Part shown: positions 1 to 44,531 of the stretch, one piece after another
Numbering within the stretch: the stretch's first letter is position 1
Layout: each line of letters opens with the position of its first letter
Virus record (IMG/VR): IMGVR_UViG_3300042691_046541
Coordinates: 1-44,531 of that record
Reading direction: 5' to 3' (one strand)
Length of the DNA stretch: 44,531 bases
DNA from: a virus
Position numbers and translations under genes: made by a program
Notes under the pieces: generated by a model
Seen by the model: the letters and a program-made list of their open reading frames with translations, nothing else
Databases searched by the model: none
Told to the model about the DNA's origin: nothing

Positions 1-180
1 GACTCCGTGGTGCTGATCACCGAGCCCGCGGTGGTGTCGGTCGGCGGGGAGCAGAAGACCCGGGCGAACATCGCCGCTCAGGTGGGCGCAGCTGGCAGCA
101 CGTTCCGGGTGCGGGTGAACGTCGCCTTCACGGACGGCACCTCGGCAGTCGGCCTTGCCGACGTTGAGTTCGACGCGTGA
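1..180 (+). CDS. C-terminal part of a virion-associated protein split by the window ends
   Basis: Frame 1 is open from the first base to a TGA at 178-180 (about 59 residues). It is in the same frame as the unfinished gene at 44214-44531, which stops exactly on a codon boundary. I infer that they are one gene of about 165 residues in a circular genome. This half is rich in Val, Ala and Thr and ends VGLADVEFDA. It looks like a beta-sandwich end of a fibre or tail accessory protein. The next gene starts on a GTGA overlap at 177, as expected in a phage late operon. Confidence 0.7.
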   Translation, partial: DSVVLITEPAVVSVGGEQKTRANIAAQVGAAGSTFRVRVNVAFTDGTSAVGLADVEFDA

Positions 181-947
181 GCCTGCGCCTCGGGATCGAC
201 GTCGAGACCTCCGAACTGACCCGCTACATGGGGCGGCTGCGGACGAAGAGCCTCGCCTTCGCCGCGGTGAACGGGATCAACGCCACCGTGAAGCGGGTGC
301 AGGAAGAGGCGCGCCGGAACATCGAACGGGAGTTCACGGTCCGCGCGGCCACCCGGCAGTTCGTGCTACGGGAGGGCGCGAAGATCATGCAGTTCGCGAG
401 CACCAGGCAGCCGACGCCGTTCGCCGAGCTCGGAGTGAACAACCGCCCGCGCTTCCTGCTCGGCGAGTTCGAACGGGGCGCTCAGCGCCGGCCGTTCACC
501 CCGGGCGCGAAGAGCGTCGCTCGCCCCCTCGCCGGGAGCGCTGCCCGACCGACGTTCGGCTCGACCGTGCCCGCGGCCCTGCGCTTCAAGGCGCTGCAGC
601 TGCGCCCGCAGCTGGACTCGCTGCAGCGCAAGGAACTGCGGAGCATCAAGGGCGCCGACCGGAAGGAGACCGCAGCCCTGCGTGCGGCCCGCCGCTCCGA
701 GCTAGGACGCGGACGCGTGTGGAAGGGCAAGCAGCGCACGTACGCGGTCCCGGGCGTGGGCGTGTTCCAGCGCACGGGGCCGAAGACGTCCGAACTGCTG
801 TACGTCTACGACAGCGACATCCGCCTGCCGCCGCGGCTTCGGTTCGTGGCGAGCGCGCGGGAGAAGGCGCCCGCGTGGCTGCGGCAAGAGACGCGCAAGG
901 CGCTGGCGGCGGAGATTCGCGAGGCGCGGCGTCGCGGTCGACTGTGA
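177..947 (+). CDS. putative minor tail protein, gpZ-like
   Basis: A 256-residue basic protein starting at GTG on the previous stop codon (GTGA overlap). It opens with a predicted helix followed by an Arg/Glu-rich stretch (about 30-75), has an Arg/Ala-rich middle, and a C-terminal part with VYDSD and RLPPRLRF before a basic helix. The length, the basic composition and the place in the late operon resemble lambda gpZ-type minor tail or tail-completion proteins. No catalytic motif is visible. The family call rests on general resemblance, so the function is tentative; it is very probably a virion or assembly protein. Confidence 0.5.
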   Translation: MSLRLGIDVETSELTRYMGRLRTKSLAFAAVNGINATVKRVQEEARRNIEREFTVRAATRQFVLREGAKIMQFASTRQPTPFAELGVNNRPRFLLGEFERGAQRRPFTPGAKSVARPLAGSAARPTFGSTVPAALRFKALQLRPQLDSLQRKELRSIKGADRKETAALRAARRSELGRGRVWKGKQRTYAVPGVGVFQRTGPKTSELLYVYDSDIRLPPRLRFVASAREKAPAWLRQETRKALAAEIREARRRGRL

Positions 948-1070
948 TTCACCAGCAGCAGGCGCAAGTGCCTGACGCGATTGGGTCCTTCCGGAGCGGC
1001 GGCTAGGTCGAGGGTGCCGGCGACCCCGACGTATCGCTAGCTCCAGCGCCGTTCTAGGTGTCCGCCCTCC
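948..1070 (+). other. gap before terminase; candidate cos/packaging region
   Basis: These 123 bases separate the minor tail-like gene from the small terminase gene and hold no convincing ORF. In lambda-type phages the cos site lies directly upstream of the small terminase gene, so this is the obvious place to look. Weak inverted repeats are visible (GGCGC-AA-GTGCC near 970, GGCTAG and GCTAGC near 1000-1042). I cannot define the nick sites from sequence. Confidence 0.3.
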
Positions 1071-1613
1071 ATGCCACGAGCCCCGAGGTTCTCCCGCATC
1101 ACCCAGCGCGAGTGCGCCGAGATGCACGGGGTCGACGTTCGGACGGTCAGGCGCTGGGACGAGGAGGGCCACCCGCGGAACGACGACGGCACCTACGGCG
1201 CGGCCGCCTCGATCGAGTGGCGGCTGACGCGCGCTCTAGAGGGTGATCAAGACGGCGCGCGAGCGAAGGCGCGCGCCGACAACGAGCGAGCCGACAAGCT
1301 GGCACTCGAGAACGCGGTGCGCCGCGGCGAGTTGGTCGAGGTGGCCGAGGTTGAGCGCGAGGTGGGCGCGCTGCTCGCCGACATCCGCACCCGCGTGCTC
1401 GCAGTGCCCACGAAGAGCGCCCCACGGGTAGCCCATGCCACTGACCCTGCGGTGTGTCGCGAGATCATCGAGCGCGACCTTCACGATGCCCTCGGCGACA
1501 TCGCCACCGCCGATCTCCAAGGCAACTCAGCGGACGACGCTGCAGGCGATGGCGAGCCGGCTGCGCCGGCTGATGAGGCCGCCGCCGAAGCTCACGATCT
1601 CGGAGTGGGCTGA
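1071..1613 (+). CDS. terS: terminase small subunit (Nu1-type)
   Basis: A 180-residue protein with an N-terminal helix-turn-helix (about residues 8-35: ITQRECAEMHGVDVRTVRRW) of the winged type used by lambda gpNu1 to bind cos DNA. A charged helix follows (about 60-105), then an acidic, Ala/Asp-rich tail (about 150-180) that would contact the large subunit. The ATG at 1071 has no strong Shine-Dalgarno sequence. The gene lies just before the large terminase gene, and its 3' part overlaps the start of that gene in another frame by about 65 bases. The role is to recognise the packaging site and load the motor. Confidence 0.85.
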   Translation: MPRAPRFSRITQRECAEMHGVDVRTVRRWDEEGHPRNDDGTYGAAASIEWRLTRALEGDQDGARAKARADNERADKLALENAVRRGELVEVAEVEREVGALLADIRTRVLAVPTKSAPRVAHATDPAVCREIIERDLHDALGDIATADLQGNSADDAAGDGEPAAPADEAAAEAHDLGVG

Positions 1614-3408
1614 CCGCTTCCGCAAGCTGTCGAGTGAGGACAGCGCCGAGCCCGGCCAGTGGCGCACGGACCGCGTGCCGTGGCAGCGCGAAATCATGGA
1701 CGCGATCTCGGACCCGACTGTCCGAGAGGTCTGGTTCATGAAGTCCGCGCAGGTGGGCGCGACGCAGATCCTCGGCAACGTCATAGGGTTCTACGTCCAC
1801 CAAGACCCGGCGCCGGTGATGCTGGTGCAGCCGACGCTGGAGGTCGCGGAAGGCTGGAGCAAGCAGCGACTCGCCCCGATGATCCGGGACACGCCGGTGC
1901 TCACCGAACTGATCGGCGACGCGCGTTCGCGGGACAGCGGGAACACGCTGCTCGAGAAGAGCTTCCCGGGCGGCACGCTGAAGATCGCTGGCGCGAACTC
2001 GCCTGCGAGCCTACGGTCGCGACCGATCCGCGTCGTGCTCTGCGACGAGGTCGACGCGTACCCGATGAGCGCGGGCCCGGAAGGCGACCCGATCGCGCTC
2101 GCGAAGAAGCGGTCGACGGCATTCTGGAATCGGAAGTTCGTCGCGGTCTCGACGCCGACGATCAAGGGGCAGAGCCGCATCGAGCGAGGATTCATGAGCG
2201 GCGACCAGCGCTACTGCTACGTGCCGTGCCTCGCGTGCGGCGCGATGCAGCGGCTCGTCTGGACGCAGCTTCGCTGGGACGACGACCGTCCGGACTCGGC
2301 CCGGTATGCGTGCGTGGAGTGCGGCTACGAGCACGGGGAGCACGAGAAGCTCACGATGCTCCAGCATCGGCAGTGGCGCGCGACCGAGCCGTTCCGCGGC
2401 GTTGCCTCGTTCCACGTGAGCGAGCTGTACTCACCGCTGTCGACGTGGGCCGAGATGGTCGACGCGTTCCTGAAGGCCAAGGGCCAGCCGGAGACGCTGC
2501 AGACGTTCGTCAACACCGCGCTCGGCGAGAGCTGGGCCGATACGTCGGAGGCGGTGAAGGCGGACAGCCTGGTCGGACGCCGGGAGCCGTACACGCCAGA
2601 CCGCGTGCCGGCGGGTGTGGCGATGCTGGTGCTCGGAGTCGACACGCAGGACGACCGGCTCGAGGCCTCCGTGTGGGGGCTGGGCCGCGACGAAGAGGCC
2701 TGGCTGATCGAGCATCAGGTGCTGCGCGGCGACCCTGGCAGCGAGGCCGTGTGGCACGACCTCGACCGCTTCCGGCTGCTGCCGCGACGCACGGAGGACG
2801 GCCGCTCGCTGCTGATCGAGGCGACGGCGGTCGACAGCGGCGGCCACTTCACGCAGCACGTGTACGCGTACTGCGCGCGGCGCAAGGCACAGCGCGTCTG
2901 GGCCGTGAAGGGCGCGGACGGGCAGGGCCGGCTCATCTGGCCCCGGAAGGCCAGCCGCTCAGCGAAGCACCGCGCGGACGTCTATGTGATCGGCGTCGAT
3001 ACCGCGAAGGACCTGCTCTACGGGCGGCTGAAGCGGGTGCACGAGCCGGGCGCCGGCTACCTGCACTTCCCGCTATCAGTCGACGAGGGCTACTTCGCGC
3101 AGCTGACGGCCGAGACGGTCGTCTATCAGACGGTGAAGGGCCGGCGGGTCCGCGGCTACCGGCCGAAGACGGCGGGCGCCCGCACGGAGGCCCTCGACTG
3201 TCTGGTCTACGCGTACGCCGCGTTCGTGGGCCGCGGCGGGCCGCGGCTCGTGCAGTTCGCGCCCTCGGTTGAACGGGCGACCGCAGTTGAGCCTGAGGTC
3301 GTAGCCGCCGAAGCGCCGCCGCCGGCGGCGCCTACACCTGCGCCGCCGCCGGTGCGGAGACGGGAATCGAACTGGCTGGGAGATCGGACGCGCAACTGGC
3401 TGCGCTGA
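1549..3408 (+). CDS. terL: terminase large subunit, GpA family
   Basis: ATP-driven DNA packaging motor and nuclease. I prefer the ATG at 1549 (619 residues), since the family homology begins at the following PPPKLTISEWAD. The longer frame from 1435 adds a low-complexity extension over the small-subunit gene. Counting from 1549, a Walker A-like SAQVGATQ lies at 66-73 and Walker B CDEVDAY at 145-151. C207/C210 and C235/C238 form a zinc-ribbon pair. The nuclease domain has GVDTQDDR (D345, D348/D349), D409 and E527/D530. The C-terminus is a Pro/Ala-rich tail. All hallmark residues are present, so the protein should be active. Confidence 0.95.
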   Translation: MASRLRRLMRPPPKLTISEWADRFRKLSSEDSAEPGQWRTDRVPWQREIMDAISDPTVREVWFMKSAQVGATQILGNVIGFYVHQDPAPVMLVQPTLEVAEGWSKQRLAPMIRDTPVLTELIGDARSRDSGNTLLEKSFPGGTLKIAGANSPASLRSRPIRVVLCDEVDAYPMSAGPEGDPIALAKKRSTAFWNRKFVAVSTPTIKGQSRIERGFMSGDQRYCYVPCLACGAMQRLVWTQLRWDDDRPDSARYACVECGYEHGEHEKLTMLQHRQWRATEPFRGVASFHVSELYSPLSTWAEMVDAFLKAKGQPETLQTFVNTALGESWADTSEAVKADSLVGRREPYTPDRVPAGVAMLVLGVDTQDDRLEASVWGLGRDEEAWLIEHQVLRGDPGSEAVWHDLDRFRLLPRRTEDGRSLLIEATAVDSGGHFTQHVYAYCARRKAQRVWAVKGADGQGRLIWPRKASRSAKHRADVYVIGVDTAKDLLYGRLKRVHEPGAGYLHFPLSVDEGYFAQLTAETVVYQTVKGRRVRGYRPKTAGARTEALDCLVYAYAAFVGRGGPRLVQFAPSVERATAVEPEVVAAEAPPPAAPTPAPPPVRRRESNWLGDRTRNWLR

Positions 3409-3419
3409 CCGGAGAGCAC

Positions 3420-3638
3420 ATGGGATTCACGACGAGCGACTTGCAGGCGATCGAGCGAGCGATCGCGACCGGCGAGCGCATCGTGCGCATCGGCGAGCGC
3501 CTGATCGAGTACCGCAGCGTCGAGGACCTGCTGAAGGCGCGTGACGCCATCAAGGCGGAACTCGACAAGCCGCCCGGTGGCAGCACCGACGCGCAGCGCC
3601 GGTACTCGCGCGTCATCTTCAGCCGGGGGCGCGAATGA
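3420..3638 (+). CDS. gpW-like head-tail joining protein
   Basis: A small 72-residue protein between terminase and portal, exactly where lambda gpW sits. It starts 12 bases after the terminase stop with GGAGAG upstream. The sequence gives helix (LQAIERAIATG), a short beta hairpin (ERLIEYRSVEDL), helix and a basic C-terminal tail, which matches the gpW alpha-beta-alpha fold. gpW binds the portal after DNA packaging and makes the site for the next connector protein. The stop overlaps the portal start (ATGA-type, 3635-3638). Confidence 0.8.
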   Translation: MGFTTSDLQAIERAIATGERIVRIGERLIEYRSVEDLLKARDAIKAELDKPPGGSTDAQRRYSRVIFSRGRE

Positions 3639-5116
3639 AGCTCGTCGACCAGGTGCTTGCGAAGGTCGCGCCGGCCCGCGCCCTGCGCCGCGCACGCGAG
3701 CGTGCCGTCGCCGGCATCCTCCGCGGCTACGACGGTGCGAAGCTTGCGAAGCGCGGCGATGCGTGGCTGCCGGCCACCACCAGCGCGAACGCCGAGATCG
3801 GCCCGGCGGCGGCGCGGCTGCGCGCTCGCGTGCGGGATCTCGTGCGGAACAACCCGTACGCTGCGCGCGCGAGGGACGTGCTCGTCGGCAACCTCGTCGG
3901 CACGGGCATCACGCCGCAGAGCCGCACAGGCGACGACGCGCTGGACGCCCGGGTCGAGGGCGTGTGGCGCGAAGCGGCGGATGCGCTCGACGCGGACCTG
4001 CAGCTCGACGCCTACGGCCTGCAGGCGCTCGCGGCCGGCGCGATGATCGAGAGCGGCGAGGTGTTCGCGCGGCGGCGGCCGCGGCAGGCGGAAGACGGCC
4101 TGCCGGTGCCGATGCAGGTGCAGCTGCTCGAGGCCGACCACCTCGACGCGACGCGCCAGCTCGGGCGAGATGGCAACGACCTGGTCGACGGCATCGAGCT
4201 GGACCTGGTCGGTCGGCGCGCAGCCTACTGGATGTGGCGGCGGCACCCAGGCGAGGCAGCCACGGTGTCGCGCATCCAGCTGGAGAGCGTGCGCGTGCCG
4301 GCGTCCGAGATCGCGCACCTCTACCGCAAGCAGCGCCCGGGCCAGCTGCGCGGAGCGCCGTGGTTCGCGCCTTCGATGATCGCGATGCGCGACCTGGACG
4401 AGTTCTTCGAGGCTGGACTGGTCAAGAAGAAGATCGAGGCGTGCTTCGCAGGCTTCGTCGTTCACGCCGATCAGGACGAGCCGGCGCCGCTGGGTCCCAC
4501 GAAGCGCGACGACGAGGGGGCGCGGGTTGAAACGCTCGAGCCCGGGCTGCTGCAGTACCTGCGTCCCGGGGAGGACGTGAAGTTCGCCCAGCCGACCTCG
4601 GTCGGCGGCGACGAGTGGTTCGTCATTCACACGCTGATGCGCATCGCGGTGGGTGTCGGCGTGACCTACCACCAGATGACCGGCGACCTCCGCCAGGCGA
4701 ACTACTCCAGCCTCCGTGCCGGCCAGAGCGAGTTCCGGCGCATCGTCGAGCAGCTGCAGCACCAGTGCCTCATTCCGATGCACTGCACCCCCGTGTGGCG
4801 CTGGGTGATGGATGCCGCGGTGCTCGCCGGCCGCCTGCCCCGCCGCGGCTACCCGGTGGAGTGGACGCCGCCGAAGTTCGACCCGGTCGACCCGTTGAAG
4901 GACGTCACGGCCGAGATCATGGCGATCCGCGCAGGCCTGCAGACGCTGCACCACGGCATCCAGCGCCAGGGCTACGACCCGCGCGAGCTTCTGCGGCAGA
5001 TTGCGAGCATCAACGCCGAGATCGATGAACTTGGCCTGACCCTCACGACCGACCCGCGCAAGGTGACCGACACCGGCGTGGCGCAGGCGGCCCCGGCCGC
5101 GACTCCCGAAGAGTAG
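3635..5116 (+). CDS. portal protein, lambda family
   Basis: A 493-residue portal protein of the lambda gpB type, forming the dodecameric channel at the capsid vertex. Recognisable segments are RNNPYAARARDVLVGNLVGTGI (about 70-90), the ARQLGRDGNDLVDGIELD loop (about 175-192), RKQRPGQLRGAPWFAPSM (about 231-248) and the MTGDLRQANYSSLRAGQSEFRR signature (about 347-368), which is typical of this family. A basic N-terminus is followed by mixed alpha/beta wing and stem regions. The start overlaps the gpW-like gene by 4 bases. The C-terminal tail is Ala/Pro-rich. Confidence 0.93.
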   Translation: MKLVDQVLAKVAPARALRRARERAVAGILRGYDGAKLAKRGDAWLPATTSANAEIGPAAARLRARVRDLVRNNPYAARARDVLVGNLVGTGITPQSRTGDDALDARVEGVWREAADALDADLQLDAYGLQALAAGAMIESGEVFARRRPRQAEDGLPVPMQVQLLEADHLDATRQLGRDGNDLVDGIELDLVGRRAAYWMWRRHPGEAATVSRIQLESVRVPASEIAHLYRKQRPGQLRGAPWFAPSMIAMRDLDEFFEAGLVKKKIEACFAGFVVHADQDEPAPLGPTKRDDEGARVETLEPGLLQYLRPGEDVKFAQPTSVGGDEWFVIHTLMRIAVGVGVTYHQMTGDLRQANYSSLRAGQSEFRRIVEQLQHQCLIPMHCTPVWRWVMDAAVLAGRLPRRGYPVEWTPPKFDPVDPLKDVTAEIMAIRAGLQTLHHGIQRQGYDPRELLRQIASINAEIDELGLTLTTDPRKVTDTGVAQAAPAATPEE

Positions 5117-5126
5117 GAGACCCCTG

Positions 5127-7082
5127 ATGCATCCCGAGAATCCGGCCGCCGCGGCGGCTCCGGAGGCGCCCTCGCGCGCGCAGCCGTCCGGCCCGCCGAT
5201 GGCTGGCACGCGCGCGGCAGCGTTCGCGCCGGCGTCCTTCGACGAGAAGCGGCTCACCGTCGACCTGGTGTGGACGACCGGCGCCGCCGTCGAGCGCCGC
5301 TCGTGGGACGGCGAGGGCTGGGTCGAGGAGCTGTCCCTCGATGAGAGCGCCGTCGACCTGTCGCGCCTGAACGCCGGCGCGCCGCTGCTGAACACGCACG
5401 GCAGCTGGGAGCTGCGCGATCAGATCGGCGTGGTCGTCGACGGCAGCGTGAGCATCGACGGCGGCGCGGGCCGCGCCACGGTCCAGTTCAGCCGCCGCGA
5501 GGACGTCGCCGGGATCGTTCAGGACGTCCGCGACGGCGTCGTCCGCAACGTCTCGGTCGGCTACTCCGTGCAGGAGTGGACCGATGTCACCCCTCCGGAC
5601 CAGAAGAAGCGCGTCTGGCGCGCCACGAAGTGGCAGCCCTACGAGCTGTCGCTGGTTCCGGTCCCCGCAGATCCGGGCGCGCAGACCCGCGCCGCCCCCG
5701 TTCCTGCGCCCGCCGATGGCGAGCGCACTGCAACCCCCGCGGCCTCCAAGCCGCTTCAGTCCGGAGAGAGCACCATGACCGAGGAAGAGATCCGGGCGGC
5801 GCGAGAGGCCGCCGAGAAGAAGGCGCGCGAGGAGGCCACGGCCGCCGAGCGTGCACGCACCGCCGAGATCCGCGAGATCGCCCGCAAGGCGTCCCTCGAT
5901 GACGAGTTCGTGCGCAAGCACACCGACGAGGGCACGGCGGTCGACCAGGTCCGCGCCGCCGCGATCGATGCGGTCGCCGCACGCTCGCTGAAGGAAGCGC
6001 CGGAGATCCGCAACACCGTGACGGCCGGCCGCGACAAGCGCGACTTCGTGCGCGCGGGCGTCGAGTCGGCGCTGCTGCACCGCCACAGCCCGTCGGCGTA
6101 CAAGCTCGACGACAACGCCCGGCAGTACGTGGGCTTCTCGCTGATCGAGCTGGCGCGCATGGCGTGCGAGGTCGAGGGCATCCGCACCAGCGGCATGTCC
6201 AAGATGGCGGTCGCCGAGCGCGCGCTGCACTCGACCAGCGACTTCCCGCTGATCCTCGCGAACGTCGCAAACAAGACGCTCCGCGCGGCGTACGAGGCCT
6301 ACAACCAGACGTTCCGGCCGTTCGTGCGGGTGGTGACGCTCGCGGACTTCAAGACCGTGTCGCGCACCCAGCTCGGCGACGCGCCGCAGCTGCTGCGGGT
6401 GGCGGAGGGCGCGGAGATCCAGCGCGGAACGATCGGCGAGGCGCGCGAGCAGTACGCGCTCGCGACCTACGCCCGCGTCGTGGCGGTGACCCGCCAGACG
6501 CTCGTCAACGACGACCTGGACGCGTTCACGCGCATCCCGGCGATGTTCGGCACGATGGCGGCGAACCTCGAGTCGGACCTGGTCTACGGCCAGATCACCT
6601 CGAACCCGACGATGGGCGACGGCCTCGCGCTGTTCGTGGCCGGGCACAACAACCTCGGCACCGGCGTGATCAACGTCGACAACCTCGGCGCCGGACGCGC
6701 GGCCATGCGCAAGCAGGTCGGCCTGAACGGCTCGCCGATCAACGTGTCGGCGCGCTACCTGCTCGTGAGCCCGGATCGCGAGACGGTGGCGCAGCAGTTC
6801 ACGTCGTCCGCGTACGTGCCGAACCAGTCCTCGACGATCAACCCGTTCACGACGCTCACGCCGATCGCCGAGCCGCGCCTCACGAACGCCGCGCAGTGGT
6901 ACCTGATCGGGGACCCGAGCCAGATCGACACCATCGAACTCGCGTACCTCGAGGGCCAGCAGGGCGTGTACCTCGAGACCCGGAACGGGTTCGACGTGGA
7001 CGGCGTCGAGATCAAGGCGCGGCTCGACGCCGCGGCGAAGGTCATCGACTGGCGCGGCTTCTACCGCAGCTCGGGCGCCTGA
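5127..7082 (+). CDS. prohead protease-major capsid protein fusion
   Basis: A single 651-residue ORF joins three modules. Residues about 25-190 form an HK97-type (U35) prohead protease with likely catalytic H91 (in LLNTHGS) and S143 (in VRNVSVGYS). Residues 217-290 are a charged coiled coil resembling a delta or scaffold domain. Residues about 300-651 form the HK97-fold capsid protein. Protease-capsid fusions are a known arrangement in some phages. An in-frame ATG at 5775 (residue 217) is preceded by GGAGAG six bases upstream and could make delta-capsid alone (435 residues). The hairpin terminator at 7108-7138 ends this head block. Confidence 0.9.
   Translation: MHPENPAAAAAPEAPSRAQPSGPPMAGTRAAAFAPASFDEKRLTVDLVWTTGAAVERRSWDGEGWVEELSLDESAVDLSRLNAGAPLLNTHGSWELRDQIGVVVDGSVSIDGGAGRATVQFSRREDVAGIVQDVRDGVVRNVSVGYSVQEWTDVTPPDQKKRVWRATKWQPYELSLVPVPADPGAQTRAAPVPAPADGERTATPAASKPLQSGESTMTEEEIRAAREAAEKKAREEATAAERARTAEIREIARKASLDDEFVRKHTDEGTAVDQVRAAAIDAVAARSLKEAPEIRNTVTAGRDKRDFVRAGVESALLHRHSPSAYKLDDNARQYVGFSLIELARMACEVEGIRTSGMSKMAVAERALHSTSDFPLILANVANKTLRAAYEAYNQTFRPFVRVVTLADFKTVSRTQLGDAPQLLRVAEGAEIQRGTIGEAREQYALATYARVVAVTRQTLVNDDLDAFTRIPAMFGTMAANLESDLVYGQITSNPTMGDGLALFVAGHNNLGTGVINVDNLGAGRAAMRKQVGLNGSPINVSARYLLVSPDRETVAQQFTSSAYVPNQSSTINPFTTLTPIAEPRLTNAAQWYLIGDPSQIDTIELAYLEGQQGVYLETRNGFDVDGVEIKARLDAAAKVIDWRGFYRSSGA
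5763..5777 (+). promoter_or_regulatory. internal ribosome binding site and start inside the capsid fusion gene
   Basis: GGAGAG at 5763-5768 and ATG at 5775-5777 sit exactly at the boundary between the protease linker and the delta/capsid part, in frame. This is as good a ribosome site as the one before the whole gene. It resembles lambda C/Nu3 nesting, where a shorter in-frame product is made from the 3' part. Use of the site is inferred, not shown. Confidence 0.55.
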
Positions 7083-7107
7083 TCGGCGGCTGACGGCAAC
7101 CCACTCG

Positions 7108-7138
7108 GAGGGCCGCTTCGTGCGGCCCTCGTCTTTTT
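7108..7138 (+). terminator. rho-independent terminator after the capsid gene
   Basis: A 9-bp stem, GAGGGCCGC (7108-7116) with GCGGCCCTC (7122-7130), closes a TTCGT loop and is followed by GTCTTTTT. It lies between the capsid fusion and the cement protein gene. In this position it probably attenuates rather than ends late transcription, lowering tail output relative to capsid, or it is bypassed by antitermination. Confidence 0.8.
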
Positions 7139-7153
7139 CAGGAGTCACGATTC

Positions 7154-7486
7154 ATGAAGAACTTCGTCCAGCCGGGCAACAACATCACGGTCCCGGCCGC
7201 TCCCTACGCGCTGACCGCAGGCCAGGGCGCCCTCCTCGGCGCACTGTTCGGTGTCGCGCTGACGGATGCCGCGAGCGGCGCGGAGGCAGTGCTCGCGACC
7301 ACCGGCGTGTACACGCTCACGGCGCTCGGCACCGACACGGCCGCGGTCGGTACCCGCATCTACTGGGACAACACCAACCGACGCTGCACCACGACTCTGA
7401 CTGGCAACACGCTGATCGGCGTGAACACCGTCGCGAAGGGCAACGGCGACACGACCGTCACCGTCCGCCTCAACGGCGCGTTCTGA
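7154..7486 (+). CDS. capsid cement/decoration protein, DUF2190 family
   Basis: A 110-residue protein with a good upstream AGGAG. The pattern MKNFVQPGNNITVPAAPYALTAGQGALLGALFGVALTDAASG, then YTLTALGTDTAAVGTRIYWD and a closing VTVRLNGAF, is typical of DUF2190 proteins, all-beta proteins that sit on the capsid surface or stabilise it. The gene directly follows the capsid gene, as is usual. It comes after a terminator hairpin, and a second GC-rich hairpin without a U-tract follows its stop (7493-7514). Confidence 0.85.
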   Translation: MKNFVQPGNNITVPAAPYALTAGQGALLGALFGVALTDAASGAEAVLATTGVYTLTALGTDTAAVGTRIYWDNTNRRCTTTLTGNTLIGVNTVAKGNGDTTVTVRLNGAF

Positions 7487-7492
7487 GCGCAC

Positions 7493-7514
7493 GGGCGGGC
7501 CTCCGGGCCCGCCC
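7493..7514 (+). other. strong GC hairpin without a U-tract
   Basis: A 9-bp stem, GGGCGGGCC (7493-7501) with GGCCCGCCC (7506-7514), closes a TCCG tetraloop in the 40-base gap between the cement protein and head-completion genes. No run of T follows, so it is probably an mRNA-stabilising or processing hairpin rather than a terminator. Confidence 0.55.
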
Positions 7515-7526
7515 ACTCAGGCCTCC

Positions 7527-7847
7527 ATGTCCCAGCGCGACTACCTTCGCCGGCTCGACGCCACAATCGTCGGGTCGCTCGCTCGCCTCGGCCTCGCCGA
7601 TACCGCGACCTACGACGGCAGCACTGCGTGCACGGTCGTAGTCGACCGCGCCGCGCAGGTGATGGGCAGCGACCCCGGGGCAATCGTCGGCACCCGCACC
7701 GTGATCCGGCTTCAGTTGCGCGAGATCGCGCGCCCGACGGCCGGGAAGCGCGTGCGCCTGACCGGTACCGGCGAGGAGTTCGAGTTGCGCGAGGAACTCG
7801 ACCGCGACGACTCGCTCGCCTCGTGGGTGGTGGTGCCCCGTGCCTAG
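7527..7847 (+). CDS. putative head-tail completion protein (gpFII-like)
   Basis: A 106-residue protein predicted to be mostly beta. It has an N-terminal helix (YLRRLDATIVGSLARLGL), then strands (TATYDG, TVVVDRAAQV, TVIRLQLREIA), and ends in ELDRDDSLASWVVV. Small beta proteins of about 100-120 residues directly after the capsid genes in lambda-like genomes are gpFII-type head-tail attachment proteins, and the TGEEFELREEL-type loop is common in that group. The 3' end overlaps the next gene by 8 bases. Confidence 0.55.
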   Translation: MSQRDYLRRLDATIVGSLARLGLADTATYDGSTACTVVVDRAAQVMGSDPGAIVGTRTVIRLQLREIARPTAGKRVRLTGTGEEFELREELDRDDSLASWVVVPRA

Positions 7848-8283
7848 TCCGATCACGTGGGACGTCGTGCAGGCGTTTCGAACCTGCCTCGGGCAGATCC
7901 GCCGCGCGAACGGCTACCGCACCGACATGGGGGCCGAGGTCTTCGACGAGCCATCGAAGCTGCTTGCCGGCGAGGCGAGCGACTGCCTCGCCGTGTACCT
8001 CGACACGGTCTCGCGGCCCGCGGATCGCGCGCTGGCGAACGTCGGCCGTGACCTCGTGGTGGTGGTCGCGGCGAAGGTGGATCACACGCTCGACGACCGG
8101 CAGGCGCGGATCCACGACCTGCTCGACGACCTCGACCGCGCGCTCACTGGCGTGGCGGCGCGGTTCCCGATCAACGGCCGCGCGCCGGAGTTCATCGCCG
8201 CGGCGGTGGACCCGGTCGCCGACGGGCTTCTCTGGGCCGGCGTGCAGGCCCGCTACAGCGTGAGCGTGCGGCGCGCGCGCTGA
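7840..8283 (+). CDS. putative tail terminator protein (gpU-like)
   Basis: A 147-residue alpha/beta protein starting at GTG 7840. The order helix (WDVVQAFRTCLGQI), acidic strand (AEVFDEPSKL), a central SDCLAVYLDT strand, strand VGRDLVVVVAAKVD, then helix ARIHDLLDDLDRAL and a C-terminal strand (YSVSVRR) fits tail terminator proteins. The position just before the tail tube gene also fits. These proteins cap the growing tail tube and make the contact with the head. The call rests on position and predicted fold; no diagnostic motif is visible. Confidence 0.55.
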   Translation: MPSPITWDVVQAFRTCLGQIRRANGYRTDMGAEVFDEPSKLLAGEASDCLAVYLDTVSRPADRALANVGRDLVVVVAAKVDHTLDDRQARIHDLLDDLDRALTGVAARFPINGRAPEFIAAAVDPVADGLLWAGVQARYSVSVRRAR

Positions 8284-8298
8284 TCCGGTTTCGACTCA

Positions 8299-8314
8299 GC
8301 CGCGCCTGCGCGGC
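8299..8314 (+). other. small hairpin before the tail tube gene
   Basis: GCCGCG (8299-8304) and CGCGGC (8309-8314) form a 6-bp stem with a CCTG loop about 24 bases before the tail tube ATG. There is no U-tract. It may protect the 5' end of a processed, highly translated tail tube message; this is inference. Confidence 0.35.
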
Positions 8315-8337
8315 GCACCCTCACAGGAGCGATCACG

Positions 8338-9264
8338 ATGGATTACAGCTATCTCGGCTCGGGCAAGATCTACCTCCGCGAGGTCGGCGCTGCGGCGGGC
8401 CTGCGCGAGGTCGGCAACTGCTCGGCGCTCGCGTTCAACGTCACCGAGGACGTCCGGGAGCTGCGCGACTTCACGCAGCCGGGCGGCGGCACCTACAACG
8501 AGGTGCGCCGCGTGACGGCCGTCGAGATGACGTTCACCGCGCACGACTTCTCGCCGGAGAACCTCTCGCTCGCGCTCTACGGAAACTCGTCGGTGATCGC
8601 CAGCTCGGCGCAGACGAACCAGGCGATGGGCGCCGGCTACAAGGGCATGTTCCTGCCGTTCCTGCGGCCGGCGCTCGCGACCCCGGCGCCGGTGATCCGG
8701 GCGACGAACGGCCGCACCGCCGCCACGCGCGCCAGCTCGACCGCCGTGGCGCTGAACGCGTACCTGGTGCCCGCAACGCCGAACGGCTTCTACTACCGCG
8801 TCTCGGTAGCGGGCACGACCGGCGCTTCGGTCCCGACGTTCCCGACCGTCGTCGGGCAGACGGTGGTGGACGGCACGGCGACCCTCATGTGCATGGGTCG
8901 AGTCCTGCTCACCGCGGGCACGGACTACACGCTCACCGCCGGCGGCATCGAGTTGGCCGCGAACGCGGCGCTCACCGACGGCGAGCCGATCGAGAGCGAC
9001 ACCACGCCGGCGGCCGGCAACCTCGTGCAGGCGCTGACCACCAGCGGCAAGGAGTACGAGGTCGTCTTCGTCGGCCTGAACGAGGCGCGCTCGGGTAAGG
9101 AGGTCACGATCCGCGCGTTCCGCGCGAAGATCGGCGCGGCCCAGAACCTCGCGCTCATCGGCGAGGACTTCGGCGCGCTCGAACTGACCGGCAAGCTGCT
9201 GAAGGACACGGCCATCACCGGCGCCGGCCTGTCGCAGTACTTCACGGCCGCGATCGTCCAGTGA
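8338..9264 (+). CDS. major tail tube protein
   Basis: A 308-residue protein with a strong upstream AGGAG. The N-terminal part (YLGSGKIYLREVG, NCSALAFNVTEDVRELRDFTQPGGG, VEMTFTAHDFSPENLSLALYG) and the C-terminal part (GKEYEVVFVGLNEARSGKEVTIRAFRAKIG, ELTGKLLKDTAI) form the usual tail tube beta-barrel. Between them (about residues 120-235) sits an insert containing GTTGASVPTFPT and GQTVVDGTATLMCMG, the pattern of small surface-exposed domains found in many virion proteins. The protein polymerises around the tape measure. The next gene starts on its stop codon. Confidence 0.85.
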   Translation: MDYSYLGSGKIYLREVGAAAGLREVGNCSALAFNVTEDVRELRDFTQPGGGTYNEVRRVTAVEMTFTAHDFSPENLSLALYGNSSVIASSAQTNQAMGAGYKGMFLPFLRPALATPAPVIRATNGRTAATRASSTAVALNAYLVPATPNGFYYRVSVAGTTGASVPTFPTVVGQTVVDGTATLMCMGRVLLTAGTDYTLTAGGIELAANAALTDGEPIESDTTPAAGNLVQALTTSGKEYEVVFVGLNEARSGKEVTIRAFRAKIGAAQNLALIGEDFGALELTGKLLKDTAITGAGLSQYFTAAIVQ

Positions 9265-9704
9265 CCGGCCAGGTGGTGACGTTCGGCGGCCGGGCGTTCC
9301 GGGTCGTCGAGCACACGACCATCCGGCAGGACGCGTACGTCCAGCAGCTGCTCGTGCAGGCCGACCTGTTCCCCCCGCGCACGCGGGCGGGCGAGTCGGC
9401 CGACGAGTTCGCCGCGCGGATCGTCGCGGAGGCCGTCACGAGCGGGGCTGCGGTCTCGCTCGTGGCGGCAATGCTGGAGCCGCTCGACCGGCCCGGCTGG
9501 CGCTGGAACCCGGAGGCGCAGCGCGAGACCGAGGCGCACCTCGAGGACCTCAGCGACCCGGCCGACAAGGCCGAGTTCTACGCCGGCCTGACCTCGGTGG
9601 TGGCCGGTTTTTTTCTGGCCGGGCTGCTCTCGAACGGGACTTCCCCCACGTCTTCGAGCCTGCAGCCCCAGGCCGACCAGCCCGAGCCGACCGCGGCGCA
9701 CTGA
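9261..9704 (+). CDS. tail assembly chaperone G
   Basis: A 147-residue zero-frame product starting at GTG 9261 (GTGA overlap with the tail tube stop). It is a small helical protein (FRVVEHTTIRQDAYVQQLL; DEFAARIVAEAV; DPADKAEFYAGLTSVVAGFFLAGLL) of the gpG or phage tail assembly chaperone type, located between tail tube and tape measure as in lambda. Seven T residues at 9608-9614 are read TTT TTT in this frame and form a slippery site for the longer GT product. After the slip site the zero frame runs into a low-complexity, Ser/Pro/Ala-rich tail. Confidence 0.8.
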   Translation: MTGQVVTFGGRAFRVVEHTTIRQDAYVQQLLVQADLFPPRTRAGESADEFAARIVAEAVTSGAAVSLVAAMLEPLDRPGWRWNPEAQRETEAHLEDLSDPADKAEFYAGLTSVVAGFFLAGLLSNGTSPTSSSLQPQADQPEPTAAH

Positions 9705-9934
9705 GCGCGGGCCCGTGGGCCGGCGTCGTGCGCCTGATCGCCGGCCACGACCCGCTGCGCTACGCCGCGATGCTCGACGTGCCGCTGCGCGAGGCGCTGC
9801 TCGCCTACGAGGCACGCCTGCGCGAGGCGGCGCTCGAGGACTACCGCGCCGAACTGCTGCAGTGGGCCGTGCTCGCGCCGCACTCGTCGAAGCGCACGAA
9901 GCCGCCCCCGCGGCCGTCGATCCTGGAGGACTGA
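9261..9934 (+). CDS. tail assembly chaperone G-T fusion by -1 frameshift
   Basis: A -1 shift at T TTT TTT (9608-9614) would join the first 118 residues of the G product to an uninterrupted -1 frame running to TGA at 9932-9934, giving about 224 residues. The T part has FPHVFEP, RLIAGHDPLRYAAMLDVPLREALLAYEARLREAALEDYRAELLQ and ends SSKRTKPPPRPSILED. It could also begin at GTG 9728, but the -1 frame is open and protein-like across the whole junction. Lambda uses the same logic to make gpG and gpGT, which load the tape measure. The feature spans the shift, so the frame changes at 9614. Confidence 0.8.
9608..9674 (+). promoter_or_regulatory. programmed -1 ribosomal frameshift signal
   Basis: The slippery heptamer T TTT TTT (9608-9614) is in the correct phase for simultaneous -1 slippage. 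Six bases later GGGCTGC (9621-9627) pairs with GCAGCCC (9662-9668), and GGCC (9617-9620) can pair with GGCC (9671-9674) across a two-base bulge. That gives a stimulatory stem of up to 11 bp. A seven-T run is otherwise very unusual in this GC-rich coding sequence. Confidence 0.8.
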
Positions 9935-9938
9935 CCGC

Positions 9939-11846
9939 ATGACGACCCCCGACGTACGCGTTCGGCTCTCGGCCGATGGCGTGCAGGAAGTCGTGCAGGC
10001 GCTGCGCCGAGTCGAGAAGGAGGCAGACCGGACGGCCGGCCGCTCGGCGACCGGGTTCGCGGCACTGCGCAACACCCTCGGCGGCGTCGCGCGCCTGATC
10101 CCGGCGCTCTCGTTCGCCGCCGTCGGTGTCGGGCTGCTGCGCGCCGGTAACAACGCCCTGCAGTTCGGCGACAACCTGGAGGAGGCGAGCCGCCGCGCCG
10201 GCGTGGGGGCGCGCGCGATGTCCGAGCTGGCGTTCGCTGCCAGCACGGTTGGCGTGGACCTCGGGGGCACGTCGAAGGCGCTGAAGGAGATGCAGGTCAC
10301 GCTCAGCCAGGCGGCGACCGGATCGAAGTCTGCGAATGCGACGCTCACGGCGCTGGGGCTCACGCTCGGCGACCTGCAGGGCCTTTCGGCCGATCAGCAG
10401 TTCGAGCGCTTCGCCGATCAGATCGCACGCATCCCCGATCCCGCTGACCGCGCGCGCGTGGCCACTGACCTGTTCGGCCGCTCCGGCCTCGAGCTGATTC
10501 CGATCCTCGAGCGCGGCTCCGTGGGAATCCGCGAGCTGCGTGAGCAGGCGGTGCGGCTCGGCAAGAGCGTGTCGGACGAGCAGGCGAAGGCGCTCGCCGA
10601 AGGAGCCGAAGCGGTCGAGCGGCTGAAGAACTCGTTCGACGGGCTCGCGATCGCGATCGGCGCGCGAGCGGCGCCCGCGCTGACCGGCTTCTTCGATCGC
10701 CTCCGCGTGCGTCTGGCCGGCACGGAGCTGGAGCGGCTGCAGCTCGACATCTCGGCGCTGGAGAAGGCGATCTCCGGGATGCGCACGGACGGCGGCGACG
10801 CCCCGGTGAGGGCGCAGCTGGAGGCGCAGCTGGCGGAACTCCGCGCGGCCGAGCGCCGCCTGAAGGATCCCGCCGGCGGGCGGCGCCGTCGCTCGCAGGC
10901 GGAGACCCGGGGCGCGCGTCCGCTGCCGCCGCCGCCGGGCCCGCAGCCCGACGCCGAGCGCGAACGCCGGCCGGCGGATCGGCTCGAAGACGACCCGCTG
11001 TTCGTCCGCGTGAACGCCCAGAAGATCGTCATCGGCGAACTGGAGCAGTTCTACCGCGACCTCGACAAGCAGACCCAGACCAGCACCGAGCGCGCGGTCG
11101 CGGGCTACCAGCAGCAGCTCGCCGCTATCGAGGAACTGCAGCGCGCGGGCCGGATCACCCCGGAGGAGGCCGCGGCCCGCCGGCAGGAGGCCGTGGACGC
11201 GGTGCTCGGCCCGATCGAGATCACGCAGGAGCGAATTGAGGTCGCGACGCAGGAGATCTCCGAGTTCCAGCGCGAGGCGATGCGCGGGACGCAGCAGATC
11301 ATCGCGGACGCGCTCACGAACGGCTTCGAGGGCGGCGCCCGCGGAATCCTGCGGAGCTTCGGGAACCTCCTGCAGCAGCTCGCCGCGCAGGCCGTCGCCG
11401 CGCGGCTCGCGGAGCAGCTGTTCGGCACGACCGGGACGGGCGGCAGTGCGGGCGGGTTCCTGCAGTCGGCGTTCAAGTTCCTCGGCTTTGCCGACGGCGG
11501 CTACGTGCGCGGGCCCGGCTCCGGCACCTCCGACTCGATCCCGGCGCGCCTGTCGAACGGCGAGTACGTCGTGCCGGCGCGCGCGGTCGCGCAGCCCGGC
11601 GTGCTGCCCGCGCTGGAGGCGCTCCGGCGGGGTTCGGGGCTCGGGGTGGTGCGCAGCCCGTCTCGCGGGCGGTATGCCACGGGCGGGCTCGTCGACGCGT
11701 CGGGCGCGACGCCCGAGCGGATGGTCGTGCAGCAGACCATCAACATCCAGACCGAGCGCGGCGCTCGCGTCTCGCTGGCGACTCAGCAGCAGGTGGCCGC
11801 CGCGGCCGCGCGCGGGCTCACGGACGCGCGGCGACGGAACGGGTGA
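9939..11846 (+). CDS. tail tape measure protein
   Basis: A 635-residue protein, helix-rich, with N-terminal VRVRLSADGVQEVVQALRRVEKEA, a hydrophobic membrane-active segment (about 45-70: LIPALSFAAVGVGLLRAG), and long heptad-like helices (about 75-300 and 350-470). A Pro/Arg-rich break lies at about 310-345. The C-terminal part holds GFADGGYVRGPGSGTSDSIPARLSNGEYVV, the FADGG/NGEYV signature shared by many tape measure proteins. At about 1.5 angstrom per residue it predicts a tail near 95 nm, a rule-of-thumb estimate. The position after the frameshifted chaperones is diagnostic. Confidence 0.92.
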   Translation: MTTPDVRVRLSADGVQEVVQALRRVEKEADRTAGRSATGFAALRNTLGGVARLIPALSFAAVGVGLLRAGNNALQFGDNLEEASRRAGVGARAMSELAFAASTVGVDLGGTSKALKEMQVTLSQAATGSKSANATLTALGLTLGDLQGLSADQQFERFADQIARIPDPADRARVATDLFGRSGLELIPILERGSVGIRELREQAVRLGKSVSDEQAKALAEGAEAVERLKNSFDGLAIAIGARAAPALTGFFDRLRVRLAGTELERLQLDISALEKAISGMRTDGGDAPVRAQLEAQLAELRAAERRLKDPAGGRRRRSQAETRGARPLPPPPGPQPDAERERRPADRLEDDPLFVRVNAQKIVIGELEQFYRDLDKQTQTSTERAVAGYQQQLAAIEELQRAGRITPEEAAARRQEAVDAVLGPIEITQERIEVATQEISEFQREAMRGTQQIIADALTNGFEGGARGILRSFGNLLQQLAAQAVAARLAEQLFGTTGTGGSAGGFLQSAFKFLGFADGGYVRGPGSGTSDSIPARLSNGEYVVPARAVAQPGVLPALEALRRGSGLGVVRSPSRGRYATGGLVDASGATPERMVVQQTINIQTERGARVSLATQQQVAAAAARGLTDARRRNG

Positions 11847-11849
11847 CGC

Positions 11850-12473
11850 ATGGACTTCATCGAGACGCAGTTCCCGCGCCCGCCGCAGCTCGGCTACACC
11901 TCGAGCCCCCGGTATGTGGTGGAGATCGAGGAAGACGCCGGAGGCCGTGAGACCCGGAACCGCGCCTGGTCGAGGCCGCTGCACGACTTCGCCTTCGAGG
12001 CGAGCGCGGCGACGGTCGACCTCGGCGCGATCATCGAGTTCTTCCACGCGGTCGGCGGCCCGGCGATCGGGTTCCGGTTCAAGGACTGGAACGACTACAC
12101 GAGCCGCCGCGTCGGGCAGGCGATCACCCCGTACGACCAGCCGCTCGTGCAGCTGACGAGCACCACCTACCAGCTGACGAAGCAGTACCAGGTCGGCGCC
12201 GCGACGCAGCTGCGCGAGATCCGCAAGCCGGTCGCTGCGACCATCGTGCTCGGGCGCAACGGCGCGCCGCTGCTCACCGGGTGGACGCTGAACGCGGCGA
12301 CGGGCGTCGTGACCTTCGACGTGGCGCCCACGGGCACGCTGACGTGGGGCGGGCAGTTCGACGTCCCCGTCCGCTTCGACTCCGAGACGCTGCCGATCGA
12401 GCTCGACTTCCTCGGCGACGACGGGACCTACGTTCAGCGCACCCGCTTCACGCTCCGGGAGATCCGGGTGTGA
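11850..12473 (+). CDS. distal tail protein, DUF2460/TIGR02217 type
   Basis: A 207-residue protein matching the DUF2460 pattern known from gene transfer agents and related siphophages: MDFIETQFPRPPQLG at the start, RNRAWSRPLHDF, the IIEFFHAVGGPAIGFRFKDW core (about 53-72), and an RFDSETLPIEL plus R-TLREIRV finish. In gene transfer agents this protein is the distal tail hub that carries the tail tip. It is the first of four genes of a GTA-type tail tip. The next gene begins on its stop codon (GTGTGA). Confidence 0.85.
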   Translation: MDFIETQFPRPPQLGYTSSPRYVVEIEEDAGGRETRNRAWSRPLHDFAFEASAATVDLGAIIEFFHAVGGPAIGFRFKDWNDYTSRRVGQAITPYDQPLVQLTSTTYQLTKQYQVGAATQLREIRKPVAATIVLGRNGAPLLTGWTLNAATGVVTFDVAPTGTLTWGGQFDVPVRFDSETLPIELDFLGDDGTYVQRTRFTLREIRV

Positions 12474-13354
12474 AGACCGTCCCGGCGGCCCTCGCCACCC
12501 ACCTGCAGAGCCGCGTGACGACGCTCGCCGTCTGCTGGCGCATCGTGCGCACCGACAGCCAGGTGATCCTCGGCACCCAGCACGACCGCGCGCTCACGAT
12601 CCCGAGCGGCCCCTACGCCGGCACCTACCCGGCAGAGGGCGCGATGACCGGCAGCGCGATCCGGTCGAACAGCGATCTCGCGCCGGACAACCTCGAGGTG
12701 CGGGGCCCGGTCTCCGCCGACGTGACGCTCACGACGCTGCGCATCGCGGACATCGAGGCCGGCCTCTACGACGACGCCGAGGTCACGCTGCTGCTGGTGA
12801 ACTGGGCCAGCCCCGGCGACGGCCAGCTCGTGCTGCGCACCGGCAACCTCGGGAACATCCGGCACTCCAGCGCGAATCGCTACACCGCGGAGCTGCGCGG
12901 CCTCACGCAGCGACTCTCGCAGACGACGGTGCGCACCTACGGCGTGCTGTGCGACGCCGAGCTCGGCGACTCGCGCTGCGGGGTGGCGCTCGCGCCGCTG
13001 ACGCGCACCGGGACCGTCACGACCGTGGCGAGCCGCCGCCGATTCGACTCGACGATCACGAGCGTGGGAGCGGCGGGCGCCTACATCGGCGGGCTCGTCA
13101 CGTTCACCAGCGGCGCGAACAACGGCTTCGCGCGTGAGGTGAAGCGCGACCGCGTGGGCAACGTCGCCGGCGCGCTCGAACTGTTCGAGCAGATGCCGCG
13201 CACCGTGGCGACGGGCGACACGTTCACGATCCGGCCGGGCTGCCCGAAGACGTTCCAGGCCTGCCGTGACACGTTCGCGAACGCAGTGAACTTCCGCGGC
13301 CACGGCCGGCTGGTGCCCGGCACGATAGCCGTGCTGCAGATCGGGGGGCAGTGA
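12470..13354 (+). CDS. tail tip protein, DUF2163 (BR0599-like)
   Basis: A 294-residue product from GTG 12470, overlapping the previous stop; upstream codons in this frame are antisense-like and unlikely to be used. Typical DUF2163 features are ALATHLQSRVTTLAVCWRIVR, the TYPAEGAMTGSAIRSNSDLAPDNLEV block, RGLTQRLSQTTVRTYGVLCDAELGDSRCGV (about 145-175) and C-terminal PGCPKTFQACRDTFANAVNFRGH with conserved Cys residues. In gene transfer agents the homologue (gp13) carries an iron-sulfur cluster bound by cysteines like these. It forms part of the tail tip complex. Confidence 0.85.
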   Translation: MKTVPAALATHLQSRVTTLAVCWRIVRTDSQVILGTQHDRALTIPSGPYAGTYPAEGAMTGSAIRSNSDLAPDNLEVRGPVSADVTLTTLRIADIEAGLYDDAEVTLLLVNWASPGDGQLVLRTGNLGNIRHSSANRYTAELRGLTQRLSQTTVRTYGVLCDAELGDSRCGVALAPLTRTGTVTTVASRRRFDSTITSVGAAGAYIGGLVTFTSGANNGFAREVKRDRVGNVAGALELFEQMPRTVATGDTFTIRPGCPKTFQACRDTFANAVNFRGHGRLVPGTIAVLQIGGQ

Positions 13355-13764
13355 TGGTCTCGTCCGCCGAGGTCATCGCCTGCGCGCGCTCGTGGGTCGG
13401 GGTGCCGTTCCGGCACCAGGGGCGCACGCGTGACGGCGTTGACTGCATCGGCCTCGTCGTGGCGGTCGCCCGCGAGCTGCAGCTGCTCGACCCGGGCGTG
13501 GACCGCACCGACTACGGGCGCCTCCCGATGAGCGGCGAACTGGAGCGCGCGATCGCGCAGCACTGCACGCGCGTCGCGGCCGCTGAACCGGGCGCACTGC
13601 TCGTCGTCCGCTGGAACCGCGAGCCGACCCATGTCGCGCTGTGCGCCGGCGAGACCATGATCCACGCGCTGGGCTCGCTCGGGCGCGTCGTCGAGCACGG
13701 CCTCCGCGGGAAGTGGCCCGAGCGGGTCTCCGCGACGTACCGGCTGCCGGGGGTCTCGCCGTGA
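13351..13764 (+). CDS. NlpC/P60 family peptidase, tail tip
   Basis: A 137-residue cell-wall peptidase. The start is GTG 13351 or ATG 13354, directly on the DUF2163 stop. The catalytic Cys is C32 in GVDCIGL, the His is H94 in EPTHVAL, with H105 nearby as a possible third residue. The W/R-G-V-P-F motif before the Cys is also typical. In gene transfer agents the homologous gp14 digests peptidoglycan locally so that the tail tip can reach the inner membrane. It sits between DUF2163 and the gpJ-like gene, which is the standard order. Confidence 0.9.
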   Translation: MMVSSAEVIACARSWVGVPFRHQGRTRDGVDCIGLVVAVARELQLLDPGVDRTDYGRLPMSGELERAIAQHCTRVAAAEPGALLVVRWNREPTHVALCAGETMIHALGSLGRVVEHGLRGKWPERVSATYRLPGVSP

Positions 13765-16700
13765 GCAACTTCGGCCAGGCGGTCCTCACCATTGCGGGCA
13801 CCGCCGTCGGCGCCGCGTTCGGCAACCCGCAGCTCGGCTTCTTCCTAGGCAGCCTCGCCGGCAACGCTCTGTTCCCGACGAAGCTGCCGGGCGTCGAGGG
13901 CCCGCGGCTGAACGACCTCGCGGTGCAGTCGAGCGCCATCGGCGTGCCGATCGCGCGCGCCTACGGGCGCGTGGCGCTGTCGGGGAACGTCATCTGGGCG
14001 CCGCCGCTGAAGGAAGTGAAGAGCGAGCAGCAGGTCGGCGGGAAGGGCGGCCCCGAGCAGACCCAGACGACCTACAGCTACTTCGCGAGCGCGGCGATCG
14101 GCCTGTGCGAGGGCCCCATCGTCGGCATCACTCGCGTGTGGGCCGGGTCGAAGCTCGTCTACGACAAGCGCGACCAGCTGCCGGGCGAGCCGGCCGACGT
14201 CTACTTCAAGCGCGTGCAGCAGTCCGACGAGTTCTGGAAGTTCGTCACGCTCTACGTCGGCACCGAGACTCAGCTGGCCGATCCGACCATCGAGGCCGTG
14301 GAGGGCATCGGCAACGTCAGCGGGTACCGAGGCCTCGCGTACGTGGTGCTCACCGAGTTCCCGCTCGCGGACTTCGGCAACGTGCTGCCGCAGTTCCGGT
14401 TCGAGGTGTACACGCTGGGCGGCGAGGTCTGCCAGACGATCGCGTACGGGTACGACACCCTCGGGCCCGACTACATCGACGCTTTCGTGCCGCCGTGGGA
14501 CCTGAGCGTCGACCCGCCGCTGAACACGGCGAACCTGCACACGTTCACCTGGACGGGCACCGGCATCCCGCCGGCCACCGCGGGCCCGCACTCGACGCTG
14601 GCGGCCGCGGTCGCGGCCATGAACGCGTTCCGCGGCTACAGCCACAACTACCTCGGCTGGTCCTATTCGGCGGTCAACGACCGTCCGCACAGCCGGCGGC
14701 CCGACTTCGACCCGCCGCCGAGCGTCGCACGCGAAGAGTCGATCTTCCTCCACTACAACCGCTTCGCCTTCGCCTACCAGACCCTGTTCTCCGACCTCAC
14801 GAAGAACACGCTCGTGACCGCGCCGGAGGTGCTCGGCCTGCAACTCGGGATCGGTGCGCAGGGCTGGTCGCACAACGCACCCACGCGGACGAGCTCGACC
14901 GGCCCGGGCGGCTCCAACAAGACGTTCCCCGGCTACGGCGCGTGGGCCGTGGTCGTCGACGGCACTACCCCTATGGCGATCTTCGGGGAGCCGGCCGGGC
15001 GCTGGGACCTGCAGGGCGCGTTCACGACCGACTCGAACCAGAACGGGCTCGCCGACATCACCGACGGGCGCGTGTACGGCCACGGTGACGAGGTGCTCGA
15101 GGTCCGCCGCGCGTACCGGTACTGCCGCGAGCTTCCGCAGCCCGTGACGGTCGCGAGCATCGTGGCCGCGGAGTGCGCGCGCGCCGGGCTCACCAGCATC
15201 GACGTCGCCGACCTCGAGGACGATCTCGTCATCGGCTACCTGGTCGGGCGCGTGATGACGGCGCGCGACATCGTCGGGCCGCTGCGCACCTACGTGCCGT
15301 TCGATGCGGTCGAATCCGGCACCGTCGTGCGCTTCGTGCAGCGCGGGAAGGCGCCCGTCGCCACGCTGACGGCCGACGAGTTGGCCGTGCACGCCAGCGG
15401 CAGTTCGCGACCGCTCGCGTACGAGGTCGAGCGCACGCAGGACGTCGAGCTGCCGCGCGAGGTGCGCGTTCACTACGTCATGCCGGACGTGAATCACGAG
15501 CCCGGCGAGCAGCGTGCCTCGCGGCTGGCGGTTCGCTCGCGCGAGATCGTCGACGTGCAGCTCGCGATCGCGATGTCGGACGACCGCGCGCGGCAGATCG
15601 CCGAGATGATCCTCTTCGACGCGTGGGCGAGCCGGCGCCGCACGCCGCTGACGCTGGGCCGCAGCCGGATCGCGCTGGAGCCGACCGACGTGGTGCTCGT
15701 GCCAATCGCCGGCCAGCTCGAGCGGATGCGCCTGGTCGAAGACGACCGCGGCGGCACCGGGGGCGTGCTGCAGCTGCAGGCGGTCTACGACGACGACGGC
15801 AGCTTCGTCAGCTACGCCGCCGGCGCACCCGCGAAGGCGCCGCCTCTGCTCGGGTACTTCGGCCTCACCGAGGCGGTCGTGCTCGATCTCCCCGCGCTGC
15901 GTGACGCCGATGACAACGCCGGCTACTACATCGCGGTGCGGCCGTTCGGCGGGACGAACTGGCGCGGCTGCAGCATCCAGCGCTCCGCCGACGGCGGCGC
16001 CACGTACTCGGCGCTGGTCGACATCGGCACGGCGGCCACGATGGGCACGCTCGTGACGGCGGTTCCGGCCAGCGATCCGAACGTCGAGGACCTCGGCACC
16101 GTCATCCGCGTCTCGCCGCTCGCCGGCGGGTTCGTCTCGACGAACGACGCCGGGCTCGACGCGGGGCAGAACGCGATCGCCATCGGCGCCGCGGGCCGGT
16201 GGGAGATCGTGCAGTTCCGCACCGCGCAGTTCGTCGCCGGCGAGTGGCGCCTCTCGGGCCTGTACCGAGGCCGCCGCGGCACGGAGCACGCGATCGGCAC
16301 CAGCCAGGTGGAGGACCGCGTGGTGCTGCTCTCGGGTGGAGGCGTCGCGCGTCTGCCGCTGGACATCGCCGACATCGGACGCCCGCTGCGGCATCGCGCA
16401 GTCACGTTCGGCACGACGGTGGAGGAGGCCGACATCGTCCAGGCCACTCCGGCCGGCGTTGCCCTGAAGCCATTCTCGCCGGTGCACCTCACGGCGAGCC
16501 GCAACGGCGGCGGAGATCTCACGCTCGCGTGGACCCGCCGCAACCGCATCGGCAAGACGCTCCCGAACGGCACTCCCGTCCTGCTCTCCGAGCAGAGCGA
16601 GGCGTACGACGTCGCGATCCTGAACGGCGCCACCGAGTTGCGCGTGCTGCAGCCCACCGCGCCGACGGTGGTCTACACCGCGGCGCAGCAGGTCACGGAC

Positions 16701-16790
16701 TTCGGCTCGGCGCAGGCCTCCGTCAGCGTGCGCATCTACCAGCGCTCGGCCGTCGTCGGCCGGGGCTACCCACTCGCAGGAACCGTATGA
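13761..16790 (+). CDS. large tail tip/host-specificity protein (GTA gp15/gpJ-like)
   Basis: A 1009-residue product from GTG 13761 (overlapping the previous gene). The N-terminal region has a glycine-rich hydrophobic stretch (QAVLTIAGTAVGAAFGNPQLGFFLGSLAGNALFPTK) and IPVPIARAYGR-type motifs: GVPIARAYGRVALSGNVIW. YSYFASAAIGLCEGPIVGITRVWAG (about 100-125) is the signature of phage tail tip proteins of this group. The middle contains beta-rich receptor or hub domains (RFVQRGKAP, RSREIVDVQLAIAM), and the C-terminal part is FN3-like (HLTASRNGGGDLTLAWTRRNRIGK). It should form the central tip and contact the host surface. Confidence 0.88.
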   Translation: MSNFGQAVLTIAGTAVGAAFGNPQLGFFLGSLAGNALFPTKLPGVEGPRLNDLAVQSSAIGVPIARAYGRVALSGNVIWAPPLKEVKSEQQVGGKGGPEQTQTTYSYFASAAIGLCEGPIVGITRVWAGSKLVYDKRDQLPGEPADVYFKRVQQSDEFWKFVTLYVGTETQLADPTIEAVEGIGNVSGYRGLAYVVLTEFPLADFGNVLPQFRFEVYTLGGEVCQTIAYGYDTLGPDYIDAFVPPWDLSVDPPLNTANLHTFTWTGTGIPPATAGPHSTLAAAVAAMNAFRGYSHNYLGWSYSAVNDRPHSRRPDFDPPPSVAREESIFLHYNRFAFAYQTLFSDLTKNTLVTAPEVLGLQLGIGAQGWSHNAPTRTSSTGPGGSNKTFPGYGAWAVVVDGTTPMAIFGEPAGRWDLQGAFTTDSNQNGLADITDGRVYGHGDEVLEVRRAYRYCRELPQPVTVASIVAAECARAGLTSIDVADLEDDLVIGYLVGRVMTARDIVGPLRTYVPFDAVESGTVVRFVQRGKAPVATLTADELAVHASGSSRPLAYEVERTQDVELPREVRVHYVMPDVNHEPGEQRASRLAVRSREIVDVQLAIAMSDDRARQIAEMILFDAWASRRRTPLTLGRSRIALEPTDVVLVPIAGQLERMRLVEDDRGGTGGVLQLQAVYDDDGSFVSYAAGAPAKAPPLLGYFGLTEAVVLDLPALRDADDNAGYYIAVRPFGGTNWRGCSIQRSADGGATYSALVDIGTAATMGTLVTAVPASDPNVEDLGTVIRVSPLAGGFVSTNDAGLDAGQNAIAIGAAGRWEIVQFRTAQFVAGEWRLSGLYRGRRGTEHAIGTSQVEDRVVLLSGGGVARLPLDIADIGRPLRHRAVTFGTTVEEADIVQATPAGVALKPFSPVHLTASRNGGGDLTLAWTRRNRIGKTLPNGTPVLLSEQSEAYDVAILNGATELRVLQPTAPTVVYTAAQQVTDFGSAQASVSVRIYQRSAVVGRGYPLAGTV

Positions 16791-18073
16791 CGACACCGAT
16801 CCTCGCGCTCCGCGAGCTGGCCGCGTCGCAGGCCCAGCCCGAACTCGTCGTGAACGAGGCGCTGCGCCGCCTCGAGGCGCTGGTGCAGTGCTCGGTGATC
16901 GACCGCGATCTCGCCACGCCGCCGGGCTCCCCAGCCGAGGGCGCTCGGTACATCGTGGCCGCGAGCCCGACCGGCGCGTGGGCAGGGCAGGCCGGGAAGA
17001 TCGCGTCGTTCTCCAACGGCGGCTGGCTGTTCGCAACCCCAGTCGAGGGCTGGCTCGCCTACGCGCAGGACGAGAACGCGCTGCTCTTCTACAGCGGCTC
17101 GGCGTGGGCCGCGCTCACGACGGGCGGCGGCGGAGGCGGTGGCACGCAGCAGTTCTACGGCGTGCTGACGCGCACCGCCACCGCGCCGGGATCGCCGTCG
17201 AACGGCGACCAGCACCTCGTCACCGTGGGCAGCGGCGCCTTCTCGGGGCAGGACGACAAGATTGCGGTGCGCGCGGCCGGCGCGTGGACGTTCGTCTCGC
17301 CGACCGTGATGCAGCTCGTGTGGGTCAACTCCGAGTCGAAGCTCTACCGGTACAGCACGCTGGACGGGTGGCTCGAGGTAGCGCTCGGCGGCGGGAGCAG
17401 CGGCGGGGGAGGGGTGAACCCTGCGTCGCAGTGGTCGGTCCCCGCCGACCCTGACCTCATATCGCCGTTCACCAGCGGGTTCCAGTCGCGGCTCGTCGGC
17501 ACCGGCGCGGCCGCGAGCGTGAACATCGACGGCAACAATTCCGGCGTCGTGACGCTGAACCCGGGCAGCACGTCGACCGGCCACGCCGGGATCATCCTGT
17601 CGAACGCCCCCGCCACCGCGACGTACGGGCTCGTTGCGAGCGGCGCCTTTCAGCTCGACGCGTACGTGCTCGTCAGCGCCGGCGCGCCCAGCTCCACGCA
17701 GCTCCCGAGAGCGCGGGTCGGCATCTTTCCGCTGCTCGACGAGCCGCTCCCCAGCGAAGGCGCGTTCTTCTTCACGAAGTGGAATGCGGGGCAGAGCGCG
17801 GTGTGCTGGTCCTGCAGCGTCGGCGGCTCCGTCACCGACACGAACACGGTCGCGACCGGCGGCTATCAGCACCTCGAGATCACCTACAACTCAAGCACGT
17901 TCAACTTCGACTTCAAGGTGGGTGGCACCACCATCGCATCGATCAGCGCTGGCGGGCCGCCGCCGAGTGGCTGCTTGGCGGCTCAGTGCGCCCGCACCGG
18001 CACCACCGGAACCTACGAGTTCCGCGTCGACGTGCTCCGCGCGCAGAACACGCTTTCGTTCCCCCGCTGGTAG
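16787..18073 (+). CDS. DUF2793-containing tail fibre protein
   Basis: A 428-residue protein from ATG 16787, overlapping the stop of the tip protein. Two copies of a DUF2793-type module are visible: residues about 43-110 (ATPPGSPAEGARYIVAASPTGAWAGQAGKIA ... GWLAYAQDENALLFYSG) and about 125-200 (ATAPGSPSNGDQHLVTVGSGAFSGQDDKIA ... LVWVNSESKLYRYS). Each is followed by a Gly/Ser-rich linker. The C-terminal 220 residues are beta-rich and lectin-like (FQLDAYVLVSAG, FFFTKWNAGQSAVCWSCSVGG, YQHLEITYNSSTFNFDFKVGG). It is probably a receptor-binding side fibre or tip fibre. Confidence 0.8.
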   Translation: MTTPILALRELAASQAQPELVVNEALRRLEALVQCSVIDRDLATPPGSPAEGARYIVAASPTGAWAGQAGKIASFSNGGWLFATPVEGWLAYAQDENALLFYSGSAWAALTTGGGGGGGTQQFYGVLTRTATAPGSPSNGDQHLVTVGSGAFSGQDDKIAVRAAGAWTFVSPTVMQLVWVNSESKLYRYSTLDGWLEVALGGGSSGGGGVNPASQWSVPADPDLISPFTSGFQSRLVGTGAAASVNIDGNNSGVVTLNPGSTSTGHAGIILSNAPATATYGLVASGAFQLDAYVLVSAGAPSSTQLPRARVGIFPLLDEPLPSEGAFFFTKWNAGQSAVCWSCSVGGSVTDTNTVATGGYQHLEITYNSSTFNFDFKVGGTTIASISAGGPPPSGCLAAQCARTGTTGTYEFRVDVLRAQNTLSFPRW

Positions 18074-18099
18074 CCGGCCGCTGACCCAAGGGAGCCTTC

Positions 18100-18468
18100 G
18101 TGAGCGATCCGCTGGTGAGTATCGATTCGTGGGCCGAGGCCGCTGCGATCGTCGCAGTGGTGACGGCCGTAGGTGCGCTGGCGTGGCGCGGCGTACGCGC
18201 CGCTCAGGCCGAGAGCGTGCAGAAGCTCGCGCAGCAGCTCGCTGCGGCGGAGGCGCGCGCGGCGAATGCCGAGCGCGCGATCGAGGACGTGGACAAGCGG
18301 CTCACGGAGGTCGAGAAGACCATGGCCACCCGAGCCGACCTGCAATCGCTACGCGAAGACCTGCAGACGGCCGTGACGCAGATCCACGCAGCGCTCGACA
18401 AGTCGAGCGAGCGGACGATCCGCGAAATGGAGCGGCTGCTGCAGTTCGCGACCCGGGGGCAGTCGTGA
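18100..18468 (+). CDS. small membrane protein with coiled coil (DUF2730-like)
   Basis: A 122-residue protein starting at GTG 18100 with GGGAG upstream. One transmembrane helix (about residues 11-32, WAEAAAIVAVVTAVGALAWRGV) is followed by a long amphipathic coiled coil (about 38-115). The layout matches Mu gp25/DUF2730-type proteins near phage lysis genes. It could act in lysis timing or as a structural membrane anchor. It is the first gene of the lysis cassette and overlaps the next by 4 bases. Confidence 0.6.
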   Translation: MSDPLVSIDSWAEAAAIVAVVTAVGALAWRGVRAAQAESVQKLAQQLAAAEARAANAERAIEDVDKRLTEVEKTMATRADLQSLREDLQTAVTQIHAALDKSSERTIREMERLLQFATRGQS

Positions 18469-18962
18469 ACCTGCAGCTCGTCCGCATCGCGTACCTGCCG
18501 GACGTGACGCTCGGCTGGCTGACGGCTGGCGACCTGCGTCTCGCGACCCTTGAGGAGCCGTGGCGGCCGGACCCCGACGGCCCAGGCGGCCAGCGCCGCG
18601 AGGGCGCGCTGCTGGAGTCATGCGTTCCGGATGGCACCTACCGCCTGTCGCCGCACAGCTCGCAGCGCTGGCCGAACGTGTGGCGGCTGTCGAATCCGCG
18701 GCTCGGCGTCTACGACTGGCCCGGCGAGATCCCGCGTGGGCAGCCGTGGGGGCGCTCGGCGATCCTGATCCACAACGGGAACACCGCTGCCGACATCCTC
18801 GGCTGCATCCTCGTCGGCCGCCGTCACGGGCGGCTGAACGATCAGCACGCGGTGCTGCAGTCGACCGACGCGCTGAACGCGCTGCGCCAGACGCTCGGCG
18901 TCGGTACCGCGCACACCCTCACGATCCGCCCCGTCGCGGGCACCGCCGAAGTCGCGGCGTAG
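18465..18962 (+). CDS. DUF5675 family protein, candidate peptidoglycan-active lysis protein
   Basis: A 165-residue product from GTG 18465 (GTGA overlap). It has LATLEEPWRPDPDGPGGQRREGALLESCVPDGTYRL, RLSNPRLGVYDWPGE and the signature SAILIHNGNTAADILGCILVG (about 101-121), which is the DUF5675 pattern. The IHxGN followed by D-GC recalls the His/Cys active site of L,D-transpeptidase-like enzymes, though I cannot show homology. No lysozyme, amidase or transglycosylase is present elsewhere, so this is the best endolysin candidate. Catalysis is an inference. Confidence 0.7.
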   Translation: MNLQLVRIAYLPDVTLGWLTAGDLRLATLEEPWRPDPDGPGGQRREGALLESCVPDGTYRLSPHSSQRWPNVWRLSNPRLGVYDWPGEIPRGQPWGRSAILIHNGNTAADILGCILVGRRHGRLNDQHAVLQSTDALNALRQTLGVGTAHTLTIRPVAGTAEVAA

Positions 18963-18971
18963 GAGACCCCC

Positions 18972-19259
18972 ATGCTCGAACTTTTCCTCGCGGCCGCCGC
19001 GGGCCTGACCCTGCACGTGCTCAGCCGGTACACGGAGGCATGGCGCGCCGCGCCAGCTGACGCGCGGCCGTCGCCGCTCGCGTTCCTTCGCACGGATGGC
19101 CCGGGCTGGCTCGTCGCCGCCGGCGGCGTTGCGGTCGTCGTGTGGCAGCTGCCGACGCTCGGGCCCGTGCTCGGCCTTGCGGCGACGCCCGCGGGCGCGC
19201 TGATGGCCGGGTACATGGGCAGCTCGCTGCTGCGCAAGCTGCCGGCGCCGAAGCTGTGA
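18972..19259 (+). CDS. putative holin
   Basis: A 95-residue hydrophobic protein with AGGAG ten bases upstream. It has three hydrophobic segments: residues about 2-18 (LELFLAAAAGLTLHVLS), 45-63 (GWLVAAGGVAVVVWQLPTL) and 64-86 (GPVLGLAATPAGALMAGYMG). It ends in a short basic tail (KLPAPKL). Size, topology and position between the DUF5675 and spanin genes fit a holin. The charged loop (residues 20-44) is longer than in many class II holins. The next small gene starts on its stop. Confidence 0.55.
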   Translation: MLELFLAAAAGLTLHVLSRYTEAWRAAPADARPSPLAFLRTDGPGWLVAAGGVAVVVWQLPTLGPVLGLAATPAGALMAGYMGSSLLRKLPAPKL

Positions 19260-19450
19260 CCGGCTGCGCGCGCGCCTGCCGGACGTGCCGGTTCCTGACC
19301 GGCGCGCCGCCGATGACGGTGTGCACGCACGGCGACTATCTCGGCTGGGCCACCCACCCGGACGAGCCCGCGTGCCGTGGCCGCGCGTGGGAGCCGCAGC
19401 CGCGCACAGCACCGGATCACCCCGTGATCCCGAAGGCCGCGTCATGCTGA
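19256..19450 (+). CDS. small cysteine-rich protein in the lysis cassette
   Basis: A 64-residue protein from GTG 19256 (GTGA overlap with the holin-like stop) to TGA at 19448-19450, which overlaps the i-spanin ATG at 19444. Cysteines lie at residues 4, 8, 11, 22, 36 and 64; C4-x3-C8-x2-C11 plus C22 and C36 suggest a small metal-binding or disulphide-rich fold. There is no signal peptide. I do not recognise the family. The tight overlaps on both sides support that it is real. Confidence 0.5.
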   Translation: MTGCARACRTCRFLTGAPPMTVCTHGDYLGWATHPDEPACRGRAWEPQPRTAPDHPVIPKAASC

Positions 19451-19929
19451 CCGAAGCCCTGACGCTCGGCCGCAACTTCGGCCCGTGGTTCGCCGGCGTC
19501 GCGATCGCGGCGCTGCTGGCCGGCGCGGGCGGCGCCTGGTGGCTCGCGGGCCTCTACCACGGCGAGCGGGTCGCGCACGCCCAGCGCGCGCAGGAGCGCG
19601 CCGAGCGCACGCTCGCCGACTACCGGGCGGAGATGCGGACCGCAGTCGCCGAGGGCGAGGCCGCGGGCGCCGTGCGCGTGACGGAGGCCCTGCACGCGGA
19701 GCGCGAACGCGAGCGCCGCGTGGCGGCCGCCGTCGGGTCGATCCCCGCCGAGGTCGCCCGAATCCTCGCCCCGGACCTCGCCCTGCTCAGGAGCACCCTC
19801 GATGACCCGCGCTTCGGCTGTCTGGACCTGCCCCTGCCTGATGCTGCTCTCGGGGTGCTTCGGCGGCCCGGAGGTCGTGCGGGCGCCGCCGACGGTGATC
19901 GAGGTCCCCGTGACGGCGCCGGTCCCTGA
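19444..19929 (+). CDS. Rz: Rz-like inner membrane spanin
   Basis: A 161-residue protein with one N-terminal transmembrane helix (about 15-38, WFAGVAIAALLAGAGGAWWLAGLY) and a long charged periplasmic coiled coil (about 40-110, rich in Ala/Glu/Arg). This is the i-spanin layout. The last third (LDDPRFGCLDLPLPDAALGVLRR) is read together with the nested o-spanin gene in another frame. Spanin pairs bridge the inner and outer membranes and fuse them in the last step of lysis of Gram-negative cells. Confidence 0.8.
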   Translation: MLTEALTLGRNFGPWFAGVAIAALLAGAGGAWWLAGLYHGERVAHAQRAQERAERTLADYRAEMRTAVAEGEAAGAVRVTEALHAERERERRVAAAVGSIPAEVARILAPDLALLRSTLDDPRFGCLDLPLPDAALGVLRRPGGRAGAADGDRGPRDGAGP

Positions 19930-20059
19930 AGCCTGCGGGACAATCCGGGCGGTGGTCCTGCCGCCCGGCACCTCGGCGCGGGGTGCGCTTGAGGAACAGG
20001 CCCGGGTGATCCGGGAGTACGAGCGGCAGGTGGAGGAGTGCGCCCGGGGCGGTCAGTAG
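19802..20059 (+). CDS. Rz1: Rz1-like outer membrane spanin lipoprotein
   Basis: An 85-residue lipoprotein that starts inside the Rz-like gene in a different frame and extends 130 bases past it. The signal peptide ends in a lipobox, L16-S17-G18-C19, giving a lipid-modified C19. A Pro-rich stretch follows (RAPPTVIEVPVTAPVP), then a C-terminal helix (LEEQARVIREYERQVEECA). The embedded architecture with a Pro-rich o-spanin is classical Rz1. Its stop overlaps the convergent barrel-protein gene by 7 bases. Confidence 0.85.
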   Translation: MTRASAVWTCPCLMLLSGCFGGPEVVRAPPTVIEVPVTAPVPEACGTIRAVVLPPGTSARGALEEQARVIREYERQVEECARGGQ

Positions 20060-20661
20060 GGATCGCGCCCGAAGTCGATCCGCAGGCCGATGATCCCCAG
20101 CTTCGCGTTCGACCCGAACTCGCCGTCGGCGATGATCGCCGCGGTGTCGCTGATGTAGTAGCGGACGCCGACCACCGCCGCCGTGTCGCTGTCGTCGTAG
20201 GCCCGGTGCACGACTCGGCCCGTGAACTCCAGCTGGTTCATCGGCAGCCAGCGCACGCCGGCGGCCGCCATCAGCGCGCCCTCGTCGAGAGACGCCGAGA
20301 ACCCGGCGACGCTGGCCTCGGCCGTCACCTTCGCGTAGCCGAGCACGCCGAACACGTGCAGCCCGTCCCGCAGTTGGTACGGCACGCCGAGGCCCACCTC
20401 CCAGCGGTCCTCCTCCGCGTCCACGCTGACCCCGAGCACGTCGAGGTCGTACTCCAGCTTCCCGTACGTGCCCTCCAGGAACAGGTGCTCGGTCAGCTGG
20501 CCGGAGAACCGGGCGGCCCAGCCGCTCCCGGACTCGTCGAGGTCGTCGTTCTCGCCGGCCGCGTACCCGACGTCGAGGTAGGTGTACGAGATCTCGTCGG
20601 CGTGGGCGAGGGGGGTGCAGGCGAGGGCAGCGGCCACGGCGGCCGCGCGCAGGGTGCGCAT
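20053..20661 (-). CDS. outer membrane beta-barrel protein, candidate lysogenic conversion gene
   Basis: A 202-residue protein with a Sec signal peptide (cleavage likely after AHA at 21). Alternating hydrophobic strands suit an 8-strand barrel: YTYLDVGYA, WAARFSGQL, LFLEGTYGKLEY, RWEVGLGVPYQL, LHVFGVLGYAKV, LMAAAGVRWLP, LEFTGRVVHRAY, AAVVGVRYYIS, and AKLGIIGLRIDFGRDPY at the end. It resembles OmpA-type/Ail-type barrels such as lambda Lom. The gene is antisense to the late genes, has its own AAGGAG site, and neighbours the integrase, as cargo genes expressed in the lysogen often do. It could alter the cell surface or block phage adsorption. Confidence 0.75.
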   Translation of the reverse strand: MRTLRAAAVAAALACTPLAHADEISYTYLDVGYAAGENDDLDESGSGWAARFSGQLTEHLFLEGTYGKLEYDLDVLGVSVDAEEDRWEVGLGVPYQLRDGLHVFGVLGYAKVTAEASVAGFSASLDEGALMAAAGVRWLPMNQLEFTGRVVHRAYDDSDTAAVVGVRYYISDTAAIIADGEFGSNAKLGIIGLRIDFGRDPY

Positions 20662-20771
20662 GGAAGACTCCTTGTCGTTCTGGGGCGTCGAGCCCGGCCG
20701 GAGCGTATGACGCAGCGCGGCGAAGCGCCAGTTGCGGCAAGCCGGATTGCGGGGTCCGTCTCGTCAGGCGG
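20662..20771 (-). other. gap between integrase and barrel protein; possible attP or promoter
   Basis: These 110 bases lie between the end of the integrase gene and the start of the barrel-protein gene, both leftward. The AAGGAG ribosome site of the barrel gene is at its left edge. Phage attP sites often flank the integrase, so attP could be here, but no clear core or inverted repeat is evident. I see no convincing -35/-10 pair. Confidence 0.3.
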
Positions 20772-22514
20772 CTACCGGGAGCCGCAGAGCTGCCGGACGC
20801 GCGCCTCGCTGATCCCGTACCGCCGGGCCAGCTCGGCGAACGAAGCCCCCGCGGCGCGCGCGGCACGTATCTCGGCGTTCCGATCGCCTCGCGGGGCATT
20901 GGAATGGGGCGACCGCGCCGGCTCGACCAGCCGAACCCGGGAAAAACTGGCTCCGAAGCCTGCCCCCGCTACCAACCCAGTTGAGCCACCTACGGCTCGG
21001 CGTAGCGGGATGGCCCCTCCGGCCATCTCCGCTACGAGTTCCTCTCCCTCGACGACGAGCCGTACGGTCCCCAGCAGGCCGCGAAGCGCTTCCCGCGCCT
21101 CGTCTACGTCGTCCCCCGTGATCGCCTCCCAGAGCGCACCAGCGACAGCCACGTAGTCGCTTTCCGCGCCGAACGCGCCTGCGACCACCGACGTCGCGCG
21201 CGTCGCCATCGCGGCACGCTGTGCCCGCAGGGGCTCGAGCGCGGCCGCCGCAGCTCGCGGCGAGAGCACGCCCTCGCGGCGCAGCCGCTCCACCGCCTCG
21301 ATGTCCCGATCAACGGCCTCGACCTCGGGGTCCGGTCCCGGCTGCGACGCCGCCTTCGCCTCTTCCCGCATGACCCGAACCGCCAGCGCTACGGCCTCCG
21401 GCGAGAGCACCTGGTCGCGCACGTCCGCGAGGATCAGCCGCTCGGCCACTTCGCGCGCCACGAGCCTGCTGTTCGAGCACCCGGCCGCTCCGGCCTGCCG
21501 GTGAGTCGCGCACCCGTACCGGACCGGGCGGTGCGCGGCCACGATGTACGCGCCGCCGCACTCGCCGCAGCGCAGCAGCCCCGACAGCAGGTACCGCGCC
21601 CGGCCGCCCTTCGGCTGCCCGTACAGGGTCGCGCGCTGCCCCATCCGCGTCTGCACCCGCTGCCACGTGTCCTCGTCCACGATCCGCAGTTCCGGCCACT
21701 CGCGCACGATCCAGTCGGCCTTCGGGCGTTCCCGCCGTTCGCGCTTCTTCGTCTCCGGGTCCTTCACCCACTGCGTGCGGTTCCAGGTGTACCGCCCGGC
21801 GTAGGCCTCGTTCCCGAGCATCGAGTGCAGCGCCGACACGCGCCACAGGCCGTCGGACGCGCGCCGCTCACGGTTCCAGCCGGCACCCGGCGAGGGCAGC
21901 CCGCGGCGGTTCAGGTCGTTCGCGATCACGCGCAGCGACTCGCCGGCGGCGAAGCGGTCGAACACCTCTCGCACGATGTCGGCGCGCGCCGGGTCGATCT
22001 CGCGAGTGCGGCCGACGCGCTTCGTGCCGTCGAACGCATCGACGGCGCGGTAGCCGTAGGGCAGCCCGCCGGCCGACAGCGACTTCTCGGCGCGATCGCG
22101 CTGCGAGCGGTGCGTGCGGTCGCGGATCTCGTCGAGCGCGAGGTCGTTCATCAGGCCGCGCATCCCGCGGAGCAGCTTGCGGCCGCGGTGCGTCGAGTCG
22201 TACCCGTCGAACAGGCCGACCACGCGCACGCCCCAGTGCTCGAGCCGGCGGATCGCCAGCTCGGACTCGACGCTGTCGCGCGCGAGGCGCGAGAGGTCTT
22301 CGACGATCAGCACCTCGAAAGAGCGGTCCCGCGCCGCAGCGAGCATTGCCTGATACTGCGGGCGGCGATGGTCGTCGCCGGAGATCGCCTCGTCGGAGTA
22401 GGTCGCGACGACAGGCCACCCCTCGGCTTCCGCACGGCGACGGCAGCCGGCGAGCTGCGCGGGCGTGGACGACTGGTCTTCGGTCGAGTATCGCGTGTAG
22501 AGGGCTGCGCGCAC
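20772..22514 (-). CDS. int: serine site-specific integrase
   Basis: A 580-residue large serine recombinase starting at GTG 22514. The catalytic domain (about 1-145) has R8 and the nucleophile S10 in YTRYSTEDQ, plus the LSRLARD motif at 74-80. A recombinase domain follows (about 155-265, GLPYGYR ... YAGRYTWNRTQW). A zinc ribbon with CGECG and two later Cys (about 315-350) precedes a coiled-coil region (about 380-450). An additional C-terminal helix-turn-helix, SFAELARRYGISEARVRQLCG, lies in the last 25 residues. It should integrate the phage by attP x attB recombination. Confidence 0.95.
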   Translation of the reverse strand: MRAALYTRYSTEDQSSTPAQLAGCRRRAEAEGWPVVATYSDEAISGDDHRRPQYQAMLAAARDRSFEVLIVEDLSRLARDSVESELAIRRLEHWGVRVVGLFDGYDSTHRGRKLLRGMRGLMNDLALDEIRDRTHRSQRDRAEKSLSAGGLPYGYRAVDAFDGTKRVGRTREIDPARADIVREVFDRFAAGESLRVIANDLNRRGLPSPGAGWNRERRASDGLWRVSALHSMLGNEAYAGRYTWNRTQWVKDPETKKRERRERPKADWIVREWPELRIVDEDTWQRVQTRMGQRATLYGQPKGGRARYLLSGLLRCGECGGAYIVAAHRPVRYGCATHRQAGAAGCSNSRLVAREVAERLILADVRDQVLSPEAVALAVRVMREEAKAASQPGPDPEVEAVDRDIEAVERLRREGVLSPRAAAAALEPLRAQRAAMATRATSVVAGAFGAESDYVAVAGALWEAITGDDVDEAREALRGLLGTVRLVVEGEELVAEMAGGAIPLRRAVGGSTGLVAGAGFGASFSRVRLVEPARSPHSNAPRGDRNAEIRAARAAGASFAELARRYGISEARVRQLCGSR

Positions 22515-22523
22515 GGTCGGACT

Positions 22524-22625
22524 CTAGGGGCGGGAGGGGAGGGCCGGCAACTCGCGGCGTTCGCGAGCACGCCGAGCGGCGATTCGTGCGAGAAGCTCGA
22601 CGAGGCGGCGCAGGTCGGGATTCAT
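22524..22625 (-). CDS. 33-residue protein upstream of integrase
   Basis: ATG at 22625 overlaps the stop of the next gene upstream (ATGA), and the stop lies 9 bases before the integrase start. The product begins MNPDLRRLVELLARIAARRA and is a single amphipathic basic helix. Very short conserved helical proteins of this type occur in many phage operons; function unknown. The tight spacing suggests translational coupling into the integrase. Confidence 0.5.
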   Translation of the reverse strand: MNPDLRRLVELLARIAARRARERRELPALPSRP

Positions 22626-22948
22626 GACCGCACGATCTCCACGAGATCGCCCGGCGTGAGCTGCGACGCTGCCTGCCGGTCTTCGATCCCGAAGCGCACA
22701 AGCACCGTGACGTACCCCCGGCGGGTGATGCTCACCTTCGACACGACGCCGCGCAGCCCGGCAGGCCGAGCCTCGTGGAACGCCGACCAGCACGTCCGGC
22801 AGCAGAACTTCTGGTGCGAGCGGCGCGGGGCGAACGGAGAGCCGCACTGCGGGCACGAGCGCGTGGCCGAGGCCGGCGGTGCGGTCCGGCGGAGATCTCC
22901 GGTCGGCGTGGCTGCCGACGCGTCGGCGGCGGTATCGTGGCTACCCAT
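22622..22948 (-). CDS. small zinc-finger-like protein
   Basis: A 108-residue protein. I choose ATG 22948 because GGTGAG lies five bases upstream; an upstream GTG at 22957 is possible. It contains CPQCGSPF ... HQKFCCRTCWSAFH (about 33-57), a four-cysteine treble-clef-like zinc site of the kind found in small phage and HNH-like DNA-binding proteins. A beta-rich C-terminal half follows (GVVSKVSITRRGYVTVLVRFG). The exact role is unknown; it may bind DNA or regulate the adjacent integrase. Confidence 0.6.
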   Translation of the reverse strand: MGSHDTAADASAATPTGDLRRTAPPASATRSCPQCGSPFAPRRSHQKFCCRTCWSAFHEARPAGLRGVVSKVSITRRGYVTVLVRFGIEDRQAASQLTPGDLVEIVRS

Positions 22949-23156
22949 GGAACTCACCCGTCAGGAACTGGAAGACGCCGCGATGGCCTGCCGGGGGCAG
23001 GCGTTCCTCGCCACGAAGGACGCCGACGCGCAGGCCGGCAGCTCGACCGAGGCGCTGTTCCGCGCGAAGGCGCGGCGGCTGGAACGGCTGGCGGCGCGGT
23101 TCCAGGCCGAGCTCGGGCACGTGCGGCCGGATCATCCGGCACCTCCGGAGGGCTGA
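22947..23156 (+). CDS. small helical protein encoded against the leftward operon
   Basis: A 69-residue ORF beginning MELTRQELEDAAMACRGQAFLATKDADAQ, followed by ALFRAKARRLERLAARFQAELG: two amphipathic helices, more protein-like than either frame on the other strand. Its ATG (22947-22949) overlaps the ATG of the divergent zinc-finger gene (22946-22948) in CCATGG, and its end overlaps the convergent gene at 23132. The strand switch inside a leftward operon is odd. It lacks a clear Shine-Dalgarno sequence. Its reality is moderately supported. Confidence 0.45.
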   Translation: MELTRQELEDAAMACRGQAFLATKDADAQAGSSTEALFRAKARRLERLAARFQAELGHVRPDHPAPPEG

Positions 23157-23533
23157 CAGGCACCCTCAATCCGCACGACGTGCAGCTGCACGCCACCCCA
23201 CCCGCGCGTCAGGTTGTGCGGGTTCGACGCGGTCGGCCCGGCCAACTCGGCGTCCGGCCGCTCCAGCAGTTCCGCGAGCCGTCCCTGAGCTTCCGGAAGG
23301 TGGCTCCAGTCGCCCCACCGCTGCCGCAGCAGGGCGGGCAGGTGCGCGCGGTCCAACGTGCTCACGACGTCCTCGGAGCCGTGCTCGCCGTAGTGTGAGA
23401 GCAGGTACACGCAGGGCGCCGAGCGCGCCTGCTCCAGCTCGTGCTGCAGTTCATGTACCAGCACGCGCAGCCTCGCGATTTCCAACGCGTCGTTCGCGGT
23501 CAGGTCGAGCAGCTTGTTGAACGCGTCGTTCAT
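23132..23533 (-). CDS. hypothetical phage protein
   Basis: A 133-residue protein, ATG 23533 overlapping the stop of the upstream J-domain gene (ATGA). The N-terminal 35 residues form a heptad-like helix (FNKLLDLTANDALEIARLRVLVHELQHELEQA). The rest is mixed (VYLLSHYGEHGSEDVVSTLDRAHLPALLRQRWGDW). No family is recognised. The coding strand and coupling follow the rest of the leftward operon. Confidence 0.6.
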   Translation of the reverse strand: MNDAFNKLLDLTANDALEIARLRVLVHELQHELEQARSAPCVYLLSHYGEHGSEDVVSTLDRAHLPALLRQRWGDWSHLPEAQGRLAELLERPDAELAGPTASNPHNLTRGWGGVQLHVVRIEGACQPSGGAG

Positions 23534-24165
23534 CGGGCCTCCATCCCCGCATCACGCGCGGCGTTGATCCTCGCCATCTCCGCGTCCGAGCCGCCGCGGT
23601 CCGGGTGGTGCTTCATCGCGAGCCGCCGGTGCGCGGCCTCGATGTCGTCACGCGAGGCCTGCGCCGAGACGCCGAGCACCTGCCACCACTGCTCGGGGGC
23701 CGGCAGCGCTACGAAGCCCGTGAACGCGCGGTCGAGGATCTCCGCGCCGCCGTGCCGCTCGATTGCGCGCATCGCGTCGAGGGTCGCGGCGATCGCCGCC
23801 AGGTTGTCGGCGACGCGGTCGTACCGGTCGATCGCCATGCACCGGCGCTCGCGTCCGTTCATCCAGTAGACAGCTGCGCCCGGGTCCACCGGCTCGCGCC
23901 CGCTGACCGGCAGACCGTCACGCTTCACCGGCACGTTCGTCGAGATCACGATCCGGTGCCGCTGCAAGCCCATGCGGGCGAGTTCCTCGAGGACGCGCTC
24001 GACAGCCATCGCGACGGTCAGCTGGCCGCGGACGCTCCACGTGACGTCACCAGTACCCCGCGACTGGCGGCGGCCGAACTGTGCACGCGTGCGCCGGTGG
24101 GCTTCCGTCCGACGCCAGCCCTCCGGCCACGTGAGCGGGAAGGTCTCGATCGCTTCGAGGCTCAT
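23530..24165 (-). CDS. J-domain protein
   Basis: A 211-residue protein from ATG 24165, coupled to the preceding gene by ATGA. The C-terminal J domain (about 150-211) has WWQVLGVSAQASRDDIEAAHRRLAMKHHPDRGG with the HPD motif at 187-189. The N-terminal part (LTWPEGWRRTEAHRRTRAQFGRR, then VERVLEELARMG and VPVKRDGLP) is typical of phage proteins that carry a J domain only at the end. J domains stimulate Hsp70. In a phage early operon the likely role is to recruit host DnaK for replication-complex remodelling, as lambda needs DnaJ/DnaK. Confidence 0.85.
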   Translation of the reverse strand: MSLEAIETFPLTWPEGWRRTEAHRRTRAQFGRRQSRGTGDVTWSVRGQLTVAMAVERVLEELARMGLQRHRIVISTNVPVKRDGLPVSGREPVDPGAAVYWMNGRERRCMAIDRYDRVADNLAAIAATLDAMRAIERHGGAEILDRAFTGFVALPAPEQWWQVLGVSAQASRDDIEAAHRRLAMKHHPDRGGSDAEMARINAARDAGMEAR

Positions 24166-24374
24166 GCCGAGGTCTCCTCCCGCGCGCGGCGCTCGCGCTC
24201 CCACGCCACGCCGCGCATCCACGCCAGCACCATCAGCGACCGCGTGTCGTCGTACCGGATCGGCGTCGTGTCCGGCATCGGCGGGATCGCCTCGACCACC
24301 TCCGCGAACGCCACGTCGAAAAGCGGGTTGGACTCCAGCGAGTCCAGCGAGATGCTCGGGCCGCGGCGGCTCAT
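24162..24374 (-). CDS. hypothetical protein, 70 residues
   Basis: Starts at ATG 24374 on the stop of the upstream DUF551-like gene and ends on the start of the J-domain gene. The product begins MSRRGPSISLDSLESNPLFD and ends in a charged helix (SLMVLAWMRGVAWERERRARE). No family recognised. Coupling on both sides supports a real gene. Confidence 0.55.
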   Translation of the reverse strand: MSRRGPSISLDSLESNPLFDVAFAEVVEAIPPMPDTTPIRYDDTRSLMVLAWMRGVAWERERRAREETSA

Positions 24375-24556
24375 GCCGGCACCTCGGGCAGGTGCGCCCA
24401 GTGCGTGACGCCGCGCACTGGCGCCGAATCGTCGGCGAGCCACTCGTCGCCGTCGTGCCACCCGAGCCAGCACTCGCCGTCCTTCGCGAGCAGCACGAGC
24501 GCTTCGTCGTCGGGTAGCCGCTCGGCGCAGGGGATCCACTCGATCGAGGTCTTCAT
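24371..24556 (-). CDS. DUF551-like protein
   Basis: A 61-residue protein from ATG 24556. The pattern W-IPCAERLPDDEALVLLAKDGECWLGWHDGDEW ... VTHWAHLPEVP matches DUF551, a small family common in phage early regions whose function is unknown. It overlaps the methyltransferase stop by 4 bases and the next gene by 4 bases. Confidence 0.7.
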   Translation of the reverse strand: MKTSIEWIPCAERLPDDEALVLLAKDGECWLGWHDGDEWLADDSAPVRGVTHWAHLPEVPA

Positions 24557-25971
24557 GCTGCGGCCGCCTCCTGCGCGGCCTCGGCGAAGTTCGCGCGCAC
24601 GATCGCTGCGGCAACCGGCGGGCTGACGCTGTTCCCGCACAGCGCCACCTGGCTGCGCGTCGTCCCGCGGAGCTGCACGTCCTCCGGGAAGCCCTGCGCG
24701 CGGTACAGCTCGCGCGGCACCAGCATCCGCAGGCCGATGTCGGCGATGTAGTGCGGCTGGCCGTGGACGGTCACGAGGCCGAAGCGGTCGCGCGAGACGA
24801 CGGTCGGCAGTGGCCGGTCGAGCGCGGAGCCCGTCTTGCCGCTGCCGGAGCCGTAGTAGTTGATCAGGAACGCGGACACCTTCTCGCGCCGGTCCTGCGC
24901 CAGCGTCGCGGTCACGAGCGAGTGGTGATCGGTCGCCGTGATCGTCGGGCACGGCTGCTCGAGCCCACGGCCGACCACGCCGGTGAAGTGACGGGCGAGG
25001 AACGCGGCGACGAGGGCGTGCTTCTGCCCGCCGGCCACGACCGTCCCCAGCGGCTTCTGCAGGTCGAGGCACCGCGGCGCCTGCCCGTCGCGCTCGCCGT
25101 ACCCCGTCTGCACCAGCGTCGGCGCGACCAGCGCGTGCCGCGCCTTGCCGGTCACCGTCGTCAGCGGCTCGTCCGCGCTGCGCACCGCCGCGCCCGGCCC
25201 GCTGCTCTGGTGGTCGATCGAGACGACCAGGTACGGCTGCCGCGCGTTCACGACGTAGCGCATCACGCCGGCCGCGATCCGCCGGAGCGTCGCGTCGGCC
25301 AGCGGCTTGCGGCGGTCGAAGATCGACGGGCACGGGAGCGACCAGTCGATGCACTCGCCGGCCGTCCGGTAGGGCGCGAGCCCCAGCCCGTGCGTCGGCT
25401 CCGGCCAGCGGATCGGCAGACCATCGCAGCGCGCGATCACGAACAGCCGCTTGCGGCTCGTCGGTGCGCCGTAGTCGCAGGCGCGCAGCTCGCGCGCGTC
25501 GAGCGTGTAGCCGAGATTCTCCAACTGCCGCCACCAGCGCCGGAACGTCATGCCGCGGCGCACCGGGCACGGGCGCCCATCGTCCAGCAGCGGACCCCAG
25601 TCGGCGAACTCTTCGACATTCTCGAGAGCGATAACGCGCGGCCGCACCGCCTTCGCCCAGCGATACACGACCCACGCGAGGCCGCGGATCTTCTTCGACC
25701 GGGGCTTGCCGCCCTTGGCCTTGCTGAAGTGCGTGCAGTCGGGGCTGAACCACGCGAGCCCGACGGGGCGTCCGCCGGTGGCCTCGCGCGGGTCGACCTG
25801 CCACACGTCCTCGCAGTAGTGCCGCGTGGCTGGGTGGTTCAGCGCGTGCATCGCGATCGCCTCGGCCGAGTGGTTGATCGCGATGTCGGGAGAGCGGCCG
25901 AGAGCCCATTCGATGCCCGTGCTCGCGCCGCCGCCGCCGCAGAAACTATCGAGGATCAGCTCGCGCGCCAC
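24553..25971 (-). CDS. DNA C5-cytosine methyltransferase
   Basis: A 472-residue methyltransferase; I place the start at GTG 25971, which overlaps the HNH gene, rather than further upstream. Motif I is DSFCGGGGAS (about 8-17). The catalytic Cys is C79 in a variant motif IV, SPDCTHFS, instead of the usual PCQ. Motif VI is ENV at 117-119, and motif VIII is SRKRLFVIA. The large target-recognition region (about 200-400) contains paired repeats ending in PLTTV/PLGTV/PTIT. Motif X GNSVSPPVA is near the end. It probably methylates phage DNA to evade host restriction; the target is unknown. Confidence 0.9.
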   Translation of the reverse strand: MARELILDSFCGGGGASTGIEWALGRSPDIAINHSAEAIAMHALNHPATRHYCEDVWQVDPREATGGRPVGLAWFSPDCTHFSKAKGGKPRSKKIRGLAWVVYRWAKAVRPRVIALENVEEFADWGPLLDDGRPCPVRRGMTFRRWWRQLENLGYTLDARELRACDYGAPTSRKRLFVIARCDGLPIRWPEPTHGLGLAPYRTAGECIDWSLPCPSIFDRRKPLADATLRRIAAGVMRYVVNARQPYLVVSIDHQSSGPGAAVRSADEPLTTVTGKARHALVAPTLVQTGYGERDGQAPRCLDLQKPLGTVVAGGQKHALVAAFLARHFTGVVGRGLEQPCPTITATDHHSLVTATLAQDRREKVSAFLINYYGSGSGKTGSALDRPLPTVVSRDRFGLVTVHGQPHYIADIGLRMLVPRELYRAQGFPEDVQLRGTTRSQVALCGNSVSPPVAAAIVRANFAEAAQEAAAA

Positions 25972-26369
25972 GCCTGCACCTCGTCGTGATGTTCCATCCG
26001 GTGCTCCGCGCGCGAGAGGCACGCGAGGTTCTCGATCGCGTCGTTCAGCGGGTCCCGGTCACGGTGGTGGATTACGTGGCCCCGTGGCATCGGCCCGCGC
26101 GCCTGCTCCCACACGACGCGCGCGCGTGGCAGCCACGTGTTCGGTTCCGAGACCTTCACGAACGCGCGCAGTGCACCGAACCGCTTCCGGATGCGGACGC
26201 TGCCGACCGGCAGTCGGTTGTGCGCCGCCTGTCCCTTGCGGAACTCCGTCTGCGGTGAGCGGCGCTCGCCAGCCTGGATCTCGGTCGCGGGCGAACGACG
26301 CTCCCCCGGGCGGATCTCGGTGGACGGCGACGCGCGGTGCCCGCGCACGAATCTTCCCTGCTCCCGCAT
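25956..26369 (-). CDS. HNH endonuclease with DNA-binding repeats
   Basis: A 137-residue protein from ATG 26369, on the stop of the next gene upstream. The N-terminal third holds three imperfect SP-x-TEI/F-xxG repeats (residues about 14-50), of the kind that wrap DNA in phage HNH proteins. The HNH core is HVIHHRDRDPLNDAIENLACLSRAEHRMEHH near the C-terminus. It could be a homing-type or packaging-related nuclease. The position next to a methyltransferase may suggest a restriction-like pair, but repeats of this type are most often seen in stand-alone phage HNH genes. Confidence 0.8.
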   Translation of the reverse strand: MREQGRFVRGHRASPSTEIRPGERRSPATEIQAGERRSPQTEFRKGQAAHNRLPVGSVRIRKRFGALRAFVKVSEPNTWLPRARVVWEQARGPMPRGHVIHHRDRDPLNDAIENLACLSRAEHRMEHHDEVQAWRAS

Positions 26370-26788
26370 CACGGCAGCCGCACCGAGTAGGCGAGGCCGC
26401 AGAAGCCCCGGCGATCCGGTGCGTCGCCGAAGATTCGCCACGTGTATCGCCAGCCGCTGGGGTCCTCTCCGTCGGTGCGCGCCTGCGCCTCGTGCAGCTC
26501 GATGCCCGCGACGCTCTCGTCATCGACGCCACCGGCCGTGTCCGCGCGCCAGCGCGGATCGTCGTCCGGCGGCCGGCGCCCGCTGTGGCTGAGCAGCACC
26601 GGGCGGGCCGGAGTCGCGGTATCCGACCACCGCCAAGCCATGCAGCGCGAGCCGATGCACGCGACGGCTTGACGAACGTAGGTGCGGTCGCGAGTTTCGC
26701 CGCGATTCGTGGACGCCACTGCAGTGTGCGTTTCTACGCGCGCCGCCGGGCACCACAGCTCTCGCGCTTCCTGTTCGGTCACGATCAT
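26369..26788 (-). CDS. hypothetical protein with CIGSRCMAWRW motif
   Basis: A 139-residue protein starting MIVTEQEARELWCPAARV. The segment ACIGSRCMAWRW (about 43-54), with an upstream Cys (C13), is a pattern shared by many phage early proteins and may bind metal. The C-terminal half is Trp/Arg-rich (WRYTWRIFGDAPDRRGFCGLAY). Function unknown. The stop overlaps the HNH start (TGATG). Confidence 0.6.
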   Translation of the reverse strand: MIVTEQEARELWCPAARVETHTAVASTNRGETRDRTYVRQAVACIGSRCMAWRWSDTATPARPVLLSHSGRRPPDDDPRWRADTAGGVDDESVAGIELHEAQARTDGEDPSGWRYTWRIFGDAPDRRGFCGLAYSVRLP

Positions 26789-26800
26789 CGTCGTCCTCCG

Positions 26801-27229
26801 CTACGCCACGAGGCGCAGCACTTCGTCCTGCACTTCCCGCAGCGACACGCCCGGCAGCAGGTGCTCCACGGCCGCGTCGCACGCGCGGCGGTAGAACTCC
26901 TCGAACTCCTCCCCGCTGAGTTCGGAGAGCTTCAGCGACTTCGGCACCTGGTAGATCTCACCCGTGGTCGCGGACACGATCACGTCCGCGTGCCCGGCGA
27001 GGATCCGCAGCGCCGCGTCGACCTGGTCCTTCGTCCGCAGCGTCTGGTGGTGGTGCGACACGAGGTCGCAGAGCACCCAGTACCGCGCGTGGAGCTTCAT
27101 GTTGCGAGGCCGGTGGAGCGTCACCCGCACGCGCGCGTCGAGCGCCACGCGCCGCAGTTGCTCGGCGGCGCGCTCGTCCGCGGGCGCGAGCCCGGACAGC
27201 GTGCGGCGCATCCAGAGGCCGTCGCTCAT
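26801..27229 (-). CDS. DUF1367-like protein
   Basis: A 142-residue protein from ATG 27229, three bases from the exonuclease stop. VRVTLHRPRNMKLHARYWVLCDLVSHHHQTLRTKDQVDAALRILAGHADVIV (about 36-88) matches the DUF1367 signature found in many lambdoid early operons. A C-terminal helix region (LSGEEFEEFYRRACDAAVEHLLPG) follows. Members are usually in recombination or ninR-like gene blocks, with no known activity. The gene belongs to the ERF/YqaJ recombination operon. Confidence 0.75.
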   Translation of the reverse strand: MSDGLWMRRTLSGLAPADERAAEQLRRVALDARVRVTLHRPRNMKLHARYWVLCDLVSHHHQTLRTKDQVDAALRILAGHADVIVSATTGEIYQVPKSLKLSELSGEEFEEFYRRACDAAVEHLLPGVSLREVQDEVLRLVA

Positions 27230-27231
27230 CG

Positions 27232-27852
27232 TCAGGCCGCCCGCGGCCGCGCGAACCGCAGCTCCATCGCGCGCAGCTCGGCGTTGAACTCGGCCACGGC
27301 GGCCGCCAGCTTCGCGATGTAGGCCTCGTCGCGGTGCACGCGCGTGATGAAGATCGGCAGGCGCGGCCAGTACGAGACGAAGTCGCACCACGCCCGCCCG
27401 GTGATCCACAGCGCGCCCTGCACCTGCGCGAGGTGCTCGGCCGGCAGCTTCCCGTCGAGCAGCACGTCCAGCTGCAGGTGCGGGAGCTTCGTCTTGATCT
27501 CGAGCACGCCGTCGTCGCCGAGCAGCCCGTCGGGGCTGCATCCGGCCTCGACGTCGTCCCGGCGAACGAAGCCAACGAGCTGCGGCTCGAGGTCGCGCAC
27601 CAGCACGTAGGCGTCGCGCGCCTCGGCCTCCATCTGCTTGCCGCGGTCCGTGTGCGCGTTGCTGAACGACTCCGCGGGCTCGCCCGTGAGGCGCTCGCCG
27701 ACGAGCTTCAGCAGGTACGTGCGCCGGGTCTTCGACTCGCCGCCGCCGCGTCCCTTCGCCTGCACGGTGTCGAACTCCGACGCGGTCGGAATGCCGAGCC
27801 GCGCCCGACGCCACTCGTCGGTGCCCTGCTCGCAGTGCAGGACCTCGATCAC
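27232..27852 (-). CDS. YqaJ/lambda-type exonuclease
   Basis: A 206-residue double-strand-specific 5'-3' exonuclease of the PD-(D/E)xK superfamily. Motifs are GTDEWRRARLGIPTAS (about 10-24), E75 in GKQMEAEARDAY, D108 in SPDGLL, and E118-x-K120 in VLEIKTK. All catalytic residues are present. It is coupled to the ERF annealase (27849 overlap), forming an exonuclease/annealase pair like lambda Exo/Bet that makes and anneals 3' single strands during replication and recombination. Confidence 0.92.
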   Translation of the reverse strand: MIEVLHCEQGTDEWRRARLGIPTASEFDTVQAKGRGGGESKTRRTYLLKLVGERLTGEPAESFSNAHTDRGKQMEAEARDAYVLVRDLEPQLVGFVRRDDVEAGCSPDGLLGDDGVLEIKTKLPHLQLDVLLDGKLPAEHLAQVQGALWITGRAWCDFVSYWPRLPIFITRVHRDEAYIAKLAAAVAEFNAELRAMELRFARPRAA

Positions 27853-28535
27853 TTGGCACCCCCGGTGGACCGCTTGTCCTCCAGAGCGCGCACCGCGGCC
27901 GCGTAGTTCGCGACGCGGATCTCGCTCAGCTTCCCGACCTTGCAGTACTTCAGGAAGTTGGCGCGGTTCGCGCCCACCTCGGTCATCAGCGCCTCGAGGT
28001 TCGCTACCTGCTCATCGGAGATGAACTCGGGCTGCGGCGCGCCGCCGACGCTCTCGCCGTCGTCGTCCTCGTCCCCGGCCACGCCTGCTACTGCCATCAG
28101 CTGGAAGCGGCGGGCGTACGTCGTCGCCGAGCCGATCGCCTGTGCGGAGGCCTGCGGCACCGGCACGCGCAGCGGCCCGAACGTGAGCGACTGGCCGGTC
28201 TTGTGGATCAGCAGCGTGGTGCACTCGATCGCGCCGTCCTGCGTCACGACGTTCTGCAGCACCGCGACGCCGTGCTTCCCGAGCACCGGGACGACGGCGT
28301 TGCGCACCGACGCGAGCGACGCGTAGTTCGGGTTCGTCGGCGCCGGGCCGCGCGCGAAGGCGGTGTTGATGCGATCGAACGTCGGGTTGCGCATCTCCGC
28401 CTGGGCGGCGGCGATCGCGGCCGCCAATTCGGCGACCGGCGGCTCGGGTAGCGCCGGCGGCGGGCGGTCGGCGTCCGGCCAGCGCGGGTAGTAGGCGGTG
28501 GGGATCTCGGCGCTCTCGATCGCGGCAGCGTTCAT
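27849..28535 (-). CDS. ERF-family single-strand annealing protein
   Basis: A 228-residue protein with the ERF pattern: FDRINTAFARGPAPTNPNYASLASVRNAVVPVLGKHGVAVLQNV (about 54-97), then a beta core with CTTLLIHKTGQSLTFGPLRVPV. The AQAIGSATTYARRFQLMAVAGVAGDEDDDG motif (about 134-163) is diagnostic. The C-terminal region (ISDEQVANLEALMTEVGANRANFLKY) resembles the helical tail of related recombinases. It anneals complementary strands and works with the exonuclease downstream. Confidence 0.92.
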   Translation of the reverse strand: MNAAAIESAEIPTAYYPRWPDADRPPPALPEPPVAELAAAIAAAQAEMRNPTFDRINTAFARGPAPTNPNYASLASVRNAVVPVLGKHGVAVLQNVVTQDGAIECTTLLIHKTGQSLTFGPLRVPVPQASAQAIGSATTYARRFQLMAVAGVAGDEDDDGESVGGAPQPEFISDEQVANLEALMTEVGANRANFLKYCKVGKLSEIRVANYAAAVRALEDKRSTGGAK

Positions 28536-28553
28536 CGGGGTTCCTCGGTGGTG

Positions 28554-28811
28554 TCAGGGAAGGGGGCCGAACAGCGGCACGCCGGCCTCATCGGCGAGGC
28601 GCTGGTCGCGGCCGACGGGCGTCACGTCGACCGGCCGCACGTCGACGATCGTCACGCGCGCAGCCGCGAACTCCGCGTCGCCTTCGGCCTCGAGCCGACG
28701 CATCGCTGCGAGCCACGACGGGCTCGTGCACTCGCGGCCGTTGGTGAGGTGAGGCGTTTCCATCGGCTCGCCGCACGACCCGTAGGACCAGTGCGTCACC
28801 GCGCGCGTCAT
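28554..28811 (-). CDS. hypothetical protein, 85 residues
   Basis: Starts at ATG 28811, overlapping the upstream stop (ATGA). It begins MTRAVTHWSYGSCGEPMETPHLTNGRECTSPSWLAAMRRLEAEGDAEF with two Cys (13 and 28) and ends in a beta-rich segment (RVTIVDVRPVDVTPVG). No family recognised. It is part of the early leftward operon before ERF. Confidence 0.55.
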   Translation of the reverse strand: MTRAVTHWSYGSCGEPMETPHLTNGRECTSPSWLAAMRRLEAEGDAEFAAARVTIVDVRPVDVTPVGRDQRLADEAGVPLFGPLP

Positions 28812-29068
28812 CGGGCGGCCCTCCGCAGTGGGATCACGCGCGCGGTGCGCCGGTGGAACCGACGCGCGTGCTGCAGCTCGTGCAGCGCGATCCGCGCGCG
28901 GACCTCGAGCGACTGGTACGCGGTCACCTCGGCCGGCGTGCGCGGGTCGGCGCAGCGGGCGCCAATGCGGCTGAGGTAGACCCACCGCGCGAGGTTCGCG
29001 GCGTTGCGCTCGTCGAGGTCGGTGATTCCCCGATGCTGCGTGACGGTGCCGAAGCGGCGGGGGATCAC
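28808..29068 (-). CDS. hypothetical protein, 86 residues
   Basis: A basic, helix-rich protein (DLDERNAANLARWVYLSRIGARC; TAYQSLEVRARIALHELQHARRFHRRTARVIPL) with the start on the upstream stop and the stop on the downstream start. A nucleic-acid-binding role is possible given the charge. Family not recognised. Confidence 0.55.
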   Translation of the reverse strand: MIPRRFGTVTQHRGITDLDERNAANLARWVYLSRIGARCADPRTPAEVTAYQSLEVRARIALHELQHARRFHRRTARVIPLRRAAR

Positions 29069-29190
29069 GGACGGTCCCCGCGCGCCCAGCGGGCGAGTTC
29101 GTACCGCTCCAGCGCGAGCCAGAGCAGCAGCACGTAGCTGGTCACGAGGAACGCGCCGAGGAACCAGGCGAGCGGACTGATGCTGCTCAC
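29065..29190 (-). CDS. 41-residue single-pass membrane protein
   Basis: GTG 29190 overlaps the upstream stop. The product (MSSISPLAWFLGAFLVTSYV and a short basic tail) is one transmembrane helix of about 20 residues, likely with its C-terminus in the cytoplasm. It is expressed immediately early from the leftward promoter. Small membrane proteins in this place can block superinfection or host defences, but this one has no known homologue that I recognise. Confidence 0.5.
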   Translation of the reverse strand: MSSISPLAWFLGAFLVTSYVLLLWLALERYELARWARGDRP

Positions 29191-29432
29191 GGCTGCACCG
29201 CGGGCAGTTCGTAGCGGCGGCACAGCCGCTGCGCAGTCGGCAGCGTCTCGTCGACGCGCTCCGACCAGCTGGCGGCGCACTCCAGCATCGAATCGCGATT
29301 GGGATGCCCGGTCGGCCAGGTCACTGCCAGCGCCAAGCACTCTTCGCGCTCGCGCTGGCAGTGCTCGGCGTAGCGCGCGACCGCGTGGAACGCGACTCGG
29401 GCCTGCGCCTCGTTCAGCGTGACGCGCTTCAT
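29187..29432 (-). CDS. hypothetical protein, 81 residues
   Basis: It starts at ATG 29432 on the upstream stop. Long helices dominate (LNEAQARVAFHAVARYAEHCQREREECLALA; SMLECAASWSERVDETLPTAQRLCRRY). Four Cys residues are spread along it (C25, C32, C52, C71). No family recognised; an early-operon gene with a possible anti-host role. Confidence 0.55.
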   Translation of the reverse strand: MKRVTLNEAQARVAFHAVARYAEHCQREREECLALAVTWPTGHPNRDSMLECAASWSERVDETLPTAQRLCRRYELPAVQP

Positions 29433-29701
29433 GCCGCACCCCCGCGGTTCACGAGCGCGCGCATCAGGCTCGGGCCGATGTCGCCGAACATCAGCCGCTC
29501 CGTCTGCTCACGCGGCAGCGCGAGGAACGCCTTGCGGCCGAACCGCTTCGCGTAGCAGCGGCCGTGCCAGTCCGTGCGCGGCGCCGAGCGGATCATCCGG
29601 CGGTCGTCGCCCATCTCGCCGCAGTGGGCGCACGCGCTCAGGTGGCGGATGTCGTGCGCCTTGCTCAGGTCCGGCGCAGGGATAGGGCCGAGGCGGCTCA
29701 C
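29429..29701 (-). CDS. hypothetical protein with a zinc-like CxxC motif
   Basis: A 90-residue protein from ATG 29701. HDIRHLSACAHCGEMGDDRRMI ... WHGRCYAKRFGRKAFLALPREQ contains ACAHCG and a later HGRC, a likely zinc site (about 15-55). It resembles small Cys/His proteins found in phage early regions, possibly DNA-binding. Coupled by ATGA to both neighbours. Confidence 0.6.
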   Translation of the reverse strand: MSRLGPIPAPDLSKAHDIRHLSACAHCGEMGDDRRMIRSAPRTDWHGRCYAKRFGRKAFLALPREQTERLMFGDIGPSLMRALVNRGGAA

Positions 29702-29898
29702 CGCACCACCCCGGCGACGATGTCGGTCGTCGCCTCGCGGATCTCGTAGACCGCGCGGAGTTCGGCCTGACGGTCGCCGCGCCAGATCGCCTCGCGGGCG
29801 CGGCGGGCGACGTGCTCCAGGTGCGTCAGGCGGGTGACCGCGAGCTGCTGCGCGTGGCCGAGCGGCTCGGGGCGGGTGAGGTTGGCGGGGTTCGACAT
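29698..29898 (-). CDS. first gene of the leftward early operon
   Basis: A 66-residue helical protein (LGHAQQLAVTRLTHLEHVARRAREAIWRGDRQAELRAVYEIREATTDIVAGVV). It is the first ORF downstream of the leftward promoter, with GGGAG before its ATG and a 5' hairpin in the leader. In lambda this place is occupied by N, but this protein is not an obvious Arg-rich N homologue, so I do not assign that role. Confidence 0.6.
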   Translation of the reverse strand: MSNPANLTRPEPLGHAQQLAVTRLTHLEHVARRAREAIWRGDRQAELRAVYEIREATTDIVAGVVR

Positions 29899-29909
29899 CC
29901 GGCGTCTCC

Positions 29910-29926
29910 CACAGCAGAACGCTGTG
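29910..29926 (-). promoter_or_regulatory. 5' leader hairpin at the start of the leftward transcript
   Basis: On the minus strand CACAGC-GTTCT-GCTGTG forms a 6-bp stem with a five-base loop. Its first base falls at the predicted transcription start, and it is followed by GGGAG and the first ATG. It could be a stabilising 5' hairpin, a nut/boxB-like signal or a put-like RNA. Only the structure is visible; the function is inferred. Confidence 0.5.
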
Positions 29927-29932
29927 AGCCGG

Positions 29933-29961
29933 ACATTACCCGTGGGTAAAGCTTAGGTCAA
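29933..29961 (-). promoter_or_regulatory. leftward early promoter PL
   Basis: On the minus strand TTGACC (29961-29956) and TAATGT (29938-29933) are separated by 17 bases; the -10 match is weak. The -35 is abutted by one operator repeat and the spacer and -10 are covered by another. The 15-base string CCCCCGGGTATTGAC is identical to that at the rightward promoter. Confidence 0.7.
29936..29949. promoter_or_regulatory. repressor operator O1 (leftward)
   Basis: TTACCC-GT-GGGTAA is a perfect 6+6 inverted repeat covering the -10 and spacer of the leftward promoter. It is the best match to the shared consensus WTACCC-NN-GGGTAA. Confidence 0.8.
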
Positions 29962-29974
29962 TACCCGGGGGTAA
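29961..29974. promoter_or_regulatory. repressor operator O2 (leftward)
   Basis: ATACCC-GG-GGGTAA lies directly upstream of the leftward -35, with its centre 25 bases from that of O1. That spacing of two to two and a half helical turns is typical of cooperative repressor sites. Confidence 0.75.
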
Positions 29975-30012
29975 AAGCTGCGCCGATCACGGCGGCCTCC
30001 GCGGCAGGGGGT

Positions 30013-30729
30013 TTAGTCCTGCCAGCTACTTACGCGACCATTCTCGGTGTAGATGTACGTGCGCCCGTAGACCCACTGCTTGTGCTCGTGGGTGCTGCCG
30101 CCGGCCTCAAAAACCGACCGGTTGACGTCGTCGGGAGGGCCAAATGCGCAAAGTACGGCGTCTTCCCTCATGCCGATGCTCACCGTCCGCGCGGCGATCG
30201 CCTCGGCTTCCTCCAGAGTCCCGCCGCGGCGCGCCCATTCGTTCGCGTACGCGCGGTCGCTGGCCTTGCCCCTCAAGGCTTTGCAGAGCGCCGAGTCGGA
30301 CAGCTCTCGGATGGCCTGCATCTCCGCCTGCGCGGTCCGGGCTTCTTCCGCCGCACGAGTATCGTCCGGCCGAAGGGTCGCCAGCCGCGTCCAGACGTCC
30401 TTCCTGTCCTGAACCTGCGATGCCTTCAGCGTCGCCGCGCGCGCCTCGAGAAGGCCGATCTCGGCCTCGTTGAGCAGCGAGAGCACCGCGGGATCGTTCG
30501 TCCAGGCGAACTGGCTGAGCTTCGTGTTCGCGAGGTCGAACTGCCCCGCCGTCAGCGCCGCACGCGCCTCTTCCAAGGCTTTAGGACCGTTGGCCTTCCA
30601 GTACTCCTGAAGCTTGGCTTGGACGTAGTCGGTTTCACTGACCGGGGTCTGCGCGGTCTCGGAGCCGCACCCCGCGAGGCCGCAGAGGGCGAGCAGGGCG
30701 GCAGTGGCCGCTGCGCGAGCCCTGATCAC
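30013..30729 (-). CDS. repressor-coupled lipoprotein with BamE/SmpA-like C-terminus
   Basis: A 238-residue lipoprotein starting at GTG 30729 on the repressor stop (GTGA), so it should be expressed from the lysogenic transcript. The signal peptide ends in lipobox L18-A19-G20-C21; residue 22 is Gly, not Asp, so outer membrane sorting is expected. Residues about 35-165 form a helical, TPR-like region. The C-terminal 60 residues (VSIGMREDAVLCAFGPPDDVNRSVF ... KQWVYGRTYIYTENGRVSSWQD) follow the SmpA/OmlA/BamE pattern of G-M/T-xxxV, GxP, QWVY and a final strand. The position equals lambda rex. Superinfection exclusion at the envelope is an inference. Confidence 0.75.
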   Translation of the reverse strand: MIRARAAATAALLALCGLAGCGSETAQTPVSETDYVQAKLQEYWKANGPKALEEARAALTAGQFDLANTKLSQFAWTNDPAVLSLLNEAEIGLLEARAATLKASQVQDRKDVWTRLATLRPDDTRAAEEARTAQAEMQAIRELSDSALCKALRGKASDRAYANEWARRGGTLEEAEAIAARTVSIGMREDAVLCAFGPPDDVNRSVFEAGGSTHEHKQWVYGRTYIYTENGRVSSWQD

Positions 30730-31187
30730 GGAGCTGAGGACGCGTCCGCCAGCTCGTCGACGCGAGTTTCGCGGCCGACGTCATCGCGAACCTTGCGACG
30801 GCTGCGCTTCTGTCGCGCGACCAGCGTCTCGATCAGCGTCTGAATCTGCGAGCGCAGCGGCTCTTCGAGCTTCTCCCACTCGGCGCCCAGGCGTGCGCCC
30901 ACCGGAGTCACTTCGATGCCGTGGATCGTGCCTGCCTTGGCCTCGGTCATCCCGTCGAGATAACCCAGCGGGAGCTGGAGCTTACGCTCGATATCTCGCG
31001 CGAGATCCTCGCCGATCTTCTTGTGCTGCGCCCCGTTCGGATTGAGCATCCGGGAGACGTAGTTGTCGGTGCGGTCGATGGCCTTCGCGAACGCAGCCTT
31101 GCTGCCGTCGAACTTGGCTTCGACGATCGCAACGACCCGCTCGCGCCGAATAACCGCAATGTCCACGCCCCTAGGGTGCCAGCGCAT
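30726..31187 (-). CDS. phage repressor (CI-like, no peptidase domain)
   Basis: A 153-residue protein if ATG 31187 is used (146 from GTG 31166; family homology begins near VDIAVIRRERV). The N-terminal helix-turn-helix is KFDGSKAAFAKAIDRTDNYVSRMLNPNG (about 26-53), followed by KKIGEDLARDIERKLQLPLGYLDG, as in CI/Cro-type proteins. The C-terminal tail (EWEKLEEPLRSQIQTLIETLVARQ) is a dimerisation-like helix. No LexA/S24 peptidase Ser-Lys domain is present, so induction is unlikely to be by RecA-driven self-cleavage. Operator O3 overlaps the start codon. Confidence 0.85.
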   Translation of the reverse strand: MRWHPRGVDIAVIRRERVVAIVEAKFDGSKAAFAKAIDRTDNYVSRMLNPNGAQHKKIGEDLARDIERKLQLPLGYLDGMTEAKAGTIHGIEVTPVGARLGAEWEKLEEPLRSQIQTLIETLVARQKRSRRKVRDDVGRETRVDELADASSAP

Positions 31188-31199
31188 ACCGCTGGGTAA
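31186..31199. promoter_or_regulatory. operator O3 at the repressor start
   Basis: ATACCG-CT-GGGTAA overlaps the ATG of the repressor gene. It has one mismatch in the left arm. Its location suggests autoregulation of the repressor, like lambda OR3. Confidence 0.65.
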
Positions 31200-31200
31200 A

Positions 31201-31214
31201 TGGCCCCCGGGTAT
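31201..31214. promoter_or_regulatory. operator O4 at the rightward -35
   Basis: TGGCCC-CC-GGGTAT; read on the other strand it agrees with O2 at 11 of 14 positions. The right half-site is intact and the left half is poor. It abuts TTGACG, exactly as O2 abuts TTGACC at the leftward promoter. Confidence 0.55.
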
Positions 31215-31241
31215 TGACGACACCTTACCTTTGGGTAAAGT
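31214..31241 (+). promoter_or_regulatory. rightward early promoter PR
   Basis: TTGACG (31214-31219), a 16-base spacer and TAAAGT (31236-31241). The expected start falls at about 31248, the ATG of the Cro-like gene, so the message may be leaderless. Flanked by O4 and O5. Confidence 0.7.
31225..31238. promoter_or_regulatory. operator O5 over the rightward -10
   Basis: TTACCT-TT-GGGTAA, one mismatch from the consensus palindrome, covers the spacer and the first part of the -10. Repressor or Cro binding here would block polymerase. Confidence 0.75.
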
Positions 31242-31247
31242 GTCGGC

Positions 31248-31520
31248 ATGGACGCACTTCGCGAGTACCTGAACGCCCTGACTCCAGCGGAGCAGCACGA
31301 GTTCGCTGCCCGGGTTGGGACCAGCGTCGGCTACCTCCGGAAGGCCATCTCGGCTCGCCAGAACATCGGCGACAACCTGGTGGTCGCGATCGAACGCGAG
31401 AGCCGCGGCGCCGTCCGCTGCGAGCACCTTCGCCCCGACGTGGACTGGGCCTACCTGCGCGGTACTGCCCGCCGTTCCGGCACGCGATCGGCCAAGCCGG
31501 CCCGTCGTCGATCCCACTGA
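31248..31520 (+). CDS. Cro/YdaS-like regulator
   Basis: A 90-residue protein. MDALREYLNALTPAEQHEFAARVGTSVGYLRKAISARQNIGDNLVVAIERESRGAVRCEHLRPDVDWAYLRG matches the YdaS/Cro-like family. Its HTH is AEQHEFAARVGTSVGYLRKAIS (about 14-35) and the DVDWAYLRG ending is characteristic. Divergent from the repressor, it should act as the Cro counterpart, turning off the repressor during lytic growth. The predicted transcription start coincides with its ATG and no Shine-Dalgarno sequence is evident. The tail is Arg/Ser-rich. Confidence 0.82.
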   Translation: MDALREYLNALTPAEQHEFAARVGTSVGYLRKAISARQNIGDNLVVAIERESRGAVRCEHLRPDVDWAYLRGTARRSGTRSAKPARRRSH

Positions 31521-31542
31521 GCTTTCCATGCGAGCACCCTCC

Positions 31543-31998
31543 ATGAGCGCACTCGGCCGCAAGCTTGACCGTCAACGCGACTCAAGCTCGTTGGCGGGCG
31601 TTGAGCAGCTCGAGTTGCGGATCGCCCGCCGCGCCGCGCCCGCGCACGTGCCGGTCGAGACGATCGCGCTGCAGCCGACGATGACCGGCGCCATCAACCT
31701 CGCGATCAACGCGAGCGGGCTGGCCGACAAGGAGATCGCCGACGCGCTCGGCATCGACCCGGCCACCTGGTCCCGGATCCGCAGTGGGCAGGCGCACTTC
31801 CCGCAGGACCGTCTCGACCCTCTGTGCGACCTGCTGGGGAATGACATCCCGCTGCAGTGGTGGGCGCATCGCCGTCGCTACGAATTGAAACCCCTGCGCT
31901 CCGAGCTGGAGCAGCAGATCGACGACCTCCGCGCGCAGCTCGCCGATCGCGAGCGCGACCTCGACGTGATCCGGAGGTTCGTGCAGCAGACCCGTTGA
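31543..31998 (+). CDS. second early regulator (CII-like position)
   Basis: A 151-residue protein from ATG 31543 (ATG 31528 possible). The core, LQPTMTGAINLAINASGLADKEIADALGIDPATWSRIRSGQAHFPQDRLDPLCDLLGNDIPLQWWAHRRRYELK (about 40-115), is a helix-turn-helix domain common in phages at this place, directly after Cro. A coiled coil closes the protein (SELEQQIDDLRAQLADRERDLDVIRRF). It occupies the place of lambda CII and may activate lysogenic promoters; a direct homology to CII is not evident. Confidence 0.7.
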   Translation: MSALGRKLDRQRDSSSLAGVEQLELRIARRAAPAHVPVETIALQPTMTGAINLAINASGLADKEIADALGIDPATWSRIRSGQAHFPQDRLDPLCDLLGNDIPLQWWAHRRRYELKPLRSELEQQIDDLRAQLADRERDLDVIRRFVQQTR

Positions 31999-32266
31999 AC
32001 GGTCGCTCGGCGCAATTCGCGCCGATCAGCCGTGCCGCGTGCGTCGATGTCAGACAGACACCGATGCGCGCAGTAGGACCGCACTGACACCAGCGACCCG
32101 CATGGAAGCGGGCAGGGCACATCACGGACGACGACGCCCGGCGAGCGCGGCGTGGGCGCGTTCGTCTCCGAAACCCCCGCGCTGGCCGCGCGCTGCACGC
32201 GGCTCTGCTTTTCGGCTCCGGTAGCAGACGAACAACCGGGCGCTAACTCAGGGAGCGCGGGGGCGC
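31999..32266 (+). other. gap without a convincing gene before the replication genes
   Basis: These 268 bases contain only weak ORFs. One is a 30-residue TTG-started frame (31995-32087) coupled to the regulator's stop, another is an Arg-rich frame from 32102; neither is well supported. The codon pattern is irregular. A leader or an unrecognised small gene is possible. Confidence 0.4.
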
Positions 32267-33256
32267 GTGAACTACTTCGAGTTTCATATCGGCGACTACG
32301 CGGCGGCGACCGAGCATCTCTCCGACGAGGAGGATCTCGCGTACACGCGGCTGCTCCGTGCCTACTACCGCGACGAGCGCCCCATCCCTGCCGATCTCCG
32401 CGCCGCCTGTCGGCTCGCTCGCGCGCGCACTGACGCGATGCGCGAGGCGGTCGACGTCGTCCTCCGCGAGTTCTTCGTGCTTGAGGCCGACGGCTGGCAC
32501 AACCGGCGGGCCGACAAGGTAATCGCCGAGTACCGCGCGACGGAGCCTGAGCGCGAGGCCAAGAAGGCGAACGAGGCCGAGCGTCAGCGGCGGCACCGCG
32601 AGGCACGCCGCGAGATGTTCGAGCAGCTGCGCGCGGCCGGCGTGGTGCCTGACTGGAACTTGCCGATGCGCGAGCTGCAAGCGCTCGTCACGCGTCACTG
32701 CTCGGCACCTGTCACGCCCGTCACGCGTGACACCACGGCACCTGTCACGCCAGCAACGGACCTGTCACGCGTGACAAGCGTGACAGGCCACGGCTACCCA
32801 CTTCCCACCTCCCACCTCCCACTTCCCACTACCCAGATAGAAGAACCCAGGAAGGAAGAGGGGCGCGCTGCGCGCGTCGATCCGATCGCGATCGCGGAGG
32901 CTCTCCCGAGCGCCGTGCAGGGGACGTGGGCCGAGTGGATCCAGTTCCGCCGCGAGAAGCGCATGCCGCTCTCCGGCCTCGCCCTGCGCAAGCAGGTGCA
33001 GTTCCTCGTGGCGTACCCGCCCGAGGCCCAGATCGAAATCCTGAACACATCGATCCGCGCGGGCTGGCAGGGCCTGTTCGCGCCGAAGGGAGTCGTCAAT
33101 GGCAACGCCCGACCCGTTTCGCGCTTCGACCAGACCCGTGCACACCTCGACGGACTCATCGCCGAGGCCGAGCGCGAAGAGCGTGCGCTTCTGGCGCGCG
33201 ATGCAGAGTCTGTTCGGCCACCGCTGGACGGACAGCTACGGATCGGAACCGGATGA
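32267..33256 (+). CDS. replication initiator-like protein with DUF1376 domain
   Basis: A 329-residue product from GTG 32267 (GGGAG upstream). The N-terminal DUF1376 domain (MNYFEFHIGDYAAATEHLSDEEDLAYTRLLRAYY ... DGWHNRRADKVIAEY, about 1-90) is found in phage replication proteins (YdaU-like). A basic helix follows (KKANEAERQRRHREARREMFEQL). The middle (about 140-190) is encoded by the iteron and pyrimidine repeats. The C-terminal part (PIAIAEALPSAVQGTWAEWIQFRREKRMPLSGLALRKQVQFLV) is a second helical domain. By position it corresponds to lambda O; it overlaps the P-like gene by 158 bases. Confidence 0.8.
   Translation: MNYFEFHIGDYAAATEHLSDEEDLAYTRLLRAYYRDERPIPADLRAACRLARARTDAMREAVDVVLREFFVLEADGWHNRRADKVIAEYRATEPEREAKKANEAERQRRHREARREMFEQLRAAGVVPDWNLPMRELQALVTRHCSAPVTPVTRDTTAPVTPATDLSRVTSVTGHGYPLPTSHLPLPTTQIEEPRKEEGRAARVDPIAIAEALPSAVQGTWAEWIQFRREKRMPLSGLALRKQVQFLVAYPPEAQIEILNTSIRAGWQGLFAPKGVVNGNARPVSRFDQTRAHLDGLIAEAEREERALLARDAESVRPPLDGQLRIGTG
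32687..32784 (+). repeat. iteron-like repeats, candidate replication origin
   Basis: Eight copies of GTCACGC or its complement GCGTGAC lie within 98 bases (starting at 32687, 32711, 32720, 32725, 32744, 32764, 32769 and 32778). Two pairs form the 12-base palindrome GTCACGCGTGAC (32720-32731, 32764-32775). This occurs inside the initiator-like gene, as lambda ori lies inside gene O. Confidence 0.7.
32794..32835 (+). repeat. heptanucleotide pyrimidine-rich tandem repeat
   Basis: Six adjoining 7-mers of the form CYWCCCA or CCTCCCA (CTACCCA, CTTCCCA, CCTCCCA twice, CTTCCCA, CTACCCA) directly follow the iterons. A purine-rich tract (AGATAGAAGAACCCAG, then GAAGGAAG) follows at 32836-32858. This strand-asymmetric, less GC-rich stretch may be the unwinding element of the origin. 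Confidence 0.6.
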
Positions 33257-33680
33257 CCTCTGGCAGCACGCACTGGCCGCGGCGTCCGAGGCCGAGCTGA
33301 AGCGGGCGATCAAGGCGCTGATGACGCGGGGCGGCGTGCACCCGCCGACGCTGCCGGAGTTCCTCGAGCTTGCGAAGCCGGGGCAGGCGAAGAAGGCCGC
33401 ACAGGGTGCGGAGCCGCACACGCCGGAGTGGAACGAGGGCCGCGATGCGCTGCTCGACAAGATCGCGAAGCAGTCGCGCGAGCGCGGCGTGGTCTTCGCC
33501 GACGCGCAGCGCGTGGACGCACAGGCAGCTCTGGCGGTTGCAACGCTGTCGCCCGGGCAGATCGGCCACGCCGAAGCGAAGGCCTCGTACGAGGCCGGCG
33601 CCGCGGCGCGCCTCGCGAGGATGACCAGGCACACGCCCGCTGAGCAGCTCGCGCTCTACGGACCGCGCGCATCGCGCTAA
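33099..33680 (+). CDS. replication protein P-like (helicase loader candidate)
   Basis: A 193-residue protein starting at ATG 33099 with AAGGGAG eight bases upstream, inside the previous gene in a different frame. The central part, RFWRAMQSLFGHRWTDSYGSEPDDLWQHALAAASEAELKRAIKALMTRGGVHPPTLPEFLEL (about 30-90), resembles lambda P-type loaders found in phages after the O/DUF1376 gene. The first 27 residues (Ser/Thr/Pro/Arg-rich) come from the overlap and look disordered. It should load host DnaB at the origin. Confidence 0.7.
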   Translation: MATPDPFRASTRPVHTSTDSSPRPSAKSVRFWRAMQSLFGHRWTDSYGSEPDDLWQHALAAASEAELKRAIKALMTRGGVHPPTLPEFLELAKPGQAKKAAQGAEPHTPEWNEGRDALLDKIAKQSRERGVVFADAQRVDAQAALAVATLSPGQIGHAEAKASYEAGAAARLARMTRHTPAEQLALYGPRASR

Positions 33681-33715
33681 ACGACCGACCACATCACCAC
33701 CACCGAGGACCGACC

Positions 33716-34294
33716 ATGCTACGCATCGAGAAACGCACCGCCAGCTTCGGCGGCAACCTGAACGTCCGGACCGGCAAGCACGGCGACGACGACGTCATCG
33801 GCGTCGACGTGCCCGTGACGATGCACGTGCCCGCGGGCCGCGCGCTCGCGAACCTGCTGATCGGCGAGAGCGCCGACGCGCTGCTCTGGCGCGACAACGG
33901 CCACGGCGAGCTGGAACCGCGGTACAGCGGCATCAACGCGATCGGCCTCTCCGAGCGCATCGAGAGCGTCCGCGTCGAGGTCTGGCCGCGTGGGCTCGAC
34001 AGCGACTCGATCGTGCTGCCGGCGGCGAACCTGAAGTCGGTGCGCCTGTCGCCGCTGCCCGGCGGCGTGCTCGAACTCGCGTTCAAGCTGCAGAGCAACC
34101 CGTACGGCGACGAGCACGCGGCCCTCGTGGACTGCCTGAACCGCGACGTGGAGATCGCGCTCGAGTGCAAGCAGTTCAAGGCGCAGGCCGCGCTGGCGTT
34201 GAACTCGCCGACGGTGCCGGCCGACGCCCCGCTCGAGGTCGCCGTGCCGGACGCCCCGAAGCGCAAGCGCGGGCAGCCGCAGCTGGACGCCTGA
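33716..34294 (+). CDS. hypothetical early protein, 192 residues
   Basis: Good start context (GAGGACCGACC before ATG). Mostly beta at the N-terminus (LRIEKRTASFGGNLNVRTGKHGDDDVIGVDVPVTMHVPAGRALANLLIGE), then an HGELEPRYSGINAIGLSERIESVRVEVWPRG core and strands VRLSPLPGGVLELAFKLQ. The tail is Pro/Lys-rich (APKRKRGQPQLDA). Similar proteins recur in phage early regions but I know no function. A single-strand-binding or replication-accessory role is possible from position only. Confidence 0.6.
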   Translation: MLRIEKRTASFGGNLNVRTGKHGDDDVIGVDVPVTMHVPAGRALANLLIGESADALLWRDNGHGELEPRYSGINAIGLSERIESVRVEVWPRGLDSDSIVLPAANLKSVRLSPLPGGVLELAFKLQSNPYGDEHAALVDCLNRDVEIALECKQFKAQAALALNSPTVPADAPLEVAVPDAPKRKRGQPQLDA

Positions 34295-34295
34295 C

Positions 34296-34589
34296 GTGCA
34301 GGCCGCCGCCATGGAGCGCTGGGTCGACGCTCGCCGCGAGCGACGCGTCGCGGCGGCTGCCGCGGTGCTCGCGCCCCGGCTGCGCGAGATCGAGGCGGCC
34401 GAGGCCGCAGCGCGCGCCCGGCCCGAGCACGCGCCGCGCCGTCGCAAGCCGGTGGACCCGGTGCTCGCGGCGCAGCGCCAGCGCGCAGAGGCCCGTGCCG
34501 CGCGCCAGGCCGCAGCCGCAGTGAAGCGGCAGCAGCTCGCCGCCGAGGTCGACGCGCTGTACGACCAGCCGCTGCACGCGGCGGCGTAG
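34296..34589 (+). CDS. basic Ala/Arg-rich helical protein, 97 residues
   Basis: Starts at GTG 34296, just after the previous stop. It is almost entirely helix-forming (ERWVDARRERRVAAAAAVLAPRLREIEAAEAAARARP, QRQRAEARAARQAAAAVKRQQLAAEVDALYD), strongly basic and without clear motifs. Low complexity makes any family call unsafe. It may bind nucleic acid. Confidence 0.5.
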   Translation: MQAAAMERWVDARRERRVAAAAAVLAPRLREIEAAEAAARARPEHAPRRRKPVDPVLAAQRQRAEARAARQAAAAVKRQQLAAEVDALYDQPLHAAA

Positions 34590-34615
34590 GGAACCACTCG
34601 TGAGGGAGCACGACG

Positions 34616-34777
34616 ATGCAGGCACGGACGCCGACGAAGCGAGAGACGACGCCCCAAGGCTGCCAGGTGAAGCGATGGCGGGAACGAGACGAGCACGGCC
34701 GGTGGTGGGAGCACGTGGTGCTGCAGGTGCCCGAGCTGCGGATCGAGCGGCCGGAGCACCGGCGCACGTGGCCCTGA
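34616..34777 (+). CDS. small basic protein, 53 residues
   Basis: ATG 34616 with GAGGGAG upstream, stop at 34775-34777. The product (VKRWRERDEHGRWWEHVVLQVPELRIERPEHRRTWP at the C-terminal part) has a Trp-rich beta hairpin pattern. The alternative frame over the same bases gives low-complexity sequence. It overlaps the next GTG start by 10 bases. Function unknown. Confidence 0.55.
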   Translation: MQARTPTKRETTPQGCQVKRWRERDEHGRWWEHVVLQVPELRIERPEHRRTWP

Positions 34778-34986
34778 AGTGGCGGCGCGCGGACGCCTAC
34801 CACCTCGCCAGCGAGTGCGGACGGTTCACGGTCACGCGGGTGCAGCTCGGGCAGCGGCTGATCTACGAGGCATGGCGCCTCGCCGACGAGGTCTCGTACG
34901 CCTGCCAGCTCGGCGGCTTCGCGACCTCGGACGAGGCGAAGGCACGGTGCGAGATCGAAGCGCGCGGACGCGCAGGGGAGGAGTGA
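34768..34986 (+). CDS. small early protein, 72 residues
   Basis: From GTG 34768; the frame also opens upstream at 34600 but that part is a shadow. WRRADAYHLASECGRFTVTRVQLGQRLIYEAWRLADEVSYACQLGGFATSDEAKARCEIEA is a compact beta-beta-helix pattern with ECGRFTV/SYAC, as seen in small phage proteins of unknown function. Its stop overlaps the next ATG. Confidence 0.6.
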   Translation: MALKWRRADAYHLASECGRFTVTRVQLGQRLIYEAWRLADEVSYACQLGGFATSDEAKARCEIEARGRAGEE

Positions 34987-35312
34987 TGCCACGCGGGAAG
35001 AGGATCGACCACGGCACGCGGGCCCGCATCCGTGCGGCCTATCGGGCCGGCAAGAAGCTCCGCGAGATCGCCGCGGAGTTCGGCATCCCGATCGGGACCG
35101 TGCCGAAGATCGTCGCGGAGGGCGACCTCCCGCGCCGGCAGGGCAAGGTGCTCCAGCAGGAGCCGCAGCTGCGCGAGCTGCTCGTCCAAGGGCTGCCGCA
35201 CGACCTCATCGGCGACCGGCTCGGGCTGTCGAAGTACACGGTCTGCCGCTGGGCAGTGGCCAACGGGTTCCGGCGACAGGCGCGCCCGGCGCGCGAAGAG
35301 GTGGCGGCATGA
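34986..35312 (+). CDS. double helix-turn-helix DNA-binding protein
   Basis: A 108-residue protein from ATG 34986. Two resolvase-type HTH units are visible: residues 9-38 (TRARIRAAYRAGKKLREIAAEFGIPIGTVPKIV) and about 60-93 (LRELLVQGLPHDLIGDRLGLSKYTVCRWAVANG). It is basic overall. A small regulator or replication accessory factor is likely. It is coupled to the resolvase gene by a 4-base overlap. Confidence 0.7.
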   Translation: MPRGKRIDHGTRARIRAAYRAGKKLREIAAEFGIPIGTVPKIVAEGDLPRRQGKVLQQEPQLRELLVQGLPHDLIGDRLGLSKYTVCRWAVANGFRRQARPAREEVAA

Positions 35313-35809
35313 CGCGAGTGCTGGGTATCGATCCGGGCGTGACCGGCGCATTCGCGCTGATCGGCCCCGACGGGACGATGGTCGACGACCTGCCCGTGAT
35401 CCGCGATGGCACGCTCGCATGGATCGACGCGGGCGCCTTCGAGCACCAGCTCCGGCTCATCGGCTGCGGCGAAGGCACGGTGGCGTTCGTCGAGCGCGTG
35501 CACGCCATGCCGAAGAACGGCGCGCTCGCAGGCTTCAGCCAGGGCATGACCCTCGGCAGCATCCTCGCGACGCTGCAGGTCGTCGGGTGCTCGGTGCGGC
35601 TGGTCTCGCCGGCGACCTGGAAGCGCGCGGCCGGTCTCGTGTCGGAGTCGCGCGACGAGAGCGACAGCGCCCGGAAGCGCCGCAGCCTGGACCGCGCGCG
35701 GCTGCTGTTCCCGAATCTCCGGCTCGACCGGGTGAAGGATCACGGCCGCGCCGAGGCGCTGCTCATCGCCGACTACGGGCGCCTGCAGCTCGCGAAGGCG
35801 GCAGCATGA
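35309..35809 (+). CDS. RuvC-fold Holliday junction resolvase
   Basis: A 166-residue nuclease of the RuvC-like fold. VLGIDPGVTGAFALI gives D8, TVAFVERVHAMPKNG gives E62, and the C-terminal VKDHGRAEALLIADYGR gives D144/H145 and E149. These form the acidic metal site; the second half has the helix SPATWKRAAGL. It should cleave branched intermediates before packaging, the role of Rus/RuvC/endonuclease VII in other phages. Confidence 0.9.
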   Translation: MTRVLGIDPGVTGAFALIGPDGTMVDDLPVIRDGTLAWIDAGAFEHQLRLIGCGEGTVAFVERVHAMPKNGALAGFSQGMTLGSILATLQVVGCSVRLVSPATWKRAAGLVSESRDESDSARKRRSLDRARLLFPNLRLDRVKDHGRAEALLIADYGRLQLAKAAA

Positions 35810-36036
35810 GCACCGAGATCCACGTCGACGCGCTGACGCTGCGCTACCTCGAGCTGGTGAGCGGGAAGACCGGCCGCGCCGCGATCCGCGCGTGGATCCA
35901 GTTCACCGGCTGGGACCAGAGCCTCCGCCGACAGGGGCTGAAGCAGGACCCCGTCGAGCACCGCATCGCGCGGGCCCGTCGGAACGCCCGCATCTGGTGG
36001 CGGGAGCACGGAGCCGTGATGGAGCGCGCCTCGTGA
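35806..36036 (+). CDS. small basic protein, 76 residues
   Basis: ATG 35806 overlaps the resolvase stop. The helical, Arg-rich product (LTLRYLELVSGKTGRAAIRAWIQFTGWDQSLRRQGLKQDPVEHRIARARRNARIWW) is likely nucleic-acid binding. No family recognised. It lies between the resolvase and the candidate Q gene, as small nin-region genes do in lambdoid phages. Confidence 0.55.
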   Translation: MSTEIHVDALTLRYLELVSGKTGRAAIRAWIQFTGWDQSLRRQGLKQDPVEHRIARARRNARIWWREHGAVMERAS

Positions 36037-36419
36037 AGGTCCGGCGTCGCGGCCGGCCTCGCACGCAGGGGGCGCGGAAGGAGATCGACGAGCGGCTGCA
36101 GGCGTGGGGTAACGCCGTGCGCGGCGAGCTCGGTGTCGGCGAGGTCTCCAACGTGCTCGCCGAGATGATCGCGAACAGCGGGCTGCGCATCCACGCGTAC
36201 ACCGAGGTCTCTGACCGCGACGTCGAGACGGACCAAGCGGTCGCGAAGCTGCCGTTCCGCCTGCGGCGCACGGTGGTCTGGCGCTACGTGACGATGCCCT
36301 CGGCGCCGCGCGAGCAGATCGCGTCGCGGATGCGCGTGCACGTCGAGGACTTCAAGGGCTACCTGAACACCGCCATCGACCTGCTCGCGGACTGGCTCTG
36401 CACGGAACCCACCTCTTGA
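36033..36419 (+). CDS. putative late antiterminator, Q-like
   Basis: A 128-residue product from GTG 36033. After a basic N-terminus (KVRRRGRPRTQGARKEIDERLQAWGNAVRG), the C-terminal half, LPFRLRRTVVWRYVTMPSAPREQIASRMRVHVEDFKGYLNTAIDLLADWL (about 70-120), follows the sigma-region-4-like pattern seen in many phage Q-type antiterminators. It is the last early gene, after a resolvase and before a hairpin terminator, matching the lambda rap/Q/tR' order. The assignment is from pattern and position; direct homology is not proven. Confidence 0.6.
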   Translation: MKVRRRGRPRTQGARKEIDERLQAWGNAVRGELGVGEVSNVLAEMIANSGLRIHAYTEVSDRDVETDQAVAKLPFRLRRTVVWRYVTMPSAPREQIASRMRVHVEDFKGYLNTAIDLLADWLCTEPTS

Positions 36420-36745
36420 ATTGGCCCCCAAATTGTGGAAACTCCGCCGCAACGTCGAAGACGTGTCGATGAGGCCCCGCCAGCGAGCGGGGCTTCGTCG
36501 TTTCTGGGGGCCCGAAACGTGATCCCGCTTCCGCACTGGCGCTCGCCCTCGAGCTCGGGCGTGCAGTCGGCCGTCCGTGAGATGCTGCCAGACCCCCTGC
36601 GCCCGCCAGCGGACTACCGGCGGCTGCGAGCCGAGAACCTGCGCCGCGCTGAGCGCTGCGCCGCGCGTCCAGCCCTTCGGCCGCTCACCGCCTGAGTCCG
36701 CATTCTGCGTGGCAGCGCGCCTTTCGCGCAGGCAAGCTTCGGGAT
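36420..36745 (+). other. region between the Q-like gene and the protease gene
   Basis: 326 bases holding a hairpin terminator (36472-36500) and a weak 58-residue frame from GTG 36519 to 36695 (VIPLPHWRSPSSSG ... YRRLRAENLRRAERC). That ORF has a Shine-Dalgarno-like GGGGG but low complexity; I do not call it a gene. The late promoter and Q-site expected after a Q gene would lie here, but I see no good -35/-10 pair. Confidence 0.5.
36472..36500 (+). terminator. tR'-like terminator after the Q-like gene
   Basis: GCCCCGC (36474-36480) and GCGGGGC (36487-36493) form a 7-bp stem with a CAGCGA loop, extended by an A-T and a G-U pair. It is followed by TTCGTCGTTT. The short, interrupted T-tract makes it a moderate terminator. 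It could be the site that Q-type antitermination overrides. Confidence 0.65.
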
Positions 36746-37546
36746 ATGGACCGGGAATCACTTCGGGCGGCGTATTGCGCCACCTGCGGAATCGGGTACC
36801 TCGATCCGAATTCGGAATGGGGTCCGACCCCGCCTGCCGACGGTCGGCTGCCTAACGTCGTGATCAAGGGGACGGGGTTCGTCGCGTCCCATGGACTGAT
36901 CGCGACGGCGCGCCACGTGCTCGACGGTTTGCACAAGACCGGGATCGACATCGAGCGGCAGCTGGTTGTGGTGTTGACCAATCCTTCAAAGCAGGTCGGG
37001 CAGATCCGGTTCCTGCGTGGCTTCAACGGTTACCTGACTGTGAGCCATACAGAACAGGGTGAGTTCACCCCCGACATGGACTACGCGTTCCTGCCGCTGC
37101 CGGCTGGCTGGGAAGCGGTGCAGCCAATTGTTGCGGCGCCGCAGGATGCGCAGCATGTTCTCGACGAAGTAGTCGCGGTGGGTTATCACAGCGGCCAAAC
37201 GTTACTCAACGCGAAAGGCCTCGGGTCGAACAGGTGGGGCCCCCTGACGCTCGCAGGGCGCATTAGCGCGATCTCGCCGATCGGCCTTTCGTCGAAGGAA
37301 GGCGCCAAAGAGTTCCTGTTGGACATGACCGCAGCAGGCGGCATGAGCGGCGCGCCGGTGCTCGACAGCTCCGGCGCGGTGTTCGCGATGGTAGTGGCCG
37401 GCATTGAGCGCTTGATCGAGAACGAGCAAGGCGATCGCATCGGCACCGCGCCGCTGAACATCGCGCGTGCTCTGCCGTTCACCGCGGAGATCCAGGCCAA
37501 GCTGCCGCAGATTCGTGAAGCGTTCACCCGAGCGATGCCGAAGTAG
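36746..37546 (+). CDS. trypsin-like serine protease (cargo gene)
   Basis: A 266-residue protease of the trypsin/S1 fold. KGTGFVASHGLIATARHVLDG contains the catalytic His H57; the acid is probably D112 in PDMDYAFLPL; the nucleophile S201 is in AAGGMSGAPVLDSSG, the classic GxSGxP motif. There is no signal peptide or membrane helix, so it would act in the cytoplasm. Its bases look less GC-rich than those of the neighbours. It lies between early and structural modules and is unusual for phages. An acquired cargo or defence role is possible; a virion role is less likely. Confidence 0.8.
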   Translation: MDRESLRAAYCATCGIGYLDPNSEWGPTPPADGRLPNVVIKGTGFVASHGLIATARHVLDGLHKTGIDIERQLVVVLTNPSKQVGQIRFLRGFNGYLTVSHTEQGEFTPDMDYAFLPLPAGWEAVQPIVAAPQDAQHVLDEVVAVGYHSGQTLLNAKGLGSNRWGPLTLAGRISAISPIGLSSKEGAKEFLLDMTAAGGMSGAPVLDSSGAVFAMVVAGIERLIENEQGDRIGTAPLNIARALPFTAEIQAKLPQIREAFTRAMPK

Positions 37547-37632
37547 CTGCGGCGTTTCTCCCACTTCGCGCCAGTTTCTCAGCCTTCTGACTCGCCGCCC
37601 GTAGCGCAAGCTTTGGGCATCCACCCTCGTCG

Positions 37633-37646
37633 ATACCCTAGGGTTC
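37633..37646. promoter_or_regulatory. operator-like site before the fibre module
   Basis: ATACCC-TA-GGGTTC agrees with the switch-region consensus WTACCC-NN-GGGTAA at all but the last two positions. It lies 75 bases before the first fibre-module gene and just before a terminator. It may be a sixth repressor site, or a chance palindrome. Confidence 0.4.
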
Positions 37647-37656
37647 ACCCGAGTTC

Positions 37657-37695
37657 GGCCCGGCCAGGTAGCCCCTGAGCTGGGCCTTTTCTTTT
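37657..37695 (+). terminator. rho-independent terminator before the fibre module
   Basis: GGCCCGGC (37657-37664) pairs with GCTGGGCC (37679-37686), 8 bp including one G-U, followed by TTTTCTTTT. It ends about 13 bases before the ATG at 37708, with GGAG between. It probably ends transcription of the protease gene. Confidence 0.75.
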
Positions 37696-37707
37696 CTGGA
37701 GAGCACG

Positions 37708-38130
37708 ATGCTGACCCGACTCCGCGAGTGGGCCCGCCGCACGGCGGCGCGCGTGACGGCCGCAGCCGCGGCTCTGCTCGTCGCGATCGCCGCCTTCCTG
37801 GGCGTCGGCGAGGCGCCTGCGCAGGCCGTCGTCGACGTCCTCTCGTGGACGAACCCGACCACCCGCGTCGACGGCACGCCGCTCGCGAACCTCGCGACGC
37901 TGCGCGTGCAGTGGGGCGCGACGCCCGGCGGCCCGTACAACGGCGGGCAGCTCGAGGTCGCGGCACCGGCGACGAGCGCGAACGTGCCGCGCCCGGCGGC
38001 CGGCGTCGGTACCGTGTGCTACGTCGTGACGGCGATCGACGCGGCGGGCCTCGCGTCCGACCCGTCTGCCGAAGCGTGCAAGACCGTCGTAGCGAGACCG
38101 AGTGCGCCGAGCGGCATAGCCGTCCGCTGA
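37708..38130 (+). CDS. FN3-like protein with N-terminal hydrophobic segment
   Basis: A 140-residue protein. The basic start and hydrophobic helix (about 15-40: VTAAAAALLVAIAAFLGVGEAPAQA) look like a signal or anchor. The rest is a fibronectin-III-like beta sandwich (VLSWTNPTTRVDGTPLANLATLRVQWGA ... GTVCYVVTAIDAAGLASDPSAEACKTVV) with two Cys (C113, C126). Similar proteins sit at the front of virion accessory modules. Good TCTGGAGAG ribosome site. Confidence 0.65.
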   Translation: MLTRLREWARRTAARVTAAAAALLVAIAAFLGVGEAPAQAVVDVLSWTNPTTRVDGTPLANLATLRVQWGATPGGPYNGGQLEVAAPATSANVPRPAAGVGTVCYVVTAIDAAGLASDPSAEACKTVVARPSAPSGIAVR

Positions 38131-38133
38131 GCG

Positions 38134-39285
38134 ATGTTCCACGAGTTCAGCAGCGGGAAGAGCGACGGCGGCGACGCCACGCTCGTTCGGCCGAGCAACT
38201 GGAACGAGCGCCACCGGGTAGGCGACTGGCTGTGGCCGGGCATCACCGCGACGCCCGCGCTCGACCAGGCCGACTGGAACCCGACCGACGGTACGCGCAC
38301 GTGGAACGCGGCCGGCGAGCGCGACCGCGCGGTGCTGATCCGGGCGACGCCCGCGAGCGTGTCGTTCATCAGCGGCCTGGTCGGCGGCGCGGCCGGCCGT
38401 ATGGCCGTCATCAAGAACGACACGGTGGACGGCCTCGTCTGCCTGCTGAACGAGGACACAACCTCGGCCGCAGGCGCGCGGTTCTCGCTGCGGCGCGAGT
38501 CCATCTGGCTCCTGCCGGAGCAGATGGCGACGCTCTCCTACGACCCCACTGAGAGCCGCTGGGAGATCCGCTCGCTGTCGTTCGACGCGCGCGCGGTCGA
38601 CTTCAACACCGCCCTGATCCTGCCGAGCACGGCTACGGGCGTGGTGGGGTCGAACGTCGCGACGGCGACGACGGCGACGCTGAGTACGACCTCGTCCAGC
38701 GCTACCCCGACGAACGACTTCCTCGCGAACCCGTTCACGCAGATCACGAACAGCACGGCGAACGGCAGTTCGGACGTGCGCACCTCGGGTGCTGTGCCCT
38801 TCATGCGCGGGGCTTCGGCCGGGCGGCAGGGCGTGTTCTTCAACGCGGCGCTGCGCATCCCGGCGGCGAGCGCCACCGGCGGCGCAGCCGTGGGCCTGTT
38901 CAACTCGACCGCGGCGCTGACCACGCTCCCGGACGCAGTGAACAACTGCATTGCGGCCGGAGTGCTGTCGGCGGGCCAGACCACGATGCGCGTCGGTGCG
39001 CGCGACGCGTCGGCGATGACGCAGGTGGACCTCGGCGCGTCCTTCCCGGTGCCGAACGCGACGGCCGCCTACGAAGTGTGCCTGCAGGCGGTGGCGGCGC
39101 AGTCGCGCGTCATCTACGCGGTGCGCCGGCTGGACTCGCGCGCGGTGGCCGGCGGCGCGCTTACAGCGAACCTGCCCGGCAACACCATTGCGCTCGCCCC
39201 GCGGGCGAACGTGATGGTCGGCGCGACAGCGGCGGCGACCACGCTGCAGTTCAACCGTCTGCTCGCGCGCGCCCTGAACTACTGA
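38134..39285 (+). CDS. virion structural/fibre-associated protein, 383 residues
   Basis: Begins MFHEFSSGKSDGGDATLVRPSNWNERHR, the SGK-DGGD-LVRPSNWN pattern common in phage fibre-region proteins. Residues about 45-145 form a first beta-rich domain, then a Thr/Ser/Ala-rich linker (GVVGSNVATATTATLSTTSSSATPT). The C-terminal half (residues about 200-383) is a long beta-rich region ending LQFNRLLARALNY. A jelly-roll receptor or accessory fibre domain is likely. No enzyme motif. Confidence 0.65.
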   Translation: MFHEFSSGKSDGGDATLVRPSNWNERHRVGDWLWPGITATPALDQADWNPTDGTRTWNAAGERDRAVLIRATPASVSFISGLVGGAAGRMAVIKNDTVDGLVCLLNEDTTSAAGARFSLRRESIWLLPEQMATLSYDPTESRWEIRSLSFDARAVDFNTALILPSTATGVVGSNVATATTATLSTTSSSATPTNDFLANPFTQITNSTANGSSDVRTSGAVPFMRGASAGRQGVFFNAALRIPAASATGGAAVGLFNSTAALTTLPDAVNNCIAAGVLSAGQTTMRVGARDASAMTQVDLGASFPVPNATAAYEVCLQAVAAQSRVIYAVRRLDSRAVAGGALTANLPGNTIALAPRANVMVGATAAATTLQFNRLLARALNY

Positions 39286-39292
39286 GGTCCCC

Positions 39293-39772
39293 ATGCTCAC
39301 CGACACGCAGCTGCAGCAGCTCGTCACAGCGCTTCGTGCGAGCGGCGACACGACCGTCATCGCGGCGCTCGCGATCGGCAACGTCGATGCGCTCGCCGCC
39401 TGGTGCAACGCGCCCTCGTCGACGCTCGCATGGCGAAACGCGATGACCGGGCAGGAGGTCGACGAAATCACGCCGTGGACGGCCTTCGACGGCCTCAGCG
39501 CTGGCCGCCGTGACTCGTGGCGGCAGTTCCTAACGTTTCCGCGCGACTTCGGTCGCCCTCGCATCCGCCAGTGGGTGACCGACGTGTGGGGCGCCGCCAC
39601 TGCGTCGAGCAGCTCCGAGGCGATCCTGCAGGCCGGGCGCGAGTCGGCAACCAATGCCCAGGCGCTGCTGGGCGGGACGACGCGCACCACTGGGACCGTG
39701 TCGGCGCTCAACCGCGCCTACGCCGGCGAGGTGGCCGTGCCCCAGCTCGCCAGCGGCCTGAACCGGTTCTGA
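39293..39772 (+). CDS. virion protein, 159 residues
   Basis: Helical N-terminus (LTDTQLQQLVTALRASGDTTVIAALAIGNVDALAAWCN), then WRNAMTGQEVDEITPWTAFDGLSAGRRDSWRQFLTFPRDFGRPRIRQWVTDVWG (about 46-100). This pattern recurs in structural modules of phages in GC-rich hosts, next to similar fibre genes. Likely a minor virion or assembly protein; exact role unknown. Confidence 0.6.
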   Translation: MLTDTQLQQLVTALRASGDTTVIAALAIGNVDALAAWCNAPSSTLAWRNAMTGQEVDEITPWTAFDGLSAGRRDSWRQFLTFPRDFGRPRIRQWVTDVWGAATASSSSEAILQAGRESATNAQALLGGTTRTTGTVSALNRAYAGEVAVPQLASGLNRF

Positions 39773-39782
39773 GGGCTGACCA

Positions 39783-40247
39783 GTGCCGAACGAACTGCGG
39801 CAGGTGTACGGCACACAGGTGACCGTCATCACCCGCACGACGTCGATCACGGCGGCGGGCAACACGGTCGCCGCCGACGCCACGCAGCTGAACAACTCGC
39901 TGAACTACCCGTCGGCCGTGGCGGTGCTGAACATTCCGGACGGGTTCGCGGCAGCGCCGACAGCCGGGCAGACGCTCGACCTGTTCATGGTGCTTGACGA
40001 CATCGACGGCACCGCGGACGAGACCCCGGAGCCTGCTGCCGGCGACATCGAACAGCTCGCCAGGTACGTCGGGTCGTTCGTGATGGACAACCAGGCTGTG
40101 GCCGTGCGCAAGCCCATCGTGATCTCGCTGGAGGGCGTGCGGCTGGCGCGCTACTTCCTGAAGAACTCGACAGGCCAGACTGCGCAGCGTACGACCGCAG
40201 ACATCACCGTCAAGATCACACCGTTCAGCGTCGAGCCGACGCCCTAA
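39783..40247 (+). CDS. virion protein, 154 residues
   Basis: Beta-rich (LRQVYGTQVTVITRTTSITAAGNTV; SAVAVLNIPDGFAAAPTAGQTLDLFMVLDD) followed by IEQLARYVGSFVMDNQAVAVRKPIVISLEG and a closing ITVKITPFSVEPTP. This is characteristic of a small structural protein seen with the preceding one in fibre modules. Function in the virion inferred from context. Confidence 0.6.
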   Translation: MPNELRQVYGTQVTVITRTTSITAAGNTVAADATQLNNSLNYPSAVAVLNIPDGFAAAPTAGQTLDLFMVLDDIDGTADETPEPAAGDIEQLARYVGSFVMDNQAVAVRKPIVISLEGVRLARYFLKNSTGQTAQRTTADITVKITPFSVEPTP

Positions 40248-40255
40248 GAGGCGTC

Positions 40256-42406
40256 GTGGCGTACCCCCTACGAGCGAATCGGTTCCGACAGCAGCCGCAA
40301 GAGCCGTTCGACGTCGATTGGCTGCACCCCCTTGCGACTGCGATCGGCCTCGACCGGGTGTGGGTCGCCACCGAGCCAGGAGCCGTCTGGGACAGCGGGC
40401 GAAAGCGCGCGGTCCCGCAGATCTCTGCTGGCATCGGGTCGACTGTTTGCGTTTCACCGTTCGGGCAGCCGCTCCGGGCAGCCGCATTCAACGCAGCAAG
40501 CTCGCACTGGATAGACCTTGGGACGCTGGCCGACAGCAACCAAGCAACCCTCGTCGCCGTGGTGCGGACGGAACTCGCGACCGAAGGCAGGGCGGTCGGT
40601 TCTCGCGACGGGTCAGGCGCACCCAACGGTGTCGCGATTGCAACGAGCATCGGCGGCGTGCTCGGCTCCAATGCGTTCCAGGTCGACGGCAACCCATTCG
40701 CTGTGCGTACGGCCACGGCCGGCGGATTCCGCACCGACGTCGCGCATACCTACGTCGGCTCTTGGATCCCGAACAACGTTCGGCTTTTCGCCGATGGAGT
40801 TCCGCGCGGCTTCACCAGCTCTGCCTCGCTGGGCTCGATGACGCACACGCAGTCGCTTCGGATCGCACGGAGCGGAAACACCTACTGGACCGGCGACGTT
40901 GGGCTAGTGGCATTTGGTCAAGGCGCTGATGAAGCGGCGGCGCGGGAGCTATCTGCCAACCCGTGGCAGATTCTGCGCCCGTACAAGCCGCGACTCTGGT
41001 TCTTCTCGTCCGTCCCATTCGACAACGCCTTCCAGCCCGGCGCGTTCCAATTCGACGCGTTCCAGACCAGCGAGGTGCTCGGAGGCGGCGTGACGGTGCT
41101 GCTGAGCGGAGTGAGCGGCGCTGCGGAGGTCGGTATCGTCGACGCACGGGGCGCTGCGCTCATTGCACTGGCCGGCACAAGCACGGTCGGCGCCGCGGGC
41201 ACGCTCGCAGCCTCCGGCCGCGCGGTTACGGGCCTGAGCGGCGCCGCCGCGGCCGGTGCAGCGGGCGGGATTGGAACGTCTGGCGGCGCGAACTCCTCTG
41301 TACCCGGCACCATCAGTGCCGGTGCGGCCGGGGCGATCGTCGCGACGGGCGCGGCCCTCACGGTGATCAACGGCGCTGTCACGACCGGCGCGGCCGGCGA
41401 GCTGGCGGTGCAGATCGCGCGCATCGTCGCCGTCGACGGCGTGCAGTCCACGGGCGCCGCGGGCACCGTCACGGCCACGGGGCGCGCGAACAGCACGCTA
41501 ACAGGCGCCGCCGCGACCGGCGCAGCGGGCACGCTGACGGCGCAGACGGGGCTCAATGTGTCGGTGCCGGGTGTGGCCGGATCGGGCGCTGCGGGCGCTC
41601 TCGACGCGTCGGGCAGGGCTTCCACGGCGCTGACGGGCGCGAGCGCGGCCGGCGCCGCCGGCACGCCGGTCGCCACAGGGCGGGCGAACACTGCGCTCGG
41701 CGGCGTCCAGGCTTCGGGGCAGGCCGGCGGGCTTCAGGCGGTGACTGCCGGCGCTGTCGCAATCGACGGCGTCGCCGCCACAGGTCAGGTCGGTGCACTC
41801 GCCACGAGCGGGCGCGCGACCACTCCACTGGTTGGCGCGAGCGCGTCCGGGGCCGCCGGCGTGCTGAGCGCGGCGCCGGTGCTGACGGTTGCTCTCACCG
41901 GCGTGAACTCGACCGGTTCCGCCGGCTTCATCGCCGTGCAGGGCTCGGAGAACCAGGTCGTGGCGCTCGGCGGCGTCTCTGCGCTCGGCCAGCTCGGCGA
42001 CCTGATTGCCAGGGGCCGCGCCACGGTGCAGGTGCCGAGCGTCGCGGCCGCGGCTGCCGCCGGCAATCTCGTGGCGCTGGCCCGCATCACGGTGACGGTG
42101 CCGAGCGTGCTGGCGAGCGGCGCGGCCGGCGTGCTCGCAATCACGGGCGTCGCCCGAACCGCGCTCGACGGCGTGTCCGCCGATGCAGTGGTCGGCCTGC
42201 TGCTGGGCCTGGTGCCCGGGGCCGACCCCACTATCGGCCGCTCGGTCACGCTCCCGCGCTTCGCCCGCACGGTGCTGGTCGACGCGAAGGGCCGCACGGT
42301 CGTCATCGAAGCCGCGCCCCGTGTCGTGCGCGTGGAACCCGGAACCATCGTGGTCGAGGCGGACGTCACGCAGAGCGTCGCGCCCGGCTCTGGAACCCTG
42401 CAATAG
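40256..42406 (+). CDS. large fibre protein with LamG-like head and 22-residue repeats
   Basis: A 716-residue protein from GTG 40256. Residues about 60-245 form a concanavalin/LamG-like beta-sandwich (VWDSGRKRAVPQ, HTYVGSWIPNNVRLFADGVPRG, SLRIARSGNTYWTGDVGLVAFG). A FDNAFQPGAFQFDAFQTSE linker (about 258-276) precedes roughly fifteen units of a 22-residue repeat beginning GAAGxL (residues about 290-645), a beta-solenoid-like shaft. The C-terminal 70 residues (VTLPRFARTVLVDAKGRTVVIEAAPRVVRVEPG) form a separate domain. Probably a side-tail fibre or receptor-binding protein. Confidence 0.75.
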   Translation: MAYPLRANRFRQQPQEPFDVDWLHPLATAIGLDRVWVATEPGAVWDSGRKRAVPQISAGIGSTVCVSPFGQPLRAAAFNAASSHWIDLGTLADSNQATLVAVVRTELATEGRAVGSRDGSGAPNGVAIATSIGGVLGSNAFQVDGNPFAVRTATAGGFRTDVAHTYVGSWIPNNVRLFADGVPRGFTSSASLGSMTHTQSLRIARSGNTYWTGDVGLVAFGQGADEAAARELSANPWQILRPYKPRLWFFSSVPFDNAFQPGAFQFDAFQTSEVLGGGVTVLLSGVSGAAEVGIVDARGAALIALAGTSTVGAAGTLAASGRAVTGLSGAAAAGAAGGIGTSGGANSSVPGTISAGAAGAIVATGAALTVINGAVTTGAAGELAVQIARIVAVDGVQSTGAAGTVTATGRANSTLTGAAATGAAGTLTAQTGLNVSVPGVAGSGAAGALDASGRASTALTGASAAGAAGTPVATGRANTALGGVQASGQAGGLQAVTAGAVAIDGVAATGQVGALATSGRATTPLVGASASGAAGVLSAAPVLTVALTGVNSTGSAGFIAVQGSENQVVALGGVSALGQLGDLIARGRATVQVPSVAAAAAAGNLVALARITVTVPSVLASGAAGVLAITGVARTALDGVSADAVVGLLLGLVPGADPTIGRSVTLPRFARTVLVDAKGRTVVIEAAPRVVRVEPGTIVVEADVTQSVAPGSGTLQ
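41189..42160 (+). repeat. 66-base tandem repeat coding for the fibre shaft
   Basis: About fifteen diverged 66-base units, each encoding a 22-residue motif opening with G-A/Q-A/V-G-x-L. The codon wobble differs among copies, so the repeats are old or selected at protein level. Such arrays vary in number by recombination and can change the fibre length. Confidence 0.75.
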
Positions 42407-42415
42407 GAGCGACTC

Positions 42416-42865
42416 ATGCCTATCTCGACTGCGATGGCCACGAGCTTCAAGAAGGACCTGCTCGAAGCCCTGCACAACTTCCTCGCCACCGGCGGCTCGA
42501 CGTTCCGCATCGCGCTGGTCCGGCCCTCGAGCACCGGCACGTACGGCGCTGCGACGACGGCGTACACGCAGCTCACCGGCAACTCGGACGAGGCGACCGG
42601 CACGGGCTACACCGCCGGCGGCGCGGCGCTCACGCGCATCAACCCGACGACCTCGGGCACGACGGCGTTCACCGACTTCAACGACGTGACGTTCACGACG
42701 GCCACGCTCTCGGCGGAAGGCGCGCTGATCTACAACGACACGCTCGCCGGCAAGAACGCCGTGAGCGCGCACTCGTTCGGCGGCACGCGTACCTCGACGG
42801 CCGGCGACTACGTCCTGCAGTTCCCGACGCCGGACGCGGCTCAGGCCATATTGAGGCTCGCGTAG
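42416..42865 (+). CDS. small virion/fibre-module protein, 149 residues
   Basis: ATG 42416 with AGGAG upstream. MATSFKKDLLEALHNFLATGGSTFRIALVRPSSTGTYG (from residue 7), then YTAGGAALTRINPTTSGTTAFTDFNDVTFTTATLSAEGALIYNDT (about 63-107), is a beta-sandwich pattern found repeatedly in fibre modules of siphophages. Likely structural. Function not known. Confidence 0.65.
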   Translation: MPISTAMATSFKKDLLEALHNFLATGGSTFRIALVRPSSTGTYGAATTAYTQLTGNSDEATGTGYTAGGAALTRINPTTSGTTAFTDFNDVTFTTATLSAEGALIYNDTLAGKNAVSAHSFGGTRTSTAGDYVLQFPTPDAAQAILRLA

Positions 42866-42867
42866 TC

Positions 42868-43518
42868 GTGACCCCGGTCGAGAGCCGGCTGACGTTCGTC
42901 GCGGAGGCCGGTCGGAACCGCCACGGCCAGAAGCTCTGGCGCTGCCAATGCCAGTGCGGTCAGGAGATCACCACGCTTGCCAGCGCGGTGCGCACGGGTC
43001 ACACCAAGTCGTGCGGGTGCCTGCAGAAAGACCGCCCGTCGCGACTGCGACACGGTCATCGCCGCACCGGCGGCGAAGCGACGCGCACCTACGTCGCGTG
43101 GTGCAACATGAAGGCCCGCTGCGATAACGCGGACGGGATCGGCTACCGCAATTACGGCGGCCGCGGCATCCGGTACTGCGATCGCTGGGCCTGCTTCGAC
43201 GCATTCCTTGCCGACATGGGCGAGTGCCCCGAAGGCCTCGAACTGGAGCGGGTCGACGTCAACGGCCATTACGAGCCCGGGAACTGCGTCTGGACCACGC
43301 GCAAGGCGCAGTGCGTCAACAAGCGCGTGAACCATCGGGTGGAGTACCAAGGCGAGTCCCTGACGCTGTCGCAGTGGGCGCAGCGGCTCAACCTGACCTA
43401 CCTGACGCTGTTCTCGCGCCTGAAGCGCGGATGGCCCGTCGAGCGCGCCCTTCAGCCCGTCATCTACCACCGTCATCGGCCCGAGGGCCGGAGGTCGACG
43501 TCATGTCCAAGTCCGTAG
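42868..43518 (+). CDS. HNH/AP2-type homing endonuclease-like protein
   Basis: A 216-residue protein from GTG 42868. The N-terminal part has a zinc-ribbon-like pattern (WRCQCQCGQEITT ... SCGCLQK; about 25-55). The centre, AWCNMKARCDNADGIGYRNYGGRGIRYCDRWACFDAFLADMG ... LELERVDVNGHYEPGNCVWTTRKAQ (about 76-155), matches phage HNH homing-type endonucleases. The last 50 residues hold an AP2/HTH-like DNA-binding segment (LTLSQWAQRLNLTYLTLFSRLKRGWP). It interrupts the fibre module and is probably selfish. Confidence 0.8.
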   Translation: MTPVESRLTFVAEAGRNRHGQKLWRCQCQCGQEITTLASAVRTGHTKSCGCLQKDRPSRLRHGHRRTGGEATRTYVAWCNMKARCDNADGIGYRNYGGRGIRYCDRWACFDAFLADMGECPEGLELERVDVNGHYEPGNCVWTTRKAQCVNKRVNHRVEYQGESLTLSQWAQRLNLTYLTLFSRLKRGWPVERALQPVIYHRHRPEGRRSTSCPSP

Positions 43519-43766
43519 CCGAGCTGGAGGCCGAGCTGGCCGCTGCCCGCGCCGTCGAGGAGACCGCTGCGGCGGCTGCTCGCGAGAAGGCGCTCGCCGT
43601 GGCCGACGCCGACGCGGCCGTGCGCGCGAAGCAGCAGGAGATCGCCGACCGCGACGAGCACGTCGCAGGCCTGCTGGCGCGCGCCGAAGAGGCCAAGGCC
43701 TCGCGGGACGCGGCCGCGGATGAACTCGTGGCCCTCGAGGCCCACGCGGCGGCGCTGAAGGCCTGA
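43503..43766 (+). CDS. coiled-coil protein, 87 residues
   Basis: ATG 43503 lies inside the end of the homing endonuclease gene in another frame. The product is one long Ala/Glu-rich coiled coil (VAELEAELAAARAVEETAAAAAREKALAVADADAAVRAKQQEIADR and onward). It may be a chaperone or structural linker for the fibre proteins. The overlap suggests that the endonuclease gene was inserted just upstream and took part of the leader as its 3' end. Confidence 0.6.
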   Translation: MSKSVAELEAELAAARAVEETAAAAAREKALAVADADAAVRAKQQEIADRDEHVAGLLARAEEAKASRDAAADELVALEAHAAALKA

Positions 43767-43767
43767 C

Positions 43768-44217
43768 GTGCGCCCCGTCGATCTCGCCACCGACCGCGCC
43801 CGCGAGCGCGTGGTCGTCGGCCTGCCCGTGCACCAGCTGGGGCCGATCGGCCAGGCGATCCGCGGCAAGGTGCTCGCGGACGTCGCGCCGATCGCGGGCG
43901 GCGTCGAGATCCGCACGCGCGAGGGCCTCGCCGTCAGCGTGCAGTGGCGCTCGGACGGCGCGGAGATCGCCGGCCTGCGGTGGCAGCCGGCAGGGTGGGG
44001 CAGCGAGTGCCACCTGCCGCCGAACCTGCGCTACGTGCTGGGCCGCACGCTGGATCACGCCGCGACACGCGACGGCCTGCTGCTGGTCGTGCTCGAGGAC
44101 GGCCACGCGCTGCGCTTCGAGTTCAACGGCAGCGACCCCGCCTGCACGGGCGTGAACTGCTACGTGATGCTGCCGAGCCCCGTGCCGGCGCTCGCCGCGG
44201 CCGGGGGCTTCCGATGA
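43768..44217 (+). CDS. hypothetical fibre-module protein, 149 residues
   Basis: Starts at GTG 43768 and overlaps the next gene by 4 bases (ATGA). Residues about 15-90 alternate strands and turns (RVVVGLPVHQLGPIGQAIRGKVLADVAPIAGGVEIRTREGLAVSVQWRSDGAEIAGLRW). Two cysteines lie near the C-terminus (ACTGVNCYVMLP). A beta-rich structural protein is plausible. No family recognised. Confidence 0.55.
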   Translation: MRPVDLATDRARERVVVGLPVHQLGPIGQAIRGKVLADVAPIAGGVEIRTREGLAVSVQWRSDGAEIAGLRWQPAGWGSECHLPPNLRYVLGRTLDHAATRDGLLLVVLEDGHALRFEFNGSDPACTGVNCYVMLPSPVPALAAAGGFR

Positions 44218-44531
44218 CGTGCCTGGTCGTCCCGAAGTACTGCCAGCACGTCGGGGCGAAGGAGCCGCTCGAGTTCGACTGGACGCGCTACTGCGCGAAC
44301 ACGTGGTCGGCGGGCGAGGTGTACTCGCTGGGCGAACGCGTGCGGTCGCCGGACGCCCCGGGCTACGAGTTCGAGTGCACCGCGGCCGGCCAGTCCGGCA
44401 GCCGGGAACCGAAATTCAAGAACGTGCAGGCGCCGGGCGAGACGATCGCGGGCGACGGCTCGGTCAGCTGGCTGTCCCGAGCCATCTCCAACGCCAGCCT
44501 GGCGCGCACGATCCAGTCGGCGACGTGGTCG
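44214..44531 (+). CDS. N-terminal part of the protein completed at 1-180
   Basis: ATG 44214 opens a frame of exactly 106 codons to the last base. VYSLGERVRSPDAPGYEFECTAAGQSGSREPKF ... GETIAGDGSVSWLSR (about 38-90) is a small domain motif: a strand, a G-x-G-x-x-x-P-x-F turn and a G-x-T-x-x-D-G-x-x-x-W strand. A related pattern occurs in the tail tube insert (8338-9264). The C-terminal half continues at base 1 in the same frame. Probably a fibre or baseplate accessory protein. Confidence 0.7.
   Translation, partial: MTCLVVPKYCQHVGAKEPLEFDWTRYCANTWSAGEVYSLGERVRSPDAPGYEFECTAAGQSGSREPKFKNVQAPGETIAGDGSVSWLSRAISNASLARTIQSATWS

Follow-up and report, generated by a model that had tools for sequence, protein, structure and literature searches.

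In phage lambda, the immunity region is arranged in the order OL - rexB - rexA - cI - OR - cro. Studied proteins of the BamE/BLIP superfamily bind, and often inhibit, other proteins outside the cytoplasm; BamE acts in the BAM complex, while BLIP binds and inhibits beta-lactamases. Membrane-anchored BamE-like immunity proteins are paired with Lipocone toxins, for which they are the most widespread immunity proteins (PMC12419801). The lysogeny module of phage TP-J34 encodes a lipoprotein, Ltp, whose gene the prophage transcribes and which stops the injection of DNA (PMC3952083).

The locus considered here belongs to a temperate siphophage, represented by a virus record of 44,531 bases (the whole stretch of DNA that was analyzed, referred to below as the window) with genes for a large terminase, portal, major tail protein, tape measure, serine integrase, and DNA methyltransferase. 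An initial annotation drew attention to a lipoprotein gene in its immunity region. This gene resembles lambda rexA and rexB in its position behind the repressor gene, on the same strand and within the interval from OL/PL to OR/PR, whereas its product differs in being a lipoprotein with a BamE/BLIP-type domain and without a PHROG family match. The likeness to TP-J34 Ltp consists in a phage lipoprotein encoded in a lysogeny module on the repressor strand, with prophage transcription known for TP-J34 (PMC3952083). In contrast to Ltp, the protein contains a different domain, and searches of Pfam, PHROG, and NCBIfam found no Ltp-family domain in it; moreover, Ltp serves in a Gram-positive host, outside the cytoplasmic membrane, whereas the present protein is predicted to be an outer-membrane lipoprotein of Gram-negative type.

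Arrangement of the immunity region

The features of the region, with the evidence for each in brackets, are as follows.

29933..29961, minus strand: PL-like leftward promoter, TTGACC - 17 - TAATGT, with a weak -10 and overlapping operators (sequence, homology to the PR module)
29936..29949: OL-type operator TTACCCGTGGGTAA, 0 mismatches (motif scan)
29961..29974: OL-type operator ATACCCGGGGGTAA, 1 mismatch (motif scan)
30013..30729, minus strand: lipoprotein gene, 238 amino acids, GTG start, TAA stop (open reading frame and translation, coding periodicity, homologs)
30726..31166, minus strand: repressor gene, GTG start, phrog_12107 (E 4e-15), stop overlapping the lipoprotein start as GTGA (PHROG match)
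31186..31199: OR-type operator ATACCGCTGGGTAA, 2 mismatches (motif scan)
31201..31214: weak OR-type operator TGGCCCCCGGGTAT, 3 mismatches (motif scan)
31214..31241, plus strand: PR-like rightward promoter, TTGACG - 16 - TAAAGT (promoter scan)
31225..31238: OR-type operator TTACCTTTGGGTAA, 1 mismatch (motif scan)
31248..31520, plus strand: Cro-type gene of the YdaS family, divergent from the repressor gene (PF15943 E 2.8e-9, phrog_35)

The GTGA overlap, in which the repressor TGA (30728-30726) meets the lipoprotein GTG (30729-30727) on the same strand, agrees with the initial annotation. The operators match a palindrome, TTACCCNNGGGTAA, that occurs at four sites with two or fewer mismatches in the whole window, where 0.13 sites would be expected; this expectation is after the fact, since the palindrome was read off the sequence before counting. 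The choice of motif does not explain the confinement of these sites to two intergenic gaps, one behind the lipoprotein gene (29936 and 29961) and the other between repressor and cro (31186 and 31225). When the leftward control region, located behind the lipoprotein gene, is aligned with the rightward one ahead of cro, the local score is 32, compared with a maximum of 25 in 1000 shuffles. The PL and PR modules share CCCCCGGGTATTGA exactly, in addition to the operator, and a TTGAC -35 box is set between operators in both. A promoter scan of 29000-32400 reported the PR box as its sole promoter-like site and recognized no leftward maintenance promoter. Operators and homologous promoter modules at both ends of the gene pair thus give the order OL/PL - lipoprotein - repressor - OR/PR - cro. 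The comparison with the lambda rex position is stronger than the initial annotation knew: operators at both ends, its best evidence, had been missed there, and the same domain also lies behind repressors in unrelated phages, as described below.

This layout suggests that repressor and lipoprotein would form one leftward unit, transcribed in the lysogen while the flanking lytic promoters are shut. Expression of the lipoprotein in the lysogen is accordingly graded as probable from the arrangement of the genes; co-transcription with the repressor is something we infer, since no leftward maintenance promoter was recognized in the scan.

The repressor (30726-31166, minus strand) comprises just the N-terminal, phrog_12107-type half of longer proteins that carry a C-terminal S24-type half at locus L041 (PF00717 match) and, by sequence, at L079-L082. 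Induction may therefore not go through RecA-stimulated self-cleavage. Elsewhere in the window, an outer-membrane beta-barrel gene (20053-20661, minus strand; PF13505 E 2e-11) with a signal peptide lies between the lysis genes and the serine integrase gene; it had no match among annotated phages and possibly encodes a second envelope protein of lysogenic conversion. A likely Rz/Rz1 spanin pair is located at 19443-20059 (plus strand), where a membrane-anchored Rz-like open reading frame contains an embedded, out-of-frame small lipoprotein frame (LLSGC) at 19802-20059.

The lipoprotein and its C-terminal domain

Three parts of the protein can be distinguished.

30667..30729, minus strand: signal peptide and lipobox, residues 1-21, LAGC21 with Gly at +2 (sequence)
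30295..30639, minus strand: helical TPR-like middle, residues ~31-145 (AlphaFold models, weak Foldseek matches to TPR folds)
30016..30216, minus strand: C-terminal BamE/BLIP-superfamily domain, residues ~172-238, two helices then four strands, GM...GPP...NR...QWVYG..YIY.ENG (alignment, AlphaFold)

The initial annotation placed the open reading frame correctly (30729 to 30013, minus strand), and the lipobox, the helical middle, and the QWVY sequence that it described are all borne out, the middle by structure prediction over residues 32-145 and QWVY at residues 218-221. The N-terminus, MIRARAAATAALLALCGLAGC, consists of a charged start, a hydrophobic core, and the LAGC lipobox with Cys21; a lipoprotein-like N-terminus was found in only one of 174 open reading frames of at least 100 amino acids in the window, namely this one. 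GC contents of 0.66, 0.52, and 0.83 at codon positions 1, 2, and 3 fit a real gene, and the third-position value is below that of most phage genes, as is common in accessory genes. The unique lipobox, coding signature, homologs, and coupling to the repressor rule out a chance open reading frame. Because the residue at +2 is Gly and not the Asp of the inner-membrane retention signal, signal rules predict that the protein would be exported, lipidated at Cys21, and anchored in the outer membrane on its periplasmic side, a predicted localization that it shares with BamE.

An AlphaFold model based on 44 sequences had a mean pLDDT of 88.7. Prediction from the single sequence gave pLDDT >90 over nearly all of residues 31-100 and a poor C-terminus, which was mended when the 43 relatives were added. 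The predicted C-terminal domain contains helices at 172-180 and 189-196, followed by strands at 201-209, 212-221, 224-229, and 232-237. This order of two helices and an antiparallel sheet, together with a G-M-T...V...G-x-P motif in the alignment, is that of the BLIP-like/BamE superfamily. In Foldseek searches of the PDB, the first match was the BLIP-like protein 3d4e of Streptococcus mutans (probability 0.99 but E 0.12), OsmE was third, and BamE was absent from the best 50 matches. A profile of the domain searched against structures likewise put 3d4e at the top (E 0.012), followed by BLIP and, after it, BamE (about 0.6). Pfam BamE (PF04355) did not match the lipoprotein at E <= 1, although weak contacts were made by other family members (7 of 44 with Pfam BamE, best E 0.007; 5 of 44 with DUF3862; 4 of 44 with DUF2845), and hhalign of the family against a BamE alignment gave a probability of 68%. 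Although each of these links is weak by itself, their combination assigns the domain to the BamE/BLIP superfamily, not to BamE.

The resemblance to SmpA/OmlA/BamE proposed initially thus stands at the superfamily level, while a specific relationship to BamE does not, the nearest solved structure being 3d4e. With BamE/SmpA/OmlA (PF04355) the protein shares its lipoprotein nature and a distant relation of the C-terminal domain. It differs in the absence of a Pfam match, its TPR-like spacer, the QWVYG..Y.YF.NG motif, and a predicted extra strand, BamE being described by a two-helix hairpin followed by three strands; it also differs in occurring in monoderms. Family members are encoded by Clostridia and by Bacillus plasmids and phages, and Bacillus and Clostridia, being monoderms, have no BAM. 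Direct BamE orthology is ruled out by the absent Pfam match and by three family-bearing genomes (G001-G003) that encode true BamE separately from the family gene (1e-25 to 1e-26). BLIP-like/DUF3862 proteins (3d4e, BLIP) are the best structural and profile matches in the PDB and share the two helices and four strands; unlike the single domain found here, theirs is in tandem, and the values given above make the match a weak one. Among viral predicted structures, lipoproteins of Salinibacter phage M1EM-1 (A0A2I6UG23) and Winogradskyella phage Peternella_1 matched at probability 1.00 but are much shorter.

Relatives of the domain and their positions

The lipoprotein had no Pfam family above cut-off, no PHROG, and no convincing NCBIfam match. 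A known defence family was ruled out, as PADLOC gave no match. Direct relatives were found in none of 50,697 phage genomes, and single-protein scans of viral contigs were likewise empty. The family was therefore reached through its first relative, a Polaromonas plasmid protein matching the C-terminal domain at E = 5e-4, which also resembles a lipoprotein and has a long middle along with the shared C-terminal motif. Two-sequence alignments starting from this protein led to 27 and 16 viral loci and 27 bacterial loci; a six-sequence alignment proved too diverse as a search query. A Sinorhizobium phage match (H6) was dropped, being antisense to an annotated gene.

In the alignment, family members have in common just the C-terminal ~60 residues, I-G-M-T..V...WG.P..INRT.GS.GVHEQWVYG..YLYFENG.LTS.Q. 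Their N-termini may be a lipobox, a cleaved signal, or a transmembrane anchor, and their middles are unrelated. A betaproteobacterial member (L052) aligns with residues 16-235 of the lipoprotein (E = 3.8e-11), a near-full-length match that makes the combination of lipobox, helical middle, and domain a recurring architecture. The hosts, diderm and monoderm, include Proteobacteria, Bacteroidota, and Nitrospirota in addition to those already named, and family genes are found on plasmids and chromosomes as well as in phages. Strong profile matches (E < 1e-9) occurred in about 4 of 185 genomes of one class, which marks a sporadic gene, and the phages closest by terminase have no detectable copy of the lipoprotein, so that the gene is not core. 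The domain, which has no Pfam model, is thus scattered over diderm and monoderm phyla, plasmids, and phages.

On Psychrobacter plasmid pA15BP4 (L008, 2782-3910) a family gene adjoins one annotated as an Ltp-family lipoprotein. On a Bacteroidota-type phage contig (L034, 5215-7032), a complete family gene is followed within less than 1 kb by a short fragment bearing the family's C-terminal motif, which suggests local duplication. In nine Moraxella catarrhalis phage genomes (Mcat records) the family gene is annotated as hypothetical, and in Mcat5 (L004) a 3.5-kb tail gene follows closely downstream of it.

At 4 of about 22 non-redundant viral loci, the immediate upstream neighbor is a same-strand gene for a repressor or phage regulator. 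At L041 the domain gene lies 12 bp behind a Peptidase_S24 repressor with the same phrog_12107 N-terminus, and at L016 it is 20 bp from an HTH_3 regulator. L023 has an HTH_3 gene upstream, a divergent cro-type gene, and an adjacent integrase-like gene (by sequence), and at L024 the upstream gene matches phrog_8 (E 2.7e-4). A repressor or regulator lies two genes upstream at L014 and L039, and L033 offers a weak candidate. Phage integrases adjoin two close bacterial relatives (L053, L069) and a weak family match (E 0.01) in Marinobacter phage AS1. Assuming one repressor per 30 to 50 genes, the binomial probability of 4 in 22 is about 0.001 to 0.005, a rough figure given the assumed rate and the general preference of accessory genes for such slots. 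On a domain tree, which rests on few columns and has many open forks, the repressor-adjacent members are scattered, with eight changes needed and at least four forced by well-supported branches; the slot behind the repressor was therefore probably filled several times. Other members lie near terminase (L012, L015, L028) or tape-measure genes (L010, L019), the usual moron sites. With many members in tail or packaging operons and further copies on chromosomes, the domain's role need not be exclusion.

Possible roles in the lysogen

The lipoprotein gene would be an accessory, lysogenic-conversion gene of the immunity region. For its product, the likeliest identity is an outer-membrane-anchored periplasmic binding protein, made in the lysogen for superinfection exclusion or other lysogenic conversion, a reading of moderate confidence. 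The TPR-like spacer would present the C-terminal domain to a partner in the envelope, which might be a receptor or channel of the host or else the tail enzyme or ejection protein of an incoming phage; binding it would exclude superinfecting phages. Such partner binding has been shown for the fold class, and we infer it for this lipoprotein. Because of the protein-binding record of the fold and the precedent of TP-J34 Ltp, exclusion is the likeliest single role, predicted by analogy and held tentatively.

Another benefit to the lysogen is nearly as likely. The protein could confer a trait unrelated to phage exclusion, concerned with envelope stress, antibiotics, bacterial toxins, or defence against predators, for example as a BLIP-like periplasmic enzyme inhibitor or a toxin immunity protein. 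The inhibition of beta-lactamases by BLIP and the prevalence of BamE-like proteins among Lipocone immunity proteins (PMC12419801) are consistent with this possibility, as is the presence of the family on plasmids and chromosomes, but the recurrent linkage to repressors and integrases in phages is at least equally compatible with a function that serves the prophage. The gene's sporadic occurrence, its absence from related phages, and its lowered GC3 would also suit a host-derived passenger that occupies a tolerated slot by accident and has no selected function; this is improbable, because the reading frame is intact, motif residues are conserved, translation is coupled to that of the repressor, and other phages have used this slot repeatedly. 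Least probable is the specific proposal of the initial annotation, in which the lipoprotein docks on or disturbs the BAM complex and thereby alters the outer-membrane receptors of the lysogen. Shared superfamily membership, including the hhalign result and the weak Pfam BamE contacts, the outer-membrane signal, and the beta-barrel encoded by the same phage speak for it. Nevertheless, the domain is not BamE, as the missing Pfam match, the separate true BamE genes, the BLIP-like nearest structure, and the extra first strand indicate, and it serves hosts without BAM, so an action specifically on BAM is rated very unlikely.

The initial annotation knew of no described system with this combination. 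No system linking BamE, SmpA/OmlA, or BamA with prophage exclusion was found in the open-access literature, whose incomplete coverage makes this weak evidence; exclusion lipoproteins of lysogeny modules are, however, a known category, as TP-J34 Ltp illustrates, and it is the domain and its recurrence behind repressors that appear undescribed. More broadly, and speculatively, temperate phages of diderm and monoderm hosts may have repeatedly recruited one BamE/BLIP-superfamily domain, lipid- or membrane-anchored, behind their repressors, as a general class of envelope guards directed against incoming phages, whose ejection proteins or tail enzymes they would inhibit. Which phages can share a host is decided by envelope proteins that lysogens express; the known families are few, and most of them came to light singly. 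The domain behind repressors, which existing libraries leave unlabelled, provides a searchable signature and a group of exclusion or conversion candidates that can be tested at once.
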